A stretch of DNA of 64,000 nt from a virus, in the IMG/VR virus record IMGVR_UViG_3300034683_000092, positions 32,584 to 96,583 of that record; one strand, written 5' to 3'. The position numbers and the translations under genes are program-made. Below the pieces are notes generated by a model that saw only the letters and a list, made by a program, of their open reading frames with translations, had not been told where the DNA came from and did not search any database. Below, piece after piece: positions 1 to 64,000 of this stretch; the first letter of the stretch is position 1; each line of letters starts with the position of its first letter.

Positions 1-1
1 A

Positions 2-304
2 AAGTTGGCAAAGAAAAGATTGCCTAATTTAAGTTGGCCGTGCAATAGTGCTGGGATTTGTTTAGCGATAAAAAAGACTCTATTTGATAAAGGCGAAAGG
101 CTATATAATACTGCTTGTTTTTCTGGAATAGAAAGCCTAATACCGTCTTTTACACGAGAAAACGCTATTTTGTCAAGAATAGGCGAAATTGGATCTAGTG
201 CATATTGGTGGGAAACTGAATTGTCAAAAGGAGGATTAACTAACCGTTTAGCTTTTCTCGATTGGTTAATTAATGAATTAGAAAAGTCAAAAACAATTAA
301 ATAA
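2..304 (+). CDS. Partial hypothetical protein (paralogue of the gene at 5211), 5' end outside window
   Basis: The reading frame is open to the first base of the window, so the true start lies upstream; the TTG at position 5 is unlikely to be the start. The C-terminal half has a YWW...G...R..FLDW.I...E pattern that is also found at the end of the protein at 5211-5654 (YWWPLTLAGKEDRIKFLDW), and the Lys/Ala-rich start KLAKKRL aligns with LKMAKSR there. The two are therefore paralogues in one early gene block. Soluble, no recognised family, function unknown. Confidence 0.6.
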   Translation, partial: KLAKKRLPNLSWPCNSAGICLAIKKTLFDKGERLYNTACFSGIESLIPSFTRENAILSRIGEIGSSAYWWETELSKGGLTNRLAFLDWLINELEKSKTIK

Positions 305-330
305 CTACGCATTTACTAAAAATAAATCAA

Positions 331-540
331 ATGAAAACAGATAATTACAAATTAGCTTTATTTGTCCCAGAAAAAGAGTCACAAATGCCTTGCGATAAAT
401 GCCCTATAGATGACATTTGTCACGCCTATAATTCATATTTAGTTTATAACGAAATGGAGAATGGCAATAACAATCTTTTAGATCAATGTCTAAGAGAGTG
501 TTTTAATGATACAGATTGTTTAATACCTGTTTTACATTAA
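331..540 (+). CDS. Small cysteine-rich early protein
   Basis: A 69-residue protein with CDKC near residue 21 and later single cysteines (DICH, DQC, REC, TDC), a spacing that suggests a metal-binding or disulphide-stabilised fold. Related cysteine patterns occur in the proteins at 3145 and 7772. It lies 26 bases after the previous stop and 9 bases before the next gene, so it is part of the same early transcript. Function unknown. Confidence 0.6.
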   Translation: MKTDNYKLALFVPEKESQMPCDKCPIDDICHAYNSYLVYNEMENGNNNLLDQCLRECFNDTDCLIPVLH

Positions 541-549
541 TACTTTATT

Positions 550-1182
550 ATGCATTTATTCGTAAAAGAAGGATACCATGATATTATATATATTGGTACT
601 AAAATAAACGGATCTATGGCTAGAGCTTATGCTGGTTGCTTTAGATATTGCAATAAATATCAAATACGCCATTTTGATTTTATATTTAATTATGAAAGAA
701 AAGGCTTAAAATGTATTGATATTGGTGGATTTGGAGCTGACCTGTCTAAACGAATAGCTGATATTTGCGATAAAGAACTACAGGTGACTAAATTGATTGT
801 TAATTTCATAGAGTCTAATAAATCATCTAGGATTAGATTTGATAAAAATGTAATTAGAAAGAATGACCATCTATTGCTTTACACAATAAACGATTACGCT
901 GGTGAAAAGCTTTTTATTACATTTATAGATAACGAACGTCAATTCTATTTTAATCTAACATACAGCAAGCAAGAACGAAGACTCTATAAATGTGATTTGG
1001 AGAGTCTTAACAAACAAGATTTTGGCAACATCTTACTTTTAGATGACTCTGTTTATTCAGAAATAAAGGATTTAATAACTCCGCAATTTCTAAAAGATAG
1101 AGATTTCTTAAATGAATTAGTTCTTAGACTTGCATGTTTTGCTAAGGATGACTACAATGGTCTAGGTAGATTTAGATTATAA
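550..1182 (+). CDS. Hypothetical early protein, 210 aa
   Basis: A soluble protein without signal peptide or membrane segment, mixed alpha/beta in composition. I recognise no family motif. It is flanked at close spacing by small early genes on the same strand. The ATG at 550 is the only sensible start, nine bases after the preceding stop. Confidence 0.6.
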   Translation: MHLFVKEGYHDIIYIGTKINGSMARAYAGCFRYCNKYQIRHFDFIFNYERKGLKCIDIGGFGADLSKRIADICDKELQVTKLIVNFIESNKSSRIRFDKNVIRKNDHLLLYTINDYAGEKLFITFIDNERQFYFNLTYSKQERRLYKCDLESLNKQDFGNILLLDDSVYSEIKDLITPQFLKDRDFLNELVLRLACFAKDDYNGLGRFRL

Positions 1183-1198
1183 CTTAAAATAATAAACT

Positions 1199-1363
1199 AT
1201 GAATGTTAAATACTATGACATAGTACTTATAATAGTACAAGTAATTCTTATAATAGCCCATCTTAATACTAGCGGGTTTGCTGAAGCTTTGATATTAATA
1301 GCACAAGCAATCCTTTTGCTTATGCAATGTACTATGCGTCCAAATGGGTGTGAGGATAAATAA
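1199..1363 (+). CDS. Small membrane protein, 54 aa
   Basis: ATG at 1199 to TAA at 1361-1363. The product begins MNVKYYDIVLIIVQVILIIA and has two hydrophobic stretches (about residues 8-20 and 30-43) separated by HLNTSGFAEA, so it probably forms a two-helix membrane hairpin with a short polar tail (RPNGCEDK). Its position in the colinear early block and its regular spacing support it as a gene. Function unknown; small membrane proteins of phage early regions often act on host processes, but nothing here shows this. Confidence 0.5.
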   Translation: MNVKYYDIVLIIVQVILIIAHLNTSGFAEALILIAQAILLLMQCTMRPNGCEDK

Positions 1364-1388
1364 TTAACCTTTTATATTTCAGGATTTT

Positions 1389-1418
1389 GCACTTTTTGCC
1401 ATTATAATTAAAAAGTGC
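1389..1418 (+). terminator. Hairpin just upstream of the tRNA-like sequence
   Basis: The arms GCACTTTTT (1389-1397) and AAAAAGTGC (1410-1418) are perfect reverse complements (9 bp) around a 12-base loop, followed by TTTAAAA. It could end the upstream transcript or act as a processing signal for the RNA beginning at 1427. The T run after the stem is short, so termination is only a possibility. Confidence 0.45.
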
Positions 1419-1426
1419 TTTAAAAT

Positions 1427-1530
1427 GGAGAAGTGGCGGAATTGGTATACAGCAGTAGATTGACGGAAGCACCCTAAAGTCGTCGTAAATAATTAGCTTG
1501 GGTTTGCAGGTTCGACTCCTGCCTTCTCCC
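1427..1530 (+). tRNA. tRNA-like sequence with leucine-type arms and an abnormal anticodon region
   Basis: The acceptor stem pairs over 7 bp (GGAGAAG 1427-1433 with CTTCTCC 1523-1529), and the T arm is canonical (GCAGG TTCGACT CCTGC, 1506-1522). The D arm GGCGGAATTGGTATACAGC resembles tRNA-Leu. The D stem pairs 3 of 4 positions. The span is about 104 nt, and I cannot place a 5-bp anticodon stem with a 7-base loop in the roughly 50 nt between the D and T arms. It may be a class II tRNA with an insertion, a decayed tRNA, or a tRNA mimic. I therefore assign no anticodon. Confidence 0.45.
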
Positions 1531-1555
1531 CAAACAATAATTAAAAACATAGATT

Positions 1556-2074
1556 ATGAAAGAACTAAAAGTTGATCTTTTTAATTCAAAGAAAGAGAAA
1601 TTAGAAACTTCTATTGAGTTGTCTAAATTCAATATATTTGTTGGTAGTGATTTTTATAATATTAGAACAATTATTAGAAATGCCAGGATAGAAGACTCTG
1701 TTTATGGATATGGGGATTTCGGATCTTCTAACTGTATATCAGAGCATAAAAGTCTTGTATATGAATTCGTCAAGCATTATTCTGATAGAAACAAAATAGC
1801 TGTAATACATACAGAAAGCCAGTTTGTGTTATACGCATTTAACAATTTAATATTTAATTATATTGTTAAAGATAAAATGCCTGCTAATTTAAGAGGTGAG
1901 ATGACGTGTAAGGACATTATGATAGACCCTAAAGATATTAGGATTTATCAAGTAGAAAACGGGGTTGTTACACGCATTCAAAATAAAGATGGTCTAATTG
2001 AACATAATTGTTTTGATAGCGAGATGAACATCATAATGAATGACTTTTATAAAATGATTGATTATTATGAGTGA
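1556..2074 (+). CDS. Hypothetical protein, 172 aa, possible degenerate P-loop ATPase remnant
   Basis: The N-terminal stretch SKFNIFVGSDFYNIRTII has the spacing of an ABC/AAA-type 'IxxFxGxNxxGKS' strand-loop but lacks the Gly-Lys-Ser/Thr of a Walker A motif. A later segment (KIAVIHTESQFVLYAF) resembles the 'THS' switch region of the same fold. Neither is strong enough to call an enzyme. It starts 26 bases after the tRNA-like sequence and overlaps the next gene by 8 bases. Function unknown. Confidence 0.55.
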   Translation: MKELKVDLFNSKKEKLETSIELSKFNIFVGSDFYNIRTIIRNARIEDSVYGYGDFGSSNCISEHKSLVYEFVKHYSDRNKIAVIHTESQFVLYAFNNLIFNYIVKDKMPANLRGEMTCKDIMIDPKDIRIYQVENGVVTRIQNKDGLIEHNCFDSEMNIIMNDFYKMIDYYE

Positions 2075-2498
2075 TACAATTGTATTAAATGGTATAGCTT
2101 GGGATAAAGAGAATCTTGAAGTTAACGGACAAACTCATTTTACTTACAAAGAGGCTAAAAGGGAAGCCGCTAAATTAAATAAAAGGCTTCCCACTATTAA
2201 AGAAGTTAAACAACTTTTAAAATTGCCTTATACCTGGGACGACAGCAAAATGGGCATTAGATTTGCAGCAGAAAAAGAGAATTTAACAACTGAAAATCAT
2301 TTATTTCTGCCAGTTAAAGGCTATATAGTTGAACATAGCATTGTAAGAAATGCGAGTTTATTTGGCGTATATTGGACTTCGACATCTAATGATTCTTCAC
2401 TAGCAAAATTCTTCGGTTTTTCAAAACAAAGCCGTTATACGAATGTTTATTACAGATATGGACGTTTTACTGTTAGATGTGTTACAGATATAAAATAA
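2067..2498 (+). CDS. C-type-lectin/FGE-like protein with a DGR-style variable C-terminus
   Basis: A 143-residue protein: an N-terminal part with LPTIKEVKQLL, then a C-terminal lectin-type module ordered LFLPVKGY, GVYWTSTSND, FFGFSKQSRY, NVYYRYGRFTVRCV. This order (YWSSTxN..., NxNxRYxGFSVRCV) is typical of Bacteroidota proteins of the C-type lectin fold that end in the variable repeat of diversity-generating retroelements. Many codons in the final 40 residues end in C or T, as expected if AAC/AAT codons of a template were mutagenised. I prefer the ATG at 2067, giving an ATGAGTGA overlap with the upstream stop; ATG 2058 adds three residues. No template repeat was found in the window, so diversification is an inference. 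It probably binds a ligand or surface structure. Confidence 0.65.
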   Translation: MSDTIVLNGIAWDKENLEVNGQTHFTYKEAKREAAKLNKRLPTIKEVKQLLKLPYTWDDSKMGIRFAAEKENLTTENHLFLPVKGYIVEHSIVRNASLFGVYWTSTSNDSSLAKFFGFSKQSRYTNVYYRYGRFTVRCVTDIK

Positions 2499-2502
2499 TA
2501 AT

Positions 2503-2976
2503 ATGGAAACAAATCAAGAAATAGAATTCAATATTCCAGAAGGATATGTGATAGATAGTAGTAAAAGCACTGAAAACAAAATAGTGTGCAAACCTATTGA
2601 ACCACAGTATCCTAAATTATGGGAAGACGTATTTTGGGCAAAGCCAATATCAGGGTTTGATATTAAACTTTACAACAGTGATATTAGAAGTGCAACGAGC
2701 CGTGAAAAAGCACTTTTTAAAACTGAAAAGCAAGCTGCATCCTCTTTAGCATATGCTCAATTAACTCAACTAATGGCATTGCCATGTTATAATGGAGATT
2801 GGACACCTTGTTGGAATAGTGACCAGATTAAATATTGTATTGTAAGATATGATGATGAAATTGTAGTAGATGAAATGTTCCATAATTTTGAATTTCTAGC
2901 TTTTAAATCTAAAGAAGCTAGAGATGTTTTTTTAGAAAATCATTTAGATTTAATTGACAAATTCCATCAATTATGA
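2503..2976 (+). CDS. Conserved phage hypothetical protein, 157 aa
   Basis: The sequence starts with an acidic 'IPEGYVIDSSKSTENKIV' strand pair and ends with a conserved block CYNGDWTPCW...YCIVRY...F.FLAFKSKEARDVFLENH. From memory this layout recurs in proteins of Bacteroides phages and prophages whose role is unknown. It is followed by an ATGA overlap with the next small gene. Confidence 0.6.
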   Translation: METNQEIEFNIPEGYVIDSSKSTENKIVCKPIEPQYPKLWEDVFWAKPISGFDIKLYNSDIRSATSREKALFKTEKQAASSLAYAQLTQLMALPCYNGDWTPCWNSDQIKYCIVRYDDEIVVDEMFHNFEFLAFKSKEARDVFLENHLDLIDKFHQL

Positions 2977-3152
2977 CAACTGGTAAAAAGCTAATTAGCA
3001 CAATGGATAATTCTGGATTTGCTGTATTCCGCACAAAAACATGGGGAACAAGAGATTATCAATCTGATCGTAAGAAACGAATTAGAAAGATAGTTTCTAA
3101 AAAACTTAGAGTTTATCTAAAACGTGATTTAAATAAAATTATAAATGAGTAA
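2973..3152 (+). CDS. Small basic protein, 59 aa
   Basis: ATG 2973 overlaps the previous stop as ATGA, and its TAA (3150-3152) overlaps the next start (ATGAGTAA). The product begins MTTGKKLISTMDNSGFAVF and has a strongly basic second half (SDRKKRIRKIVSKKLRVYLKR), suggesting nucleic-acid binding. The double overlap with real neighbours is good evidence for translation. Function unknown. Confidence 0.55.
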   Translation: MTTGKKLISTMDNSGFAVFRTKTWGTRDYQSDRKKRIRKIVSKKLRVYLKRDLNKIINE

Positions 3153-3609
3153 TTGGTCGTACTTTAATGCTATAATATTAGTAAGCTCTTATAAAGAGTT
3201 GCCTGATTTTGAGAAAATCATAGAAGACATGATTGAACAAGCCCCTCCTGTAACTGGTAGTGAGGGAAATTGCTCAATTCACGTTGTTGATTATTTCAAA
3301 AATGTATCAACAAATATGGACTGTAGGAGATGCCCACATTTGAATTTATATTATGGACTTCCATTTGAAGATGGTAGCCTTGATAAAAAAGGGTGTCCTG
3401 GTGCTCCTCTTGCTACGGCTAAACATCGCAAAATGTGCATAGCAGGAGAATACATCGGCTCTTGCAAAGTTGTTATTACAGATAACAATGGGTTGAGAGA
3501 TAAAACTAAAGAAGAAACTGTTAAAGAGTTTAAGGATTTAATTAAACACATGAAATCTTATAGAAATAAACTCTTTGAGATAACTGTTATATGTAAAAAC
3601 ATAGAATAA
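3145..3609 (+). CDS. Cysteine-rich hypothetical protein, 154 aa
   Basis: The middle holds NCSIH, a CRRCPH pair, a GCPG and a KMC within about 65 residues, suggesting a zinc-binding or disulphide core between two alpha/beta parts. It belongs to the overlapping early gene chain. I recognise no family; the cysteine pattern recalls the products at 331 and 7772. Confidence 0.6.
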   Translation: MSNWSYFNAIILVSSYKELPDFEKIIEDMIEQAPPVTGSEGNCSIHVVDYFKNVSTNMDCRRCPHLNLYYGLPFEDGSLDKKGCPGAPLATAKHRKMCIAGEYIGSCKVVITDNNGLRDKTKEETVKEFKDLIKHMKSYRNKLFEITVICKNIE

Positions 3610-3616
3610 TAATAAA

Positions 3617-4687
3617 ATGAATTTATCAATCGGTGAATATAAACTACCAATCGGCTACACAGCTGTAGTTGAAGATGGTAAAATCGTTGTTATAGAAAAG
3701 CAAAATTATAAGCCAACACCAGGTGATTTGCTTTATATAGAATATAACGATTGGTGCGATGACGAACAAAAAATGCTAGCTATATTCGTTAGAGAAAGAA
3801 GCGATGGAAGCGGCATTATTAAAGCCCAATTGCACTTAGAGAGTGGTAAGCTTGAAGCGAATCCAAATACAGAGTGCACACTATTAGATTATAAAAACAA
3901 ATCTAGATTTGCCAATAACGACGAAAGAATGCTTTATTCTAATAAGCTTAATGAAAATAAGCTTAGGCTAAAAGCTAAGAACTTATTAATACTACCTGAG
4001 TGGCAAAAAGGTTGTTTTTTAACTTCTTATGATGGCAATACAACCGTTGTAGTAAAGAGGGTTGCTGACGGAGGTGTTGTGGCTATTGTTGGGTATGATA
4101 AAAAGAACCATATTGTTCTTAATGCGTATGTAGGAGAGTTGTATTGTTTTAGGCGCTCTACTGAAGACGAAATTATGTCTTTGTTACAAAACCTGTATAA
4201 TAATAAAATAGTTTATGATAATTCTACTAAGTCAATTAGAAGATTACCACGTTTTGAGTTAGGGGAAATCGTTGTACTTGATAGAATCCATAGGATTTGC
4301 ATCGTAGTAAGTCATGATTTAAACAAAGACACCTTTACTGGATACAATCCACACGCTGGCTATATGACACAATTGAATTATGATGACTTTCATAGAGCTT
4401 CAAATGATGTATATTCGTGTGAGTTGTTTAATCTAGACATGGATTTAAAAGGTTTTCGCTGGAATCCAGATACAAAAAAGATAGAACGTATTATTTGGGC
4501 TCCAAAGTCTGGAGAAGAGTTTTATTATATAGACATGTATTTTGGTTTGATAAAAAGAACAAACTACGATACGTCAGATGTTGTTACGAGGCTAATAGAA
4601 GCAGGTAATTGCTTTAAAGATGAGAAAGAAGCAGAATCTGTTTTAGATAAAATTAAAAACGTATTTGAACAAAGGAGAGCTTTATGA
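3617..4687 (+). CDS. Multi-module hypothetical early protein, 356 aa
   Basis: It appears to be built from repeated small beta-rich modules: GDLLYIEYND near residue 37, KGCFLTSYDG near 131, LGEIVVLDRIHRICIVVSHD near 217, and GEEFYYIDMYFGLIKRTNYD near 302. A C-terminal helix GNCFKDEKEAESVLDKIK is common at the end of Bacteroides phage proteins. A segment near residue 113 (RFANNDERMLYSNKL) resembles a short linker helix seen in related phage proteins. Function unknown. Its stop overlaps the next start (ATGA). Confidence 0.6.
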   Translation: MNLSIGEYKLPIGYTAVVEDGKIVVIEKQNYKPTPGDLLYIEYNDWCDDEQKMLAIFVRERSDGSGIIKAQLHLESGKLEANPNTECTLLDYKNKSRFANNDERMLYSNKLNENKLRLKAKNLLILPEWQKGCFLTSYDGNTTVVVKRVADGGVVAIVGYDKKNHIVLNAYVGELYCFRRSTEDEIMSLLQNLYNNKIVYDNSTKSIRRLPRFELGEIVVLDRIHRICIVVSHDLNKDTFTGYNPHAGYMTQLNYDDFHRASNDVYSCELFNLDMDLKGFRWNPDTKKIERIIWAPKSGEEFYYIDMYFGLIKRTNYDTSDVVTRLIEAGNCFKDEKEAESVLDKIKNVFEQRRAL

Positions 4688-4848
4688 AATATTTAAATAT
4701 AGCAGCTATTGTGTTTGGAGTTATAACGGTTGCCCTAGCAGTCTATGGCGTCATGTTTAAACATCCATTATGCGTATCGCTAATGCCAGCCTTTGGATTG
4801 GCTACAGTGATTTTAGAACTAATTATTTTAAAGATTAGAGATGATTAA
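4684..4848 (+). CDS. Small two-helix membrane protein, 54 aa
   Basis: ATG 4684 overlaps the preceding TGA as ATGA; the stop is TAA 4846-4848. The product begins MKYLNIAAIVFGVITVALAV and has a second hydrophobic helix (MPAFGLATVILELIIL) and a charged end (KIRDD). It is tightly coupled to its neighbours: the next start, at 4841, lies inside this gene. Probably a small inner-membrane protein; role unknown. Confidence 0.55.
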   Translation: MKYLNIAAIVFGVITVALAVYGVMFKHPLCVSLMPAFGLATVILELIILKIRDD

Positions 4849-4972
4849 AATTATTCTTGTAGTAATAATGATTTTAGCAATAACATTTTACTATTTAATA
4901 AAAAGCGAATTGGGGAAACTCATATTAGCTATATTGATATTCCTTATTATATTAGGGATTTATTTTATTTAA
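4841..4972 (+). CDS. Small hydrophobic membrane protein, 43 aa
   Basis: ATG at 4841 overlaps the end of the previous gene by 8 bases; TAA at 4970-4972. Nearly the whole product is hydrophobic (MIKIILVVIMILAITFYYLI, then a short KSEL turn, then ILAILIFLIILGIYFI). It is probably a two-helix membrane peptide. Together with 4684-4848 it forms a pair of tiny membrane proteins. Function unknown. Confidence 0.45.
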   Translation: MIKIILVVIMILAITFYYLIKSELGKLILAILIFLIILGIYFI

Positions 4973-4989
4973 TTTAAAAACTAAAGACA

Positions 4990-5217
4990 ATGAGAAAAAG
5001 ATTTAAGCAATCCGTTATAGCTAGTAGTGAAAACTACAATGCTAAAAAGACATCACATTTATTGATGTTGCAACAAAATAGAGAGGCAAATAAAGAGTTC
5101 TTAGACAAGATGTTGAGTACTGCTGTACATAAACCAGTTAGTGATATTCAATCGTTTGAGAATGGTTTAAAAGCCCAAATAGAACGATTTAGGCAATCAA
5201 GACAAGCGGCATGTTGA
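4990..5217 (+). CDS. Small basic hypothetical protein, 75 aa
   Basis: Begins MRKRFKQSV, the same basic start as the 28-residue product at 5935 (MRKRFKVLN). The rest is helical and Gln-rich. Its stop overlaps the next gene's start region (GCATGTTGA). Function unknown. Confidence 0.55.
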   Translation: MRKRFKQSVIASSENYNAKKTSHLLMLQQNREANKEFLDKMLSTAVHKPVSDIQSFENGLKAQIERFRQSRQAAC

Positions 5218-5654
5218 TACCTGATTTTATATCGCACGTAGCTATTATTATAATATTTTGCTGCGGTATTATTGTGTGTTATAAGTATAGTAGTTTGGAT
5301 AATTCCAAGAAAAAACAGTCTTTGCCTCTTGACCTACAGTTAAAAGTGCTAAAAATGGCTAAAAGTAGAATGATGGAAGCACCACATACATATTTCCTAT
5401 GCGCATGTATATCTAGTGCTTTATATGATTGTGATCTTTATAATTCTATCCAAAATCAAATACCAGTATTTTGTAGAAAAAATGCTATTATTTATGGGAA
5501 TGCGCAAGGCAATAGTTTGTATTGGTGGCCGCTAACTTTAGCTGGTAAAGAGGATAGAATAAAGTTTTTAGACTGGTGTATTAGCCAAGTTGAATTGCAA
5601 ATTAAATATGAAACCCAAAAGAATAAAAGGTTTTATCGTAAATGGTTTAAATAA
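5211..5654 (+). CDS. Membrane-anchored hypothetical protein, paralogue of the first gene
   Basis: An N-terminal membrane segment (about residues 7-25, VAIIIIFCCGIIVCY) precedes a soluble domain ending YWWPLTLAGKEDRIKFLDW. That ending matches the partial protein at the left edge of the window, which shows no anchor in the part present. It overlaps the previous gene by 7 bases and touches the next at 5654. Function unknown. Confidence 0.6.
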   Translation: MLIPDFISHVAIIIIFCCGIIVCYKYSSLDNSKKKQSLPLDLQLKVLKMAKSRMMEAPHTYFLCACISSALYDCDLYNSIQNQIPVFCRKNAIIYGNAQGNSLYWWPLTLAGKEDRIKFLDWCISQVELQIKYETQKNKRFYRKWFK

Positions 5655-5938
5655 TGAGTTATAAAAATATTTTCATTTGTTTTTCAGTAGTTTTGTTTAC
5701 TATTATATTTGGATTAAAGTTATATGATGAAAAGTATGACTTTAAATCCAAATATATAGTTTATGAGAAATACGAACCGCATCGTTTGGAAAGTATAAAT
5801 ATGCATTCTGATGATAGCTTTAGTATCTCATACAGAACTAAATACGGATTAAAAGAAATTGAAGTAACAAAAGAATTGGTTGATTCAATTTGCGATGGTC
5901 AGATTGTGTTTATAAAATATAAAATAGAAGACAAATGA
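5654..5938 (+). CDS. Small membrane-anchored protein, 94 aa
   Basis: An N-terminal hydrophobic helix (IFICFSVVLFTIIFGL) is followed by a soluble, beta-rich domain with alternating charged residues. It could be a signal anchor with the domain outside the membrane. Its start overlaps the previous stop by one base and its stop overlaps the next small ORF (ATGA). No family recognised. Confidence 0.55.
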   Translation: MSYKNIFICFSVVLFTIIFGLKLYDEKYDFKSKYIVYEKYEPHRLESINMHSDDSFSISYRTKYGLKEIEVTKELVDSICDGQIVFIKYKIEDK

Positions 5939-6021
5939 GAAAGAGATTTAAGGTATTAAATGGGGTAAGATTCGAGATGGTTATGCGTGTTATTGACAAA
6001 CGTATAATCGTAGCTCGATAA
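5935..6021 (+). CDS. Tiny basic ORF, 28 aa
   Basis: ATG 5935 overlaps the previous TGA (ATGA); TAA at 6019-6021. The product starts MRKRFKVLNGVRFEMVMRVI. Its start is like that of the protein at 4990, so it may be a shortened copy of that gene's 5' end. The overlap supports translation but the length makes this uncertain. Confidence 0.35.
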   Translation: MRKRFKVLNGVRFEMVMRVIDKRIIVAR

Positions 6022-6168
6022 ACATAGATGATTGGTTTGGTTGATTAGGGTGCAAGTCATTGGATTGATTTGCATCCACTGTAGAAGTGATTACTATTTT
6101 TATTATTAATTATTAGGTAAGTTAAGGAGCTTCCCGCCGTGAAAATCGGTCATGATGATTAAAAATAG
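6022..6168 (+). ncRNA. Candidate structured non-coding RNA upstream of a strong terminator
   Basis: This gap holds no convincing ORF but several complementary segments. GGGTGCAA (6048-6055) pairs with TTGCATCC (6070-6077) with one G-U pair. CACT/AGTG form a small hairpin at 6078-6090. A CCGnnnnnnnCGG element lies near 6136-6148, after AAGGAGCTTCCC. It ends directly at the intrinsic terminator at 6169-6211, the usual layout of a small RNA or a leader. I recognise no Rfam family. It might also be an untranslated leader controlling the gene at 6232. Confidence 0.35.
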
Positions 6169-6211
6169 AACTACTGTATCACTTATCCACGTTTGTGATA
6201 CAGTAGTTTTT
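6169..6211 (+). terminator. Strong intrinsic terminator
   Basis: AACTACTGTATCAC (6169-6182) and GTGATACAGTAGTT (6195-6208) form a perfect 14-bp stem around a 12-base loop, followed by TTT. This is the strongest hairpin of the early region and separates the first early genes and the candidate RNA from the genes that start at 6232. Confidence 0.8.
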
Positions 6212-6231
6212 CATAAAAATACACTTTACTT

Positions 6232-6462
6232 ATGAGCAAAAAGAAGAAAAACAAATTTAAGAAAAAACAATTTAACTTAAGAGAGAAAATTAGTGAGTAC
6301 GTACATATAGTGCGTGATATAAAAACTAAAGAGTATTCTCTTTTGTATAATTACAGCCAAAACAAAAACGCCAAAATACATTCATCTAAAAGTTTAGAAG
6401 AAATAGAAATGGCTAAAGAGATTTTTATTAATTCATTAATTTATAATATAAAAATAAGATGA
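6232..6462 (+). CDS. Lysine-rich small protein, 76 aa
   Basis: Begins with a very basic stretch (MSKKKKNKFKKKQFNLREK) that would bind nucleic acid, then a mixed helical part. First gene after the terminator at 6169-6211, so a promoter probably lies in the short AT-rich space 6212-6231, although no consensus is clear. Function unknown. Confidence 0.55.
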   Translation: MSKKKKNKFKKKQFNLREKISEYVHIVRDIKTKEYSLLYNYSQNKNAKIHSSKSLEEIEMAKEIFINSLIYNIKIR

Positions 6463-6851
6463 TTAATTTAGTTGCCAGTAACAAAGTAAAAGTAGGCGAT
6501 GAGTTCTATTCACCTATCTATGGTCGTAAAATAGGCGTAGTAGCCATTAATGACAAAGGACATATCTATTTTGGTGGTATGTGGCTTAACTCATTTGGTC
6601 AAAGGCTCAATCAAAAAGATGGAGAGCTTCTAATATTTCCTTCAAAGGATAATCGTGACTGGGGAAGTGAGTTTATTCCAGGGCAGAAAGTATTGGTTAA
6701 AAACAAAGAAGATGTGTTTTGGGCTGAAAGAGAATATGTGTCTACTAATGACAATTTACATAGAGTTAAAAACTATAAGATGTCAAGTGCTGGATCTGTG
6801 ATAGTGTTTGAAACTTATGAAGATATAAAACCGCATGATAAACTCATTTGA
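6459..6851 (+). CDS. Conserved phage hypothetical protein, 130 aa
   Basis: Two small beta-rich halves: KVGDEFYSPIYGRKIGVVAI at the start and FIPGQKVLVKNKEDVFW in the middle, each with a Gly-centred turn. This 'GDxVYSPIxG...F.PGQKVLVRD' layout is familiar from Bacteroides phage early regions, but I know no function. It overlaps its upstream neighbour by 4 bases and its downstream neighbour by 17. Confidence 0.55.
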   Translation: MINLVASNKVKVGDEFYSPIYGRKIGVVAINDKGHIYFGGMWLNSFGQRLNQKDGELLIFPSKDNRDWGSEFIPGQKVLVKNKEDVFWAEREYVSTNDNLHRVKNYKMSSAGSVIVFETYEDIKPHDKLI

Positions 6852-7278
6852 TAAATTTGCTAATGTATATGCTCCCGATAAAATAAGGGAGCATACAAAA
6901 TGGATTAACACTAAAATAGATATTTCGTGTTTAAAATCGGCTAAAAGCATCAAGATAGAAGAATTTAATCTGCTTCCTCTTGTATCAGATGTAAATGATA
7001 TTAAAGACTATAGATTTGCGTGGTACGAGAAAGGTCTTTATTTGTCTGAAAAAGACAAATCAATGCTAGATGATGACGAAATATATTTTAGATATATTCC
7101 ATATAATGCGTTTTTTAACACTGACTGTATAGCTTTATTTGCTAGAAATCATGAGAATGCATTGTGTACTGTAATGCTTGGTAAGCCAATAGCTAAACGT
7201 GGCGAGCCAATAATCTGGGTTTCAGATCAACTTTTTGAGGACGAATGTGCTTATGTAACAAAATATTATAAAACATGA
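6835..7278 (+). CDS. Hypothetical early protein, 147 aa
   Basis: Soluble, aromatic-rich, without a motif I recognise. The start ATG at 6835 gives a 17-base overlap with the preceding gene; a shorter overlap is not available without losing the well-formed N-terminus. Its stop overlaps the next start by 4 bases. Function unknown. Confidence 0.55.
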   Translation: MINSFDKFANVYAPDKIREHTKWINTKIDISCLKSAKSIKIEEFNLLPLVSDVNDIKDYRFAWYEKGLYLSEKDKSMLDDDEIYFRYIPYNAFFNTDCIALFARNHENALCTVMLGKPIAKRGEPIIWVSDQLFEDECAYVTKYYKT

Positions 7279-7763
7279 AATCAATAGAGAAATTCAAAGA
7301 ACAAAACGGTATCAAGGATAATGGCTTACAAGAATTCTTTGAGCTGACTCTTACTTCTTATGATTTTAAAGAAGAGGTATCATTTGATGAAATTGGAGAT
7401 CAGTATTATGATCTTATAAACGAGAATCCAGAAGCTCGAATGTTAGACGAAAAAGACATTTTAGTACTTTTAAAAGCTGACGCAAAGCAGATAGATGGTT
7501 TTTTAGAGTTTAAAGATCCAAACACAGAAAAGGTCTTATCGATACCAGTAAATGATACTCTTAATAAAAGAATGTTCAAGTATTGGGTGTCAGACGATGA
7601 CGGCTTTAAACTAGCTAGAATCGTTATAGTAGATGGCAAGCTAAGAGCTAGATTCAGCGAGATACGTGATAATGATAAAGCTATATGTGTATTTGTCATT
7701 GGAGATGATTCTGTAATACAGGATTTTGAAGATTTTGAAGATTTTGAAGATTTACCATCTTAA
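7275..7763 (+). CDS. DEIGD-motif protein with a repeat-built acidic tail, 162 aa
   Basis: First of three adjacent genes sharing a short motif: VSFDEIGDQYYD here (about residue 35), DITRDEIGDFG in the gene at 8028, and DITFDEIGDFG in the gene at 8764. Its C-terminus is made by tandem copies of the 9-base unit gattttgaa (7723-7749), coding Asp-Phe-Glu repeats ending EDFEDLPS. That acidic, Phe-containing end resembles the protein-docking tail of SSB proteins (compare DDLPF at 13931). Function unknown; a link to the replication genes downstream is an inference from the tail. Confidence 0.6.
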   Translation: MKSIEKFKEQNGIKDNGLQEFFELTLTSYDFKEEVSFDEIGDQYYDLINENPEARMLDEKDILVLLKADAKQIDGFLEFKDPNTEKVLSIPVNDTLNKRMFKYWVSDDDGFKLARIVIVDGKLRARFSEIRDNDKAICVFVIGDDSVIQDFEDFEDFEDLPS

Positions 7764-7771
7764 ATATAATT

Positions 7772-8041
7772 ATGGAAATAGATAAATATTCAAAAGTCTC
7801 TGATTTTATACAAGGCGATCAAGTCACGTTAGGAAATCAGCAATATGAATTCGTTGAATCCATTATGTCTTCGTGCTTTAGATGTGCGTTTTTTAATGAC
7901 AACAAAAAATGCATGGCTTCTAGTGAGATAGGTAACTGTATTAAAGGTTACTTTAAGATATTGTCATCATATGGAAGCAACTCTATTGATGATAAGAAAC
8001 AAATCAAATCAATTCAAAAATTTAAAAATGAATTTAAATGA
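7772..8041 (+). CDS. Small cysteine-rich protein, 89 aa
   Basis: Holds CFRCAFF...KKC...IGNC over residues 35-60, a likely zinc-binding or redox-active four-cysteine unit common in small Bacteroides phage proteins. Sits between two DEIGD-motif genes. Function unknown. Confidence 0.55.
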   Translation: MEIDKYSKVSDFIQGDQVTLGNQQYEFVESIMSSCFRCAFFNDNKKCMASSEIGNCIKGYFKILSSYGSNSIDDKKQIKSIQKFKNEFK

Positions 8042-8795
8042 ATTAAGAGAAGATGAAATAAGAATTAAGGGAGTCAATTTTGATCCATCTTGTTCTTTGT
8101 ATAGGCTAGCTGATAATTATATAGCTTTTAAAAAGAAGGCTAAAGACCGTATTGAGAATGCTATAGAGTCTGAGAAGCCTATTTTCTGTATTATTCCAAT
8201 AAATTTAATAAAGTTCTTTGCTCACTTTGCAAACAAACGCTTTTTAGAGTCATTGAGAAGAGCAGCTAGCTTATCAGTTAACGAATGTGCTGTTTTATTG
8301 TTTATTCCTTCTAAAAGGGAATTAGTAGTAGTGCCGTATCACTCTTTTGTTAATCATACTGCTATAGAAAAAGACTTTATAGAATTTCCTGTCGACTTAG
8401 TTCCTTTATATGTATATAAGTATTTTATAGGAGAAACAAATTTTCACTCTTATATATATACTGGAACTGTCGAGCCAGAGTTTATTACACAAGATATTAC
8501 TCGTGACGAAATTGGTGATTTTGGCGATATGGTTGATTATAATTTTATAGCAACACATCACTTTCTTGGCTCTAACAAAATATCAATTATAAATCATTTA
8601 AAAAGTTTAATTGATATTACTATGGAAGATCATCTTTTAAATAATGCTTTAGTTGAATTATATACTGCCGCAAAGACAGCTATAATCAATGAGCCAAAAA
8701 CATTGCAGATATTTCAAAAAAGAGATGGTTATGGATGTATGTTAGTTAAATCAAAAGAAGAATATGATAATAAGAAATTTAAAAAAACAATTTAG
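8028..8795 (+). CDS. DEIGD-motif protein, about 255 aa
   Basis: I take the ATG at 8028 (MNLNELREDEIR) rather than 7971. It leaves a 14-base overlap with the upstream gene, whereas the longer form would overlap by 71 bases and add a basic, unlikely leader. The middle contains ITQDITRDEIGDFGDM, matching the next gene's SQDITFDEIGDFGFD. No membrane segment. The two proteins look like diverged paralogues. Function unknown. Confidence 0.6.
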   Translation: MNLNELREDEIRIKGVNFDPSCSLYRLADNYIAFKKKAKDRIENAIESEKPIFCIIPINLIKFFAHFANKRFLESLRRAASLSVNECAVLLFIPSKRELVVVPYHSFVNHTAIEKDFIEFPVDLVPLYVYKYFIGETNFHSYIYTGTVEPEFITQDITRDEIGDFGDMVDYNFIATHHFLGSNKISIINHLKSLIDITMEDHLLNNALVELYTAAKTAIINEPKTLQIFQKRDGYGCMLVKSKEEYDNKKFKKTI

Positions 8796-10017
8796 AAACC
8801 TATGCTATTTAGAGCTATGGTTAAGTGGTTTTGGGATAGACCCAAATGCTAATATTGATCTTTTTTGCGGGGGTGCTGACGGTATAAGAACTTTTTACCC
8901 CAAAAGGCTTTTTCAAAACATAAGAGATAATATTATTTATACTCTTCCTGGTATATACAATCAGACAGGATTAGCTTATTGCGTTCTTAGAATAGATAGC
9001 CCTTTTTTAAGGATGCTAGGCATAACTCTTCCAGGCAATACGATGTATGTTGTATTAATGAAATTGCGTAGTTGTGAATCATTACTTCTAATAAGATTTA
9101 CAAACGATAACGACGCTTATTTATTTGCTAGAGAGTTCTATGAGAACACTCATATAGAGCAGTCTGGCTTTATTAATATAGTAAATAACGGAGACTTCTT
9201 TATAGAAGAAGAAAATGTCGTTAAGGTCAATAAACCAAATGTTGTTGAATGCAATTTCGTGAAGAGAAAAATAGATAGTCTATCTCAAGATATTACATTC
9301 GATGAAATTGGAGATTTCGGCTTTGACAAAGAGAATCAATTTGATATTGGTCTTATGCCGAAAAACTACACAATTAAATGTGATGATTTCAAATCTTTGA
9401 TTGATAAAATAAAGTTGTTAAATAACAATTTTATTTACAGAGATCTTAATTGTAATTACGTTTATGTCGGTATTAACTCAATGAAAAGAGTTCTTCCAGA
9501 AAACGAAGGGAAGTATAAATCTCTAAATCAACGAGAGCTATTCGCTATATTAAACTTTAATTCTGAAGAAGTTTTAGAGATAGAAAGAGCTGAACGATAT
9601 AAGTTTTATTTAATAGATAATCTTATTTATGGTACTAAGTATTCTGAAGATCTAGAAAAAGATAAAATTGAAGCAGACTGGTGCAACGATTTCACATATA
9701 TTCCTAGATTAGAGTGTCAGCAATCTAAAGCCCTTAGAGAAAAGTTTGTTCCTAATATTATGGACGAAGTTGGGGCCGCTGAGGCTGAAAAAGTAAAAGT
9801 GAAGCCAGATGTTATTAAAATGGGAGTCGGTTTAAATGATAGAGCATTTTTTGACGAGGCTCATATAAAGGCTATACATGATGCTCAAAAAAAAGGAAGG
9901 CTAGATGTTCTTAGAAGGGCGGTTGGGCTAGATGCCGATATAGACAAACCGAATGCTCCAGAAGATGCGTTTGAGGCAAAGCCTAAAAAAGATGCTGATT
10001 GGTGGGACGCATTTTAA
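8764..10017 (+). CDS. DEIGD-motif protein with acidic WWDAF tail, 417 aa
   Basis: Shares the DITFDEIGDFG motif (about residue 178) with its upstream neighbours. The C-terminal 100 residues differ in character: a conserved-looking segment LNDRAFFDEAHIKAIHDAQK, then a linker and the end KKDADWWDAF, an acidic aromatic tail of the type used for docking to other proteins. It directly precedes the helicase loader/helicase genes, so a replication accessory role is possible but unproven. The start at 8764 overlaps the previous gene by 32 bases. Confidence 0.6.
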   Translation: MIIRNLKKQFRNLCYLELWLSGFGIDPNANIDLFCGGADGIRTFYPKRLFQNIRDNIIYTLPGIYNQTGLAYCVLRIDSPFLRMLGITLPGNTMYVVLMKLRSCESLLLIRFTNDNDAYLFAREFYENTHIEQSGFINIVNNGDFFIEEENVVKVNKPNVVECNFVKRKIDSLSQDITFDEIGDFGFDKENQFDIGLMPKNYTIKCDDFKSLIDKIKLLNNNFIYRDLNCNYVYVGINSMKRVLPENEGKYKSLNQRELFAILNFNSEEVLEIERAERYKFYLIDNLIYGTKYSEDLEKDKIEADWCNDFTYIPRLECQQSKALREKFVPNIMDEVGAAEAEKVKVKPDVIKMGVGLNDRAFFDEAHIKAIHDAQKKGRLDVLRRAVGLDADIDKPNAPEDAFEAKPKKDADWWDAF

Positions 10018-10026
10018 TATTAAAAG

Positions 10027-10587
10027 ATGATATTCGATTTCGATTATAAACTACTATCTAAATACAGTATCACATGTCGTGACTTAGCCGTGATGGTTGC
10101 GTTACTATATTCACCAAATGGAATAAAAATAAGTGGATTCGATAGATTAATAATAAATGGCATTATTGAATATAATGAAGATGGTGATACAGCTTTCATA
10201 ACAGAATATGGATGCAAATTACTTGATTCTTTATCTAAAAGTGTTCATGCCGCTCAGTTCAATAAAGCTGAGATGGATGAATTTATTGAAAAACTTAGAT
10301 CCATATTCCCATCTGGTAAGAAAGATGGTACTAATAAATACTGGAGAGATAATTCAGAAGCTATTGCGAAAAAGCTTAGGAATTTTATGAAGAGAAATCC
10401 AAAATACTCTCCAGATGAGATTTTAAAAGCCACAGAGAGATATGTAGAGTCCTTTCATGGGAATTATAGCTTAATGAGAATATTGCCTTATTTCATAGAG
10501 AAAGAGGGCAACTCAGAGCTATTAACGTTCCTTGAAGTAGACACCTCTACTGGTGGCGAGTATATGAACATTCAACAAATGATTTAG
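10027..10587 (+). CDS. Candidate replication initiator / helicase loader-like protein, 186 aa
   Basis: N-terminal part resembles a small winged-helix-like unit (LSKYSITCRDLAVMVALLYSP...). The C-terminal half, with KYWRDNSEAIAKKLRNFMKR and a Tyr/Phe-rich helix bundle ending in ILPYFIEKEG, resembles the C-terminal part of phage replisome organisers. It ends one base before the start of the DnaB-type helicase gene. I infer helicase loading from this context; there is no ATPase motif, so it is not a DnaC-type loader. Confidence 0.45.
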   Translation: MIFDFDYKLLSKYSITCRDLAVMVALLYSPNGIKISGFDRLIINGIIEYNEDGDTAFITEYGCKLLDSLSKSVHAAQFNKAEMDEFIEKLRSIFPSGKKDGTNKYWRDNSEAIAKKLRNFMKRNPKYSPDEILKATERYVESFHGNYSLMRILPYFIEKEGNSELLTFLEVDTSTGGEYMNIQQMI

Positions 10588-10588
10588 A

Positions 10589-11776
10589 ATGATTGAAGAA
10601 GTCATACAAAATCTATATGAAAAGCGTGCTAGAATACTAGATGGTAAGACTAACTGTATACCATGCCCATTTATGCGATTTAGAGAAGTGTGGCCTGGCA
10701 TAGAAAGGAAGAAATACTATATAGTAACTGGTCAGCAGAAGTCTGGGAAGACTCAATTTACAGATTATACATTTTTATACGAACCGCTTAAATACGCATA
10801 CAGAAATCCAGATAAAGTCAGGGTTAAAATATTCTATTTCAGCCTAGAGATGAGTGCTGAGGAGAAACTACAGCAGTTAATATCTCATTTGCTATATATA
10901 AAAAGCAAAGGAGCAACAGTTGTGTCTCCAACAGATCTTAGATCTACTAGAGAGGATAAGCCAGTGGAAAAAGAGATTCTTGATGAGATTTCAAAACCAG
11001 AATATATGAATTTCATGAAATTCTTTGAAGAGCATGTAACAATTATCTCTGATATTAGAAATCCAACTGGCATTTACAAGTTTATGGAAAACTATGCAAA
11101 GAACTCTGGTACTATTTTTAAAAAAGAATTAGAAATAGTCAATTCGTCTACTAAAGAGAGGATTACTCAATCAGTATTTTCTCATTATGTGCCAAACGAT
11201 GAAGACGAATATGTTATTTGTATTGTAGACCATATATCTTTATTATCTCAAGAAACTGGATTGTCGCTACACGAGACAATAAGTAAATTGTCGGCAGATT
11301 ACTTTGTTAAACTAAGGAATTACTACTCTTTTATACCAGTAGTCGTTCAACAGCAAGCAATTGCTGGTGAATCAGACCAAAATGTAAAAGATAATAGGTT
11401 ATTTCCAACGGTTAGCAATCTTGCGGAAAATAAATTGACAAGTCGCGACGCCAATAGCATGTTTGGACTTTATTCTCCATTTAGACATAACATAGCAAAA
11501 CATGAGGGATATGACATCTCTGTATTTAGAGATAATATACGATTTATGGAGCTTATGATAAGTAGAGATGGTGGAGCTGGTTCAGTATGCCCTTTATTTT
11601 TTAATGGAGCAGTCAATTACTTCGCAGAGATGCCAAGAGTTGACAACAAACAAGAGTTAGACAAAATGTATAAACTTACTGATCATTATAGAAAAAAGAT
11701 CAGAGTTAATTTATTTAATTATTTTTTAAAAACAAAGAAACGAAATGGGAGTATCAGTAGCAATCGTAGGCCCTAG
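10589..11776 (+). CDS. DnaB-type replicative DNA helicase (SF4 core)
   Basis: Unwinds DNA at the phage replication fork using ATP. A RecA-like core begins almost at once: Walker A GQQKSGKT (residues 48-55), the DnaB hallmark YFSLEMS (about 83-89), Walker B-type ICIVDHISLLS in the middle, and late MISRDGGAGSVCPLFF, which matches the basic finger and beta-hairpin end of the family. At 395 residues it lacks the separate N-terminal DnaB domain, as in several phage helicases. It overlaps the next gene's start by 32 bases and is followed by ATPase, SSB and primase, a typical replication cluster. Confidence 0.85.
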   Translation: MIEEVIQNLYEKRARILDGKTNCIPCPFMRFREVWPGIERKKYYIVTGQQKSGKTQFTDYTFLYEPLKYAYRNPDKVRVKIFYFSLEMSAEEKLQQLISHLLYIKSKGATVVSPTDLRSTREDKPVEKEILDEISKPEYMNFMKFFEEHVTIISDIRNPTGIYKFMENYAKNSGTIFKKELEIVNSSTKERITQSVFSHYVPNDEDEYVICIVDHISLLSQETGLSLHETISKLSADYFVKLRNYYSFIPVVVQQQAIAGESDQNVKDNRLFPTVSNLAENKLTSRDANSMFGLYSPFRHNIAKHEGYDISVFRDNIRFMELMISRDGGAGSVCPLFFNGAVNYFAEMPRVDNKQELDKMYKLTDHYRKKIRVNLFNYFLKTKKRNGSISSNRRP

Positions 11777-12734
11777 TGGCGGTGGTAAAACGACGAGTCA
11801 CATGATTAATGTAGATGGGACAGTGGATTTAAATCCAGAAAAATACACTGGAATGAATCCTAAAACTCATTTTATAATAAACACAGACTGCAAGCAATTG
11901 CCTTTGCCACCACACCTGTGGAATAGAAAGAACAAGAATTATACAGAAACCAAAGAATTGGAAGATATTAGAAAAGTCTTTCAGTATGTAGCCAAGAACC
12001 CAGATATAAAATCTATTTCATTAGATACTTTAAATGTTTATTTAGCATATAAAGAGTATAATGATAGAAAAAAGCTTACATTTGATCAGTAAACTAAAGT
12101 TTTAACATTTTTAATAAATTTGTAAACGCTGCTGATCTAAAACTCCGTTAAACAGGGAAACTCTTGTAATATAGACAATCCTGTGCTAAACCTTTTAGAA
12201 ATAAAAGAAAATGCCAAACGACTAGGAATGATGCTTAACAAGTAATGTTGAAGCTATAAAATTTCCCACGAAAGCGGGGCACTGCTTATTTTTTTTTTAA
12301 TAAGCTAAAGATATAGTCTGAGCTATATGGTGACATATAGAAGCACGAGATAAAGAGCTTGTGCGATAACAAATGGGCGTGATGTAGCCAATGATATTCT
12401 TGAAATAATCGACATGTGCAATAACGTGTTAAGAGAAGATCAAATTGGATATATATTTTGTCACACGAACATACAAACTGATGTTGATGGTGCTGATAAA
12501 AGAGTTATTGCTGTTTTAGGTAAAAAGTCGGTTTCCAGACCTCCAGAAGCATTCTTTCCAATTGTTTTAATGACAACTGTTGAAGATGACGGAGATGGAG
12601 AACCTCGCTTTTTCTTTGAAACAAAAATGAATCGTAGTACTGCAAAAACTCCACTTGGGATGTTTAATGAATTTAGAATTCCAAATTCATTAGCTTTAGT
12701 AGATAAAGCCATTAGAGATTATCATAAGATCTAA
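11745..12734 (+). CDS. RecA/Sak4-like ATPase (AAA_24 type), interrupted by a group I intron
   Basis: Exons 11745-12090 and 12376-12734 join to 705 bases (234 aa). Exon 1 has Walker A GPSGGGKT (residues 9-16) and a Walker B-like SISLDTL; exon 2 has IGYIFCHTNIQT and the end of the core fold. Joining T12090 to GG at 12376-12377 creates TGG (Trp), giving FDQ-W-RDVANDI in one continuous frame, which fits this family (usually near 230 aa). Without splicing, translation stops at TAA 12090-12092. Sak4-type proteins act in single-strand annealing recombination and replication. The placement between helicase and SSB fits. Confidence 0.85.
12091..12375 (+). ncRNA. Group I self-splicing intron, 285 nt, no endonuclease gene
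   Basis: The 5' exon end GATCAGT (12084-12090) pairs over 7 bp with the internal guide GCTGATC (12131-12137), with the hallmark U-G pair at the splice site. The preceding guide bases ACGCT (12126-12130) pair with the first 3' exon bases GGCGT (12376-12380), forming P10. The intron ends in G (12375). The core shows GTGCTAAACC (P4-P6 region), ACGACTAGG, and AGATATAGTCTGAGC, typical of P7. No ORF is long enough for a homing endonuclease, so mobility would have to depend on another enzyme. Splicing is probably needed to make a functional ATPase. Confidence 0.93.
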
Positions 12735-12982
12735 TGAAAGACATTCTAAATAGAGTTATAAGCGGTGATTTATCAGTTGTAGACGTTTTAGTTAGAGAGG
12801 CTTTAGACGATGCAAATGTCGTTAAAAAAGACGATTTAAATAATAGCGTATCATTGGTTCTTGCTGTGTCGATGCATAATCCAATAATGTTGGAAATGCT
12901 AATATCAAATTTAATAGGTTATTTTGAAAGAAAATATAACCTAACAAAAATAATCCACAAAAATAAAGCATTTTATGTCTAA
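12734..12982 (+). CDS. Small hypothetical protein in the replication cluster, 82 aa
   Basis: Begins MKDILNRVISGDLSVVDVLV and is mostly helical. Its start overlaps the ATPase stop by one base, and its stop overlaps the SSB start by 8 bases, so it is translationally coupled to both. Function unknown; a replication accessory role would be guesswork. Confidence 0.6.
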   Translation: MKDILNRVISGDLSVVDVLVREALDDANVVKKDDLNNSVSLVLAVSMHNPIMLEMLISNLIGYFERKYNLTKIIHKNKAFYV

Positions 12983-13931
12983 AAAGAAAAATGTAGTATT
13001 GATGGCTTGGGGCGGAGCCAAAGAAACAGCTCAACAAGTGACTGAATTCAATAAGTACACTGGAATTCTTCCTGTATCAATTATTGCCTTGAATCCAAAT
13101 AAGACAGAGTTGTCTAAGATCTTAGGTAGAGAGATAGAAGAAGAACCATCGTATATTATTGATGCCAAAGATGGTAAGCCAAAAACCTTGCGTATTGAAT
13201 TACTAGTTAAGCCTGCTGGAGTTGAGTTTGAAGGGATTCAATTTATGAATAGGATTAACTATTTTATTCGTATGGAGATCATGCGAAATAAAGACAAGAC
13301 GAAGGTTCAAGTAATAAATAAATACGGTCAGACCGCTTGGGTTACAAACGAAGAATTTGATGCCAAAGAAGCTCCTAGCACGTCTTTCGCTATGCCGTAT
13401 AGAGCGGCATTGTCTGGAGAGGCTGATTTCGTAGAAGCTATCAGAATTTACTTTGACGTTAAAAGGCCTGATGTATATAAGGATGGAGCGTGGGAGTTAA
13501 GGCCAGCTGTTGAACTTAAGGATTGTGAGGGCGAATTAGATGACTCTATGCTTAAGAAAATGGCTAGAGGAGATTTCTCTGATTTGCAAAAGTTAGTAAA
13601 AGCTTATCCTAATAACAGAATTAAATACTTTTTTGGAGTTAAAATCTACGAAGGCAAGGAGTATCAAACTGCTTGCACAAGGGTTCCTATTGCTCCAAAT
13701 GCAAGAAACCTAACAAGGTATTTTGAGAGATTGAAATATCTAATGGGTACTCCATCTTATCAAAACACTTCATTTGGTCAAGAACCTTATGTGTTTGGTG
13801 TTTATAAGCCTATGGCATCTGATTTTGAGCAAAAAGAATCAGTAGCTATTCCATCTGTAGCTGACCCATTTGCTGCTAATGATAACTCAATGGCCACAAA
13901 CAGTGACGCAATTGATGATTTACCATTTTAA
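12975..13931 (+). CDS. ssb: Single-stranded DNA-binding protein (crAss-type SSB)
   Basis: Binds single-stranded DNA during replication. The 318-residue protein has a beta-rich core (about residues 60-270) and ends in an acidic, disordered tail closing with IDDLPF, the SSB signature that recruits helicase, primase and polymerase. The length is well above cellular SSB and fits the larger phage type. It lies between the ATPase and primase genes. The core fold is inferred, the tail is seen directly. Confidence 0.75.
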   Translation: MSKKKNVVLMAWGGAKETAQQVTEFNKYTGILPVSIIALNPNKTELSKILGREIEEEPSYIIDAKDGKPKTLRIELLVKPAGVEFEGIQFMNRINYFIRMEIMRNKDKTKVQVINKYGQTAWVTNEEFDAKEAPSTSFAMPYRAALSGEADFVEAIRIYFDVKRPDVYKDGAWELRPAVELKDCEGELDDSMLKKMARGDFSDLQKLVKAYPNNRIKYFFGVKIYEGKEYQTACTRVPIAPNARNLTRYFERLKYLMGTPSYQNTSFGQEPYVFGVYKPMASDFEQKESVAIPSVADPFAANDNSMATNSDAIDDLPF

Positions 13932-13937
13932 TAAAAT

Positions 13938-14909
13938 ATGATTAAAGCTAATCTATCAGAAGTTTCTTTAGAAGATATAGCTCATATTGATCAAGTAGAA
14001 TTAGCACGTAGGTATCTTGGTATATCCAAGATGCCTATTGTTATTTCTTCTCCATTTAGAGAAGATAAACATCCGTCTTTTTCTATTAGATATAAAAATG
14101 GAGTAGTTCAATTTATGGATTTTGCAACAAATGATTATGGTAACATATACACATTGCTTTGCAAGATGTGGAATTGTTCTTTTAAAGAAGCTATATCTAA
14201 AATCTATTATGATTATGCATGTAATAACTACAGCAAAATAAATGGATTTAAAAAGCCTATAATAGACAAAGAATCTGTATTCCAATCGCAAATAGATGTA
14301 AAAGTAAGAGCTTTTGAGGATTATGATTTAGAGTTTTGGGGCAAATACGGTATAAGCAAAGAATGGTTAGTTTTTGGAGATGTATATGCAATATCACATA
14401 TATTTATTAAAAAAAGCGATAAAGAGTACTCTTTTTTAGCTGATAAATATGCTTACGTTTATATAGAGCGCAAAGACAATATTGTGTCTAAAAAGATATA
14501 TCAGCCTTATAATGATAGATATAAGTGGATTAATAAATCAGATGCATCTGTTTGGGACTTATTTGCTAAACTACCATTCTATGGCGATAAGCTTATTATT
14601 ACTTCGTCACGAAAAGACGCTTTAAATTTATGGAGTAACTTAGCAATCCCAGCAACATCCTTGCAGGGAGAAGGGTTTATTCCAAAAGAAAAAGTTATCA
14701 ACGAATTGAAGCATAGGTTTAAAAGAATATATGTTTTATACGATAATGACGAAGCTGGTATTATTAACTCAAAAAAGATATGTGATAAATATGATTTAGA
14801 AAACATAATGATTCCATTGGAAGAGTTATCTAAAGACCCTAGTGATTTATATAAAAACACTGGTGAAAGAAATTACTTATCAGTATTTAAAAAAATATTA
14901 AACATTTAA
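13938..14909 (+). CDS. DNA primase (DnaG type, TOPRIM)
   Basis: Makes RNA primers for replication. The N-terminus resembles the CHC2 zinc domain in spacing (SSPFREDKHPSFSI, then DFATNDYGNIYTLL, residues 37-75) but lacks the zinc-binding cysteines. The TOPRIM domain follows at about 215-300, with LIITSSRKDALNLW and the acidic motif LYDNDEAG (D269, D271). The usual first TOPRIM glutamate position is Ser here, a change I recall from other phage primases. It lies 6 bases after the SSB gene. At 323 aa it lacks the C-terminal helicase-binding domain of cellular DnaG. Confidence 0.8.
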   Translation: MIKANLSEVSLEDIAHIDQVELARRYLGISKMPIVISSPFREDKHPSFSIRYKNGVVQFMDFATNDYGNIYTLLCKMWNCSFKEAISKIYYDYACNNYSKINGFKKPIIDKESVFQSQIDVKVRAFEDYDLEFWGKYGISKEWLVFGDVYAISHIFIKKSDKEYSFLADKYAYVYIERKDNIVSKKIYQPYNDRYKWINKSDASVWDLFAKLPFYGDKLIITSSRKDALNLWSNLAIPATSLQGEGFIPKEKVINELKHRFKRIYVLYDNDEAGIINSKKICDKYDLENIMIPLEELSKDPSDLYKNTGERNYLSVFKKILNI

Positions 14910-14911
14910 AT

Positions 14912-15802
14912 ATGAATTTTGATTCTTTTTATTCAATTTATCAAAAATATGATGATATAAACGCAAAAGAATATCCAACACCGTCTAATCCTAAGTCGAG
15001 GATACAACACAGATGGTGTTTTTCTCCGCTATTTAACAAAAGCACTGAATCTTTTAAATCCATACAAGTTATTAAGATATGGATGACCAGTAAAGATGTT
15101 AGTAATGAAATCGAAGGTAAAGATATTGACCCGTATAATAGGATGATGTCAAATGAATCTCATAAAGTTTTAATAACAGAAGAAGAACTTCGTAACTACA
15201 TCAATAATGTATCTCTTCTTTTTAATGTTGAAATGACATTAGATACTATCGATGATTCAGAATGGGTGGTATCTATCTTTACGAAAGGATCTACTGACGT
15301 TGGAAGGATAAAAACTGTTATGACTTTTGTTCGATACGCTTATGAGTTCTCTTTTAATTACATATTGGCATTATTATATGGATCTATTGACTTAGGTATA
15401 TTTAGTAAGGATGAAGACTTCTTTGCTTTATTGTTCTTCTTTAGTGTTACAGAGCATAGCAATGACAATCATGCTTTTGCTGGAAATAGTGACATATTGT
15501 ATACTAATCCTGCAATATTAAATGAACATATTGGAGAAACACGAATAGAAGGCGTATATTACTTTATGGAAAGAGCATCTATAAATGTTGATCGTTTATT
15601 ATATGAAGATGGTGAGAAAGTTTGTGAAACAGTAAGAACCGAGTCTTATTTTAGAAATCTATTAAGCGAAGGAAGTGCTGAGTATTGTAGTGATCCAAAT
15701 AAAAATGGAGTTTATGATTATTTAAAAAACAACAAAGATCAAATAATTAAATTATATGAAAGTTATAAAAAACAGATTAAAGATCAGGTCCAAAAACCAT
15801 AG
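14912..15802 (+). CDS. Unknown protein A of the amidoligase cluster (paralogue of the gene at 16555)
   Basis: The middle block HKVLITEEELRNYINNV...FNVEMTL followed by TFVRYAYEFSFNYILALLY and FSKDEDFF aligns with SNVCVLTKDEIMFFVDQI...YKVNIEIF, LLRYMFEEPYNLILKTVF and FKDNDFWF in the protein at 16555. I recognise no known fold or catalytic motif. The two genes flank the ATP-grasp ligase gene and overlap it, so they probably serve the same pathway, perhaps as substrate-binding partners. Confidence 0.65.
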   Translation: MNFDSFYSIYQKYDDINAKEYPTPSNPKSRIQHRWCFSPLFNKSTESFKSIQVIKIWMTSKDVSNEIEGKDIDPYNRMMSNESHKVLITEEELRNYINNVSLLFNVEMTLDTIDDSEWVVSIFTKGSTDVGRIKTVMTFVRYAYEFSFNYILALLYGSIDLGIFSKDEDFFALLFFFSVTEHSNDNHAFAGNSDILYTNPAILNEHIGETRIEGVYYFMERASINVDRLLYEDGEKVCETVRTESYFRNLLSEGSAEYCSDPNKNGVYDYLKNNKDQIIKLYESYKKQIKDQVQKP

Positions 15803-16562
15803 TGCAAAACTATTGGATCGTTTAGAGTGTGACAAATTATCAGTGTTAAGACTTGGAAGCAAAACGCCAAATGACGTAGTCTTCGCAAATAGCAAACGCT
15901 ACAAAAAAGGAGAAATCCCTTTTGAGATAAACACTGTTGAAGCATGCGTTAACTCTTCTAACAAGAGATTAATGAAGCAATGCTTTAACGAATTAGACGT
16001 AGCAACAGCGTTATGGTGCGATTTAAGCGAGTTTATCGAAGGAGATGCTGAATTCTCTTATCCAATAGTAGTAAAGGGCATATACGGCTATAAAAACAAA
16101 GATAACTATTTTATCAAAGGCAAAGAAGAACTTGATGAATGGTTGAAAGTTGATAGAAAAATTGAAAACTATATAGTAGAGAAGTTCTACACCTACTCAA
16201 AAGAGTATAGAGTTCATGTAGCTAAGGTTGGAGATGAATATAATGCTTTTTATAGTTTGCGTAAAATGCTTGTAAATGACATTCCTGATGAAGATAGGTG
16301 GTTTAGAAATGACGCAAATTGCGTGTGGATTTTAGAGGACAACGAGCAATTTGATGCTCCTATAAATTGGGATAGCATCAAAGAGCAAGCTTGTAAGGCC
16401 ATCGAGTCTGTTGGATTGTCAATGGGTTGTGTAGATGTAAAAACGCAATCACGCAAAGGTGAATGCGGATGCATTATATTAGAAACAAACTCTGCGCCAA
16501 GCCTTTCTGAGATAACTGCTGAAAAATATAACGAACAATTAAAATTGATGTTAAATGTATAG
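15756..16562 (+). CDS. ATP-grasp carboxylate-amine ligase
   Basis: Expected to join a carboxylate to an amine through an acyl phosphate, using ATP. The order of motifs fits the fold: YPIVVKGIYGYKNKDNYF with the ATP-binding Lys107, a KEYRVHV strand (149-155), SMGCVDVK (D227) and IILETNSAPSLS with the metal-binding E243 and N245. At 268 aa it is compact, like RimK-related phage ligases. It overlaps the upstream gene by 47 bases and the downstream by 8. Flanking glutamine amidotransferases and GS-like amidoligases indicate a shared peptide or amide product. Substrate unknown. Confidence 0.85.
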   Translation: MKVIKNRLKIRSKNHSAKLLDRLECDKLSVLRLGSKTPNDVVFANSKRYKKGEIPFEINTVEACVNSSNKRLMKQCFNELDVATALWCDLSEFIEGDAEFSYPIVVKGIYGYKNKDNYFIKGKEELDEWLKVDRKIENYIVEKFYTYSKEYRVHVAKVGDEYNAFYSLRKMLVNDIPDEDRWFRNDANCVWILEDNEQFDAPINWDSIKEQACKAIESVGLSMGCVDVKTQSRKGECGCIILETNSAPSLSEITAEKYNEQLKLMLNV

Positions 16563-17376
16563 AGGGTATCAGTGTATATATAGTATAATAGAGACTACTG
16601 AAAAGGATTTTGATGTAGCTAATAGTGATAGCTATAAAAAGTTTATAGCATCAACAGTCCCATCTGGAACTATCCATGTGTGTTTTTCAAATATATTTGG
16701 AAGAAAATGCTTTGATTACTTATTAATTAAAGCTTTCGCAAACCCTCAATACGCAATTCAGTCTGGAGGGTCAAATGTATGCGTATTAACAAAAGACGAA
16801 ATTATGTTTTTTGTTGACCAGATAAAAGAGCTTTACAAAGTGAACATTGAAATATTTTTTCACGAAAAGCATCAAACAAGAAATAAATTGTCTAAATATC
16901 CATTCTTTGTTATATCATATAAATCATCTGACAATTTATTCATAGATAAAGTAGTACTAACGCTGCTGAGATATATGTTTGAAGAGCCATATAATCTTAT
17001 TTTGAAAACTGTATTTTTAATGGCTGATGATGATTCTTTTAAAGATAACGATTTTTGGTTTAACTTCGAGACGGCTATAGGATGTTGTTATGGTGGAAGT
17101 GGGCACGGTTTTGTTTCTACATATGCAATACAACCTTTAAAATTGGATTTTAAAGAGAACAAAGAGTGTAGAGTAAATTCTATGGTTAAATATTGCGGAG
17201 AATCTGTAAGCAATAACAAATCGATCGATTTCGCATCTATACCAGACGAGATATTGTATGAAGATAAAGATTATTCTTGCGGTTTGAAGTTCTTGAATTT
17301 ATATGAAGAGAAAGTTAGGCCTTTATTATTAATTGTAAACGATATTAAAAAACAAAACTTAAATGAAAAAGTGTAA
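16555..17376 (+). CDS. Unknown protein B of the amidoligase cluster (paralogue of the gene at 14912)
   Basis: Paralogous to the product of 14912: the shared core contains RYxFExxYNxIL and a following FKDxDF. It has an added Gly/Cys-rich stretch (IGCCYGGSGHGFVSTYA). No known family is apparent. The start overlaps the ATP-grasp stop by 8 bases and its end overlaps the class I amidotransferase by 14, so it is coupled to both. Confidence 0.65.
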   Translation: MYRGYQCIYSIIETTEKDFDVANSDSYKKFIASTVPSGTIHVCFSNIFGRKCFDYLLIKAFANPQYAIQSGGSNVCVLTKDEIMFFVDQIKELYKVNIEIFFHEKHQTRNKLSKYPFFVISYKSSDNLFIDKVVLTLLRYMFEEPYNLILKTVFLMADDDSFKDNDFWFNFETAIGCCYGGSGHGFVSTYAIQPLKLDFKENKECRVNSMVKYCGESVSNNKSIDFASIPDEILYEDKDYSCGLKFLNLYEEKVRPLLLIVNDIKKQNLNEKV

Positions 17377-17998
17377 TATTTTTGTTGTTGGAGGTAGCAC
17401 TGGCTATGTTTCATGGATTGAGAATGTTAATTTAGTAGACTCTCCTTTAAAGGCCGACATAGTATTCTTTACTGGAGGCGAGGACGTTAGTCCGTCACTA
17501 TATGGAGAAGAATCTCATAGAACAACATTCGCAAATAAGAAAAGAGATATTGTTGAAATGGAAGTTTTTAACCTTGTAAAAGACAATCCTGATATTCTTA
17601 AGCTTGGAGTTTGCAGGGGATCTCAATTCTTAACAGTAATGAATGGAGCAAAACTAGTTCAGAATGTCAATAACCATGCTATTTGGGGTGGTCACGACAT
17701 AGATGTAGAGCATCCTGAATTCGTTGGTACTATAAAGATAACGTCTACGCATCACCAAATGCTAAGACCCTTTGTGTTGCCAGATGAAGAGTACGATTTA
17801 ATAGCTGTGTCTTCCACTAAAAGAAGTGATGTCTATCAAGGCGGAAATGGCGATATAGAAATGCCTTGTGAACCAGAAATTGTGTATTATAAAAAGACAA
17901 ACAGTCTTTGTATTCAAGGGCATCCTGAAATGCTTCCTTTTGAATGCGAGACAAACGTTGTTTTGAGAAAGATTTTAAATTATTATATCAACAAGTAA
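17363..17998 (+). CDS. Class I glutamine amidotransferase / gamma-glutamyl hydrolase-like
   Basis: Hydrolyses a gamma-glutamyl amide, either to release ammonia for a partner ligase or to cut a gamma-glutamyl bond. The triad is intact: Cys84 in KLGVCRGSQFL, His187 and Glu189 in IQGHPEM. FFTGGEDVSPSLYG near residue 36 is typical of the PuuD / gamma-glutamyl hydrolase branch (peptidase C26). At 211 aa it is a free-standing domain. Its place between the ATP-grasp and GS-like ligase genes suggests that it acts on a gamma-glutamyl intermediate. Confidence 0.88.
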   Translation: MKKCNIFVVGGSTGYVSWIENVNLVDSPLKADIVFFTGGEDVSPSLYGEESHRTTFANKKRDIVEMEVFNLVKDNPDILKLGVCRGSQFLTVMNGAKLVQNVNNHAIWGGHDIDVEHPEFVGTIKITSTHHQMLRPFVLPDEEYDLIAVSSTKRSDVYQGGNGDIEMPCEPEIVYYKKTNSLCIQGHPEMLPFECETNVVLRKILNYYINK

Positions 17999-18011
17999 TC
18001 AATTATCAATT

Positions 18012-18833
18012 ATGGACAAGTTTATTAAAGTTCAAATGTTGGGTTCTGACCCAGAGTTTTTAATCAAAAATCAAAAAAGTAACAAATATATATCTTCTAT
18101 CGGGATTATCCCTGGTACAAAAGAGGAACCTCATAAAATTGAGGAGCTGGGCAAGGGTTACGCTATCGAGATAGATAACGTACTGGGGGAATTTAATATC
18201 CCACCTGCAAGTACAAAGGAGGAATTTGTTGCAAACATGAATAAGATGAAGTTATTTATTGATAAGTGGCTTAAATCTAAAGATGAAAATCTAATTGCAG
18301 TTCATTTAGCTTCTGCCAGATATGATGAAGATCAATTGCAATCAGAAGAAGCTAAGCTATTTGGTTGTGACCCAGATTTCTGTGCTTGGACGAGAAGTCA
18401 AAATGAAAAGCCAAAAGCGAAAGACACAAGACTTCGTTCAACAGGATGTCATATCCATGTATCTTTTGAAGATAAAGACATTGACAAGTGCGAAGTACTT
18501 GTTAAAGCAATGGATTTGTTTTTAGGAGTTCCATCCATACTAATGGATAAAGACAAAGATAGAAGACAACTCTATGGAAAAGCTGGATGTTTTAGAATTC
18601 AACAATATGGTGTTGAATATAGGACTTTATCTGGGTTCTTCCTTGGCAGCGATGAGCTTATTGGATGGATGTTTGACAACACAATGGCAGCTATCGATTG
18701 GATAAATAGTGATTTGTCTGCTGCTAGAATTGCATTAGAAGAAAACAGAGAGGAAATAATCTCTGCAATCAACAATGGAGATGAAGAAAAAGCATCTTCA
18801 TTAGTTCAGAAGTTCGGAATTAAATTAGTGTAA
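18012..18833 (+). CDS. GS-like COOH-NH2 ligase (phiEco32 type 2)
   Basis: Forms an amide bond by the glutamine-synthetase type of chemistry. Characteristic elements are GSDPEF (11-16), AIEIDNVLGEFNIPPA (51-66, acidic metal ligands), GCHIHVSF with H146 and H148, and VEYRTLSGFF with E201 and R203. This set defines the phage-associated COOH-NH2 ligases first noted in phiEco32. It is followed by a hairpin and the class II amidotransferase. Substrate unknown. Confidence 0.88.
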   Translation: MDKFIKVQMLGSDPEFLIKNQKSNKYISSIGIIPGTKEEPHKIEELGKGYAIEIDNVLGEFNIPPASTKEEFVANMNKMKLFIDKWLKSKDENLIAVHLASARYDEDQLQSEEAKLFGCDPDFCAWTRSQNEKPKAKDTRLRSTGCHIHVSFEDKDIDKCEVLVKAMDLFLGVPSILMDKDKDRRQLYGKAGCFRIQQYGVEYRTLSGFFLGSDELIGWMFDNTMAAIDWINSDLSAARIALEENREEIISAINNGDEEKASSLVQKFGIKLV

Positions 18834-18840
18834 AACATTA

Positions 18841-18864
18841 CGGCCTGTTGAAATATACAGGCCG
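18841..18864 (+). terminator. Intergenic hairpin between amidoligase and class II amidotransferase
   Basis: CGGCCTGT (18841-18848) and ACAGGCCG (18857-18864) form a perfect GC-rich 8-bp stem with an 8-base loop in otherwise AT-rich DNA. There is no T run after it (CAAAACTTAAAAA), so it may be an RNA-stability or processing element rather than a full terminator. Confidence 0.5.
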
Positions 18865-18878
18865 CAAAACTTAAAAAT

Positions 18879-20444
18879 ATGATTATAACAAACTTTATTA
18901 TTTTAGCCGTATTGATTCATTCTATTATGGCATTCACACTTAAAGACAAAGTAAAATCAAACGCTTATTGTGGGCTGTTTGGATTCGTAGGAGGCGGTGG
19001 ATTCGATCTGTTCAGAATGTGTATTCTTGGCATTTATAATGACACAAGAGGCGGAGACTCAACAGGCGTATCCTTGGATGGCGTTCATTATGGATCTAAA
19101 GGTAATAAAAACAAGCTATTTAGAGCTTTTATCGCTGAAGAGAATCCATTTGACGAGTTAGCAATGAGACCCAAGGTAGCATTAGGACATTGTAGAAAAG
19201 CTTCTGTTGGTGGAATTGGGGAAGCGCAAGCACAGCCAGTGTATATAAAAGAAGGTGACAAAGTGAAATTTGTTATGATTCATAATGGTACTTTAGTTAA
19301 TTATAAAGAATTAGCTAAAAAGTACGAAGTAGAATATGAAGCCTCAGAAACGGATTCTCAGATATTTTGTAAAATAGTTTATAAAGCTGGATATAAAGTT
19401 CTTGGTGAATATATAGGCGCTGGAGCATTTGTGTTCCATGATCTTAGAATTAACAAGGTGTTTGCATTTAAAGGTAATAGTAAGATGTATAACAACTCTG
19501 CTAATACAGAGGATGAAAGGCCTTTTTATATTTTAAAATCTGGTGGTGGATATTATTTCTCATCAATAAAAGAGTCTTTAAGTGCTATTAGAAAAAACAA
19601 TGATGGAGATGTAATGACTATTAAAGTTAATACACTTACTGATTTGACTGGTGGTATTTTAGGTTATGCAAACACATACGATAGGGCTAATTTGCATCAG
19701 CTAGAATCCAAATATGGAATGTTTGACGACTACGGATGCAATACAGCTTTAATAAACAGGGGTGGAGGATACAATCCAAACAAAGAGGTTATTCTTACTT
19801 CAAAGTTAGAGCTAGAGGGAAATCATAAAAACACAGATTCATATATTACTCATGACGAAGATGGGTTTTATAATATTGGTGGAAAGCCTTTCACTGGAGC
19901 TATTTTGACAAGTACTGCTGGTTGGATTTATGACAGGAATGAAGGGTTTGGCAAATTGAATGGGCCTAAGTATAATGGAACTGTATTTGAGTCGTATTTC
20001 ATGCGTGGAATAAAAATGAATTCAAAAGTTGATTTTTACGCATGCAATTACTTTATTCGGAATTTTGTTGATAAATACGATTCGGATTTAAAGGATTTAT
20101 CAGAGGAAGAAAAGCAAGATCTTTTTGGGACTATCTTAGCGTTCTCAAATACGTCAGTAAAAATAGGCGGATTGTTTAAAACAGTTAAAAAAGGTGATTT
20201 AATAAATGCTTCTACTGTCTATCTAGTTCCACTATTCCAGTCTGGGCTGGAAAAGCATTATTATATTCTTTCTGGTAAAGTATACTCTTATAAAAAGGCT
20301 TCGATTTCTCAAAAAGATCTAATGAATACACCAAAGCATTCAATAGATGGAACGGCTGAATTAAATAAGATGTTAGAAAACAATAGTTCAGATAAAGAGC
20401 TTGAAGAATTTTATGTTAATTATATAAAACAAAATATAATATAA
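18879..20444 (+). CDS. Class II glutamine amidotransferase with N-terminal extension
   Basis: An N-terminal-nucleophile domain releases ammonia from glutamine. The nucleophile is Cys31 in AYCGLFGFVGGG, supported by TRGGDSTG, ALGHCRKASVGG and MIHNGTLVNYKEL, the class II set. Cys31 is not next to any start codon. If the ATG at 18879 is used, 30 residues (hydrophobic: ITNFIILAVLIHSIMAF) must be removed; an ATG at 18927 would leave 14 residues. Either form needs cleavage, as in PurF enzymes that mature by self-cleavage. The C-terminal 250 residues form an extra domain of unknown function. Overlaps the next gene by one base. Confidence 0.88.
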   Translation: MIITNFIILAVLIHSIMAFTLKDKVKSNAYCGLFGFVGGGGFDLFRMCILGIYNDTRGGDSTGVSLDGVHYGSKGNKNKLFRAFIAEENPFDELAMRPKVALGHCRKASVGGIGEAQAQPVYIKEGDKVKFVMIHNGTLVNYKELAKKYEVEYEASETDSQIFCKIVYKAGYKVLGEYIGAGAFVFHDLRINKVFAFKGNSKMYNNSANTEDERPFYILKSGGGYYFSSIKESLSAIRKNNDGDVMTIKVNTLTDLTGGILGYANTYDRANLHQLESKYGMFDDYGCNTALINRGGGYNPNKEVILTSKLELEGNHKNTDSYITHDEDGFYNIGGKPFTGAILTSTAGWIYDRNEGFGKLNGPKYNGTVFESYFMRGIKMNSKVDFYACNYFIRNFVDKYDSDLKDLSEEEKQDLFGTILAFSNTSVKIGGLFKTVKKGDLINASTVYLVPLFQSGLEKHYYILSGKVYSYKKASISQKDLMNTPKHSIDGTAELNKMLENNSSDKELEEFYVNYIKQNII

Positions 20445-21856
20445 TGTTAGTAAAAACAATATCTAATAATGTAGTCGATAGAGCTGACTGCATCCAAATC
20501 AAAGATAAATTTTATCAAAAAGAAGTAGACTGTGTTAGACTCGAAGGAAAATGGTATTGGGTTAAAAGTCGAATGATTTATTTCAATGAAAGACTTGATA
20601 AATACAAGAAGGTGACTAACGATACTACTGACTTTTTTACTAAAAAAGATGGCGTTATTAAGATTGTAAGAGATGAATTGGAGCCTGGGGAGTCTGTTGA
20701 AGTTTCAATTAAAGGTTTTGGTGATGGAGTTGTATCTTCCAGGGACGAAGCCTTAAGGATGGATCTTGTTTATGATAATAGATGCGGTCGGTATGTAGAC
20801 CCAACCTATTTTCGTGAAAGAGGACTAACTGTAAACTCCAAAGATGCTATAAAAACTGGTAAGAAGCTTTATGCAACTCTTCCAGAGAAATATAATTCAT
20901 CTGACCTAATGGATAAGTTCAATGTGCCACAACGAGTAGCAAAATATAATCCAACGTCTTTTAATGTTCAAGAAAAACTTGGACTTGAATATTCATTTGG
21001 ATTTGAGTTTGAAACCAGTGGTGGAAACATCCCATTAGAAGAGCTTTATAGAACTGGGTTAATGCCTTTAAGAGATGGGTCTATTTCTGGACACGAGTAC
21101 ACTACTATTCCATTAATGGGGGATTTTGGTTTGTCTGTTTTAGAAAATCAGATAAATTTGCTAAATAAGTATACCATTATAGATAAAGAATGCTCAATGC
21201 ATATCCATCTAGGTGGTTATCCAATTAGTGAAAAAGCCATTATGTCTGCTTATCTTATGGCGGTAAATCTAGAACATGAGATCGGAACGCTATTCCCTAG
21301 ATATATATTTGAAACCCATAACTACAAGGCAAAAGGCAAAGACTATTGCAAGCAGCTTTATGGTGCATCAAGTATAAATGACATCTATAAGATACTATCT
21401 GCTGGATATTATAAAACATTTGGTGGAGATTTCACTCTTAATCATCCAAGCGATTCAGGCGATCAGCAGAAATGGAATATAGAGTATCGTTATTACTGGT
21501 TTAATCTTATTAATATGATGTTTAAAAATCATGGAAAGACGATTGAATTTAGAATCCATACTCCAACTCATAATGCAGATAAGATTTATGCATGGCTGCT
21601 AATAACATCTGCTATATTGAAATATGCAGAGGAGAATATCCCAGAAGTGTTAGACAGAGATAAGGCTTATGACTTATCTTATATTATAAAGAAGTCTGGG
21701 TATCCTTTGGAATTGCAGACTATTTTATTGGAATATATAAATTGGAGAGAAAGCTTTTGCAAAGAGATGGATCGTGTTGGTGATTACGCTGGAATAAGTG
21801 AGATCATTAACGATTCTCAAGAGTTTGGGCTTCTTAAATATTTGAAATCATTATAA
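20444..21856 (+). CDS. Amidoligase_2-type GS-like ligase
   Basis: The C-terminal two thirds carry FGFEFET (185-191), a CSMHIHLGG block with H253 and H255, and TIEFRIHTPT (E367, R369), the acidic, histidine and arginine signatures of the amidoligase_2 branch of the glutamine synthetase fold. The N-terminal 170 residues are an extra beta-rich domain, perhaps for substrate binding. It is the second GS-like enzyme of the cluster and starts inside the stop of the class II amidotransferase, so the two are translationally coupled. Substrate unknown. Confidence 0.85.
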   Translation: MLVKTISNNVVDRADCIQIKDKFYQKEVDCVRLEGKWYWVKSRMIYFNERLDKYKKVTNDTTDFFTKKDGVIKIVRDELEPGESVEVSIKGFGDGVVSSRDEALRMDLVYDNRCGRYVDPTYFRERGLTVNSKDAIKTGKKLYATLPEKYNSSDLMDKFNVPQRVAKYNPTSFNVQEKLGLEYSFGFEFETSGGNIPLEELYRTGLMPLRDGSISGHEYTTIPLMGDFGLSVLENQINLLNKYTIIDKECSMHIHLGGYPISEKAIMSAYLMAVNLEHEIGTLFPRYIFETHNYKAKGKDYCKQLYGASSINDIYKILSAGYYKTFGGDFTLNHPSDSGDQQKWNIEYRYYWFNLINMMFKNHGKTIEFRIHTPTHNADKIYAWLLITSAILKYAEENIPEVLDRDKAYDLSYIIKKSGYPLELQTILLEYINWRESFCKEMDRVGDYAGISEIINDSQEFGLLKYLKSL

Positions 21857-21857
21857 A

Positions 21858-22559
21858 ATGGCTGCACCAGTAAATGCGCAGAAGCATGTTTACGACGGTG
21901 TTAAATTCGATAGCGGTCTAGAGGTTTTTTGCTATAAACAGCTTAAAGCCTCTGGCATCGCTTTTGAATATAATACTATGTCATTCGTGCTAGCGGACTC
22001 TTTTAGACCAGATAACGTTTTGATATATAAATACAATAAAGAGCATGGGTTTATATGTAGAAATCAAGCGGAACGAGGTCAGATCTATACTCCAGACTTT
22101 GTGATAAAGGATGGAAATAGAATTTTTATAATAGAATGTAAAGGCAGAGCTAATGAAAGATACCCTTTAATGAGAAAAGCGTTCTTTAGAATGATGGACT
22201 TAGATAACAATAACAGGTATTTCTTTTTTGAGCCAGCCAATAACAAACAAGTAATAAGCACAATCGAGACGATTATGAGTAAATTAAATCTAATTAAAAA
22301 CGGTCTTCTTTTAGTAAAAGACAATTTGTCTAAAAAGGATTTTCTTCTTTTAAATAATCTTTTAGATGATCGAAAGTTTGTTGACTTTATAGAGTTAACA
22401 AGAGCGATGCTCAGAAAAGAAAAAGGCAAACCAAGAGAAGAAAGAGATAAGATGTTTATTTTTAACCTTGAAAACACTATTTTTGAGACTACAGAGTATT
22501 ATAAACAAACACTTCCTCAAGACGAAGAAGATATATTAGAAAGCTATGATGAACTTTAA
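21858..22559 (+). CDS. PD-(D/E)XK endonuclease, DUF1064 / phage endonuclease-like
   Basis: A nuclease active site is visible as E22, D80 in IYTPDFVIKDG and E93-x-K95 in FIIECKG, with the VKFDSGLEVFCYKQL start typical of the family. Such proteins resemble T7 endonuclease I and cut branched or single-stranded DNA. The second half is helical and lysine-rich. It lies between the amidoligase cluster and the RecB-type nuclease gene, which it overlaps by 14 bases. Confidence 0.75.
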   Translation: MAAPVNAQKHVYDGVKFDSGLEVFCYKQLKASGIAFEYNTMSFVLADSFRPDNVLIYKYNKEHGFICRNQAERGQIYTPDFVIKDGNRIFIIECKGRANERYPLMRKAFFRMMDLDNNNRYFFFEPANNKQVISTIETIMSKLNLIKNGLLLVKDNLSKKDFLLLNNLLDDRKFVDFIELTRAMLRKEKGKPREERDKMFIFNLENTIFETTEYYKQTLPQDEEDILESYDEL

Positions 22560-23571
22560 GGATATTTCGTGGCAAGTTACAGAGCCAGAGTATAGAGCCT
22601 CTAAAAACTTGTCTTACTCAACGCTAGCGACCTTTTTAAGAGAAGGATTACCTGGGCTAAAAAGAACGCTAGATGGAGAGAAGAAAAGCTCTTCGTCATT
22701 GCTTTTTGGCAGCTTGTTTGATACAATGCTAACAGGCGCAGAAGATTTTGACAAGTTGTTCTTAGTTGGTGATTTTAAACAGCCAACACAGGCAGTGTTA
22801 AATATAATAAATGAATTGTTTAGTAAATACAAACAAGCTGATGACTTTGAGAAAATAAGACTATCTAGTCTCTCTGGATTTACAAAAGAGGAAGTTATAG
22901 CTGCATGCAACAAGTATGATTATTACTCTAGAGCTAAAGACGATACCCGCATAGGGTATATAAGCGGAGCAAAAGACTATTATTCAATGCTTGTTTTGTC
23001 AGAAGATAAATCTGTTGTTTCAAAAGAGGATTTTCAATCGGCTGTAGACTGCATCAAAGCTGTTAAGTCATCGAATTTCACGAAATGGATATTTGATGGA
23101 ACTTATGAATTGCATTATCAATTGAAATTTAAGTTAGATGGAGTTTTTAATATAAGATGTATGTTTGACATAATACTAGTAGATTATGAAAACAAGCAAA
23201 TATTCCCAATTGATTTAAAAACATCTTCTCATCAAGAGATTGAGTTTTATAAATCCTTTTATGAGTGGAGTTATTATATACAAAGTTCTATGTATTCTTT
23301 TATTTTAAGAGAATCAATAAAGAATACTCCATTTGCAGATTTCAAGGTAATGCCGTTTATGTTTTTACCTATAAACAGATATACTAGATCTCCTTTATTG
23401 TGGATTGATTCAAAATCAATACTAGAAGACCCAAGCTATTTCTATTTAAATGGGAACAAAATACCGTCTTGGAAAGAACTGTATGAAAACGCTTTGTATG
23501 CTATTAAAAACAATGAGTTTCATTATACGAGAGAGATTATTGAAAATAAAGGTTTCATGGAATTAAAATAA
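22546..23571 (+). CDS. PD-(D/E)XK exonuclease (RecB/Cas4-like, PF12684 type)
   Basis: Has the helix start NLSYSTLATFLREG and LLFGSLFDTML, then CMFDIILVD (D208) and IFPIDLKTSS (D223, K225), ending with YIQSSMYSFILRE. This order of a helical lid, DxK core and QxxxY helix is that of phage RecE/Cas4-like nucleases. It probably resects DNA ends for recombination together with the Sak4-like ATPase. Length 341 aa is usual. Confidence 0.82.
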   Translation: MMNFKDISWQVTEPEYRASKNLSYSTLATFLREGLPGLKRTLDGEKKSSSSLLFGSLFDTMLTGAEDFDKLFLVGDFKQPTQAVLNIINELFSKYKQADDFEKIRLSSLSGFTKEEVIAACNKYDYYSRAKDDTRIGYISGAKDYYSMLVLSEDKSVVSKEDFQSAVDCIKAVKSSNFTKWIFDGTYELHYQLKFKLDGVFNIRCMFDIILVDYENKQIFPIDLKTSSHQEIEFYKSFYEWSYYIQSSMYSFILRESIKNTPFADFKVMPFMFLPINRYTRSPLLWIDSKSILEDPSYFYLNGNKIPSWKELYENALYAIKNNEFHYTREIIENKGFMELK

Positions 23572-23579
23572 ATAAAAAT

Positions 23580-24071
23580 ATGATAATACTACTAATAATT
23601 ACAATTTGCTTATGGGTTTGGTTATGCTTTTCAGTTTTGCCAATTAAGAAAAAACAAATCAATTTAATATCTTCAAACAAAAAAGAAGACGATCTGTTAT
23701 TACCGATCATAGATATTGAGATAGCTGGAATAAAAACAAAAGCTATAATTGACACAGGTTCTTCTTTGAATATAATCAATAAGCATTTTGCGATGAAGAA
23801 TAATTTATTTGTTGATTATGCAAAAGAAAAAGAAGTAGACAGCTTTTTAACAGCGCAAGGAGAGACATCTACAGATGGTGTTTTGGCTTGTCAAACTGTT
23901 ATAAACAATGATTTTATGAGAGATCTTGAATTCGTTGTTTATGACATGCAAAGAGCTATGGACGCTATCAGCGAGTCAATAAACAGCGAGGTGTCTATAA
24001 TACTTGGTGTTGAAGCTATTAAGAAATTTAATATAACTATTAAAATGAATGAAGGAGTTATTATTTTATAA
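23580..24071 (+). CDS. Membrane-anchored retropepsin-like aspartyl protease
   Basis: An N-terminal hydrophobic helix (about residues 2-20) is followed by one retropepsin-type domain: LLPIIDIEIAGIKTKAIIDTGSS with the catalytic D58 in DTGSS, a flap-like TAQGETSTDGV at 92-101 and a closing SIILGVEAIKKF (hydrophobic-ILG) at 139-150. A single DTG half-site means it must work as a homodimer, as retroviral proteases do. It overlaps the next gene by 23 bases. Possible substrates include phage polyproteins or host membrane proteins; nothing in the sequence decides. Confidence 0.75.
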   Translation: MIILLIITICLWVWLCFSVLPIKKKQINLISSNKKEDDLLLPIIDIEIAGIKTKAIIDTGSSLNIINKHFAMKNNLFVDYAKEKEVDSFLTAQGETSTDGVLACQTVINNDFMRDLEFVVYDMQRAMDAISESINSEVSIILGVEAIKKFNITIKMNEGVIIL

Positions 24072-25449
24072 CGCTAGAATTGATAATCAAGGATTAGCGA
24101 TTTGTGTTTCAAATAAAGATAAAGTTGTTAAATTCACGATCAATGAGAATCAAAATGATATAAATGGTATTGTGAGTTTGTTCTCAAGCGACAGATATAT
24201 ATTTGTGGGATTCGGAAATCAAAGACTTGAAAATCCATGGATAAATTCATTGATAGCTAACTATTCAATGATTGTAAAAGAGAATCTATCATTTCCTCAA
24301 ATAATTGAGGAGATGGATAGGCTCTCTAGAGAAATAGAACATGGAGAAGTCCCTGAAGAAAAGTATATGAGGTTTTTTGAATACATAGATTTATCTTGCA
24401 CTGAGAAGTTTAAAGACTTTAATAAGGGAGTTTTAGATCAAGCTGAAGAGTTGAAAGTTATACAAAGGATGTATATTGAATCTAAAAACTATATTAGTTT
24501 TGCTAATTATATAAAAAACAAATATAGACTGGCAGATATAAATATGCATCCGCACAAACTTATTCAAGCTGCTTTAATAAATTTCATTGCCGTAGAAACG
24601 TTTAGCACTGTATCTGAAACATACAGGCGTATTAAGAAGATCAAGCCATTGCCTCGAATGATAGAATGCTTGGTCAACCCGCCAATGAGAGAGTCATTAA
24701 GAAAAATGCTAGAGGTTAGGGCTGCCAATATACGCATTGGTAGTTATGAAATTTATACGAGCAATTCAGTAATAAGATATTGCAAAGGATCTTTTAAGCT
24801 AGACGAGGAGTCGGATGACATTGTCGTTCAATTAGATGTGAATAGATTCTATCCATCTATTGTTGTCAATAATGAAATCTACCCGTGGTCGTGCGGAGAT
24901 TATTTCATAAAGGCTTTTAAAGAGCTCTACGACGAGATCTCTTCGCCAGCGTGTTATGGCAACAAAGATGGATATAAGCTTCTTAAAACAGGCTTAAATT
25001 CAATCTGCGGGAGCATTGGCAATGGACAGAGTATCTTATTTGACGAAGTAGCTAGAAAAGCGATCATTGATTTCTCAAAGAAATACATATTATCATTAGT
25101 TGATATGATACTATTCAATGATTTTGATGTTATAGCTATTAATACTGATGCAGTATTTATACGTGTTAATAAAAACAAATTAGAGCTATTAAAGAAGTGC
25201 ATTAAAATTTGGGAGTCAAAATCAAAATTATCATTAAAGATAAAAGAGTATTCTTTTTTCGTTATGAGGAATGAATGCGAATACATTGGTCTTTCAGATG
25301 ATGATTTTGAATATGAGATTAAAGGAAATTTGTTTAATGATAAAGATGTATTTGATTACTTCGTTAACAAATGCAAACCCAATCAAAAGAATAAAGCTCT
25401 AATGAAGTTTTTAAATAGTTTAAACCCTAAACAATTAAGTTTATTTTGA
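24049..25449 (+). CDS. Short family B DNA polymerase with degenerate exonuclease region
   Basis: Polymerase motif A is LDVNRFYPSI (D263), motif B GYKLLKTGLNSICGS (about 308-322), and motif C AINTDAVF (N365-T-D367), where most family B enzymes have DTD. The N-terminal region aligns by shape with the exonuclease domain, but the usual FDIE is YNAR, and the usual NnxxYD is FGNQRLEN. The acidic metal ligands are therefore missing and proofreading looks lost. At 466 residues it is short. It may replicate the phage DNA or be a specialised enzyme. I see no other DNA polymerase in the window. Confidence 0.78.
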   Translation: MKELLFYNARIDNQGLAICVSNKDKVVKFTINENQNDINGIVSLFSSDRYIFVGFGNQRLENPWINSLIANYSMIVKENLSFPQIIEEMDRLSREIEHGEVPEEKYMRFFEYIDLSCTEKFKDFNKGVLDQAEELKVIQRMYIESKNYISFANYIKNKYRLADINMHPHKLIQAALINFIAVETFSTVSETYRRIKKIKPLPRMIECLVNPPMRESLRKMLEVRAANIRIGSYEIYTSNSVIRYCKGSFKLDEESDDIVVQLDVNRFYPSIVVNNEIYPWSCGDYFIKAFKELYDEISSPACYGNKDGYKLLKTGLNSICGSIGNGQSILFDEVARKAIIDFSKKYILSLVDMILFNDFDVIAINTDAVFIRVNKNKLELLKKCIKIWESKSKLSLKIKEYSFFVMRNECEYIGLSDDDFEYEIKGNLFNDKDVFDYFVNKCKPNQKNKALMKFLNSLNPKQLSLF

Positions 25450-25628
25450 TGAAAATACAAAAGAATGAATCAGTGATAATGTCTTTTGAGGGTAGAAAAG
25501 AGATTTTGTTGTTAAATAGAATATTAACTGCTTTACTTGAAGACAAGGTTGGATTTAAAAACAATTTATTAAATGAGAAAGAGAAGGATTTTGTTAAAAA
25601 CATAAAAAAAGATATAGATGGAAAATAA
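25446..25628 (+). CDS. Small hypothetical protein, 60 aa
   Basis: Starts four bases inside the polymerase stop (TGATG) and ends overlapping the phosphoesterase gene by 11 bases. Helical, lysine- and glutamate-rich (KEKDFVKNIKKDIDGK). Function unknown. Confidence 0.55.
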   Translation: MMKIQKNESVIMSFEGRKEILLLNRILTALLEDKVGFKNNLLNEKEKDFVKNIKKDIDGK

Positions 25629-26223
25629 TATATTTATATTTAGTGACCCGCATTTTGGTCATAAAAATATAGTAAGATCAGTATCTTCTTGGGATGATAA
25701 GTCTGGATGTAGAGATTTTAATTCCATTGAAGAAATGAATGAAACAATTGTAAAAAACATAAATAGCACTGTTTCTGAAAACGACTTTCTGTTTTGTTTA
25801 GGTGATTGGTCTTTTGGAGGTCAAGCTAATATTTCTAAATACAGAAATATGATAAACGTAAAAGAAATAAGTTTAATACCAGGAAATCACGACGACAAAT
25901 TGGTAAGTCTAATAAGGACAGATCCATTAGTTAGATCGTCATTTGTCTTATGTAGAGATATAACTATATTTAAATGTCATGGATGCATATTTGTTTTGTC
26001 TCACATGCCAGTAAGAGATGACATTGTTGATAAGCTATTAAATGGTAGAAATATCGACAATACGCCTATTATATTAATTAATGGGCATCTTCATGGGAGT
26101 AAATATCCTGATAACGGATTTAAACGATATTTCAGGCTAGACGCATCAATTGAAACTAATAATTATCTTCCTTACAATATTCTTGATATAATTAAACTAT
26201 ACAATGAGTCAGAGTATATTTAA
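25618..26223 (+). CDS. Calcineurin-like metallophosphoesterase 1
   Basis: Hydrolyses a phosphoester with a two-metal centre. All family motifs are present: FSDPHFGHKN near residue 8, LGDWSFGG near 61, IPGNHDDK near 83, LSHMP near 125 and NGHLHG near 149. This close variant with 'DPHFGH' is frequent in phages and bacteria. Substrate not defined; nucleic acid repair or small phosphoesters are possible. Overlaps both neighbours. Confidence 0.85.
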   Translation: MENNIFIFSDPHFGHKNIVRSVSSWDDKSGCRDFNSIEEMNETIVKNINSTVSENDFLFCLGDWSFGGQANISKYRNMINVKEISLIPGNHDDKLVSLIRTDPLVRSSFVLCRDITIFKCHGCIFVLSHMPVRDDIVDKLLNGRNIDNTPIILINGHLHGSKYPDNGFKRYFRLDASIETNNYLPYNILDIIKLYNESEYI

Positions 26224-26647
26224 AAAAGGGATGTATTTTAGACGCAAAGACGGAGCTTTGTTTATTAAACGAGGCTCCGTTTACTTGTCTAGAAGATACC
26301 CTCTTAGAAGTACTGAGAATAGGTTATTAGAAATACATTCTATAGAGAACTCAGAAGATTATACTATAATTAAAAAAATACAGTATAATCAGATGATGAA
26401 CAATTTATTTAATAATAATAAGCTATTAAATAAAGATGATAAATACAAACCTGGAGGCGTATTAGAGGATGATATTTCTGAGAAAGATCTACCAGAACAC
26501 GTATTCCATCAAGGTAAACTATGGGATGTAGAGAAAAACTGGTTTAGATATGGAAGACTAATGCTTCGTATTGGTAATAATATGAAGATTACAAAACTAA
26601 AAAACTGTAGGTATGCATGCTTGAAGAAAAAAGAAATAACGGACTAA
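26204..26647 (+). CDS. Hypothetical protein, 147 aa
   Basis: Basic, with a SH3-like start (FKKGMYFRRKDGALFIKRGS). No motif recognised. It overlaps the metallophosphoesterase by 20 bases and the next gene by 31, in one continuous operon. Confidence 0.55.
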   Translation: MSQSIFKKGMYFRRKDGALFIKRGSVYLSRRYPLRSTENRLLEIHSIENSEDYTIIKKIQYNQMMNNLFNNNKLLNKDDKYKPGGVLEDDISEKDLPEHVFHQGKLWDVEKNWFRYGRLMLRIGNNMKITKLKNCRYACLKKKEITD

Positions 26648-26937
26648 AAAATGATTTAGCAGAAGATAAACTCAGATGGGATCTTCTGCCCATCGAAGAA
26701 ATAGAAGAACTAGTAGATGTTCTAACTAAAGGCGCTAAAAAGTATGCTGACAATAGCTGGCAAGAACTACCAAATGGAGTCGAGAGATATAAAGCTGCTT
26801 TAATGAGGCATCTAGTCGAATGGTGGAAAGGTAATGAGATAGATAATGGTGTTGGAGGAATTGGAGTTAGACATATAGCTCAAGTAGCAGTAAACGCTAT
26901 ATTTTTAATGTATTTAACTAAACATAATCCAAAATAA
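26617..26937 (+). CDS. dATP/dGTP diphosphohydrolase-like protein (DUF5664)
   Basis: A MazG-like helical fold: KLRWDLLPIEEIEELVDVL, then LTKGAKKYADNSW, ALMRHLVEWWKGNEID and HIAQVAVNAIFLMYL, the conserved blocks of PF18909. Family members hydrolyse dNTPs to dNMP, in some phages to reshape the pool for modified bases; no purine synthetase (PurZ) gene is visible here, so plain pool control is likely. It overlaps its upstream gene by 31 bases. Confidence 0.75.
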   Translation: MLEEKRNNGLKNDLAEDKLRWDLLPIEEIEELVDVLTKGAKKYADNSWQELPNGVERYKAALMRHLVEWWKGNEIDNGVGGIGVRHIAQVAVNAIFLMYLTKHNPK

Positions 26938-26947
26938 TATTAATATT

Positions 26948-27469
26948 ATGGAAATAAAAACTGTAAAAATAGAAAGAAATTACTATATAGCAGATGACGG
27001 AAAACGTTTTGAACACGAAGACGATTGCACTGCTTATGAAAGAAGGGTATTATTAGGCATAAAAGAAATAGAGGATGCTACTTTTTTAAATCTTTATTTA
27101 GATATAGATCCAAATAGTTATGACAACGAAGTAATACCATATATATTTACGGCAAACTCAAATTACTCAATGCTTGACTATTATTTCGCTTGCCAAATGG
27201 ATAAAAAGTCTTATGATTTTTACAAACTTGGAATAAAGACCTTTGATCTCCTGTGTAATAAACACGAAGCTCCAGAACATCTAAAAAAGGATATTATTGA
27301 TGACGTTCAATTGATCCCTGGTAAAAAGTATATATTAGTTTATCATAAATATGGCGGAGAGCATATTGAATCATACGGATATGACGATTGCGTCATTCTG
27401 GATGAACTTGACCGTGTAATAGACCACACGAACATTTGGATTAACAATGCGTTTTATTTAAATAAATAA
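26948..27469 (+). CDS. Conserved phage hypothetical protein, 173 aa
   Basis: Begins with a strand-turn YYIADDGKRFEHEDDCTAYE, a motif common in small phage proteins, where it may form a metal- or nucleic-acid-binding turn. The remainder is acidic and alpha/beta. Lies between two nucleotide metabolism genes. Function unknown. Confidence 0.55.
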   Translation: MEIKTVKIERNYYIADDGKRFEHEDDCTAYERRVLLGIKEIEDATFLNLYLDIDPNSYDNEVIPYIFTANSNYSMLDYYFACQMDKKSYDFYKLGIKTFDLLCNKHEAPEHLKKDIIDDVQLIPGKKYILVYHKYGGEHIESYGYDDCVILDELDRVIDHTNIWINNAFYLNK

Positions 27470-27474
27470 TTATT

Positions 27475-28341
27475 ATGAAACTAGAAAAAGCTAGTTATGA
27501 AATATGGGATGAGAAAATCCCATTATATGACCACATAGAAAGATGCGGTAGAATTTGCTACGCTAGTGAGCCTATTGGCGGAGAAAAAGCAATTGAGTTT
27601 TGCAATAGATTAATTAAGTCTGGTCATTTAAGCGTTTTAGAGCATGGTACAATTTATTTATCAATGAATTCTGAAACAGAAGAGAGTTTAAAATATGATG
27701 AAAATCCATATTCTGAATACTACGACAACGATGAGTTTGAGCTTGGGCAAGCGTGTATAGTGACTAATTTAAGAGTTCTTATTGAGAATAGATGGATGGA
27801 TGATTTGCAATATGCATGCGAGCCAACACCATATCATGATAAAAGGATAACAGTCAAATGGAATGTAAACAGAGCCATAGCAAATGAAATAGTAAGGCAC
27901 AGAAAATTTAGCTTTAGCCAGCAAAGTACTCGCTATTGCAATTTTTCCAAAGATAAATTTGGCAATGAGCTAACGTTTATTATCCCAAGTTGGATTGATG
28001 AGAATATAATAATCAAAGAGTTTGGTTCATTAAACGGGTTGTCATATCATAAAGACATCGATAGATTTCAGAAGTCAGAATGCGCAAATGAATCTAACTT
28101 TTTGCAAGGCATAGCATTTTCTGAAGCTAACTATTTGACTCTTCTTAAAAACGGATTAAAGCCAGAGCAAGCAAGAGATGTATTGCCTTTGGCTTTAAAA
28201 ACAGAGCTTGTGATGACTGGGTTTGCTCATGATTGGGCTGCATTCTTTAAATTAAGATGCGATAATCATGCGCATCCAGACGTTAGACAATTAGCGATTA
28301 AATTAAGAGATGACTTTTATAAAAAGGGGTATATAGTATGA
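27475..28341 (+). CDS. thyX: Flavin-dependent thymidylate synthase
   Basis: Converts dUMP to dTMP using FAD and methylene-tetrahydrofolate. The ThyX signature RHRxxSxxxxSxR is complete at residues 141-153 (RHRKFSFSQQSTR). The N-terminal SVLEHGTIYL and the C-terminal LTLLKNGLKPEQARDVLPLALKTE with DWAAFFKLR are also typical. At 288 aa it is of normal length. It would provide thymidine for an AT-rich genome. Confidence 0.93.
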   Translation: MKLEKASYEIWDEKIPLYDHIERCGRICYASEPIGGEKAIEFCNRLIKSGHLSVLEHGTIYLSMNSETEESLKYDENPYSEYYDNDEFELGQACIVTNLRVLIENRWMDDLQYACEPTPYHDKRITVKWNVNRAIANEIVRHRKFSFSQQSTRYCNFSKDKFGNELTFIIPSWIDENIIIKEFGSLNGLSYHKDIDRFQKSECANESNFLQGIAFSEANYLTLLKNGLKPEQARDVLPLALKTELVMTGFAHDWAAFFKLRCDNHAHPDVRQLAIKLRDDFYKKGYIV

Positions 28342-28616
28342 CACCGAAAGAATTAATAAAAAAAAATTGTTTATCTAATATAGTTGTAGGTAAAAATCAA
28401 AAAGTTGTATACGCAGAGATCGCTCTTACAGCAATAGAAATGGCATTGAATGGCAACTCTAATTCAAATGTAAAATATATTCCATATCAAAAATGTCCTA
28501 TATGCCAAGGGAAAGGAACCGTTCAAGAGTTTAATGGTAGTGCTATAAATTTAATTCCATGTAGAAAATGCAATGGATTAATGGTTATACCTATGTTTGA
28601 AATAAAACAAAAATAG
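28338..28616 (+). CDS. Small zinc-ribbon protein, 92 aa
   Basis: Ends with two CxxC units (CPICQGKG and CRKCNG), like a single DnaJ-type zinc-binding repeat. The first residues, MTPKEL, are shared with the next protein, so both have the same N-terminal helix family. Overlaps the thyX stop by 4 bases (ATGA). Function unknown. Confidence 0.6.
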   Translation: MTPKELIKKNCLSNIVVGKNQKVVYAEIALTAIEMALNGNSNSNVKYIPYQKCPICQGKGTVQEFNGSAINLIPCRKCNGLMVIPMFEIKQK

Positions 28617-28630
28617 TTTAAAATATAATT

Positions 28631-29023
28631 ATGACACCAAAAGAATTAATGAACGAGAAAAGGCTTAGTGTCTTAGAAGAAGCAGCTAAAATGAATACTC
28701 ATATTCATTATATAGATGAAGTTTATCCATCTGAAATAAAAGATATAGTATCTGATATGGAGCAATCTTTTATTGATGGAGCGCAATGGCAAAGAGAGAT
28801 GTCTTGGAAGGATATTGAAAAATCAGGTTATCCTCCATTTGATAAAAACTGCGAGATTTATAAACGAGAAAAGTATTTAGTAAGAGTTTCGGCTGGATCA
28901 ATAGACCGTAAAGTTTACTATACAGTCAGTTTTCTAATTAACAAATGCAGATTTTCAGTAGAAGGTGACTGGGTACAAGTAACTCATTGGATGCCAATAC
29001 CTGAGTTTAATATAAAAACATAA
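28631..29023 (+). CDS. DUF551-like small phage protein, 130 aa
   Basis: N-terminus MTPKELMNEKRLSVLEEAA and a helix FIDGAQWQREM are typical of a Bacteroides phage domain of unknown role. The C-terminus GDWVQVTHWMPIPE is the DUF551 signature. Function unknown. The MTPKEL start is shared with the gene at 28338. Confidence 0.65.
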   Translation: MTPKELMNEKRLSVLEEAAKMNTHIHYIDEVYPSEIKDIVSDMEQSFIDGAQWQREMSWKDIEKSGYPPFDKNCEIYKREKYLVRVSAGSIDRKVYYTVSFLINKCRFSVEGDWVQVTHWMPIPEFNIKT

Positions 29024-29025
29024 TA

Positions 29026-29601
29026 ATGATTGACAATTTTGAATTAATCAGTGAATTAATTAAAATAAATAAAGAAAAAGACTGCTTTTTTCATTTGCAG
29101 ATAATCAGGCGTGGCAAAGACCACCCTGATTTGCCCGCTGCAAATAGAACTATAATGCAGTATTTTATAGAAGATGAGATACATTTATCTAAACGAAAAG
29201 ATGAAATTATCTCTTTATGTGAATCGTTCAAAGCTAGAGCTTATATAAATCTAGCTCCTAAAAGCTCTATTAGATTAGCTCAATTAGCCAATTGCGAGCT
29301 TTCTAAGCGTATATTCGATAACGACTATAAGAAAGTACACAAGATATTCAATACTGCCGCAGGGAAGCTTAAAAGCAAGAATCCAATGTGGGTTATTGAT
29401 GTTGATGATCCTAATTTGCTAAATGTAATATTAGGGTACTTTGCCAATAATAATATAGATATAAAAGCTATCGTTCCAACTAAAAGCGCTGGTCATATAA
29501 TATCAAAACCATTTAGGCTAGATCATTTTATGAAGGAGTTCTCTTATATATCTGTGCACAAGAATAACCCAACTATTTTATTTATACCAAACAGTATATA
29601 A
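29026..29601 (+). CDS. Conserved phage protein with WVIDVDD motif, 191 aa
   Basis: Ordered blocks HLQIIRRGKDHPDLPAANR, ARAYINLAPKSS, MWVIDVDDPN and IVPTKSAGHIISKPFRLDHF recur in related hypothetical proteins of many phages, from memory. The acidic hydrophobic motif (IDVDD) and later K/H residues resemble a nucleotidyltransferase or primase-like active site, but I cannot assign one. Lies directly upstream of a metallophosphoesterase gene, with which it might function. Confidence 0.6.
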   Translation: MIDNFELISELIKINKEKDCFFHLQIIRRGKDHPDLPAANRTIMQYFIEDEIHLSKRKDEIISLCESFKARAYINLAPKSSIRLAQLANCELSKRIFDNDYKKVHKIFNTAAGKLKSKNPMWVIDVDDPNLLNVILGYFANNNIDIKAIVPTKSAGHIISKPFRLDHFMKEFSYISVHKNNPTILFIPNSI

Positions 29602-29603
29602 TT

Positions 29604-30308
29604 ATGGAAGAGATTATTAAAATTTGTGCGTTTAGCGATTTCCATGGAGATTTACCTAATATAGAACCATGCGATTTAGTTATTATAGCTGGTGATATTA
29701 TACCGTTTAATATACAGCATAAGAACAATGATTCAAATGAATGGATTAGAACAGTGTTTACGGATTGGTGTAATAGCATCGACTGTAAATATATAGTTGC
29801 TATACCTGGCAATCACGATAGATGGGCTGAGGGTATTACTAAGACTAAAATGAATAAGTTATTAAGTGGAATAAGCAATATATATATGCTTAGAAATGAA
29901 TTCTTAGAGTTAGACGTTTTAGATTCAGGTCATGATTTGAAGATTTTTGGGACTCCATATTGCGCTAGGTACGGCAATTGGCCTTTTATGAGAGAAGATA
30001 AAGTGCTTAAAAAGAAGTTCGCAGAAATACCAGATGGATTAGATATTTTGATAACGCATGACCCTCCAAATGGATTAAGCGATTGTGATTATTCAAAATA
30101 CGACGGTCAACATTTGGGGTCTGTAGCTTTAACTGATAGAATAGAAGACCTAGACAAGTTTGGTAAAAAGCCACGGCTTATTATTTGCGGACATATACAC
30201 GAAGGGTCTAGAAAATTTGAGAATGGCATAATTAATGTAGCTATGTTGAATAGACATTGCAATGCTATAATAAATAATCCGAAATATATGTATTTTGTGT
30301 ATGGATAA
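29604..30308 (+). CDS. Calcineurin-like metallophosphoesterase 2
   Basis: Second, distinct metallophosphoesterase: AFSDFHGDL, LVIIAGDIIP, AIPGNHDRW, LDILITHDPP and IICGHIHEG are all present, the arrangement of the MPPED1/MPPED2-like branch. Length 234 aa is normal. Unlike the first (DPHFGH type), it keeps the longer linker between metal motifs. Substrate unknown. Overlaps the next gene by 14 bases. Confidence 0.85.
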   Translation: MEEIIKICAFSDFHGDLPNIEPCDLVIIAGDIIPFNIQHKNNDSNEWIRTVFTDWCNSIDCKYIVAIPGNHDRWAEGITKTKMNKLLSGISNIYMLRNEFLELDVLDSGHDLKIFGTPYCARYGNWPFMREDKVLKKKFAEIPDGLDILITHDPPNGLSDCDYSKYDGQHLGSVALTDRIEDLDKFGKKPRLIICGHIHEGSRKFENGIINVAMLNRHCNAIINNPKYMYFVYG

Positions 30309-30588
30309 AGGTGTATTTTTAAATGTGTATAAACCAGCAATATCGCCAATAGAAGGTAGTGTTGCTGGGATTGACGTAGTATTAGATAAATATATACTGT
30401 CAGAAAAAGACCAGCAAGCTTATTCTGTTTATTTTAATGACAATAGAATATGGACTGTATATTATGACGCTGTAGGTGAGTTGTATATTATGGCTGGTAA
30501 AATGAACGGTGTTGGAGTTGTTGGCTATATAGTGACTGAAAATCTGTATTCTCGTATAGAAAGAAATAAGTTAATATTTAAAATTTAA
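30295..30588 (+). CDS. Hypothetical protein, 97 aa
   Basis: A small beta-rich protein, with a possible start at 30301 (MDKGVFLNVYKPAISP) six bases downstream. No recognised motif. Between phosphoesterase and HD-like genes in the same operon. Confidence 0.5.
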   Translation: MCMDKGVFLNVYKPAISPIEGSVAGIDVVLDKYILSEKDQQAYSVYFNDNRIWTVYYDAVGELYIMAGKMNGVGVVGYIVTENLYSRIERNKLIFKI

Positions 30589-30591
30589 AAA

Positions 30592-31119
30592 ATGAAATTA
30601 GGAACAAAGAGTTTATTGTTTGGTGCTCACTGCTTTTTTGTGCATCCTGTCTGCGTGTTAATTGCATGGATTAAAATCTATGGCTTCCCTTTTGATCCAA
30701 GAATATGGATTGCTATATTAGTTCATGATTGGGGCTATTGGGGAAAGCCAGATATGGATGGCTTGTTAGGTAAGATGCATCCATATTTGGGTGCTAAAAT
30801 AATGAGATTCTTATTTGGAGAGAAGTGGTATTGGTTTACATTACTACATTCTAGGTTTATGGCTAGAGAATATGATTTAGAAGTTTCTAAATTGTGCTAT
30901 GCAGACAAGCTTTCTATAAAATATGAATTAAAATGGTTTTACTCGTTAAGAGTTAAGTTATCAGGTGAGTATTTAGAGTATTTTGAACTGATGAGAAGCT
31001 ATAGACGTCAGTCAGATAAATGGCTTGCATCATTTAAAAAGAGGCAAAACGCTCTATCAGAATGGTTTGACTGGGCTAAAGGCCACATGATCTCATTTGT
31101 TGAAGACAAACATAAATAA
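30592..31119 (+). CDS. HD-domain-like phosphohydrolase candidate, 175 aa
   Basis: Contains IAILVHDWGYWGKPDMDG, then HPYLGAKI, LHSRFMAREY and KLCYADKLSIKYE, an arrangement of His/Asp residues compatible with the HD metal site. The segment near residues 12-27 is hydrophobic but polar enough for a buried helix. Metal-dependent hydrolysis of a phosphate is suggested; substrate unknown. Last gene of the plus-strand block before the bidirectional terminator. Confidence 0.65.
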   Translation: MKLGTKSLLFGAHCFFVHPVCVLIAWIKIYGFPFDPRIWIAILVHDWGYWGKPDMDGLLGKMHPYLGAKIMRFLFGEKWYWFTLLHSRFMAREYDLEVSKLCYADKLSIKYELKWFYSLRVKLSGEYLEYFELMRSYRRQSDKWLASFKKRQNALSEWFDWAKGHMISFVEDKHK

Positions 31120-31124
31120 CAAAA

Positions 31125-31157
31125 AAAAGAGGGACTACGTATTGTAATCCCTCTTTT
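31125..31157. terminator. Bidirectional terminator between early and late blocks
   Basis: AAAAGAGGGA (31125-31134) and TCCCTCTTTT (31148-31157) form a 10-bp stem, flanked by A runs and T runs on both strands (A8 before, T4 after). It lies between the stop of the last plus-strand gene (31119) and the stop of the minus-strand RNA polymerase gene (31174), so it can serve both convergent transcripts. Confidence 0.85.
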
Positions 31158-31173
31158 ATCCTGTTTTTTGCCT

Positions 31174-34100
31174 CTATCGGAATAATCCAGTTAAATCAGA
31201 CAATTGAGTATCGTCATCAATAAATCCAGACTTTTCTAATTTAGATGCAAAGTCATAATAGCTTGACATATATGGTATTGATTTTCTAAACTCAACCCAT
31301 CCTCTTAAATCACCTCTTTGAGTGTATGCATCCTGCCCATTGTTGATCGCTATATCAACACCAGCAACAAACATTTTTGATGCAGCCTCTAACGATTTAT
31401 AGGCTCTCGTAACAGCTACTGGTTCTAAGAACGACTTACCTGTATTGAGAATATCAACTGGGTTGTATTGCTGAGAAACGTTCATCATCATATATGTATA
31501 CCACCATTTTTTCATGGTATCATCATCATCGTTATCTTTGAACATAAATCCATAGATAGCATAAGCCATGAAGAAAGACATAGTAGTATTCATAAAATGA
31601 ACCAAGCTAACTTTTTCCTCATCAGAAAGAGACTCCCATCTTTTAATCATTGGTCTATATCCTTCAGTTGAAAACATGGCTATTGATTTTGCTGTTCCTC
31701 CAAAGAAGTCTAGCATTAATGGGAATAGTATTCTTAATTTTCCATTAACACCTTTTCTAGGAGTCCACTTTAAAATAGGAGTGCCATCTTTCTCTAAGCC
31801 AACTTGCTCGTATTCACCAAGAGTTATATCGTTATGTTTTGATTGAATCAAATTCATTATGATTCTAGGGAAATACTTCTTTAAAGATATTGCAAATTGT
31901 CCAAAAGCAGTCATCTCCATACCAGACATTTCTTCATTCTTATAACCACCTTGAGTTCTTTCATGTATACGTCTGATACGACCTATCTCCATTGGAGTTA
32001 AGTCTTTCACTTCTTCTCTATTACCATTAGAATCATAGGTAACACCTCTAAGCGGGCCGTCATAAACAAGCTGTCCATCAACTATCTTATATGCATCCCA
32101 CATTGATCTCCCATCTTCTAACTTCATGTTTTTAAGAACACTAGCAACGGTCGTCATGCTAATAGACATCTCTCCAAATGAATGCAATCCCATCATAAAT
32201 TCTCCAGCAGAAGTTCTTTCTCTTAGCGCCATTGTTTGACGATCTCTCCAACCTCTTACTTCTCCATCATGCATACCAAGTAAATCCATGAATAGCCATA
32301 ATTTCTCGTTCTCTAGCTTTCCACCAGACATTACTCTACCAGACATAGCTGTAAACTCTTTCCATGCAGCAAGGACTGTAGAAGCTTTATAGTCAGTCAT
32401 TTTAACGCCTAAAAACTTAGTAGCCCAAGAATAACTTAAGGCGCTTAAGAAAGTCGTCAAATGCCCTACTATAGCATTACCAGCAGCACCAAATGGTCTA
32501 GCCCACATAATAGTAGCCGAACTCCATCTGTTTAGCTTACGCATCGTCTGTTCTGGAGATAGAAATATTTGCTGTCCAGTAACAGGGTGAGTTCCTAGTG
32601 CTATCTTTGTTTCACCCATTATACCTTGAGACTTATTCACACGTCTTATGACTCTATTTGAGAATCTCTCTATTAATGAAATATCGCTTTTAAACTTACC
32701 ATGCAAAGAATGTATCCCACTTTCTCCAAGAGCTAACATCTCTTGTCTTACAGCTTGTGCGTAAGAATAAACATCGTCCATCTCTCGCTTATACTCTGAC
32801 CATTCAACGAATTGTCCTAGAGAATCAGCTAGATTCATAGAGTAAAACCTCTTACTATTAATAGATGTATTGCCTAAATATTTCAATGGTATTGCAATAT
32901 CGTCGTTGTCATATTCATCAAATAAGTTTTCATCATGAAAAGACATGCTTTCTAGTATTTCTCTCTTTATATTTGTAGCAGAGAAACGCCCAACCAATGA
33001 ATTTCCATTACCATACTTTTTATGTAAGTCAATATTTCTAGCCCTTGTTTTAGGGAAGAATCCTTTATAATACACAAACTTCTCACTTGTAGATAATGCA
33101 TTTCTGACCTCTAAATTACTATATGCCTTACCATTTGGTGTAGTAACAGCAACCTGATTAGCCAAAGCGTCATTGCCTATAAAATATGAATCCATAATAG
33201 ACACATATTCTTTTATAAAAGCTTTCTGTACATCACTCAATGAATTCCACTCGTCATCTGTTTCTAATATAAGCCTTTGAACTAGACCAATATTTGGTAT
33301 TTCTGCCTCTTTAAGAAGTTGTTCATACATCCCAGTATAATCTGCTTCAACCATTTCTGATATAGACCTCTTACTTATGTATTCTTTTCTAAGGTCATCA
33401 GTTAGCTTCTTTATATTTGAAAGCTTTTTCATCGTAGCTTTTCTAAAGGTCTCTTTAGCTATAGTGTACATCTTTACGATGTTTTGTATAACTGGATTCT
33501 TAGAGTCTTTTATATTACCTAAGAAAGATGAAACAATACCAGTGTCTTCTGATGCCGCAATATTTAATGCTACGCCGTCAAAGTCTGTATCAAACTTGTG
33601 TTTCTCCCTTAATAGTTCTGATATTAAAGACCTAACACGCATTAATTCAGAAGGATTATTAGCAACCTCTGGAAGTTTTAGCCGTTGTTCTAATATACTA
33701 ATAGATCTGTTTATTTCCTTTAGTGTTCTACGCCCTGATTTACCAGACAGAATAGCATCTTCGGCCTTATAGTTACTTGAATGAGAATAGTGCCCAGTAT
33801 TAAATACATCCTTTGATTTCTCAATCATTTTAGCATGTACGTCAAGTGGCAATCCAAGTTCTTCAAGAACCTCCTTGTCTTTTAAAAGCTGTTCTACCAT
33901 AGGGATGAAAGCTTCTACTTCAACAGATGTATTAGGATTATTTACAACAGCAGAATACTCATTAGCTGCATATGCCACTTTTAAATCCCTAAAACGAATT
34001 GTTGGGTTCTCAAGTTTCATTATAACAGCATAAAAAGCCAACTGCAACTTAGCTTTATCTAAAGGAGAGTTTGTAATAGTTTTTATCTGATCCCCATGAT

Positions 34101-37100
34101 TCATGATAAATGTACCGATTTTATCAGCCATATTATTACCTGTCTTGAAATCATATATAGATACAAAATTACCTATTACGTTTCCATCTGAATCAGAATA
34201 TGTATCAGCATGCTCAACCATTAAATCGACTGAACCAGCATAACCAAGAAGGTCGCTTTTAATATGAACTTCAGGAACTGGTTTATCTCTTAAATCATCT
34301 GGTATTGAATCAGAAAAGAAGTTTATTCCTAATGCTTTATAGATTTTATCTATCTTTTCTAAAAACCAATTGTATCTAGTTGAATCAACAGCAGTAGAAG
34401 CTTCGACATCTCTTATTTTAGATCTAATCTCAGCACGTTCTTCTTCGGATGTAGCTAGAGCGTATTCATTCATTAAGTGTAATATAAGTCCCTTACCACG
34501 GCTCTTATTTAAAACAGTGTCTACCTCCTTAATATAATCTTCAAATGTGACAGGCTTATTGCTAATATCACTAAGGAGCGTTATACTTCTAGGGTTATCG
34601 CCCCATAAAGCTTCTGCTTTGCTCTCAGCATAAGTTTTTTCGTGCTCTTTAAAAAATGGGTTAGCTGATGTCATTAAAGACTTAGGCCCGTAAGTAACAC
34701 GTCTATACCTATCACCGCTTGATTTATCTATATAAAACTCGGTCTGTTCATCTCTTCCATCTACTTCTTTCATCTCAACAGATACTGAGTCTCCCTCTTT
34801 GAATATATTTTGAGAGCTGTTAGAGAATTCATCTATTCTATATCCGCCAGCAAATATTCTACTTGAAGAATCAGCCATTGGCAGAGGTACAAATTCTGCT
34901 TTTTCTAGATTGTAGCTTTCGTACTCAGAAGTTCCTTCTATAATATTAAATGATGCATTCATCGCATTATCTAAAACAGACTTAGGCTTAACGCCAAACA
35001 TCCTTTTTATAAAATTAACAACCTTACTAAATAAGCTTTCTCTCTTTAAAGCCTTTTGAAACTCACTGTTTGATAACGTCTCTGAAACAAACTCATGCAA
35101 GTTTTCAAATGCATAGGCATCTCCAACTTTGTTTTTAGCCTCTTCAAATGCCTTTCTAAGCTCGTCTAAGGTCTTTTTGTCAGCTTCTGATAATAATCCC
35201 TTCTTCTCTAATTGCAACATCTTCTGTAGCCTCTTATACGATGCAGCATGTATAAGCTCATGCATGAATATCTCAGAGAATAGCTTCTGATTGTAAATTA
35301 CTGATTTATCTTTATTTATAAGAATAACATCATTTGTCGAATCATAGAAGGCAATATGGTCTTCTCCATTTGTAATATCACGCATTTCTTCAGAAGACAC
35401 AAATCTGACATTTGGATTTAAAGATATATCATTAGTAAGCCTTTTTACAATAGCTTTTTGAGCTTCTGTGCCAACGGATAATATGTCTTTTACTATAATA
35501 GATGATTTAAACGCTTTTCCTACGTACTTAGCGTAATATCTAAATCCATTAAGCAACGCGTCTACAAACTCTGGCTCTACTTCTGAGTCACTAACAAAAG
35601 GCGCTCCATCTACTTTCTCTACTTTAACAACTCCATTCGCTGCTGACTTAACGACAACTGGCACAGCCTTTTCTCTTGTTGAATCTTTATAATCAACTAA
35701 TACGAATATAGAGTTTTTATTTGTCTTCGCCGTTTCTATGCCGTTTATTTCAAATTGACTAACATTAAAGCTTGACTTTGACGTATCATCAACAGATATT
35801 GCTTTTACATTTGGTGAAAACAATGGACTGCCAACAATAGAGTATTTAGTATCAAGCATTCTAGTATCAAAATTATATATCTTACTACCTTTTGACGTAC
35901 CAGCTTTTTGATAATATGTATAACCATTAGCCTCTGCCGATTTAACGTATATAGAATCAGTTCTATTGGATGATCTCTTTATTAGAGTAGGGAGACCTGT
36001 CTCTGATTCGTCAGCAGGAGTGTTAAACTTAATATCATAATTTATTGGATCTCCATTAATTGCGTCTGTGCCATTAAATAATCCTCCTTTTTTAACTGGA
36101 GCCATCTCTTTTTTAAGACTTCTAACAGATGACGGGTTGTTAATAGCGAACTCTAATATAAATCTATCTCTAATATTAGTAAGATTTTCATTAGATATAT
36201 TAGAGATAACAGATTCAAAACCATCACTTAGAGATTTATATAAATCAGACGGCAATGCTAAAGAGTAGTTGGTAGCACCAAATGACATTCCAAATGTATT
36301 AACTCCATATCTAACAAAGTCTTTTTGGAATTCTGTATATCTATCAGAAAAGTCGGTTCGTTTAATAACTTTAAATTCCCCATTTTCATCTTCTACTACT
36401 TCTAGCTGACCAAGTATTTCAAATGTGTATTGCAACTCTTGAATGTCTTCTACTTTAAACTCTGGAGACCCTGGCATTCTAATTTCTTTTGTGCCGTCTC
36501 GTTTTGTCGATGTAGTTAACTCATTCATAAATCTAACATGCGTTTTGCCATTCTCTTCAAGCCATTGTGATACGGCTGTAACCTTGTCTACAAAATGATT
36601 ATTAAATGCGTCTTTGCCAGTTAGATTCCTTTTAACAGTATGTTTTTTACCGTTTTTTCTATAAGTAACAGTTACTGGGTATGGCTTTATGCTATTATAT
36701 CCTTCAAACTTAGAATCCCATTGTACGCCATTTATTAAATATTGTACGAGTTCTTCACGCATAAGATGATTAGTCTTTGAATCAGATTTTAAATCTAATA
36801 AGTTAGACTTTAATACTGAATCCACAAAGGCTTTCACAATCTTACTATGCTTAAAGAATACGCTCTCGTTTATAGTATTTGCATCAGTTAAAGCACCAAG
36901 CGATTGCTCTAAGTGTGGCAGAGATGATAGTATGTTATCTATCTTATAAGGAAATGATTTTTTTGTAACTAAAACCCCTTCCTCGTTAGAGGATAGTACC
37001 TCGTTGACTGTATCTATAACATCCTCTATTAACATCTGGTTGCTTGGAAGACTCTTTAACGTACTTAACATCTTTGAGAACAATGAGAGGCTATCACCCA

Positions 37101-40100
37101 TATGTCTAAATGTTCTAAATAGATTAAGAACAGCAGCCTGCTCAGTGATAAACTCTATTTCCTTAGCAGAAAGAATGTCTTTAGATAGAAGAGATCTTAA
37201 TGAATCCATATTATCTAAAGCTAAAATCCCATTTGTTAAGAAGTTAGAATCAAATGTGTCAAAAGTAACATCTGAAAACTTCTTATTAGCACCAGCTTTG
37301 TCTAATAAAGCATTCATTATAAATACAGCCTCATTATAGCCAGCATCTCTTGATATGCCTTTTGTGTCAGCAATGATTTTAATAATCGGTTGAGACATCA
37401 TATTGAAAGCAAAATCCTCACTTAATCCATTAACTGATAACATTGCTAGCAATGAAGGAATAGTATTCTCATTCAGATTTAAATAAGGCAATATCTGCTC
37501 TTTAACGTTATCAATAGCTGCATTTATCAAAGAGTCGGCTATTTCAAATTTAACTGGCTCGCTTGTTAATGTATCGTATTTAACTCCGTCTATATTTAAT
37601 TGCACATAGTTATCTGCTAATTCAATCTTTGGCGAGGAATGGTTTTCTCCAGCTCTTGATAAATAAGACAAAGATTTCATTCCAAGAGCAAATATGCCAG
37701 TACCTAAAACGCCATTAAATGAACTCTGATGGACTTTAAATTTATCAAGGATACTTGACAGGTCTAAGTCGTCAGAGGCTGATTTAACTCCTCTAATAGC
37801 GTTTATTCTATTTATCTGATCTCTAAGATTAGACATAGAAATAGGAGTCATCATTCTCTTTAGATTGTTTTCATCAGAGAAAGCTTCTAGCATTCCTTCA
37901 ATAACAATGTTTTTATAATGCTTAATAGCGTCTTCGTAGTCTAATTCGCTGATTTGTTCTTCAGATAATTCATTAAACTCAAACACGCCAGCTTCTTCAT
38001 TATATGTATAATCTACTGTGTTGCCGTCTTCGTCACGTATTGGGTCTCTAAATAAAACAAACAACGAGTCTACGTCGAAGTCGCTACCGTGTAACTCTAC
38101 TACATCTTTTGGTACTATAACACCATTGCCTTTGTTTTCATGGAAGCCAACTATATTAAGTACTACAGCGGAGTGCATCTCAGATGACGGAATACGAAGC
38201 CCTAATGCGTCCCCATTAGCAAATAGTAATCTTGCTGGTTTACCATTTGCTATATCCGACTCCATCTGTTCAAAAGCTTCTTTACCAATCATCTTTTTAG
38301 CAGCAGACCTAGAAATCATTGCGTCTGCAACAATGGTGTTTTTCCCAGCAACAGTAAAGCTATTATAAGACAGCTCTTTGCCATCTGGTCTCTTTATGCC
38401 GACAGCAGCTTGCAAAACCAGCTTACCACCATTAAACTTAATACCAACAGTATTCCTTGTTATATAAGAAGACATTTGGCTTATACTCTTTTGAACAATA
38501 GCAGGGAAGTTTATTGATATACCATTTTTAAGCATATCGTAAATATTATCATCAGTGCCGCCTTCTAGCTTAGTTTGAATGACTTCTTTCGCTTTTGTTT
38601 TATCAATATTACCATTTGATACCAGTTCAGACAAAACCTTTTTACGGCCTTCTAATATTAAATTAGCAGTTGCATTATAAACCTTAACAGCACGTTCGAC
38701 ATTATGTCCAAGGATATTTAAGAAATAAACAAGCTGCGATGGATAAGCAACAATATTATCTTCTACATCATGCATTGGATTTAACTGCATTCTATAATGA
38801 GCGTTGTCTATCATTACAGATGCCTTGTTGTTAGCTGCTTCAACGTCACCAGATGTAGCTTCTTCAAATGTAATCATGTCACCTTTAGGTATACCAGTCT
38901 TCATTGCTGATTCAAATACGGCTTCTCTATACCCATTAGCGTTCATCATGTCTCTAAGATTAGACAACTCTTTAGACCCCTCACATAATTTATCTGTTAA
39001 TACAACCCATGAGTATTTCACAGATCGTGGTATTCCATCTTTATCTACTGAGAAATAAACTGGTTTACCAATAATGCCAAGATTATAAGATTCTCCAAGA
39101 CCAAATTTAATTTGTTCATATCTTTCTGGAGTAATAAACCCCATACCATCTGCATAGTCGATTGTACCATCTGAGTATTTTTCTAATATTTCTTTTTTAA
39201 TGTTATCCCATGATTCTTTATCTTCTTTATCTAAATGTGGCTTTATTAGTCTATCAAGACGCTGCATTCTGTATTCGTCACCAAATTTAACATCCTGCAT
39301 AACAAGCACTTTAGACTCTTTCTCAACACGATTATCATTCATGTTTAAAGATGTACCAGGCGCATAAACAAGCGACATACGCTTTGTTTCCTTAATAGCA
39401 TTGCCGTAATAGTTATGATTACCTGTAGCTAGCTGAGTCACTGAATAAGAATTAACATAGTGATTCATAACAAACAACTTTACCAATGGCAATAAGACTT
39501 CTTTTCTATTGTTGCCTATATCAGCCTTTGTCTGTCTAAGTTTACCTTTGTTGTTTATATGCATTTGACCAAGCTCCTTGCTAGAGAACTCAACGCCTGT
39601 AAACCGTTTTGTTATTTTAATAAAGTCTTCATCTAATGAGATTCCATCCTCAATCATCTTTGAAGCTAAAGAGTCTGCCATCTTATCAAAGAAGTCATTA
39701 ATTGCTTTGTCAAACCTATCTTTATTCTTAGTATTTTTCAAAGCTTCTTTAAGGCTATTTGTATTATTAGCAATGTCATTTCTAAGTATAGATTTATACT
39801 CCTCTCCAAAAACTGCTTTTAGGGCTTCTTCTAAAGCCTTCATGTTTACAAATGAATCTACCTTGAACCCTTTTATAGAAGACTCGTGAGCTAAATTCTG
39901 ACTTAAATACTGCTCGTATAAAGCAGGGAATATTCTACCTATAATCCATGGTTCTGGCTTCATCGCTACTTGCGCAGCTTCTGTGTCTGGTCTGTTTGAT
40001 TTTACATAAATAAACTGCCAATACTTAGGTTCATTTGGGTATCTTCTTAATTGATCGATAAAACCAGCTTGAAATTCACGAGCAATAAACGTTTCAAAAG

Positions 40101-42867
40101 ACTCTCCTTTAAACTCTATAATTTTATCATCTCCAAATGGATTCCTAAGCACTATACCGTTGTGTTGATAGTAATCGTATATTTGGCTTATACCTTTTGT
40201 GAATATATTGTTTTTAAAGAAATCAAGTTTCATAAATGGCATCTCAAGACTACCTAATAACGGAAATTTTCTAGCATATGTAGCAAATGGCCTCATTTGA
40301 AACAATGTATTAAAAACTCTATTACCCCAAGATGCATTAGATATAGTATATCGCTTTTTCCCCTTTGCATCCCTATAAGAACCAGACTTAGCTGTTTCGC
40401 CATATCCTTCAAACAATGATGACATATGTTCTAAGAAAGATCCCTCATCTTCTAATATACGCTCCATGAAGTCATTAAATGAAATATCCTCTCCTTCTTT
40501 CTCTGCCTCCTCTGCATCTATTTGTTTATCTCCTTCTCTAGCTTCGTTCTCATCAGTTTTTAGTATTCTTTCTATAAAGAAATAAATATCTTCTGCTGCT
40601 AATGTATAAGATGAATCTATTACATCACCAACCAATGTGGCTGGTTTTAATTTAGATATATTGAAGCCTAGATTTTCTAGGAATCTTTTAGATATATTGT
40701 ATGAAGATAAATCATCTTTTCTTTTACGTAAAATCTCTATAGTCTTTAGTTCTTCTCTTAAAAAGTCCTTAAATTCAGACGCAGAATTAAATTTAGATGC
40801 TAAAAGAGATTTAAATTTACGAATAAATGTATAATCTTTACTAGAGTTTGCCCCCTTTTTATATCTAAACTTTCTGTTTCCGTAATCTTGAGATTGTTCA
40901 GCTATTAGTAGTTTAGACTCTTTCATAGAGTTAAACGTAGAGAATATCTCTGAAAACAAATTCTTAGCGTTAACAGAATGCATTATTCCATAAACATCTT
41001 GATTTTCATCTATTGGATTAGCCAAGCCTTTCTTTGCTAATTCATTTACAGCGTTTATGTATCGTTCTACAAAGTCAAAAGTAGATTCTTTGCTTCTTCT
41101 GTATAACACTAAAGATCCATCTGTTTTCGCTTTGTTAAGAGTGTTTTTAGACGAATCCTTATTAGCATTACCTTTGTTATAAGCTAATATAGAAATACGA
41201 CCGTCTTCTCCATAGAAAGCAGAGATGTCTTTACGCATCTTCTCGTATTTTTTAGTCTTATGATATTCACCATAGTCATCATCTATTGATTTAATATACG
41301 CATCTATTAGTCTTTTAGCGAGTACAACATCGTCTCTTTTTGCGTATCTTTCATCAGTGAATAATCTCCCAATTAATCTATCATTACCTACTATTAAATT
41401 AGAAAGTCTAGATTCTATCTGTTTAATAAAATCTCCATTTGGATCTAGCCCTTCTAGCAATTGGAATGTTTTAAAAAATGCGAATCTTGGATTTACAAGC
41501 CTTCCCTTTTTGTCATTATAGATAGCACCTAAGAATTGTTTTACTTTATCAAATATCTTGGATTCTCTATCAACCTTGCTTGAATTTGCCTCAAAGGCTC
41601 CTTCTACTCCAATTTTATCAGCACCCTCTGCCTCTTCTAGTAAGTCGTCAAAAGATTCTAATTCCCCCTCGTCTACTTCATCATCTATCTCTTGCTGTTC
41701 GAGAGATTCGTCTTCTTCTTCTAAATCCTGCTCGAATTGCTCTGAGCTTTTAAATCTAATAGGCTTTTTACTAGGGAATATATCTTTTAATATTTTATTG
41801 TAAACAGAATTAGACTTAGACACATTTGGGTCTGACACAACAGCTTCAAGCATTTTAAATCTAGCACTAGATTTAATTTTAAGAGCGCCAACTCTCAGTA
41901 GATCAAGGGTTAATACCTGCCCGTTATTTAAAGTTATATCTTTACCAGTACGCTCTATTATTGACTCAGCCTTTTTGTACTCTGCAAGCTTTCGACAAAA
42001 CAGTTTGTATTCAGAAGATAGCGTGTTTAATATGTATGTAAGGATTTCATTGTCATCCATTTGCATCCCGCTTTCTGGATCACCATTATTATATAGATTA
42101 CTATATTGTAATGTGATTTCCTTTTTGATCTCTCTATACACATCATAAACACCAAACACCTCTATAATACCCTTGAAATTCCTTTCTCCAGTGAATTCAT
42201 TTTGCTTAACAGAAAAAACTCCAGCATCCATTAAATCGAAATAATTGTCTATCATTTTTCTGTTAGACAATAAATTTCTAATAAGCTTTTTAATCTTATT
42301 TATTATAGCGCTAAATATAGACTCTGATGGCTTATCTTTTTTATTTTGATATTCAAAGGCTAGCATTTCCTCTACAGCAATAGATCTTTGCTCATCACTC
42401 ATCATATCTAATGATGCTTTTAGATCGTTGCTGGCTGAATTGTAATAAGCGTTATATAAATTAGCTCTGTCTTTTTGAGATAGATATTCATTATATATCT
42501 TATGAAAAGCCTCATGTCTCAAAGCCGCTTTATCAACGACGCCATTGTTTGATTCTATTTCTATAATACCATCTATAAATCTACTTCTTGACTCTTTATC
42601 AGAAGAGTTCATTTCATTTGCTATAAACGAATAGAATCCATCAGATTCATTTTTAAATACAGATTTAAGCCAGCTTATAGCTTGCGATATGTTCATCTCT
42701 TTATCTAGAGATAGTTCTTGTGTAGACAGAATAGAGATTGCTTCATTAAGAGTAGGGATATTATCCCCACTCTTTATATACAAAGCATAAGCTATTGTTT
42801 CTCCATACTGCGCTACTAAATCTTTCCAAGCCTTAGATGACTTGTTTGGACATTTTAATGCACTCAT
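31174..42867 (-). CDS. Giant virion RNA polymerase polyprotein, crAss-like two-barrel type
   Basis: 3897 aa. The catalytic Asp triad is in HGSDFDVDSLFVLF (D1596, D1598, D1600), the metal-binding motif of the second double-psi barrel. In crAss-like phages (phi14:2 gp66 type) this polymerase is packaged, injected and transcribes early genes. Around it lie an N-terminal zincin-like RHEAFHKIY (H118), a second zincin-like MHELIHAAS (H2536) with NLHEFVSE downstream, and a PD-(D/E)XK nuclease-like unit GYAGSVDLMV with YDFKTG (D2906, K2908). A C-terminal hydrophobic helix FFMAYAIYGFMF may contact membrane. The metal sites suggest self-processing or DNA cleavage, which is an inference. Starts 5 bases from the next cargo gene's stop; the stop is TAG. 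Confidence 0.9.
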   Translation of the reverse strand: MSALKCPNKSSKAWKDLVAQYGETIAYALYIKSGDNIPTLNEAISILSTQELSLDKEMNISQAISWLKSVFKNESDGFYSFIANEMNSSDKESRSRFIDGIIEIESNNGVVDKAALRHEAFHKIYNEYLSQKDRANLYNAYYNSASNDLKASLDMMSDEQRSIAVEEMLAFEYQNKKDKPSESIFSAIINKIKKLIRNLLSNRKMIDNYFDLMDAGVFSVKQNEFTGERNFKGIIEVFGVYDVYREIKKEITLQYSNLYNNGDPESGMQMDDNEILTYILNTLSSEYKLFCRKLAEYKKAESIIERTGKDITLNNGQVLTLDLLRVGALKIKSSARFKMLEAVVSDPNVSKSNSVYNKILKDIFPSKKPIRFKSSEQFEQDLEEEDESLEQQEIDDEVDEGELESFDDLLEEAEGADKIGVEGAFEANSSKVDRESKIFDKVKQFLGAIYNDKKGRLVNPRFAFFKTFQLLEGLDPNGDFIKQIESRLSNLIVGNDRLIGRLFTDERYAKRDDVVLAKRLIDAYIKSIDDDYGEYHKTKKYEKMRKDISAFYGEDGRISILAYNKGNANKDSSKNTLNKAKTDGSLVLYRRSKESTFDFVERYINAVNELAKKGLANPIDENQDVYGIMHSVNAKNLFSEIFSTFNSMKESKLLIAEQSQDYGNRKFRYKKGANSSKDYTFIRKFKSLLASKFNSASEFKDFLREELKTIEILRKRKDDLSSYNISKRFLENLGFNISKLKPATLVGDVIDSSYTLAAEDIYFFIERILKTDENEAREGDKQIDAEEAEKEGEDISFNDFMERILEDEGSFLEHMSSLFEGYGETAKSGSYRDAKGKKRYTISNASWGNRVFNTLFQMRPFATYARKFPLLGSLEMPFMKLDFFKNNIFTKGISQIYDYYQHNGIVLRNPFGDDKIIEFKGESFETFIAREFQAGFIDQLRRYPNEPKYWQFIYVKSNRPDTEAAQVAMKPEPWIIGRIFPALYEQYLSQNLAHESSIKGFKVDSFVNMKALEEALKAVFGEEYKSILRNDIANNTNSLKEALKNTKNKDRFDKAINDFFDKMADSLASKMIEDGISLDEDFIKITKRFTGVEFSSKELGQMHINNKGKLRQTKADIGNNRKEVLLPLVKLFVMNHYVNSYSVTQLATGNHNYYGNAIKETKRMSLVYAPGTSLNMNDNRVEKESKVLVMQDVKFGDEYRMQRLDRLIKPHLDKEDKESWDNIKKEILEKYSDGTIDYADGMGFITPERYEQIKFGLGESYNLGIIGKPVYFSVDKDGIPRSVKYSWVVLTDKLCEGSKELSNLRDMMNANGYREAVFESAMKTGIPKGDMITFEEATSGDVEAANNKASVMIDNAHYRMQLNPMHDVEDNIVAYPSQLVYFLNILGHNVERAVKVYNATANLILEGRKKVLSELVSNGNIDKTKAKEVIQTKLEGGTDDNIYDMLKNGISINFPAIVQKSISQMSSYITRNTVGIKFNGGKLVLQAAVGIKRPDGKELSYNSFTVAGKNTIVADAMISRSAAKKMIGKEAFEQMESDIANGKPARLLFANGDALGLRIPSSEMHSAVVLNIVGFHENKGNGVIVPKDVVELHGSDFDVDSLFVLFRDPIRDEDGNTVDYTYNEEAGVFEFNELSEEQISELDYEDAIKHYKNIVIEGMLEAFSDENNLKRMMTPISMSNLRDQINRINAIRGVKSASDDLDLSSILDKFKVHQSSFNGVLGTGIFALGMKSLSYLSRAGENHSSPKIELADNYVQLNIDGVKYDTLTSEPVKFEIADSLINAAIDNVKEQILPYLNLNENTIPSLLAMLSVNGLSEDFAFNMMSQPIIKIIADTKGISRDAGYNEAVFIMNALLDKAGANKKFSDVTFDTFDSNFLTNGILALDNMDSLRSLLSKDILSAKEIEFITEQAAVLNLFRTFRHMGDSLSLFSKMLSTLKSLPSNQMLIEDVIDTVNEVLSSNEEGVLVTKKSFPYKIDNILSSLPHLEQSLGALTDANTINESVFFKHSKIVKAFVDSVLKSNLLDLKSDSKTNHLMREELVQYLINGVQWDSKFEGYNSIKPYPVTVTYRKNGKKHTVKRNLTGKDAFNNHFVDKVTAVSQWLEENGKTHVRFMNELTTSTKRDGTKEIRMPGSPEFKVEDIQELQYTFEILGQLEVVEDENGEFKVIKRTDFSDRYTEFQKDFVRYGVNTFGMSFGATNYSLALPSDLYKSLSDGFESVISNISNENLTNIRDRFILEFAINNPSSVRSLKKEMAPVKKGGLFNGTDAINGDPINYDIKFNTPADESETGLPTLIKRSSNRTDSIYVKSAEANGYTYYQKAGTSKGSKIYNFDTRMLDTKYSIVGSPLFSPNVKAISVDDTSKSSFNVSQFEINGIETAKTNKNSIFVLVDYKDSTREKAVPVVVKSAANGVVKVEKVDGAPFVSDSEVEPEFVDALLNGFRYYAKYVGKAFKSSIIVKDILSVGTEAQKAIVKRLTNDISLNPNVRFVSSEEMRDITNGEDHIAFYDSTNDVILINKDKSVIYNQKLFSEIFMHELIHAASYKRLQKMLQLEKKGLLSEADKKTLDELRKAFEEAKNKVGDAYAFENLHEFVSETLSNSEFQKALKRESLFSKVVNFIKRMFGVKPKSVLDNAMNASFNIIEGTSEYESYNLEKAEFVPLPMADSSSRIFAGGYRIDEFSNSSQNIFKEGDSVSVEMKEVDGRDEQTEFYIDKSSGDRYRRVTYGPKSLMTSANPFFKEHEKTYAESKAEALWGDNPRSITLLSDISNKPVTFEDYIKEVDTVLNKSRGKGLILHLMNEYALATSEEERAEIRSKIRDVEASTAVDSTRYNWFLEKIDKIYKALGINFFSDSIPDDLRDKPVPEVHIKSDLLGYAGSVDLMVEHADTYSDSDGNVIGNFVSIYDFKTGNNMADKIGTFIMNHGDQIKTITNSPLDKAKLQLAFYAVIMKLENPTIRFRDLKVAYAANEYSAVVNNPNTSVEVEAFIPMVEQLLKDKEVLEELGLPLDVHAKMIEKSKDVFNTGHYSHSSNYKAEDAILSGKSGRRTLKEINRSISILEQRLKLPEVANNPSELMRVRSLISELLREKHKFDTDFDGVALNIAASEDTGIVSSFLGNIKDSKNPVIQNIVKMYTIAKETFRKATMKKLSNIKKLTDDLRKEYISKRSISEMVEADYTGMYEQLLKEAEIPNIGLVQRLILETDDEWNSLSDVQKAFIKEYVSIMDSYFIGNDALANQVAVTTPNGKAYSNLEVRNALSTSEKFVYYKGFFPKTRARNIDLHKKYGNGNSLVGRFSATNIKREILESMSFHDENLFDEYDNDDIAIPLKYLGNTSINSKRFYSMNLADSLGQFVEWSEYKREMDDVYSYAQAVRQEMLALGESGIHSLHGKFKSDISLIERFSNRVIRRVNKSQGIMGETKIALGTHPVTGQQIFLSPEQTMRKLNRWSSATIMWARPFGAAGNAIVGHLTTFLSALSYSWATKFLGVKMTDYKASTVLAAWKEFTAMSGRVMSGGKLENEKLWLFMDLLGMHDGEVRGWRDRQTMALRERTSAGEFMMGLHSFGEMSISMTTVASVLKNMKLEDGRSMWDAYKIVDGQLVYDGPLRGVTYDSNGNREEVKDLTPMEIGRIRRIHERTQGGYKNEEMSGMEMTAFGQFAISLKKYFPRIIMNLIQSKHNDITLGEYEQVGLEKDGTPILKWTPRKGVNGKLRILFPLMLDFFGGTAKSIAMFSTEGYRPMIKRWESLSDEEKVSLVHFMNTTMSFFMAYAIYGFMFKDNDDDDTMKKWWYTYMMMNVSQQYNPVDILNTGKSFLEPVAVTRAYKSLEAASKMFVAGVDIAINNGQDAYTQRGDLRGWVEFRKSIPYMSSYYDFASKLEKSGFIDDDTQLSDLTGLFR

Positions 42868-42871
42868 ATTT

Positions 42872-45800
42872 TTAACATTTTTTCTTTCTATCCTCAGCGT
42901 TGTTTATTTCTGATTGATTGAATAAATTTTCTTGCAAAGATAATCCATTTTCTTCAGACATAAAGGCTTTTTCTGCTTCTGCAACATTTCCTGATAAATC
43001 ATCAAATAAAGAAGCTTCAATAAAATCATCATTTAAGTCCTCCTCAATTGAAATAGTTTTCTCTTGTACAGCTAAAGCATTAGTTTCTTTTTTGATTGAG
43101 GAGCCAGATTCTACTGATATACTGATTTCAGTAGGATTCACTTCAGATAAGTTAGTCATTAAATTAGATGAGATCTCTTTTATAAAATCAGACATTTCCT
43201 CGTCATTTAAGACGCCTTTTGAATCGTTCATATTTTTACTCATTGAATTATAATAGTTTCTATCTAATGGAATATTATTATTGTCATCAATAGATGATTC
43301 TAGCACATCAGTAGTTACTGTTTTTAATCCATTTGTCTCATATTCATCTAAAACAGCCGCCGCCTGGTCTATTGAGAATCCGCTGTTTATTAGCGATTGC
43401 TCAACTTTATCTCTATCAGATGAGAAATTAGGTAATTGATCCTCCTTTATTCCAGCTAATTCAGACAAGAACCTTTTAAATTTAAGTCCATACTTAACTT
43501 CGGTAGGCAATATTGGCTCTCCGTAAAATAAGAAATTCCTTTTTTCTCGTTCCGTTTCATTGGCCTGACGTCTATATCCTTCCATAGACTTATTTGACCT
43601 AACTAAATAGTCAAAACTTGTCTGAGCATTAGATGAATTCTTTTTTGAAATTCTCTTTGATTCAAGTTTTTTAAAGTCTGCCAATTGATTCTCATCGTCA
43701 GAGTTCATGTAGTATATAGAACCAACACCACTGCCTTCGTTGCCATAGCTGTATTTATATAAAATTCCGTTTACTGGAGAGCCAGGCATTGTTTGTATTG
43801 GCGATTTGTCTAGTATTGACTTAGTTAAATCTCTAACGCATCTAACCAACTGCACGTCATCTTTTGACTTAGAAAGACCAAGCTCTTCTGCTATAACGAC
43901 TGATGCGCCTTTGCTAAATATTTTACCAGATAAAAAACTTTTTCCAGTAAATATATCTATAAGCTGTAAATACATCGCTTCTTTATCTTTTGCTGTAGCG
44001 AGAAGATTGTATATACCTAAGAATGATTGTCTACTCAATGAAGGCAAATCCTTAGCATTTGAATATGCATTATAAGCTTCTTCTGCATCGTATTTATCTG
44101 ATATTAAATCAAATATATTACTTAATGCGCTATTGAATTGACCATTATAAACAGCTATTGATTCTGCAAATCCGTATTTATTAACTTCCTCGTCTATTGA
44201 CAAATCAGCTTTTGTTGAAACCATTGACTCGTCATATAAACTACTTAGAATGGTAGCTAGCTCTTTCTTGTGTAAATTATAAAATCCATTTAACTCATCA
44301 ACTGAATCATTAAATATTTCTTTTAAAAGTGTTTGTCCATATGAGTCAAAATGCTCAAACGAAATAACTCCATCTGGTAATGAGAATCCATTTGATTCAT
44401 TTAGTAATTTACTGAACTGATGTATAAAGTTGTTAAATTTTAAATTACCTAATTTGAAATCTTCGTTCATGAAATAAGTAGATATACTCTTAAACGAATT
44501 AGCTAAATCTGATATTATTGACTTAACGTTTAGATCACGACCGTTTTTACCTATTTTAGCTAAACCTGTATTAGACATCTTCTTTGCTGAAAGAGCTACA
44601 TATATTTGCTTTTTTGAATTAGGAATATTCAAAATCATATATACATGAGATCCAGAATATAATTTTTTAGTCTTTAATGCTTCATCTTCTAAGTCTTTGT
44701 TAGAAAATATTTTAAATCCAACTATGCTATTAGAATTAAACTCAACACCAAATGCATTAGATACTTTTTGAAGCACTCTACTTATCATGTTGCCATCGGT
44801 GTTTTCATCAAATGAATTCTCTGAATATACAAACTTTAACTTTTTAGGACTGCTAACTATTTTACCAGATATATTTTCTCCATTTAGTTTAATAAAAGCC
44901 GACTTGCTAATTTTATCTATATTCTTAACTTTTTCAATTGTTATAGAGTTTTTATCACCAGTTACTTCATCTGCTAAATTAAGCATTGCCACTTCAGCTT
45001 GGCTTAGCATGCCAACATTTACTAGGTCGCCATTTTGCTTTTTAGCATATACTCCAATCATCATTTTACCATTCTTGTTTACCCTCAAGAATACTAATTC
45101 TGCACCTTTTTTAACTGGACTATCTACGCTATCTATTATACTTGAAGACGTTGGGTGTTCCATTTTAAATGAGACTACATTACCTTCTATATTTACACCA
45201 ACAATACTCTCATCAGATTGTTCTTCATCTGATAAATCCTCCTCTGGTATTAAAGAACCGTCGTCTAATACGTCTTCAAAGTCTTCGTTTAAATCCGCTT
45301 GAGCCTCTTCTACTTCTTCTCTAGCTTCATCTAGTTCAGCCTCTTCTTCTGTATTATTTACTAGTTTTTCTTCCGCTTTTTCCTCTTTAGTACGAGTAGC
45401 TTTTTTTGTAGAAGTTCCAGACAATACCTGTTTTTCAAATATTAAATCATCTGAATATACATTATAGTTGTTCTTGATAGATTTCTTAGACTCCTCAGCA
45501 GTGCTAGTTATAGATGATATAAACTTATTATCTCCAAACGGATAACTGCCGTCTGGCCTTTGGGCGTTATATATCAAAGCGTATTTTGTAGCTCTAGAAA
45601 TCATTGTATACATAGCTGTGTTGAATTCACTATCTTGCTTTTTCTGGTAAGATGCGAATCCATTTGGAGTTATATATACAAAGATGCTGTCAATAGTACG
45701 ACCTTGCATGTCTTTATAAAATACAAACTCATATCTACTTGGATCTACATCAGCAAAAGCCCTTGTTAACGAATTTAACTCATCTTGTGTATTATAAACA

Positions 45801-48800
45801 ATAGTTGCTTTTGCTACTGATTTGTTATTTAATAACGTGTTTATTTGGTCTACAAAAGATGTTATAGATGAGACATTATGTACTCCTAATGGGTTGACAG
45901 CATTTGCGTCAAATAGATTAGCTGTGCATTTTGTATCTACACTATACCCAAGCTTTCTCTTTTTACCTTGAAAAGCATCTGCTGTCTCAGAGATTTCAAC
46001 AACATCGCTTCTGTATGGCACAATTAATGTAGGAGAATTCTCTATACCAAGCCCATTGCCGTTAAGTGCAAAATAACTATTTAACGGAGAACCGAGAGAA
46101 TCAAATGAAGCTGTTTTACTTATTTGGTTTGGGTCTCCAAGCATTAATAGTTTTACAGGTTTTAGACCAGTAGACTTTCTAGATTTATTTACTTCATCTA
46201 TTACGCTAGCTATACTATTTAATTCGTCCTTGCTAAGAAAAGCTGCTTCATCTACTACCAATAGTTTTACAGTATTTGGAATGTCTTCCTTAGAGATATT
46301 CAAAGATGCTTTAGGAGTTTCTATCTTTCTACCAGGAAATACTGTAGCATTTAAATCAATAGTATTACTTTCTGTGTTGCTAAAAGCTATTACTTCATTA
46401 TCTTTTAAATATCCAAGTTTAGATAATAGATTTAGCGTCCATTTAACTACTATTTTTGTTTTTCCAGTTCCAGCGATACCTTGAACAAACATAGCTCCAT
46501 CTAATCCATCAGGTCTGTTCTTATTCTTCAAAGACTTCTCGTCTTTACTAGGTCTTAGAAACCATTTTATTACACTATGGATTGCAATCCTTTGTTGCTT
46601 TGTTGGAGCTATAACTAATGAAGGGTTATTCTTTTTTGCGTCAGATAATAAACTTTCTTCTGCATCAACTGTTTTAGCTCTGTTAAAATCAGACCTCAGA
46701 TCGTTTGATAGATTAGTTAACTGCTGTGCCTTCTTTATTAAATAGATACTTTTTATAAATGCATTTGTTAATTCCGCATCATTTAAAATAGTATATATAC
46801 CAGACGCAACTTCTGCTTGCAAATCTAAGAGCAATCTATTTATGTCTAGCGTAGCCATATATTTTTCTAGAGCAGTAGATTTCTCTTCTGGTATATTGCC
46901 TGGTCGATTTGCGGTTCTTAAAAATGTAGTATATAAATCAACGGCTCCTCTAGATGGATTATATCCTATTATGTATTGAATAAAAGACGAGAACACTCTT
47001 AGTTCTTCTGGTACTGCTGAAGTACCCATACTGCGATAAATCAGACTACCATCTAATTCGTCAGGGACTTCATTTTGTAGTTCCTTAATCCTTTTGTCTA
47101 TCTGAGTTGAAATAAAGCTTTCTACATTCTCGTTTTCCTTTGCTAACTGAATTATTTTATCGTAGAATACAGAAGCCATAGGTCTATCATCTGTTCCAGA
47201 TAAAATAGAAAGTAAATTATTAGCCTCTTTCTCAGGTAGCAACTTTTTAAACTCGTCAAACAATTCAGCGTCTTCTACTACAAGCTTATCACCTTTTAAT
47301 GAAAGTCCTAGTGACTCTAATTTAGACACTGCGTCTTCTGATGCTAAAGTAGAATCCAATGCAGACTTATTTGCGCTATTTAATGATACCTGCTGATATA
47401 ATGCGTTTAACAGTTCTATTTGCTTTTCTAAATCATCTGCTATCGCATCAAATTCTGGCATTAGTGAAGAATATCTATTTCTATAAACAGACAATCTGCT
47501 TTTAGCCTTTTTTATTTCTCTATCTAAAGCTTGCTTGTCAGAGTATGTTTCTATTTCTGAATTTATTCTAGCAATATATTTGTTTAGTTCATCAATATAC
47601 TCTTTTGCAAATTGAACTTTTAGAAACACATCAAACGATTTAGCTTCTTTGTTTAGTTCTTCAAATTTTTGTTCTCTGTTTGCAATAGCGGTATCAAGCA
47701 ATGAAGCTGCTTTTTCTATGTCCATATACATGGATGAGTAATCATTTAATTGTGCTCTCAACTGGCTTATTCTTTGAAGGCCCATTTGAATCATTGATGG
47801 ATCCTGCTCGTTTGCTACCGATTCGTTTATGTCAGATAGTTCACGTTCTATTTCGTTCGATCTATTTAAAACATAGTCTTTCGCCTTTTGGACAATTGAT
47901 TTTCTAGGATAATCAAATTTGTCATCCCATGCTATAATTTCTGCATTCTCTAAGCCATAATTTAGAACATCAAAAGCGTTGTTTAATCCTTCATCTGAAT
48001 TTATATCATTTCCAATATTACTCATCTTTTCATATAAAGATGAAGTCATTACTCTTGACTTTCCAATGTTATAAATCCATTTATCTCTAAATCCTAGCTT
48101 TACTCCATTTATTATATCGTCTACGGATAAACCAGTTTTAATGAAGTCCAGACCGTACATTAAAGCATCCTTGCTTGTACCGTGAATAGCAATTGTTTCC
48201 TCTATTTCGTATCTTATATCCGAAAGCCTTTGATCGTTTTTGTACTTATTAGATATTTCTTCTTTTTTTGCATTTAAATCATCATTTATAGATTTTAAAG
48301 ATTCCGCTTTTTCTTCATCAGATTTTGATTCATCTAATTTAACCTCTTCTATTTTATCAGCATACTCTTTATCTAAAGCAAGCAATTTATCTTGTTCTTC
48401 TTTTGTCATGGCAGGCTTTGCAGACTCTTTGTTAAGCTCTAGCTTCAAAGCGTCAACCTTATTTAAATCCTGTTTAATGGCGTCAACTGCTTTTGTTACG
48501 CCTTCTTTTGTGCTTAATTCAGCTATTAGATTTGTTGACTCATCTTTTAATCCAGAGTATCTCGCTCGCTCTTCATCAGATTTAGCTCTTTCCATACCTC
48601 TAGAGAATACTTGCTCCTGTTGCATAGCATAGAATAGGGCCTTTTCTAAATAATATAAATAGCCACTATTTGAATTGTCAGTTAATAATGATGAATCAGT
48701 ATTGTCTGATATGATAGATTTAGCTTTAGTGTACTGCTCCATCATAGTGTCAAGAGAGGCTTTCAATTGATCTACTCTTTCTTGAGTTGTCTCATCTGGC

Positions 48801-50632
48801 TGGTTTTTAAGCATTGCATCAAGGTCTGATTTAACACCGTCTAAAGCTTCTTGCTCATTAGTATAAAATGTTCCATCGACTTTTTGCATGGCGCCCCAAA
48901 ATAAATCTCCTAGCTTAGCCGTTGTAACAGCTTCTGCTAATGGCTCTGATAAATCTGTGTCTTCTGTAGCAGCAAAAGCTAAAGCTTCAATTGCAGACTT
49001 ATCTCTAGTCTTATACTCTAAGACCTTCATTATTTTATCTAAATCATAATGAGTCTTTCCGTTCTCGTCAGTATAAACTTTGATCTTTTTACCAGTAGGA
49101 TTGCCTTCTTCATCTAATTCATCTTGCTCGCCAAATTCTTTTAATAAAGAGCTATCTACATCCATCATAGCTAAATTGCTATTGCGCATGTACTTGCTTA
49201 GCGTCTCCCATTTGCTTGCTAACACAGAGGCCTCAGCAGCCTCTCTACGCCTAGTTCCATGAGCAGCCATGCCACCCATCAATAATCCAGTAATACCGCC
49301 TAACAAAGCCTCTGAAGAGCCTTCTGGATCTTGCATAAATATATTCTTAACGAATTGATTTACATAAGACCCTAGTCTGCTATCATCTCCATTAGTTCTA
49401 AACAGTCTTTCTTCTTCATATTTAGCAATTGCATTTTGAGCGCCTTCTTCTGATGATTCAGATACATAGCTTAATCCCATGTCTTTTAAAGTACCCTTCC
49501 ATACGTTTATGCTTTTTGGGTCTAGTTCTCCATCCATTATTTTCTTAGCAACAGATTTTGTTCCGTTTTTTAAGAATCTATTGAATAGCACAGACTGTAT
49601 TGTGTTTGGCAAAACAAGAACCGCTGAGTTTGCTAGAAAGACATTCTTAGCTGATTCACCTTTCTCAAAGTCAAACTTCTCATTATATTCTCTTAGCATG
49701 TCGTCTTTTAATTGACTAGCTAATTTCAGCAGTTTTTCTTTTGGCCCATCAATAATTACTCCGCTTTCTTCTTTTGCAAATGATGGAGGATATTTAGAAG
49801 CTTCTTCTTCAAGCTTTAATATCTCTTTATATCTTGGATCTTTTGTAGCATTAGTCATTATATAGTCATTTCGACTAGCTTCAATCGATTTAGCTACTTG
49901 GCTCGCTTCTAATCCAGCTTCGTTAATTGTATTTACAGCAGTTGTAAGACCTATTGATCCATACTGTAATGCTTTACCAGCCATTCCAACAGCTTTTAAT
50001 GCAGAGCCAACCCCTGCGCCAGTAGCCATAGCTGATGCACTAAATGCTATTCCATCAAATAAATCCTCAGTCCAGAATTTTGCTGTCCCAATTTTATCAG
50101 CAAGCGATTCAGTTTGATAGTAGTCATCTCCTCCATATACAGGAAGGCTTTCTTTTAAACTATCATCCCAGGCTTGCATAGCTTCTGATACAGGATTATT
50201 ATAAGTCTTTTCTAATGACCTTGCAAAATCAACGTCTTTGTCTTTGCTTATAGCGTCAGATATTAAATCAGGAATAGTACCTCCTAAAAAAGACGCTCCC
50301 ATAGCTACACTAGATAATGTTTTAGGAATTATTGATGTAGCACGTGATACTAATGCATTTCCAAAAGCGTCATACCAAGGTTGTTCTTCCGCTCTCCATT
50401 GATTCAAATTATCAACTTGTTCTTGGAATAACTCAATTGATGTATCGTCATATTGACTTTCACCAAAATCTTCACCAAGTGATTGAGTAAATGAAAAACC
50501 CCTATTTGGATCAAAGTTACTGACAGCATAATCTAATATGCTGCCAGTCTTATCCTTTTTAATATTTGAATCACTATCTATATTCTCTTGCCCAACAACT
50601 TCTGGTTGGTTATAAAGCTCTCTTGATACCAT
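42872..50632 (-). CDS. Giant virion cargo protein with SF1 helicase domain
   Basis: 2586 aa. The N-terminal region has hydrophobic, Gly/Ala-rich segments (about residues 90-130, 195-240 and 440-455) that suit a protein passing the tail and membrane. The middle is coiled coil. An SF1 (RecD/Pif1-like) helicase follows: Walker A GIAGTGKT (1385-1392), Walker B VVDEAAF (D1461, E1462), LMLGDPNQ, a YRS motif and MYTMISRATKYAL. A very acidic linker and a C-terminal domain of unknown fold come after. It is the gene immediately upstream of the RNA polymerase in the late operon, so it is probably injected with it and may aid its transcription or DNA entry. Confidence 0.85.
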   Translation of the reverse strand: MVSRELYNQPEVVGQENIDSDSNIKKDKTGSILDYAVSNFDPNRGFSFTQSLGEDFGESQYDDTSIELFQEQVDNLNQWRAEEQPWYDAFGNALVSRATSIIPKTLSSVAMGASFLGGTIPDLISDAISKDKDVDFARSLEKTYNNPVSEAMQAWDDSLKESLPVYGGDDYYQTESLADKIGTAKFWTEDLFDGIAFSASAMATGAGVGSALKAVGMAGKALQYGSIGLTTAVNTINEAGLEASQVAKSIEASRNDYIMTNATKDPRYKEILKLEEEASKYPPSFAKEESGVIIDGPKEKLLKLASQLKDDMLREYNEKFDFEKGESAKNVFLANSAVLVLPNTIQSVLFNRFLKNGTKSVAKKIMDGELDPKSINVWKGTLKDMGLSYVSESSEEGAQNAIAKYEEERLFRTNGDDSRLGSYVNQFVKNIFMQDPEGSSEALLGGITGLLMGGMAAHGTRRREAAEASVLASKWETLSKYMRNSNLAMMDVDSSLLKEFGEQDELDEEGNPTGKKIKVYTDENGKTHYDLDKIMKVLEYKTRDKSAIEALAFAATEDTDLSEPLAEAVTTAKLGDLFWGAMQKVDGTFYTNEQEALDGVKSDLDAMLKNQPDETTQERVDQLKASLDTMMEQYTKAKSIISDNTDSSLLTDNSNSGYLYYLEKALFYAMQQEQVFSRGMERAKSDEERARYSGLKDESTNLIAELSTKEGVTKAVDAIKQDLNKVDALKLELNKESAKPAMTKEEQDKLLALDKEYADKIEEVKLDESKSDEEKAESLKSINDDLNAKKEEISNKYKNDQRLSDIRYEIEETIAIHGTSKDALMYGLDFIKTGLSVDDIINGVKLGFRDKWIYNIGKSRVMTSSLYEKMSNIGNDINSDEGLNNAFDVLNYGLENAEIIAWDDKFDYPRKSIVQKAKDYVLNRSNEIERELSDINESVANEQDPSMIQMGLQRISQLRAQLNDYSSMYMDIEKAASLLDTAIANREQKFEELNKEAKSFDVFLKVQFAKEYIDELNKYIARINSEIETYSDKQALDREIKKAKSRLSVYRNRYSSLMPEFDAIADDLEKQIELLNALYQQVSLNSANKSALDSTLASEDAVSKLESLGLSLKGDKLVVEDAELFDEFKKLLPEKEANNLLSILSGTDDRPMASVFYDKIIQLAKENENVESFISTQIDKRIKELQNEVPDELDGSLIYRSMGTSAVPEELRVFSSFIQYIIGYNPSRGAVDLYTTFLRTANRPGNIPEEKSTALEKYMATLDINRLLLDLQAEVASGIYTILNDAELTNAFIKSIYLIKKAQQLTNLSNDLRSDFNRAKTVDAEESLLSDAKKNNPSLVIAPTKQQRIAIHSVIKWFLRPSKDEKSLKNKNRPDGLDGAMFVQGIAGTGKTKIVVKWTLNLLSKLGYLKDNEVIAFSNTESNTIDLNATVFPGRKIETPKASLNISKEDIPNTVKLLVVDEAAFLSKDELNSIASVIDEVNKSRKSTGLKPVKLLMLGDPNQISKTASFDSLGSPLNSYFALNGNGLGIENSPTLIVPYRSDVVEISETADAFQGKKRKLGYSVDTKCTANLFDANAVNPLGVHNVSSITSFVDQINTLLNNKSVAKATIVYNTQDELNSLTRAFADVDPSRYEFVFYKDMQGRTIDSIFVYITPNGFASYQKKQDSEFNTAMYTMISRATKYALIYNAQRPDGSYPFGDNKFISSITSTAEESKKSIKNNYNVYSDDLIFEKQVLSGTSTKKATRTKEEKAEEKLVNNTEEEAELDEAREEVEEAQADLNEDFEDVLDDGSLIPEEDLSDEEQSDESIVGVNIEGNVVSFKMEHPTSSSIIDSVDSPVKKGAELVFLRVNKNGKMMIGVYAKKQNGDLVNVGMLSQAEVAMLNLADEVTGDKNSITIEKVKNIDKISKSAFIKLNGENISGKIVSSPKKLKFVYSENSFDENTDGNMISRVLQKVSNAFGVEFNSNSIVGFKIFSNKDLEDEALKTKKLYSGSHVYMILNIPNSKKQIYVALSAKKMSNTGLAKIGKNGRDLNVKSIISDLANSFKSISTYFMNEDFKLGNLKFNNFIHQFSKLLNESNGFSLPDGVISFEHFDSYGQTLLKEIFNDSVDELNGFYNLHKKELATILSSLYDESMVSTKADLSIDEEVNKYGFAESIAVYNGQFNSALSNIFDLISDKYDAEEAYNAYSNAKDLPSLSRQSFLGIYNLLATAKDKEAMYLQLIDIFTGKSFLSGKIFSKGASVVIAEELGLSKSKDDVQLVRCVRDLTKSILDKSPIQTMPGSPVNGILYKYSYGNEGSGVGSIYYMNSDDENQLADFKKLESKRISKKNSSNAQTSFDYLVRSNKSMEGYRRQANETEREKRNFLFYGEPILPTEVKYGLKFKRFLSELAGIKEDQLPNFSSDRDKVEQSLINSGFSIDQAAAVLDEYETNGLKTVTTDVLESSIDDNNNIPLDRNYYNSMSKNMNDSKGVLNDEEMSDFIKEISSNLMTNLSEVNPTEISISVESGSSIKKETNALAVQEKTISIEEDLNDDFIEASLFDDLSGNVAEAEKAFMSEENGLSLQENLFNQSEINNAEDRKKKC

Positions 50633-52393
50633 TTATTTAGTGTCTTTTCTTTGTTCAGTAGGAGTTATAAATCCTTTACTAACTGCAAATCTAGTAGTTA
50701 AATTAAGCATGTCTTCTGGAGACATAGCCTCTACCTCACCTGTTTTATCATTCCTTGCTAATATCTCTAATCCATTTAATCCCTTTGACAACTGGAATGT
50801 CACGCCGTAATCAGTTTGTATTTGTTTTGGCTCAGAAAATAGCCCAGCAGTTTGGTCGTATTCCATAGCTTTAGCCATTGTAGACCAAACGGCTTCTTCG
50901 CTCTTATCCATAGCTTTATGAACAACATGCCCATTTATGACCTTTGTGAACATCGGTCGTCCATTTACTGAGGTTATATCCCACGGCTGTTTTGAGTTGC
51001 TAATTAACGTACCATAATCCTTTGTATTCATATCTATTTCACCCAGATATTCGCTTGGCGTTGCATTCTTGAGCGGTTTACCATCAATATAAATAGGCTT
51101 TTTATCAGATGTCATACTTGCTAAATCCCAGTACTTATCTGAATTACCAAATGCAGAATAATCATCTCTTTGTGAAATCTGTGCTGATGCAAATCCTCCA
51201 GATGAAGCCGAATTATAATATAGAGTTAATATATCCTTGTCAGTCATATTTTTAATAGGAACGCCTTCTACGCCTCTAGACGTAGTTCCTTTAATATTAC
51301 CGTAAGTAGATTTCATCTTTTTAACAATAGAATCATACGTTTGGTTATATTTATTTATAATAGGGCTGATTTTCTCGTCTTTTGTAAACATGACGTCAAA
51401 ATTCTTAGGTTTCTCAGCAGCTACTCTCTTTTGTGGTTCAGCTTGTGAGTAATTAAATATATCTAATGGTTGCGGATCAGGGGTTTCTAGTGTCTTTTTA
51501 TATCTAAGCAGCTCTTTGTCGTTCTCTAGTTTTTTAGATTCTAACGCAGAACTCATACCATACTGATCTGCCATGTTACCCCATTTATCTTCTCCAACTG
51601 CTGCCGCCAACCCAAGTCTTGCGTGTTGCTTTAATCGTTTGTATTCGTTGCTGTCTACTCCAAACATCTCAGCAGCACCGCTCGCCTCCATTGTGGTATC
51701 AACTATACCAGATAGATAATTAGTTATATTGTCAAATGTAGTCTTATCACCATTATCTAATGCAGCTTTTTGTATTTGTTCTAATGTAGCACCCTGTCCG
51801 TATTTAACAAAATATTGATAATTAATTCCAGCAGCTTTAACAAGCTCAGGTGTTACATTTGTCGTCTTAGCAACAACAGATGCTTGTTGGGCAACTGTTT
51901 TCATAAGCTCTCTACCGCTTTTACCAGATTGCATATATATACTAGGGTCTGCAAGTCCCTCGGTTAAGCTTTTTTTGTATGGATCTACATACTCATACGT
52001 ATCATCGTTTAGCTTTTTTTCAGCTAATGTTTTTGCTGCTTGTTCTCTTTTTAGAGCAACACTTTGCAACGGCATCAACTTCTCATTGTAATCTTTCTTT
52101 ATATTTAAAAGATTCCTTCTTGTTGCTCCACCGACTACTCCTTTGTTAGACAGCTCATCTATTGCTGAAGTAACAGTACCACTATATCTATTTAATTCAG
52201 ATATAGCCTCTTGGTCTACGCCCTGCACAAGCATAGTCTTTAATAGTGCAGCCTTGTCTTGCTCCGCTTGATATTCTTTCTCTGCCTCAATATGCTGTTG
52301 TGCCAGCATTTGGGCTGGATATAAAATTTCTTGCATTGACAGCGGAGTAAACTTTGCAACAGATGATCTATCTTGTGATGAATAACTAGCCAT
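50633..52393 (-). CDS. Capsid cargo / ejection protein candidate, 586 aa
   Basis: Helical, Gln/Lys/Glu-rich start (SMQEILYPAQMLAQQHIEAE, then KEYQAEQDKAALL) with many long helices and low-complexity repeats. Position between the 595-aa protein and the helicase protein, in the late minus-strand operon, matches the cargo proteins of crAss-like virions. It ends one base before the 2586-aa protein's start and its start overlaps the previous stop. The function (tail/ejection or scaffold) is inferred from context only. Confidence 0.6.
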   Translation of the reverse strand: MASYSSQDRSSVAKFTPLSMQEILYPAQMLAQQHIEAEKEYQAEQDKAALLKTMLVQGVDQEAISELNRYSGTVTSAIDELSNKGVVGGATRRNLLNIKKDYNEKLMPLQSVALKREQAAKTLAEKKLNDDTYEYVDPYKKSLTEGLADPSIYMQSGKSGRELMKTVAQQASVVAKTTNVTPELVKAAGINYQYFVKYGQGATLEQIQKAALDNGDKTTFDNITNYLSGIVDTTMEASGAAEMFGVDSNEYKRLKQHARLGLAAAVGEDKWGNMADQYGMSSALESKKLENDKELLRYKKTLETPDPQPLDIFNYSQAEPQKRVAAEKPKNFDVMFTKDEKISPIINKYNQTYDSIVKKMKSTYGNIKGTTSRGVEGVPIKNMTDKDILTLYYNSASSGGFASAQISQRDDYSAFGNSDKYWDLASMTSDKKPIYIDGKPLKNATPSEYLGEIDMNTKDYGTLISNSKQPWDITSVNGRPMFTKVINGHVVHKAMDKSEEAVWSTMAKAMEYDQTAGLFSEPKQIQTDYGVTFQLSKGLNGLEILARNDKTGEVEAMSPEDMLNLTTRFAVSKGFITPTEQRKDTK

Positions 52394-54173
52394 TCTTTAC
52401 CTCCTTTGCTTTTCTATTTCTTTTAGACCAAGCTTTGGCTGGGACTTTAGACATCGAGTCTTCTAATAGAGAAATAACACTATTATCACTAGTTGGATTA
52501 TTCTTATCTTTATTAATATATTCACCAGTAGCAGAATATCCATATAGCTTAGGAGCTAAATTCATCCATCTTTGTTCAGTTCCAATAGCTCCAAGGTTTT
52601 CACCAAGTCCAGCTATTTGTTCTCTGATAGCATTTCTTCTAGCCGCTCTATTAGCTGCATTCGTTGCTATCATCCTATCTTCTGCATTTGCATTGTATTG
52701 ATCTGCGGCCATACGCATTTGAGCATTAGCTTGCGATGTAGCTCTGTTAAACTCTAATGTTTTAGCAAGCATATCTCTATTATATTCTTTTGACTTAATA
52801 GCTGTGTCTCCGTAGGCATCGTATAGATTGTTCATAGCTGCAATCATAGAGGCATTAGCTACGCCTCTATTTCCACCAGAAGAGCCTTGTATCTTATCTG
52901 CTAGATTAGCATAATTACTAGTTAACTTGTTTGTTAGATACTCTTGATCAATTGGATCGTAAGACATCTTTTCAGACAGCAACGGAGCTTCTATTTTAGA
53001 TGTTCGTATAGTTTCTGGAGTAGACGCAATGTCTGATGCCAATCCTATTACATTAGAAGCTACTGGAGCGTATCTAAGCCAATCTCCGTAAGCGTGTTTA
53101 ACTGTTTTAGGATTTCCATTTATTGATACTTCCTGATGCCCTGGAGCCTCTTTAAATGCGCCTGTAGCATGCCCATAGGCAAGCCATGCATTATATGCTG
53201 ATTTTGATTTAAAATTCATTTGACCACCACTTTTAAATTGGTTAGTATTTTCTGATATTGCGTTGTGTTCTTCTTGCGCAGACATTAAATAATCCATTTG
53301 CTTGTTTAATCCACGCTTGCTAATTAAGTCAAGAGGCCTTTCCTCTGATTCTTTTTGAATTGTTTTTGCAGCAGAAGAAAAGGTTCTATTATTAAGCATC
53401 CCTGGCAGTCCAAATCGTTGCGCTTTGCTTAATTTGTTTCTATCAGAAAATATATAATCTTTCCATTTAGTTTCTCCTTGTTCAACTAGATTCAACTCGC
53501 CATTCTCGTTATATCCCTGTGGTATTCCTCCAAACGGGTTTTCTTCATGAGATCCACCATTTTTAAATTCTACAAGACTTCCTCCTTCTGCTAGTTGACT
53601 AGACAAACTACTGTATATAGAGTCTTCTGTTAGTTCTGTATTTTGAGCATTTATATTATTCATAGCAGCTCTTTCAGCTCTTCGTTTAGCTCTCTTTCTT
53701 TTACTATTACCAAATATAGATGAAACGGCTCCTCCAACTAATCCAACGCCAGCACCAATGGCTGTACCTATGCCTGGGGCTATAGCTGTTCCAGCAGCAG
53801 CTCCAGATGCAGCTCCGCCAAGCCCAGAGCTTACAGCGTTTGTTTTAGGCATTTCATATCCTTTAAAATCTGTAGCTTTTGAAAGAAGCTCTTGCTTACT
53901 TCCAGAAGTAAAATCCTGTTCTTGTATTTTTGGAACGCTTAGATTACCAGCCATCGTTTGATATAGACCAACAGCTCCTTGAACTCCACCAGCTATATTA
54001 CTTAGACCTATTGATGGAGCCTGCGCCCCCTGTATTGGTTGCGCTATGTTCGGTGTTGGTGCTTGATTTAGATTAGTCGCTGGAGCCATATAAGAAGGCA
54101 TCGCTGATTGAGGTATTACTAATGGGCCTCCAGGATAAAGCATCTTGAAGCCTCTTTGTTTCTTTTTTGCCAT
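52386..54173 (-). CDS. Capsid cargo / ejection protein candidate, 595 aa
   Basis: After a Pro/Gln-rich N-terminus, a Gly/Ala-rich hydrophobic stretch (GAASGAAAGTAIAPGIGTAI, then GAGVGLVGGAVSSIFG, about residues 116-155) precedes a very basic segment (SKRKRAKRRAER). Such a hairpin-like membrane segment is common in phage proteins that enter the host envelope. A later block (LAEGGSLVEFKNGGSHEENP and LVEQGETKWKDYIFSD) is familiar from crAss-like phage homologues. Overlaps both neighbours slightly. Role in DNA injection is inferred. Confidence 0.65.
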   Translation of the reverse strand: MAKKKQRGFKMLYPGGPLVIPQSAMPSYMAPATNLNQAPTPNIAQPIQGAQAPSIGLSNIAGGVQGAVGLYQTMAGNLSVPKIQEQDFTSGSKQELLSKATDFKGYEMPKTNAVSSGLGGAASGAAAGTAIAPGIGTAIGAGVGLVGGAVSSIFGNSKRKRAKRRAERAAMNNINAQNTELTEDSIYSSLSSQLAEGGSLVEFKNGGSHEENPFGGIPQGYNENGELNLVEQGETKWKDYIFSDRNKLSKAQRFGLPGMLNNRTFSSAAKTIQKESEERPLDLISKRGLNKQMDYLMSAQEEHNAISENTNQFKSGGQMNFKSKSAYNAWLAYGHATGAFKEAPGHQEVSINGNPKTVKHAYGDWLRYAPVASNVIGLASDIASTPETIRTSKIEAPLLSEKMSYDPIDQEYLTNKLTSNYANLADKIQGSSGGNRGVANASMIAAMNNLYDAYGDTAIKSKEYNRDMLAKTLEFNRATSQANAQMRMAADQYNANAEDRMIATNAANRAARRNAIREQIAGLGENLGAIGTEQRWMNLAPKLYGYSATGEYINKDKNNPTSDNSVISLLEDSMSKVPAKAWSKRNRKAKEVKNG

Positions 54174-57100
54174 TATATTGTATATGTTATTATTAAATCA
54201 TGAAAAACAAGTTTAGCTGGTTTAGACTGAAACTTATTATTATAAACAAGTTTTAGTGATGCCCACGGATTTCTAATTCTATGTATAGAGTTAGCTTCCC
54301 TAGGTAATGTAGAATTCCATATTCTAAACCGCCTAGTAGTGCCTTTTTCTATCACAGGAGTAGACTTAGTATTATCCATTATGTATTTAAATCCATTCTG
54401 ATATTCATTGCTTATAGATAAACTATTAAAAGACTCTTCTGGAACAAGTATATTATATTCGTTAGAGTTTGAATCATAAGAGAATACATCAGCTCTCCAT
54501 TGGATATTGTCGAATATTTTATCTAGAACTCCATCTGGATTAATGAATAATTCAACGTGTGAATCTTTTTTATTACCAAAGAATGTGTTGTAATCTCCAT
54601 CAAACATTGAATAAACATCTGAATGACTATCAGTAGTATATCTGTTGGCTATTAAGGAGTTATTTATGCTATCCATAAATGATGTCTTATCATAAGAATA
54701 CCTCCCCTCAAAAGCTTGAAGTTTATCAGAGTATTTTATGCAATCATCTTTTGTTATAATATATACATCATTATTAGACAAATCTGAAATAACTCTCTCT
54801 ACATCAAAATCTATAGGATTCCATCTTTTGTCTTTATAGAATATGTTTTCTTTAAACCACTGGCTACACCCTGTTGTTTCAGAAATGCTTTGCAATGACT
54901 CTCCGTTAGTGTAAAACAATTCTTGTCTATTGCTGTCAACGAAGACAACACCATCTTTAAATTTATCTATAGACCATTTATTATCTGAGCCTATTTCTTT
55001 AGATATATATCTAGTGCTATCTATTTTTGCAGAAGAGGCTAACTCAATTGGAACTCCATCTGATGTATTTACTTGGACTCTTGAATTAAAGAATATCTTA
55101 AATAATCCCTTATTTTGGAATCCTAAAATGTTTTCTCCACTTGTGAATAACTTACTAATCTTTCCTTTTGTACCATCAACAAAATAGGTAGTACCTAATT
55201 GGATGCTAGTCCATTCGTCTATTTTAGCACCAGGTGATTTCTCGTTAGTTATTGCAAAAGCAGATGGCATATTATCTGAATCTAATAAGTCATGATCTAA
55301 ACTTTGGTATTTAAAATAGTTATTAGATTGAGAGTACACATCATTATATTTTCCGTATGTCTCAAACGTCGAGTATTTTGAATTAGATTCATATCTGTGT
55401 TTGTCATATCTGCCATCTAAGTTAGAGTACGATTCACATATAAATGATAACACATTTGAATTCTTTTGCCAAGAATCAGAAGATCTTGGAGTAGTTCTTA
55501 ACACATCATATCTTTGAATGAATGTATTTCCCTCTGTAATTTCTATTAAATCAGTAAATCCATTATTTATAATATCAGAAAGCTTTAAAGATTGACCACA
55601 TGGAATCCATATATTAGACTTCAATGATTCTTCTGTTGCAATCCAATTACCGTTGATAAACTCTTGACCACCATACTGTATTGAATAATTAGATGAATGC
55701 AAATCTCTTACTAAGTCTACAATCCAAAAATATCCATATGGAAATAAAGAAGTAAAACTATCGTATGAATATCCAAAGCAAGTATTAGTACTTAACAAAG
55801 GCAAATAGTATTTAGACCCGCCACTTTTTCTATAAAAAGGTTTTGTTAATCCAGAGTTCGTGTCTGGGTAAAGCATCTGTGGATTATATTCAGTTCTAGA
55901 TTCGCCTGGTACTTCAAATTGCGGCATAAGCATTTGATACGGCTGATCGCTAGAATACCCCAATGATAAAAGAATATGATTATTGGCTTTATAGTTTATG
56001 TATAAAGTTTGATCTGTGCTTAATGCGTTAATTTCATCAACATAATTGTTGTATATAATAGTGCCGCTATCTCCATCGTTTGAATCTTGTTGATATTTTA
56101 TTGTTTCATCTGTAGCCCTAACAATTGACGGTTTATATATATTTAAATCAGTAATGCTATTGTCTACTGAACTTAAAAACATTCTATTAAATCCACTAAA
56201 TATAATAGATGAAATGGATTTGTCAGAATATACTTTGCTTGACTCGTAGAGTAATTGTTTTGCATCCCACAACCTAGTCTCGTCAGTGGCATTAGGAGAT
56301 TTATAATACATTAATTTTGTCGATGCAAACTTAGATATATTTTCATATGACAAGCTTGTTTGAGCTTTGTTTTTGTCATATTTAGTGTCTGTGTTTGTAA
56401 TACTACCATAGTTTTCTGCCATAGCAGTAGCAAATGCTACTCCTCTCAATCTAAGCTTATCGCATGATGCAAGCATTGAATCTATACTTGAATCATTAAC
56501 TTCTGGCGTCCAAAGATTTATTACATTCTTATCTATAAAATATCTTTCAGGATAAGATAATTCGCTATTTGTTATAGATACATGATCTGATGCTATTATA
56601 TATTGATATGGCGATGAGAAATCTGGATCACCAGTTGAAGAAGATACCATTGCTATCTCTGTAGGAGAGTCTTTTAGATATGGATATTTCTTTGTTCCAA
56701 TATTCATACCAGGCCCTCTATATGATAAAAACGAAAATGGGTCTACAAGCATCGGGCCAGCATTTATAGTAGGCCAAGCTGGCCATTCGTTTATAAATTC
56801 CTTATTTGGTCTAGATAAATAATCTGGTACAGCAAATGGTGAATTCCTATATCTATTAGAAACATTTGCAATAGTATTAGTTATAACTCCTTGAGCAATA
56901 ATGCTCTTGTCGCTATTTTTAGGATCTACAAAAACTGGTCTGATTGCCTTAAAGCCATTTGAATATAGCTTTGATATTACATTTTGAAATTTAGCATTGT
57001 TTTGTATTGATCCATATACAGGATTTATTGAAAACTCAAAATTGCCATAGTTTTTATCTAGTTTATTAGACTGATAGCTAATTGGCACTTTAAACTCTTT

Positions 57101-58708
57101 ACCCAAATAAACTGGTTCACTCCACGAACCGTCTTTATACTGAGCCTGTATACCGAACCTATAATACTCATTTTTTCTAAATGATTTTATTGGAACTTGC
57201 AGGTTATCTATTGTTTTTGGTTCATAAGAATAGACGCTATTAGATTTGTTTCTATTTAATGAATCGCAAACAATTATGCTTTTATCGTTATGCCAGAATA
57301 TATCTACAATAGATTCTCTTCTTGTTACTAGAAACTTACTTATTTTTATATCGCTTGATGAATCGTTGCTGTATATCTGAGCGTCAACACCGCTTGCTAT
57401 TAACTCAATAGAGTGCTCACCAATAGAAGTATCTAATGGTGTTGATAATCCAGCTAATAAAATAGTACCATCTGTGAATTCATCAACCGTATAAGTGAAT
57501 TTATATAAAGTCCCGACAGTTAGTTTATCTTCTTGCATTAACGTGTATTGCCCAGTTAAATGCGCAACGTTATAAGAGCCATTAACTGATTGTTCTATAG
57601 CAACGCTACCTGATACATACCCAAATAGGTTATTAGAAAATATTGGATTTATAGTTATATTTGCGTCTTCATATAAATCATCTTCAATTATATCTTTTAT
57701 CTTAGGTCTTTTTATTGATATGTTACCAGCGAACAAAGTGCCTTCTTTTGAAGTTAAAGTTCCAACAACTAATTCATCACCTCCAACAAAAAGAATGTGA
57801 GTATCAGATATAGAAGATCCTTTTATCCCATCGTCTACTAATGTAATAGAGAATGCGTCTTCTGAAATGTTATCTGGTATTTTAATGTCTGCGACTATTC
57901 TACATTGTGCTGTTGTATCTTTGCTTGTTCTTATTACTGAATATACTCTTAAGTAATCAAATCCTGAATCTAAGTCGTTTATAGTTATAACAAAACTATT
58001 TTGAACGGTTTCATCTGGTGATGCGCCTCTATCTTCTTGTGTTAAATAAAACTGCTTTGATGTTTTGAATATGTTTGATTCGCTGCCATTTTTATTCCAA
58101 TAACTAAATGCGTATTGTATAACGCCAGATGGGAACTGACCACCTCCATATTCTTTTGTAATAGATATATCATCTACAAAGTTTATCTCTGGGCAAAAAT
58201 TAAAATTGTTTGCTAATGTGGATGGGTTTTGTATATTGATATATCTTGGCTGATTATAGTCGTCAGTCCAGTATACTTTTATTATATTCTCATTCTCATA
58301 ATTACCAATAGCTTCTATTGGGTCTTTAACACAAAAGTTTAAATTTCCATCAAATAACTTTTCATATATAAAATCATCTTCTTTATATATCTTATATATA
58401 TAATCACCACTAGGTGAATCGTCTCTATTTAAGTTCTTTGTAGAGAATACTACTAAGTATTTGTCTATAACACAAGTGCCTATTACAATACCTTGTATGT
58501 TGTCTATTTGAGATAGGCCGTCTTTGCTTTTTAAAGATAGCTTTTTAGTTCCTTTCTCATTTGAAAAAGAAAACATGTCTCCATTATTTGATTTGCTTAT
58601 AGATATATTATAATTGTCTCTAGAATGTTCGCTAGAAAACTTGCTTATATTTATATCTTTATTCATTCCTTTTACGGGAGATATTCTTATGGATTTTCTT
58701 TCTCTCAT
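54173..58708 (-). CDS. Tail muzzle / stabilisation protein (P22 gp10-like, crAss type), 1511 aa
   Basis: Begins ISPVKGMNKDINISKFSSEH, the usual opening of the crAss-phage 'stabilisation' protein, and continues as a long beta-rich chain with repeated strand-turn units (for example YWTDDYNQPRYINIQNP near residue 144), consistent with beta-propellers and jelly-roll-like segments. In crAss-like virions this protein forms the tail barrel/muzzle. Its place between connector genes and cargo genes is the expected one. Stop and next start overlap by one base. Confidence 0.7.
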   Translation of the reverse strand: MRERKSIRISPVKGMNKDINISKFSSEHSRDNYNISISKSNNGDMFSFSNEKGTKKLSLKSKDGLSQIDNIQGIVIGTCVIDKYLVVFSTKNLNRDDSPSGDYIYKIYKEDDFIYEKLFDGNLNFCVKDPIEAIGNYENENIIKVYWTDDYNQPRYINIQNPSTLANNFNFCPEINFVDDISITKEYGGGQFPSGVIQYAFSYWNKNGSESNIFKTSKQFYLTQEDRGASPDETVQNSFVITINDLDSGFDYLRVYSVIRTSKDTTAQCRIVADIKIPDNISEDAFSITLVDDGIKGSSISDTHILFVGGDELVVGTLTSKEGTLFAGNISIKRPKIKDIIEDDLYEDANITINPIFSNNLFGYVSGSVAIEQSVNGSYNVAHLTGQYTLMQEDKLTVGTLYKFTYTVDEFTDGTILLAGLSTPLDTSIGEHSIELIASGVDAQIYSNDSSSDIKISKFLVTRRESIVDIFWHNDKSIIVCDSLNRNKSNSVYSYEPKTIDNLQVPIKSFRKNEYYRFGIQAQYKDGSWSEPVYLGKEFKVPISYQSNKLDKNYGNFEFSINPVYGSIQNNAKFQNVISKLYSNGFKAIRPVFVDPKNSDKSIIAQGVITNTIANVSNRYRNSPFAVPDYLSRPNKEFINEWPAWPTINAGPMLVDPFSFLSYRGPGMNIGTKKYPYLKDSPTEIAMVSSSTGDPDFSSPYQYIIASDHVSITNSELSYPERYFIDKNVINLWTPEVNDSSIDSMLASCDKLRLRGVAFATAMAENYGSITNTDTKYDKNKAQTSLSYENISKFASTKLMYYKSPNATDETRLWDAKQLLYESSKVYSDKSISSIIFSGFNRMFLSSVDNSITDLNIYKPSIVRATDETIKYQQDSNDGDSGTIIYNNYVDEINALSTDQTLYINYKANNHILLSLGYSSDQPYQMLMPQFEVPGESRTEYNPQMLYPDTNSGLTKPFYRKSGGSKYYLPLLSTNTCFGYSYDSFTSLFPYGYFWIVDLVRDLHSSNYSIQYGGQEFINGNWIATEESLKSNIWIPCGQSLKLSDIINNGFTDLIEITEGNTFIQRYDVLRTTPRSSDSWQKNSNVLSFICESYSNLDGRYDKHRYESNSKYSTFETYGKYNDVYSQSNNYFKYQSLDHDLLDSDNMPSAFAITNEKSPGAKIDEWTSIQLGTTYFVDGTKGKISKLFTSGENILGFQNKGLFKIFFNSRVQVNTSDGVPIELASSAKIDSTRYISKEIGSDNKWSIDKFKDGVVFVDSNRQELFYTNGESLQSISETTGCSQWFKENIFYKDKRWNPIDFDVERVISDLSNNDVYIITKDDCIKYSDKLQAFEGRYSYDKTSFMDSINNSLIANRYTTDSHSDVYSMFDGDYNTFFGNKKDSHVELFINPDGVLDKIFDNIQWRADVFSYDSNSNEYNILVPEESFNSLSISNEYQNGFKYIMDNTKSTPVIEKGTTRRFRIWNSTLPREANSIHRIRNPWASLKLVYNNKFQSKPAKLVFHDLIITYTI

Positions 58709-58709
58709 A

Positions 58710-59408
58710 TTAATGCCTTTTTAATCTTTGCTCAGTACCAGTGTTTTTAAACCTATTGTAGAACTCTCTTCTTCTAGGTATAAGAGTATTCATCTGCGTA
58801 AAGATCCTTTCTGCATCACCAAGACTTAATCTATTCGCATTTGTGTCACACTGTCCAACCCGCCATGAATAATCCTGCTCTGCATTAGTAAAAGATTGAG
58901 CTGTTATTTTACCCATGTCAAAAAGTATAGTATAATGCTTTAATTTGATATACGCTTCTAGAGCAGACGTTGTTTTAGCATCTGACTGTATCATAGGGAA
59001 TCCTTCTTCGTCTATGTTTATAGCGTTATAAACGATGTTTATAGCACCTTCTTCTTTAGATAAAAAAATAAAATCTTTATTTATAGAATACGTTATATCT
59101 AAAGACTGTGTTTTTAGACTTGGATCGTTTTGCTCATTCGCAAATTGCATATTTGAATCACCAGATGTTCTAACTGGTATTCCATTAACAGATATGTTTA
59201 TCTCTGAGACAAAGTCATCAGGTAGTTTACATCTATATTTTGAAAACTTTGAATCGTATGATTTGTTTATAAAAAGATTGCTATTGCCAACAAGCTCCAT
59301 AAATTGAATCGCATAGTCTATAGCAGCTTCTAACTCAATATCTGCCATTAGTGGATTTCTCATCAGTCTATCCACTATAACTTTTATACTTATATATTTA
59401 CCTTCCAT
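58710..59408 (-). CDS. Connector (ring) protein candidate, 232 aa
   Basis: Soluble, mixed structure, beginning KYISIKVIVDRLMRNPLMAD with a long helix AAIDYAIQFMELVG. A beta-rich middle (YRCKLPDDFVSEINISVNG) and a helical end (AYIKLKHYTILFDMGKITAQ) are typical of head-tail connector proteins of crAss-like and podophage tails. It is followed by one base and then the muzzle gene. Identity is inferred from order and form. Confidence 0.6.
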   Translation of the reverse strand: MEGKYISIKVIVDRLMRNPLMADIELEAAIDYAIQFMELVGNSNLFINKSYDSKFSKYRCKLPDDFVSEINISVNGIPVRTSGDSNMQFANEQNDPSLKTQSLDITYSINKDFIFLSKEEGAINIVYNAINIDEEGFPMIQSDAKTTSALEAYIKLKHYTILFDMGKITAQSFTNAEQDYSWRVGQCDTNANRLSLGDAERIFTQMNTLIPRRREFYNRFKNTGTEQRLKRH

Positions 59409-59409
59409 A

Positions 59410-59886
59410 TTATTTTAAATCTACATATTGAGTACCATTTGATATAGCTCTTTTAAAGAGCGTTCTAGAGACTCTCATTTGCCATATTGAGCGATTCTTT
59501 ATATTACTAAACCTTGGGTCGTAACACACTTTAAAATACCTATCTGCAATACGCCTTACTAATGTTTTTTGCTCTTTAGACTCTTCGTCTTGCCTCCATA
59601 AAATGTTGGTTGCAGCCCAGTCTATTGGAGCTGTATATTTAATGCTACCATCTGGCATTATCTTAGGCTCTACAGTATAACTATAAAAAGTTATTTCTCC
59701 AATATAAAATGGCAAATCGATTGTTCCATCTCTAACAAACATATCACCTAGATAGCTATTTGCCCTAGATACTATGTTTGAAAAGTCATTTAATGACATA
59801 TAATAGCCATCTGGTTTATTTTTCATAAAATACTTATACGCATCAAGCATATTTAAACTCCATCTAGCTCTTGGTCTTGGTCTCAT
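59410..59886 (-). CDS. Connector / ring protein candidate, 158 aa
   Basis: Begins MRPRPRARWSLNMLDAYKYF and has a beta-rich middle (YIGEITFYSYTVEPKIMPD) and a basic helical end (RRIADRYFKVCYDP). Located between two other connector candidates, each separated by about one base, so a single structural operon. No enzyme motif. Confidence 0.6.
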   Translation of the reverse strand: MRPRPRARWSLNMLDAYKYFMKNKPDGYYMSLNDFSNIVSRANSYLGDMFVRDGTIDLPFYIGEITFYSYTVEPKIMPDGSIKYTAPIDWAATNILWRQDEESKEQKTLVRRIADRYFKVCYDPRFSNIKNRSIWQMRVSRTLFKRAISNGTQYVDLK

Positions 59887-60567
59887 TTATTGTTTTTTAT
59901 TTAAATCGTCTGATGCATTATTAACCTCGTCGCTGTTTAACCTGGAACTTCTTAAAAGCCTTTCTACAATGACTTCTATTAGAGTTGATTGTAACGAGTC
60001 TTCTAATGGAAATTCAATGTCTAGCATGTCAAATCCATTCTTATCTTCATTAAAGAAGAAAACCTCTCGTGGGTTATCAAATACAGCAGTTAGATTTACT
60101 GATTTTAAATACTGTATTGCATTTCCATTAGATTTTGCTATAAGCTTATTATTTTTATCTAAAGAGAAATAGATCATTTTGTTTAGAAATTGATTGTTTC
60201 CAACAAATCTAATTCTTTCGTATGGAACAAAAGACATGTGTATTCCATTTAAGTCATTACCAACTGAGCTAATAGATACGCTTGAGTCTAAAGCTCCAAT
60301 GCTTACCATTTGAGGAATATAAGAAGTGCTTATAAGCTCATTTGTAGACAGTCCTAAATCATCGTTTTTCTGCTCAAATGAGACTTTGACTGTTTGAGTA
60401 TTAGAACTAGGTATCCGTTTTCTTACATCTGAATACTTTTGTTTTAATAACATAGATCTATATTTATCGATTAAATAAGATATATGTGCATCGTTATATA
60501 GCGAATCGTCAGATGTCGCTCTTATTTGGTCTAGTATTATATATACTAATTCTCTGTATGTACTCAT
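59887..60567 (-). CDS. Connector / ring protein candidate downstream of the IscB insertion, 226 aa
   Basis: I take the ATG at 60567 (MSTYRELVYIILDQIRATSD); an in-frame TTG at 60582 would add five residues encoded by the iscB element end. The start has the helix-rich form (LYNDAHISYLIDKYRSMLLK) found in crAss-like connector proteins, followed by a beta-rich region. The stop codon of iscB overlaps this ATG (ATGA), so the element ends directly at this gene's start. Expression of this and all downstream late genes may now depend on transcription through iscB. Confidence 0.65.
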   Translation of the reverse strand: MSTYRELVYIILDQIRATSDDSLYNDAHISYLIDKYRSMLLKQKYSDVRKRIPSSNTQTVKVSFEQKNDDLGLSTNELISTSYIPQMVSIGALDSSVSISSVGNDLNGIHMSFVPYERIRFVGNNQFLNKMIYFSLDKNNKLIAKSNGNAIQYLKSVNLTAVFDNPREVFFFNEDKNGFDMLDIEFPLEDSLQSTLIEVIVERLLRSSRLNSDEVNNASDDLNKKQ

Positions 60568-61850
60568 ATTAAATTTCGGCAAGGAAACCCATGTATTGAT
60601 GCATGGGAGGAATTGCCACTATTCCTTCTTTCTATTAATAATGTTCTTCTTATTTCTACTAACCGTAATGTCTTGCAGTTGACACTGCCTTTGTCGACTT
60701 TGGTTCCGTTCAACCTGCGAATATCGAAATAACCACTCTTTCTTCTTCCGAACACATAAAACAGTTCTTTCTGATATTCCACTAAGTCAAACAGTCTAAA
60801 TCCTTTTACCGTGAAAGGAGCCTGATTGAGCTTCTTCTTGCCGCCTTTCAGAATATTAGCCTTATGTAACTGTCTGTTCTGACATCTTACTTTCCTTTGA
60901 TAGAAGTAATATCCAAGAGGCTTAGCTTGCGGGTTTCCGCTTATACAGCGAGCATCAACATAGTGCTCCTTTGGGAGCCCATTAACAATACGGGTATTCT
61001 TAGTGATATATCCGAATGTCATAGATACATTGGAATATATTTGCTTCAGTCTTTCAAGAAAAGCCCATCGCATAACGCCCATAAATGAGGCGTCTCGGAA
61101 TGAAGCCCCACGTTTCACCTTTAGCTCAAACTTACCAGAATGATAAGCCTTGTGACAGGTCTCGCACAACGTGATAAGGTTGCTTGGGCTATTGCCTCCA
61201 GTCTTTCTCGACTCAAGGTGGTGTACATTGAGAATCTTATTTCCGCTCTTCCCATGACAATGCTGGCATGTATGCCTGTCACGCCAAAGAACGTATTCAC
61301 GGATATTCCAAAATCCCATCTGCTCTCCATTCTGATAATCTTCGCCATCAACATTTGGATTCTTTATCTTCTGAATGTCAAAAGATGCAGTTTCGACGAC
61401 AATTTTTGATATAGGAAGTATTTTGTAAGCGTCCATCACAACCGTCAAGTGAGTCTGTATTTTGTTCTCGATAGACGGAGCCATCCATCCTTTATGCTTT
61501 GACGATACCCGATTATTAAATCGAGCCTTACGATAACGAAGCCTGCTTCTACGTGTTCTTCTCTGTTCTCTACGTGTAGAGATCTTATCCACAATGTCGT
61601 TCCTAAGCTCAACGTTTGCAGCATACAAATCTTTTTTATCTGTCGTAGCGCATACGCCTATGAATTTACTTCCTGCGTCTATTCCCAACGTTATTGGCTG
61701 CGTGATTTCAGTTGTATCATAGTCCAATTGAATTGTAAACGGAATATGTCGCACGACATGAGCAAGACCACTTTTCAACAGTCGTCTTACTTTTCCATGT
61801 CTATCTGTAGGCATCAATGCCTTCCCCTGTCTGTTTGTTACGTAAACCAT
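60564..61850 (-). CDS. iscB: IscB: RNA-guided HNH/RuvC DNA nuclease
   Basis: 428 aa, in the usual IscB order: PLMP domain (VTNRQGKALMPTDRHGKVRR), RuvC-I LGIDAGSKFIGV (D58), arginine-rich bridge helix (RREQRRTRRSRLRYRKAR, 93-110), RuvC-II IVVETASFD (E153), HNH with CQHC (195-198), HHLESRKTGG (H210, H211), N224 and CETC (229-232), and RuvC-III HYVDARCI (H296, D299). All catalytic residues are intact. The protein uses an omega RNA guide to nick or cut DNA and is the ancestor of Cas9. Its last codons run through the element's right end, and the TGA stop overlaps the ATG of the phage gene at 60567. The homing role is inferred from related elements. Confidence 0.93.
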   Translation of the reverse strand: MVYVTNRQGKALMPTDRHGKVRRLLKSGLAHVVRHIPFTIQLDYDTTEITQPITLGIDAGSKFIGVCATTDKKDLYAANVELRNDIVDKISTRREQRRTRRSRLRYRKARFNNRVSSKHKGWMAPSIENKIQTHLTVVMDAYKILPISKIVVETASFDIQKIKNPNVDGEDYQNGEQMGFWNIREYVLWRDRHTCQHCHGKSGNKILNVHHLESRKTGGNSPSNLITLCETCHKAYHSGKFELKVKRGASFRDASFMGVMRWAFLERLKQIYSNVSMTFGYITKNTRIVNGLPKEHYVDARCISGNPQAKPLGYYFYQRKVRCQNRQLHKANILKGGKKKLNQAPFTVKGFRLFDLVEYQKELFYVFGRRKSGYFDIRRLNGTKVDKGSVNCKTLRLVEIRRTLLIERRNSGNSSHASIHGFPCRNLI

Positions 61851-62100
61851 TATTGTTAATTTAAAATACTGTAAGTCGGATTTCTCCGTTAAATGCTCAT
61901 CGCCAATGTTATAGGGAGGTTTTGTGTGCCAGCAACACTGTTCCTACCTCACAGAACTGTTTAATCACTGACCGCAGAGCAAGGAACTTGAACAAACATT
62001 CCTTTGTGCCTATATATTCTACCCTAACGTAGCACCGAGGTGCTTAGGCTAATCAGTCAAGGCTTCTACAAGCCTGCCCCTTCAGGGGTGGGTAACTGAC
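60571..62100 (-). mobile_element. IscB element (IS200/IS605-type ends, no transposase) inserted in the late operon
   Basis: The DNA is richer in GC than the flanks. The right end has a subterminal hairpin at 60578-60617 (GGCAA...CCCATG/CATGGG...TTGCC in plus orientation). The left end has CCCC TTCA GGGG (62077-62088) and the sequence GGGTAACTGAC up to 62100, after which AT-rich phage DNA resumes. It carries iscB and omega RNA but no TnpA in the window, so it would need a transposase in trans. Exact ends are estimates to within about 10 bases. Confidence 0.75.
61851..62100 (-). ncRNA. omega RNA (HEARO-type) for IscB
   Basis: Directly upstream of iscB on the same strand. It carries the compact hairpins of this RNA class: CCCC/GGGG with a 4-base loop (62077-62088), AGGCTT/AAGCCT (62060-62065 with 62070-62075) and GCAC/GTGC with a 4-base loop (62032-62043), the last enclosed by CCTAA and TTAGG. 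The 5' end meets phage DNA at 62100. By the known IscB layout, the guide would be the roughly 16 bases just outside (62101-62116). The 3' boundary near the iscB start is not resolved. Confidence 0.85.
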
Positions 62101-62111
62101 ATTTATTATTA

Positions 62112-62127
62112 TAATTTTGCAAAATTA
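62112..62127 (-). promoter_or_regulatory. Perfect palindrome containing a Bacteroides -7 motif next to the omega RNA
   Basis: TAATTTTGCAAAATTA (16 bases) reads the same on both strands and contains TAATTTTG, which fits the Bacteroidota sigma-ABfr -7 element TAnnTTTG. On the minus strand, transcription would start about 7-10 bases further, close to the 5' end of the omega RNA. No clear -33 TTG at the right distance could be fixed. It may be a promoter, an operator, or both. Confidence 0.4.
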
Positions 62128-62155
62128 ATAAAACAATAACCAATTATCAACATGA

Positions 62156-62228
62156 TACAAAAAAAAATCACACTATATGATAAGATTTAAAACGCTATTT
62201 AACGCTAAATTTACTATATAGTGTGATT
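62156..62228 (-). terminator. Intrinsic terminator of the RT / HExxH operon
   Basis: AAATCACACTATAT (62164-62177) and ATATAGTGTGATTT (62215-62228) form a perfect 14-bp stem with a 37-base loop. On the minus strand the stem is followed by a T9 run (A9 on plus, 62158-62166, partly within the stem), and the element starts 5 bases after the stop of the gene at 62233. The loop holds two copies of AACGCTA-like sequence. It would stop transcription of the right-hand genes before IscB. Confidence 0.8.
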
Positions 62229-62232
62229 TATA

Positions 62233-62547
62233 TTATACCGTTTTCTTTTTAATAAAATAATTTTTATAAGAAAACTTAATTCTTTCATTCAGGTAATTGT
62301 CATTTGACTGATTCAAATATGCCTCACGTTCAAAAGGATTATCCTTGTATCCGTACAGAGCATAATAATAGATATATATTATATAAAACAATACATAATA
62401 TAATTCTTTCATTTGTGCCGTATGAATTAATTCGTGATTTATTATTTTCTTTGATATTTTAACTCCTTTTCTAGCAAATAAAACACCAAATAAGTTTATT
62501 GCAGAGAATCCTTTGAATGGAATAATGTTATTATATACTATCTTCAT
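62233..62547 (-). CDS. HExxH zinc metalloprotease-like protein, 104 aa
   Basis: HELIH at residues 38-42 in INHELIHTAQM is a zincin motif, with a downstream acidic FEREAY that could supply the third metal ligand. A hydrophobic Tyr-rich stretch (LFYIIYIYYYALYGY) follows the motif and may contact the membrane. Short proteins of this form are frequent in Bacteroidota genomes and their phages. Activity is not proven. Ends before the terminator at 62156-62228. Confidence 0.65.
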   Translation of the reverse strand: MKIVYNNIIPFKGFSAINLFGVLFARKGVKISKKIINHELIHTAQMKELYYVLFYIIYIYYYALYGYKDNPFEREAYLNQSNDNYLNERIKFSYKNYFIKKKTV

Positions 62548-62754
62548 TTTACAATATCTGCATTATTAAATTACTTACTATTATTTAGTACATAGTTAAA
62601 CAGTTCCTAACACTTAAATCAAAACTGAACGATAAAGCATTGTATATCACCAACTATTTGACTTATATAAATAAGTTACTCGCAACCTAATACGTATTAC
62701 CATTTGCTTTATTTATATCTTTATTATTTATTTAGTAATCAGTTTAGGCTTGAG
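62548..62754 (-). promoter_or_regulatory. Intergenic region with palindromes, possible promoter of the HExxH gene
   Basis: About 207 bases without an ORF. It holds the hairpin ACTTAT-ATAA-ATAAGT (62661-62676) and the palindrome TAATACGTATTA (62688-62699), which could be operators. Comparison with the variable end of the gene at 2067 showed no template repeat here. I see nothing else in it. Confidence 0.3.
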
Positions 62755-63060
62755 CTAAATGATTCCTGCCTCTGTGCACCAACGTTTAACGTCCTCTGAA
62801 TACCTATTAAACGCTAAGTAATCAGCATCCGTTTTATCTGCAATTCCTTTACGAAGAGCCGCTTCACGTGCATCATCGCTAAACTCTGCACGAATAAAAG
62901 CTGCAATTACCTTGTCACGAGTAACAGGATGTTCAACTCTCACAACTAAAGCTGAAACTTGATTGTCAGCTTCTTCTTGCACATTAAGGTGCACTAGGCT
63001 ATGCCCTGTACCTAAATCCTGAATAGTTTCAGGAATAGAATCGAAAATAAGTTTTTCCAT
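62755..63060 (-). CDS. Small protein next to the reverse transcriptase, 101 aa
   Basis: Alpha/beta protein with RVEHPVTRDKVIAAFIRAEF, then a segment ADKTDADYLAFNRYSEDVKR. The DNA is visibly less AT-rich than the phage genes around it. It starts 14 bases after the RT stop and is transcribed with it. It could be an accessory protein of the retroelement, but it lacks the helical-bundle character of known DGR accessory proteins (Avd), so I leave the role open. Confidence 0.55.
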   Translation of the reverse strand: MEKLIFDSIPETIQDLGTGHSLVHLNVQEEADNQVSALVVRVEHPVTRDKVIAAFIRAEFSDDAREAALRKGIADKTDADYLAFNRYSEDVKRWCTEAGII

Positions 63061-63074
63061 AATTTTTTTTTTAA

Positions 63075-64000
63075 TTAAATTGTTCCCTCAAAATAATAAC
63101 CTCTATCCTGGAGTATAACCACATCTGTAAGAGGTAACTCAGATCGATCTACTTTTTCCAAGACGTTAATCAAATATTGATAGCTACCACAGAGGAATAA
63201 TTTTTCACCTCTGTATAGTATCTGCATATCTACACGCATTCGATCATTCTTGATAGATGGTAATATGCGATAATCAAGAATCTCAATTTTTTCGCCTACA
63301 ACTTTATCAATCTTGACCTTACGGCCGTCAAATGGCCGCTCTATTTTTATCCCTAAATTAGCTAAACTACCCATGTGATTATTATCATTTGTAATTGTTT
63401 TATCAATTAAATTACGGCTGTTACAATGCTTCATAATGCCCATATAGCTAGCCATTGAGGTTGGACTATGACGTTTCTTTATCATAGACTTTTTAATACT
63501 TTTCCTCACTTTTGTGTAGCCTGGAAAAAACACATAACCTCCCATATCAATGCCATCTTTAACACGACCTATTCTTCGGTTTTCCTTTAGTTCTAGTTTC
63601 AGATTGTACCATAAAAAGTTTCCAATGCCCCACATTATACGATGTAAGTCCTGTTTTGAATCTGATAATATTAGCATATCATCGGCATATCTAAAGTAAT
63701 GTTTAACTCTTAATTCTTGCTTAATATATCTATCAAGCGAACGAAGTATAACATGACTAAGCAACTGAGAGTCTGGACTACCGATTAACAATCCCTTATG
63801 ACTATAATTCATTTCGTCAAGTAACCAAAGCAACTCTTTATCCTTGCAATCACGCCTGTAACATAATGCCAATACATCATTATCAACTGATTCATAGAAC
63901 TTTTTAATATCTAATTTCAAATAATAAACCGACTCTGGTAATAAGATAGCTCTTTTTATCTTTTTGTTCATATTGTATACTTTGTTTCGGCTTGTAATGC
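63075..64000 (-). CDS. Reverse transcriptase, DGR-type, 5' end outside window
   Basis: The frame stays open to the right edge, so the N-terminus is missing; an internal ATG is at 63971. Counting from that ATG: motif A YYLKLDIKKFYESVD (D21), a DGR-style IGSPDSQLL (63-71) where group II intron RTs have QGGxxSP, and motif C FRYADDML (YADD 95-98). The late segment SPTSMASYMGIMKHCNSRNL is also characteristic of RTs from Bacteroidota diversity-generating retroelements. No template repeat is visible in the window. Confidence 0.85.
   Translation of the reverse strand, partial: ITSRNKVYNMNKKIKRAILLPESVYYLKLDIKKFYESVDNDVLALCYRRDCKDKELLWLLDEMNYSHKGLLIGSPDSQLLSHVILRSLDRYIKQELRVKHYFRYADDMLILSDSKQDLHRIMWGIGNFLWYNLKLELKENRRIGRVKDGIDMGGYVFFPGYTKVRKSIKKSMIKKRHSPTSMASYMGIMKHCNSRNLIDKTITNDNNHMGSLANLGIKIERPFDGRKVKIDKVVGEKIEILDYRILPSIKNDRMRVDMQILYRGEKLFLCGSYQYLINVLEKVDRSELPLTDVVILQDRGYYFEGTI

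What the first reader, a model, noticed from the sequence alone, without database searches (positions are those of the whole stretch)
60564..62100. Intact IscB RNA-guided nuclease with omega RNA inside a crAss-like phage late operon
IscB is the Cas9 ancestor. Here all RuvC and HNH residues (D58, E153, H210/H211, N224, H296, D299), the PLMP domain and the arginine-rich bridge are kept, and a hairpin-rich HEARO-type RNA sits directly upstream on the same strand. The element interrupts a phage structural operon between an upstream operon ending in a terminator and a connector gene. A phage carrying a working RNA-guided nuclease could use it to home into related phages or exclude rivals. I do not know of a described case in crAss-like phages.
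Basis: partly seen in the sequence, partly recalled or inferred. Interest (0 to 1): 0.9.

Follow-up and report, generated by a model that had tools for sequence, protein, structure and literature searches.

The report
IscB homing-type element in crAss-like phage
A crAss-like gut phage carries a complete mobile element encoding IscB, the small RNA-guided DNA cutter related to the ancestor of Cas9, together with its guide RNA, wedged exactly between the promoter and the start codon of a tail gene; the system is a known type, but this appears to be its first sighting in this phage group.

Summary
Window 60568-62100 (minus strand, 1533 bp) is a complete IscB/HEARO element: omega RNA at 61888-62100 (RF02033, 132.6 bits), intact 428-aa IscB at 60564-61850 (NCBIfam guided_IscB, 352.6 bits against a cut-off of 175), and a right-end hairpin. 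The record is a crAss-like phage (muzzle, ring 1, ring 2 and cargo proteins).

The element lies between the Bacteroidetes-type promoter (TAATTTTG) of the ring-2 gene and its start codon. Joining the flanks puts that promoter 27 nt before ring-2 ATG; 40 of 63 related crAss loci have the same motif 15-50 nt upstream (controls 0-1). None of those loci carries IscB. Relatives of the element also stop at ATG[AG] (48/57 loci; controls 2-9), and true empty sites in Sutterellaceae show that this ATGA belongs to the target.

Most likely it is a mobile RNA-guided homing or retention element: its guide is copied from the ring-2 leader, so it would cut element-free relatives beside ATGA but not its own genome. 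Activity is inferred, not shown.

IscB is common in phages (111 IMG/VR matches here; PMC9755519), so this is a new member of a known kind. The Crassvirales location and promoter-leader insertion are the new points.

The parts
62156..62229 (-). Intrinsic terminator closing the upstream transcription unit (A/T-rich stem and U9)
   Evidence: strand folding MFE -25.7 kcal/mol, z -6.24, 0 of 200 shuffles as good
62120..62127 (-). Bacteroidetes -7 promoter element TAATTTTG, the native ring-2 promoter now driving the element
   Evidence: matches TAnnTTTG (PMC7366714); same motif 15-50 nt upstream of ring-2 ATG in 40/63 crAss loci, controls 0-1/63; close to the portal promoter of the same genome
62101..62116 (-). 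Predicted 16-nt guide AATTATAATAATAAAT, derived from the ring-2 5' leader
   Evidence: sequence directly 5' of omega RNA stem P1; unique in the 96.6-kb record and followed by GTCA instead of ATGA
61888..62100 (-). HEARO / omega RNA scaffold
   Evidence: RF02033 132.6 bits, positions 1-211 of 211
60564..61850 (-). IscB (PLMP, RuvC I-III, arginine-rich bridge, HNH, C-terminal domain); stop codon overlaps the ring-2 start
60568..60624 (-). Right end of the element with hairpin CCCATG-CATCAATA-CATGGG
   Evidence: nhmmer with right-end model built from relatives 29.4 bits; hairpin 60607-60588
60568..62100 (-). Whole IscB/HEARO element, 1533 bp
   Evidence: boundaries by homology to multicopy elements and empty sites
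60564..60567 (-). Predicted TAM ATGA = ring-2 start codon plus one base
   Evidence: [AG]TG[AG] follows the right end in 48/57 non-training loci, controls 2-9/57; target-derived in Sutterellaceae empty sites
59887..60567 (-). crAss ring protein 2, the tail gene displaced from its promoter
   Evidence: Pfam CrAss_Ring_2, E 3.4e-36

Best explanation
This is a complete, probably active IscB-omegaRNA mobile element that invaded a crAss-like phage at the start of the ring-2 tail gene and is kept by RNA-guided homing or retention. Shown: element boundaries (by homology), intact nuclease, omega RNA, insertion between the ring-2 promoter and its ATGA start (by reconstruction), and absence from other crAss phages searched. 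Inferred: the phage's TAnnTTTG promoter transcribes omega RNA, iscB and ring-2 together. Because that promoter lies about 20 nt from the omega RNA scaffold, the transcript should begin with a guide of about 14-16 nt copied from the ring-2 leader, which is the length IscB uses. The loaded nuclease then cuts a co-infecting or sibling genome without the element at guide plus ATGA. Repair from the element-bearing copy spreads the element or restores it after excision. Its own copy is safe because the guide there is followed by GTCA. Ring-2 expression is kept by the shared transcript and the ATGA stop/start overlap.
For: IscB equivalog, conserved catalytic residues, IscB fold, omega RNA. Boundaries: 12 Sutterellaceae copies begin GTC[AG]A and are followed by ATG[AG], nearly all at gene starts; 14 empty lepA-lepB junctions in relatives show the ATGA is target sequence. 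Right-end/ATG[AG] association 48/57 against 2-9/57. Joined flanks give the promoter at -27 and then ATGAGTACATACAGAGAA; relatives have the same motif (40/63) and near-identical starts (ATGAGTACATACAGAGAA in L044; ATGAGCACATACAGACAA in L251). No IscB in 63 crAss ring-2 loci, no HEARO in 26 crAss records. Strong amino-acid constraint: pN 0.14, pS 0.80 against the nearest relative. Guide optimum 14-16 nt (PMC13180657). A TnpB gene drive is shown in plasmids (PMC11870625). crAss001 carries endonuclease genes in the same operon, one beside ring 2.
Against: No strain of this phage without the element was found, so no direct empty allele or homing event is seen. No expression or cleavage data. The TAM is inferred from insertion sites, not measured. 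The guide is low-complexity A/T, so specificity may be poor. The transcription start, and so the guide length, is predicted from the motif only. Ring-2 relatives are too distant for the guide to match, so homing partners must be close kin that are not in the collections.
Confidence: 0.6

Rival explanations
1. It is an ISC/IS200-IS605-type transposon copy mobilised by a transposase supplied in trans by the host. IscB only prevents loss at the donor site after excision; there is no horizontal homing between phages.
For: Family boundaries, insertion immediately 5' of ATG[AG] without target duplication, and multicopy chromosomal relatives in Sutterella and Duodenibacillus are what a TnpA-type element would leave.
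Against: No Y1 transposase in the phage record (controls rang). PMC9755519 reports that only a few HEARO nucleases sit with TnpA. The two mechanisms overlap and sequence alone cannot separate them.
Confidence: 0.25
2. The phage has taken IscB over as a weapon: the RNP attacks competing crAss phages (superinfection or co-infection exclusion) rather than promoting its own spread.
For: Placed under a tail-operon promoter; the guide targets a site expected in close relatives, and any cut of a rival harms it; the gene is under amino-acid constraint.
Against: The guide comes from the insertion site itself, as in any selfish copy; it does not match the ring-2 leaders of the sampled crAss phages; expression with tail genes would be late for exclusion; no sign of fixation in the lineage.
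Confidence: 0.1
3. It is a recently arrived but inert passenger, with nuclease or omega RNA no longer working.
For: No functional data; the C-terminus reads through the right-end hairpin, adding about 16 residues to the aligned part of its relatives.
Against: All catalytic positions kept, no stops or frameshifts, full-length omega RNA at 132.6 bits, pN far below pS.
Confidence: 0.05

Closest known systems
OgeuIscB-omegaRNA (PDB 7xht, 8csz, 7utn) and the IscB/OMEGA family
   Same: PLMP, RuvC, bridge, HNH and C-terminal parts; upstream omega RNA with the guide at its 5' end; TAM 3' of the target
   Different: 428 aa against 496; about 27% identity in the structure match; here in a crAss-like phage; TAM predicted ATGR, not measured
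HEARO elements (RF02033) and MG35-1 (429 aa, PMC9755519)
   Same: Same RNA family, same protein size class, viral occurrence already reported
   Different: No Crassvirales example found in the papers searched; here the omega RNA sits behind an identifiable phage promoter
TnpB of IS200/IS605 as plasmid gene drive (PMC11870625)
   Same: Guide records the insertion site and cuts element-free copies, giving drive
   Different: Cas12-type nuclease, element includes or uses TnpA, guide at the 3' end of the RNA
Free-standing homing endonucleases of crAss phages (crAss001 gp37 and gp41)
   Same: Selfish endonuclease genes in the same tail operon, gp41 beside the ring-2 gene
   Different: Annotated as group I intron type endonucleases, which recognise DNA by protein and are not RNA-guided
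IscBs of two IMG/VR phage contigs (L002, L003)
   Same: 77-78% identical IscB, one clade with SH-aLRT 100
   Different: No crAss marker found on them; other insertion sites

Membership tests
IscB RNA-guided endonuclease | Above-cut-off match to NF040563 with PLMP, RuvC and HNH | tested here: met
   352.6 bits against 175; RRXRR and HNH Pfam
IscB RNA-guided endonuclease | RuvC (D58, E153, H296/D299) and HNH (H210/H211, N224) residues | tested here: met
   invariant in 40 sequences; aligned to the OgeuIscB sequence in PDB hits
IscB RNA-guided endonuclease | Upstream omega RNA of the HEARO family on the same strand | tested here: met
IscB RNA-guided endonuclease | Guide- and TAM-dependent DNA cleavage | not testable with these tools
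   needs biochemistry
HEARO mobile element | Fixed ends, insertion immediately 5' of ATG[AG], no target duplication | tested here: met
   family-level; for this copy the ends are by homology and the empty site by promoter/start reconstruction
IS200/IS605 transposon | Y1 transposase in the element or genome | tested here: not met
   no PF01797 match in the record
Crassvirales | crAss muzzle, ring and cargo proteins, MCP, synteny with crAss001 | tested here: met
   (MCP 63% to cr108_1, 59% to crAss001)
Homing endonuclease element | Super-Mendelian transfer to the element-free allele in mixed infection | not testable with these tools
   no strain pair available; no strain-level empty allele in the collections
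Homing endonuclease element | Patchy distribution with unoccupied sites in relatives | tested here: met
   0/63 crAss ring-2 loci carry it; 0/26 crAss records have HEARO

The most novel reading that the evidence does not exclude
The phage's own tail-operon promoter sets the 5' end, and so the length, of the guide: by inserting exactly between promoter and start codon, an IscB element gets a ready-made 14-16-nt guide against its own target and drives itself through crAss phage populations as an RNA-guided homing element, while the ATGA stop/start overlap spares the structural gene.
Probability: 0.35. Interest if true: 0.65.

Novelty: new member of a known kind. Interest (0 to 1): 0.45.

Why it matters
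IscB is related to the ancestor of Cas9, and why so many copies live in phages is open. This copy has a defined promoter, guide, target and neighbouring structural gene in one of the most abundant gut phage groups, so RNA-guided homing between phages becomes a concrete test: one predicted target, one predicted protected sequence. It also illustrates a general rule of this subfamily: elements stop at gene starts because ATGR serves both as start codon and as predicted TAM.

Tried and rejected
A DNA-level empty allele of this phage: the search for related loci with ring 2 and MUZ gave no close kin; the only near-identical record (L013, MCP 100%) has no ring-2 match. A second guide target in the phage itself: no 12-nt match other than the guide's own copy; the best ATGR-flanked site has 2 mismatches in 13 nt. 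A 1-mismatch site in some crAss relatives is about what chance gives for an A/T-rich guide, so rejected as a target. TnpA in the record: none. crAss markers in the IscB-bearing viral records (about 80): none (positive controls rang in 54). sigma-70 scan: no more hits than shuffles, as expected for Bacteroidetes-type promoters. Enrichment of the bare TAnnTTTG motif upstream of all genes of this record was weak (9 against 5.3 expected); the case rests on the ring-2-specific comparison. Circularity or end overlap of the record: none.

Full report
WHAT IS THERE. The window is bases 32584-96583 of a 96,583-base IMG/VR virus record. On the minus strand, 60564-61850 is a 428-aa ORF that matches the NCBI equivalog 'RNA-guided endonuclease IscB' at 352.6 bits (cut-off 175), Pfam RRXRR and HNH, OgeuIscB and other IscB structures by sequence and by fold (8csz, E 1e-29). 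The model is moderate (mean pLDDT 73), so the fold match supports, and does not carry, the assignment. Directly upstream, 61888-62100, lies a full-length HEARO/omega RNA (RF02033, 132.6 bits, cut-off 83).

THE PHAGE. Downstream genes are crAss ring protein 2, ring protein 1, muzzle and cargo protein 1. Order and homology follow crAss001 from the capsid region to the muzzle. The nearest GenBank capsid is 63% identical (cr108_1) and the nearest muzzle about 34%, so the phage is a distant, poorly sampled Crassvirales lineage.

ENDS OF THE ELEMENT. Twelve related elements in Sutterellaceae chromosomes start abruptly with GTC[AG]A and end immediately before ATGA or ATGG, nearly always at a gene start. 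For the Duodenibacillus copy, 14 loci in relatives have the uninterrupted junction, with the same start codon in place (ATGA in most, GTGA in a few); I read the two flanking genes as lepA and lepB from their sequence. The ATGA is therefore target sequence and the element adds no duplication. A right-end model trained without the ATG finds [AG]TG[AG] within 3 nt in 48 of 57 loci outside the training set; the same test at eight other offsets gives 2-9 of 57. This copy's right end fits the model (29.4 bits). The element is thus 60568-62100, and the IscB stop codon TGA is formed by the ring-2 start ATGA.

THE TARGET SITE. Left of the element lies TTTTATTAATTTTGCAAAATTATAATAATAAAT, with the Bacteroidetes -7 motif TAnnTTTG (motif from PMC7366714) and close likeness to the portal promoter of the same record. 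Across 63 crAss ring-2 loci, 40 have TAnnTTTG 15-50 nt before the ring-2 ATG and none has IscB; at control offsets the motif count is 0-1 of 63. Joining this phage's flanks puts the motif at -27, in that range, followed by ATGAGTACATACAGAGAA. That start is identical in L044 and near-identical in L251 and L252. An upstream terminator (z -6.2) suggests that the promoter opens a new transcription unit. The element therefore separates the ring-2 promoter from its start codon. This is a reconstruction, because no strain-level empty allele was found.

DISTRIBUTION. 26 crAss records have no HEARO; the 63 ring-2 loci have no IscB; the 24 phage records in GenBank with IscB include no recognised crAss-like phage. 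Conversely none of the roughly 80 IscB-bearing IMG/VR records tested has the crAss muzzle, with positive controls ringing. IscB itself is common: 111 viral and 304 genome matches confirmed in single scans. The nearest IscBs, 77-78% identical, lie on two phage contigs without crAss markers and form a clade with this one (SH-aLRT 100). Amino-acid sites are far more conserved than silent ones (pN 0.14, pS 0.80).

HOW IT LIKELY WORKS. IscB guides are the sequence just 5' of the omega RNA scaffold, with an optimum near 14-16 nt (PMC13180657). Here that is AATTATAATAATAAAT, unique in the record and followed by GTCA, so the phage should not cut itself. In an element-free relative the same sequence would be followed by ATGA and would be cut. 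Repair from the occupied copy would spread the element, as demonstrated for TnpB in plasmids (PMC11870625). If the promoter starts transcription a few bases after TAATTTTG, the transcript begins with a guide of about the right length; this step is inference. No Y1 transposase is present, so spread must rely on homing or on a transposase in trans.

NOVELTY. HEARO nucleases in viral contigs were reported (over 16%; PMC9755519). The literature search, limited to open-access papers, found none in crAss-like phages. Protein homing endonucleases do occur there, one of them beside the ring-2 gene of crAss001. I therefore file it as a new member of a known kind, with an unusually clear insertion site.

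Noticed in passing
L060:3145-3409 (Parabacteroides phage PF672P2, OP172820): A HEARO RNA about 80% identical in DNA to the window's, without an IscB gene, ending just before the ATGA start of a small gene: an orphan omega RNA that could be served by IscB in trans.
   Followed up: partly
family-wide, e.g. L113, L122, L124, L131, L132: HEARO elements of this subfamily sit between the ribosome-binding region and the start codon of genes, because ATGR is both start codon and predicted TAM; guides are therefore leader sequences.
   Followed up: yes
window 63075-63998 (-) and L010:2-1765 (-): A reverse transcriptase cut by the record end and a 588-aa tail-type protein cut by the record start; possibly a diversity-generating retroelement straddling the gap, but no template/variable repeat pair was found in the record.
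   Followed up: partly
L010:18031-19998 (-): Terminase large-subunit region with two apparent inteins (two C-terminal HN junctions); weak Hom_end_hint match.
   Followed up: no
window 12102-12340 (+): Group I intron (RF00028, 66 bits) after a DnaB-like helicase gene.
   Followed up: no
window 1427-1530 (+): tRNA-like sequence of 104 nt (Rfam 32 bits) that ARAGORN rejects; a tRNA with an odd insertion or a decaying one.
   Followed up: no
window 62233-62547 (-): 104-aa protein with an HELIH motif (phrog_15610, 'protease') next to the element.
   Followed up: no
L309 and G022: crAss-like records whose ring-2 and muzzle genes hold in-frame TAG codons, suggesting TAG recoding.
   Followed up: no
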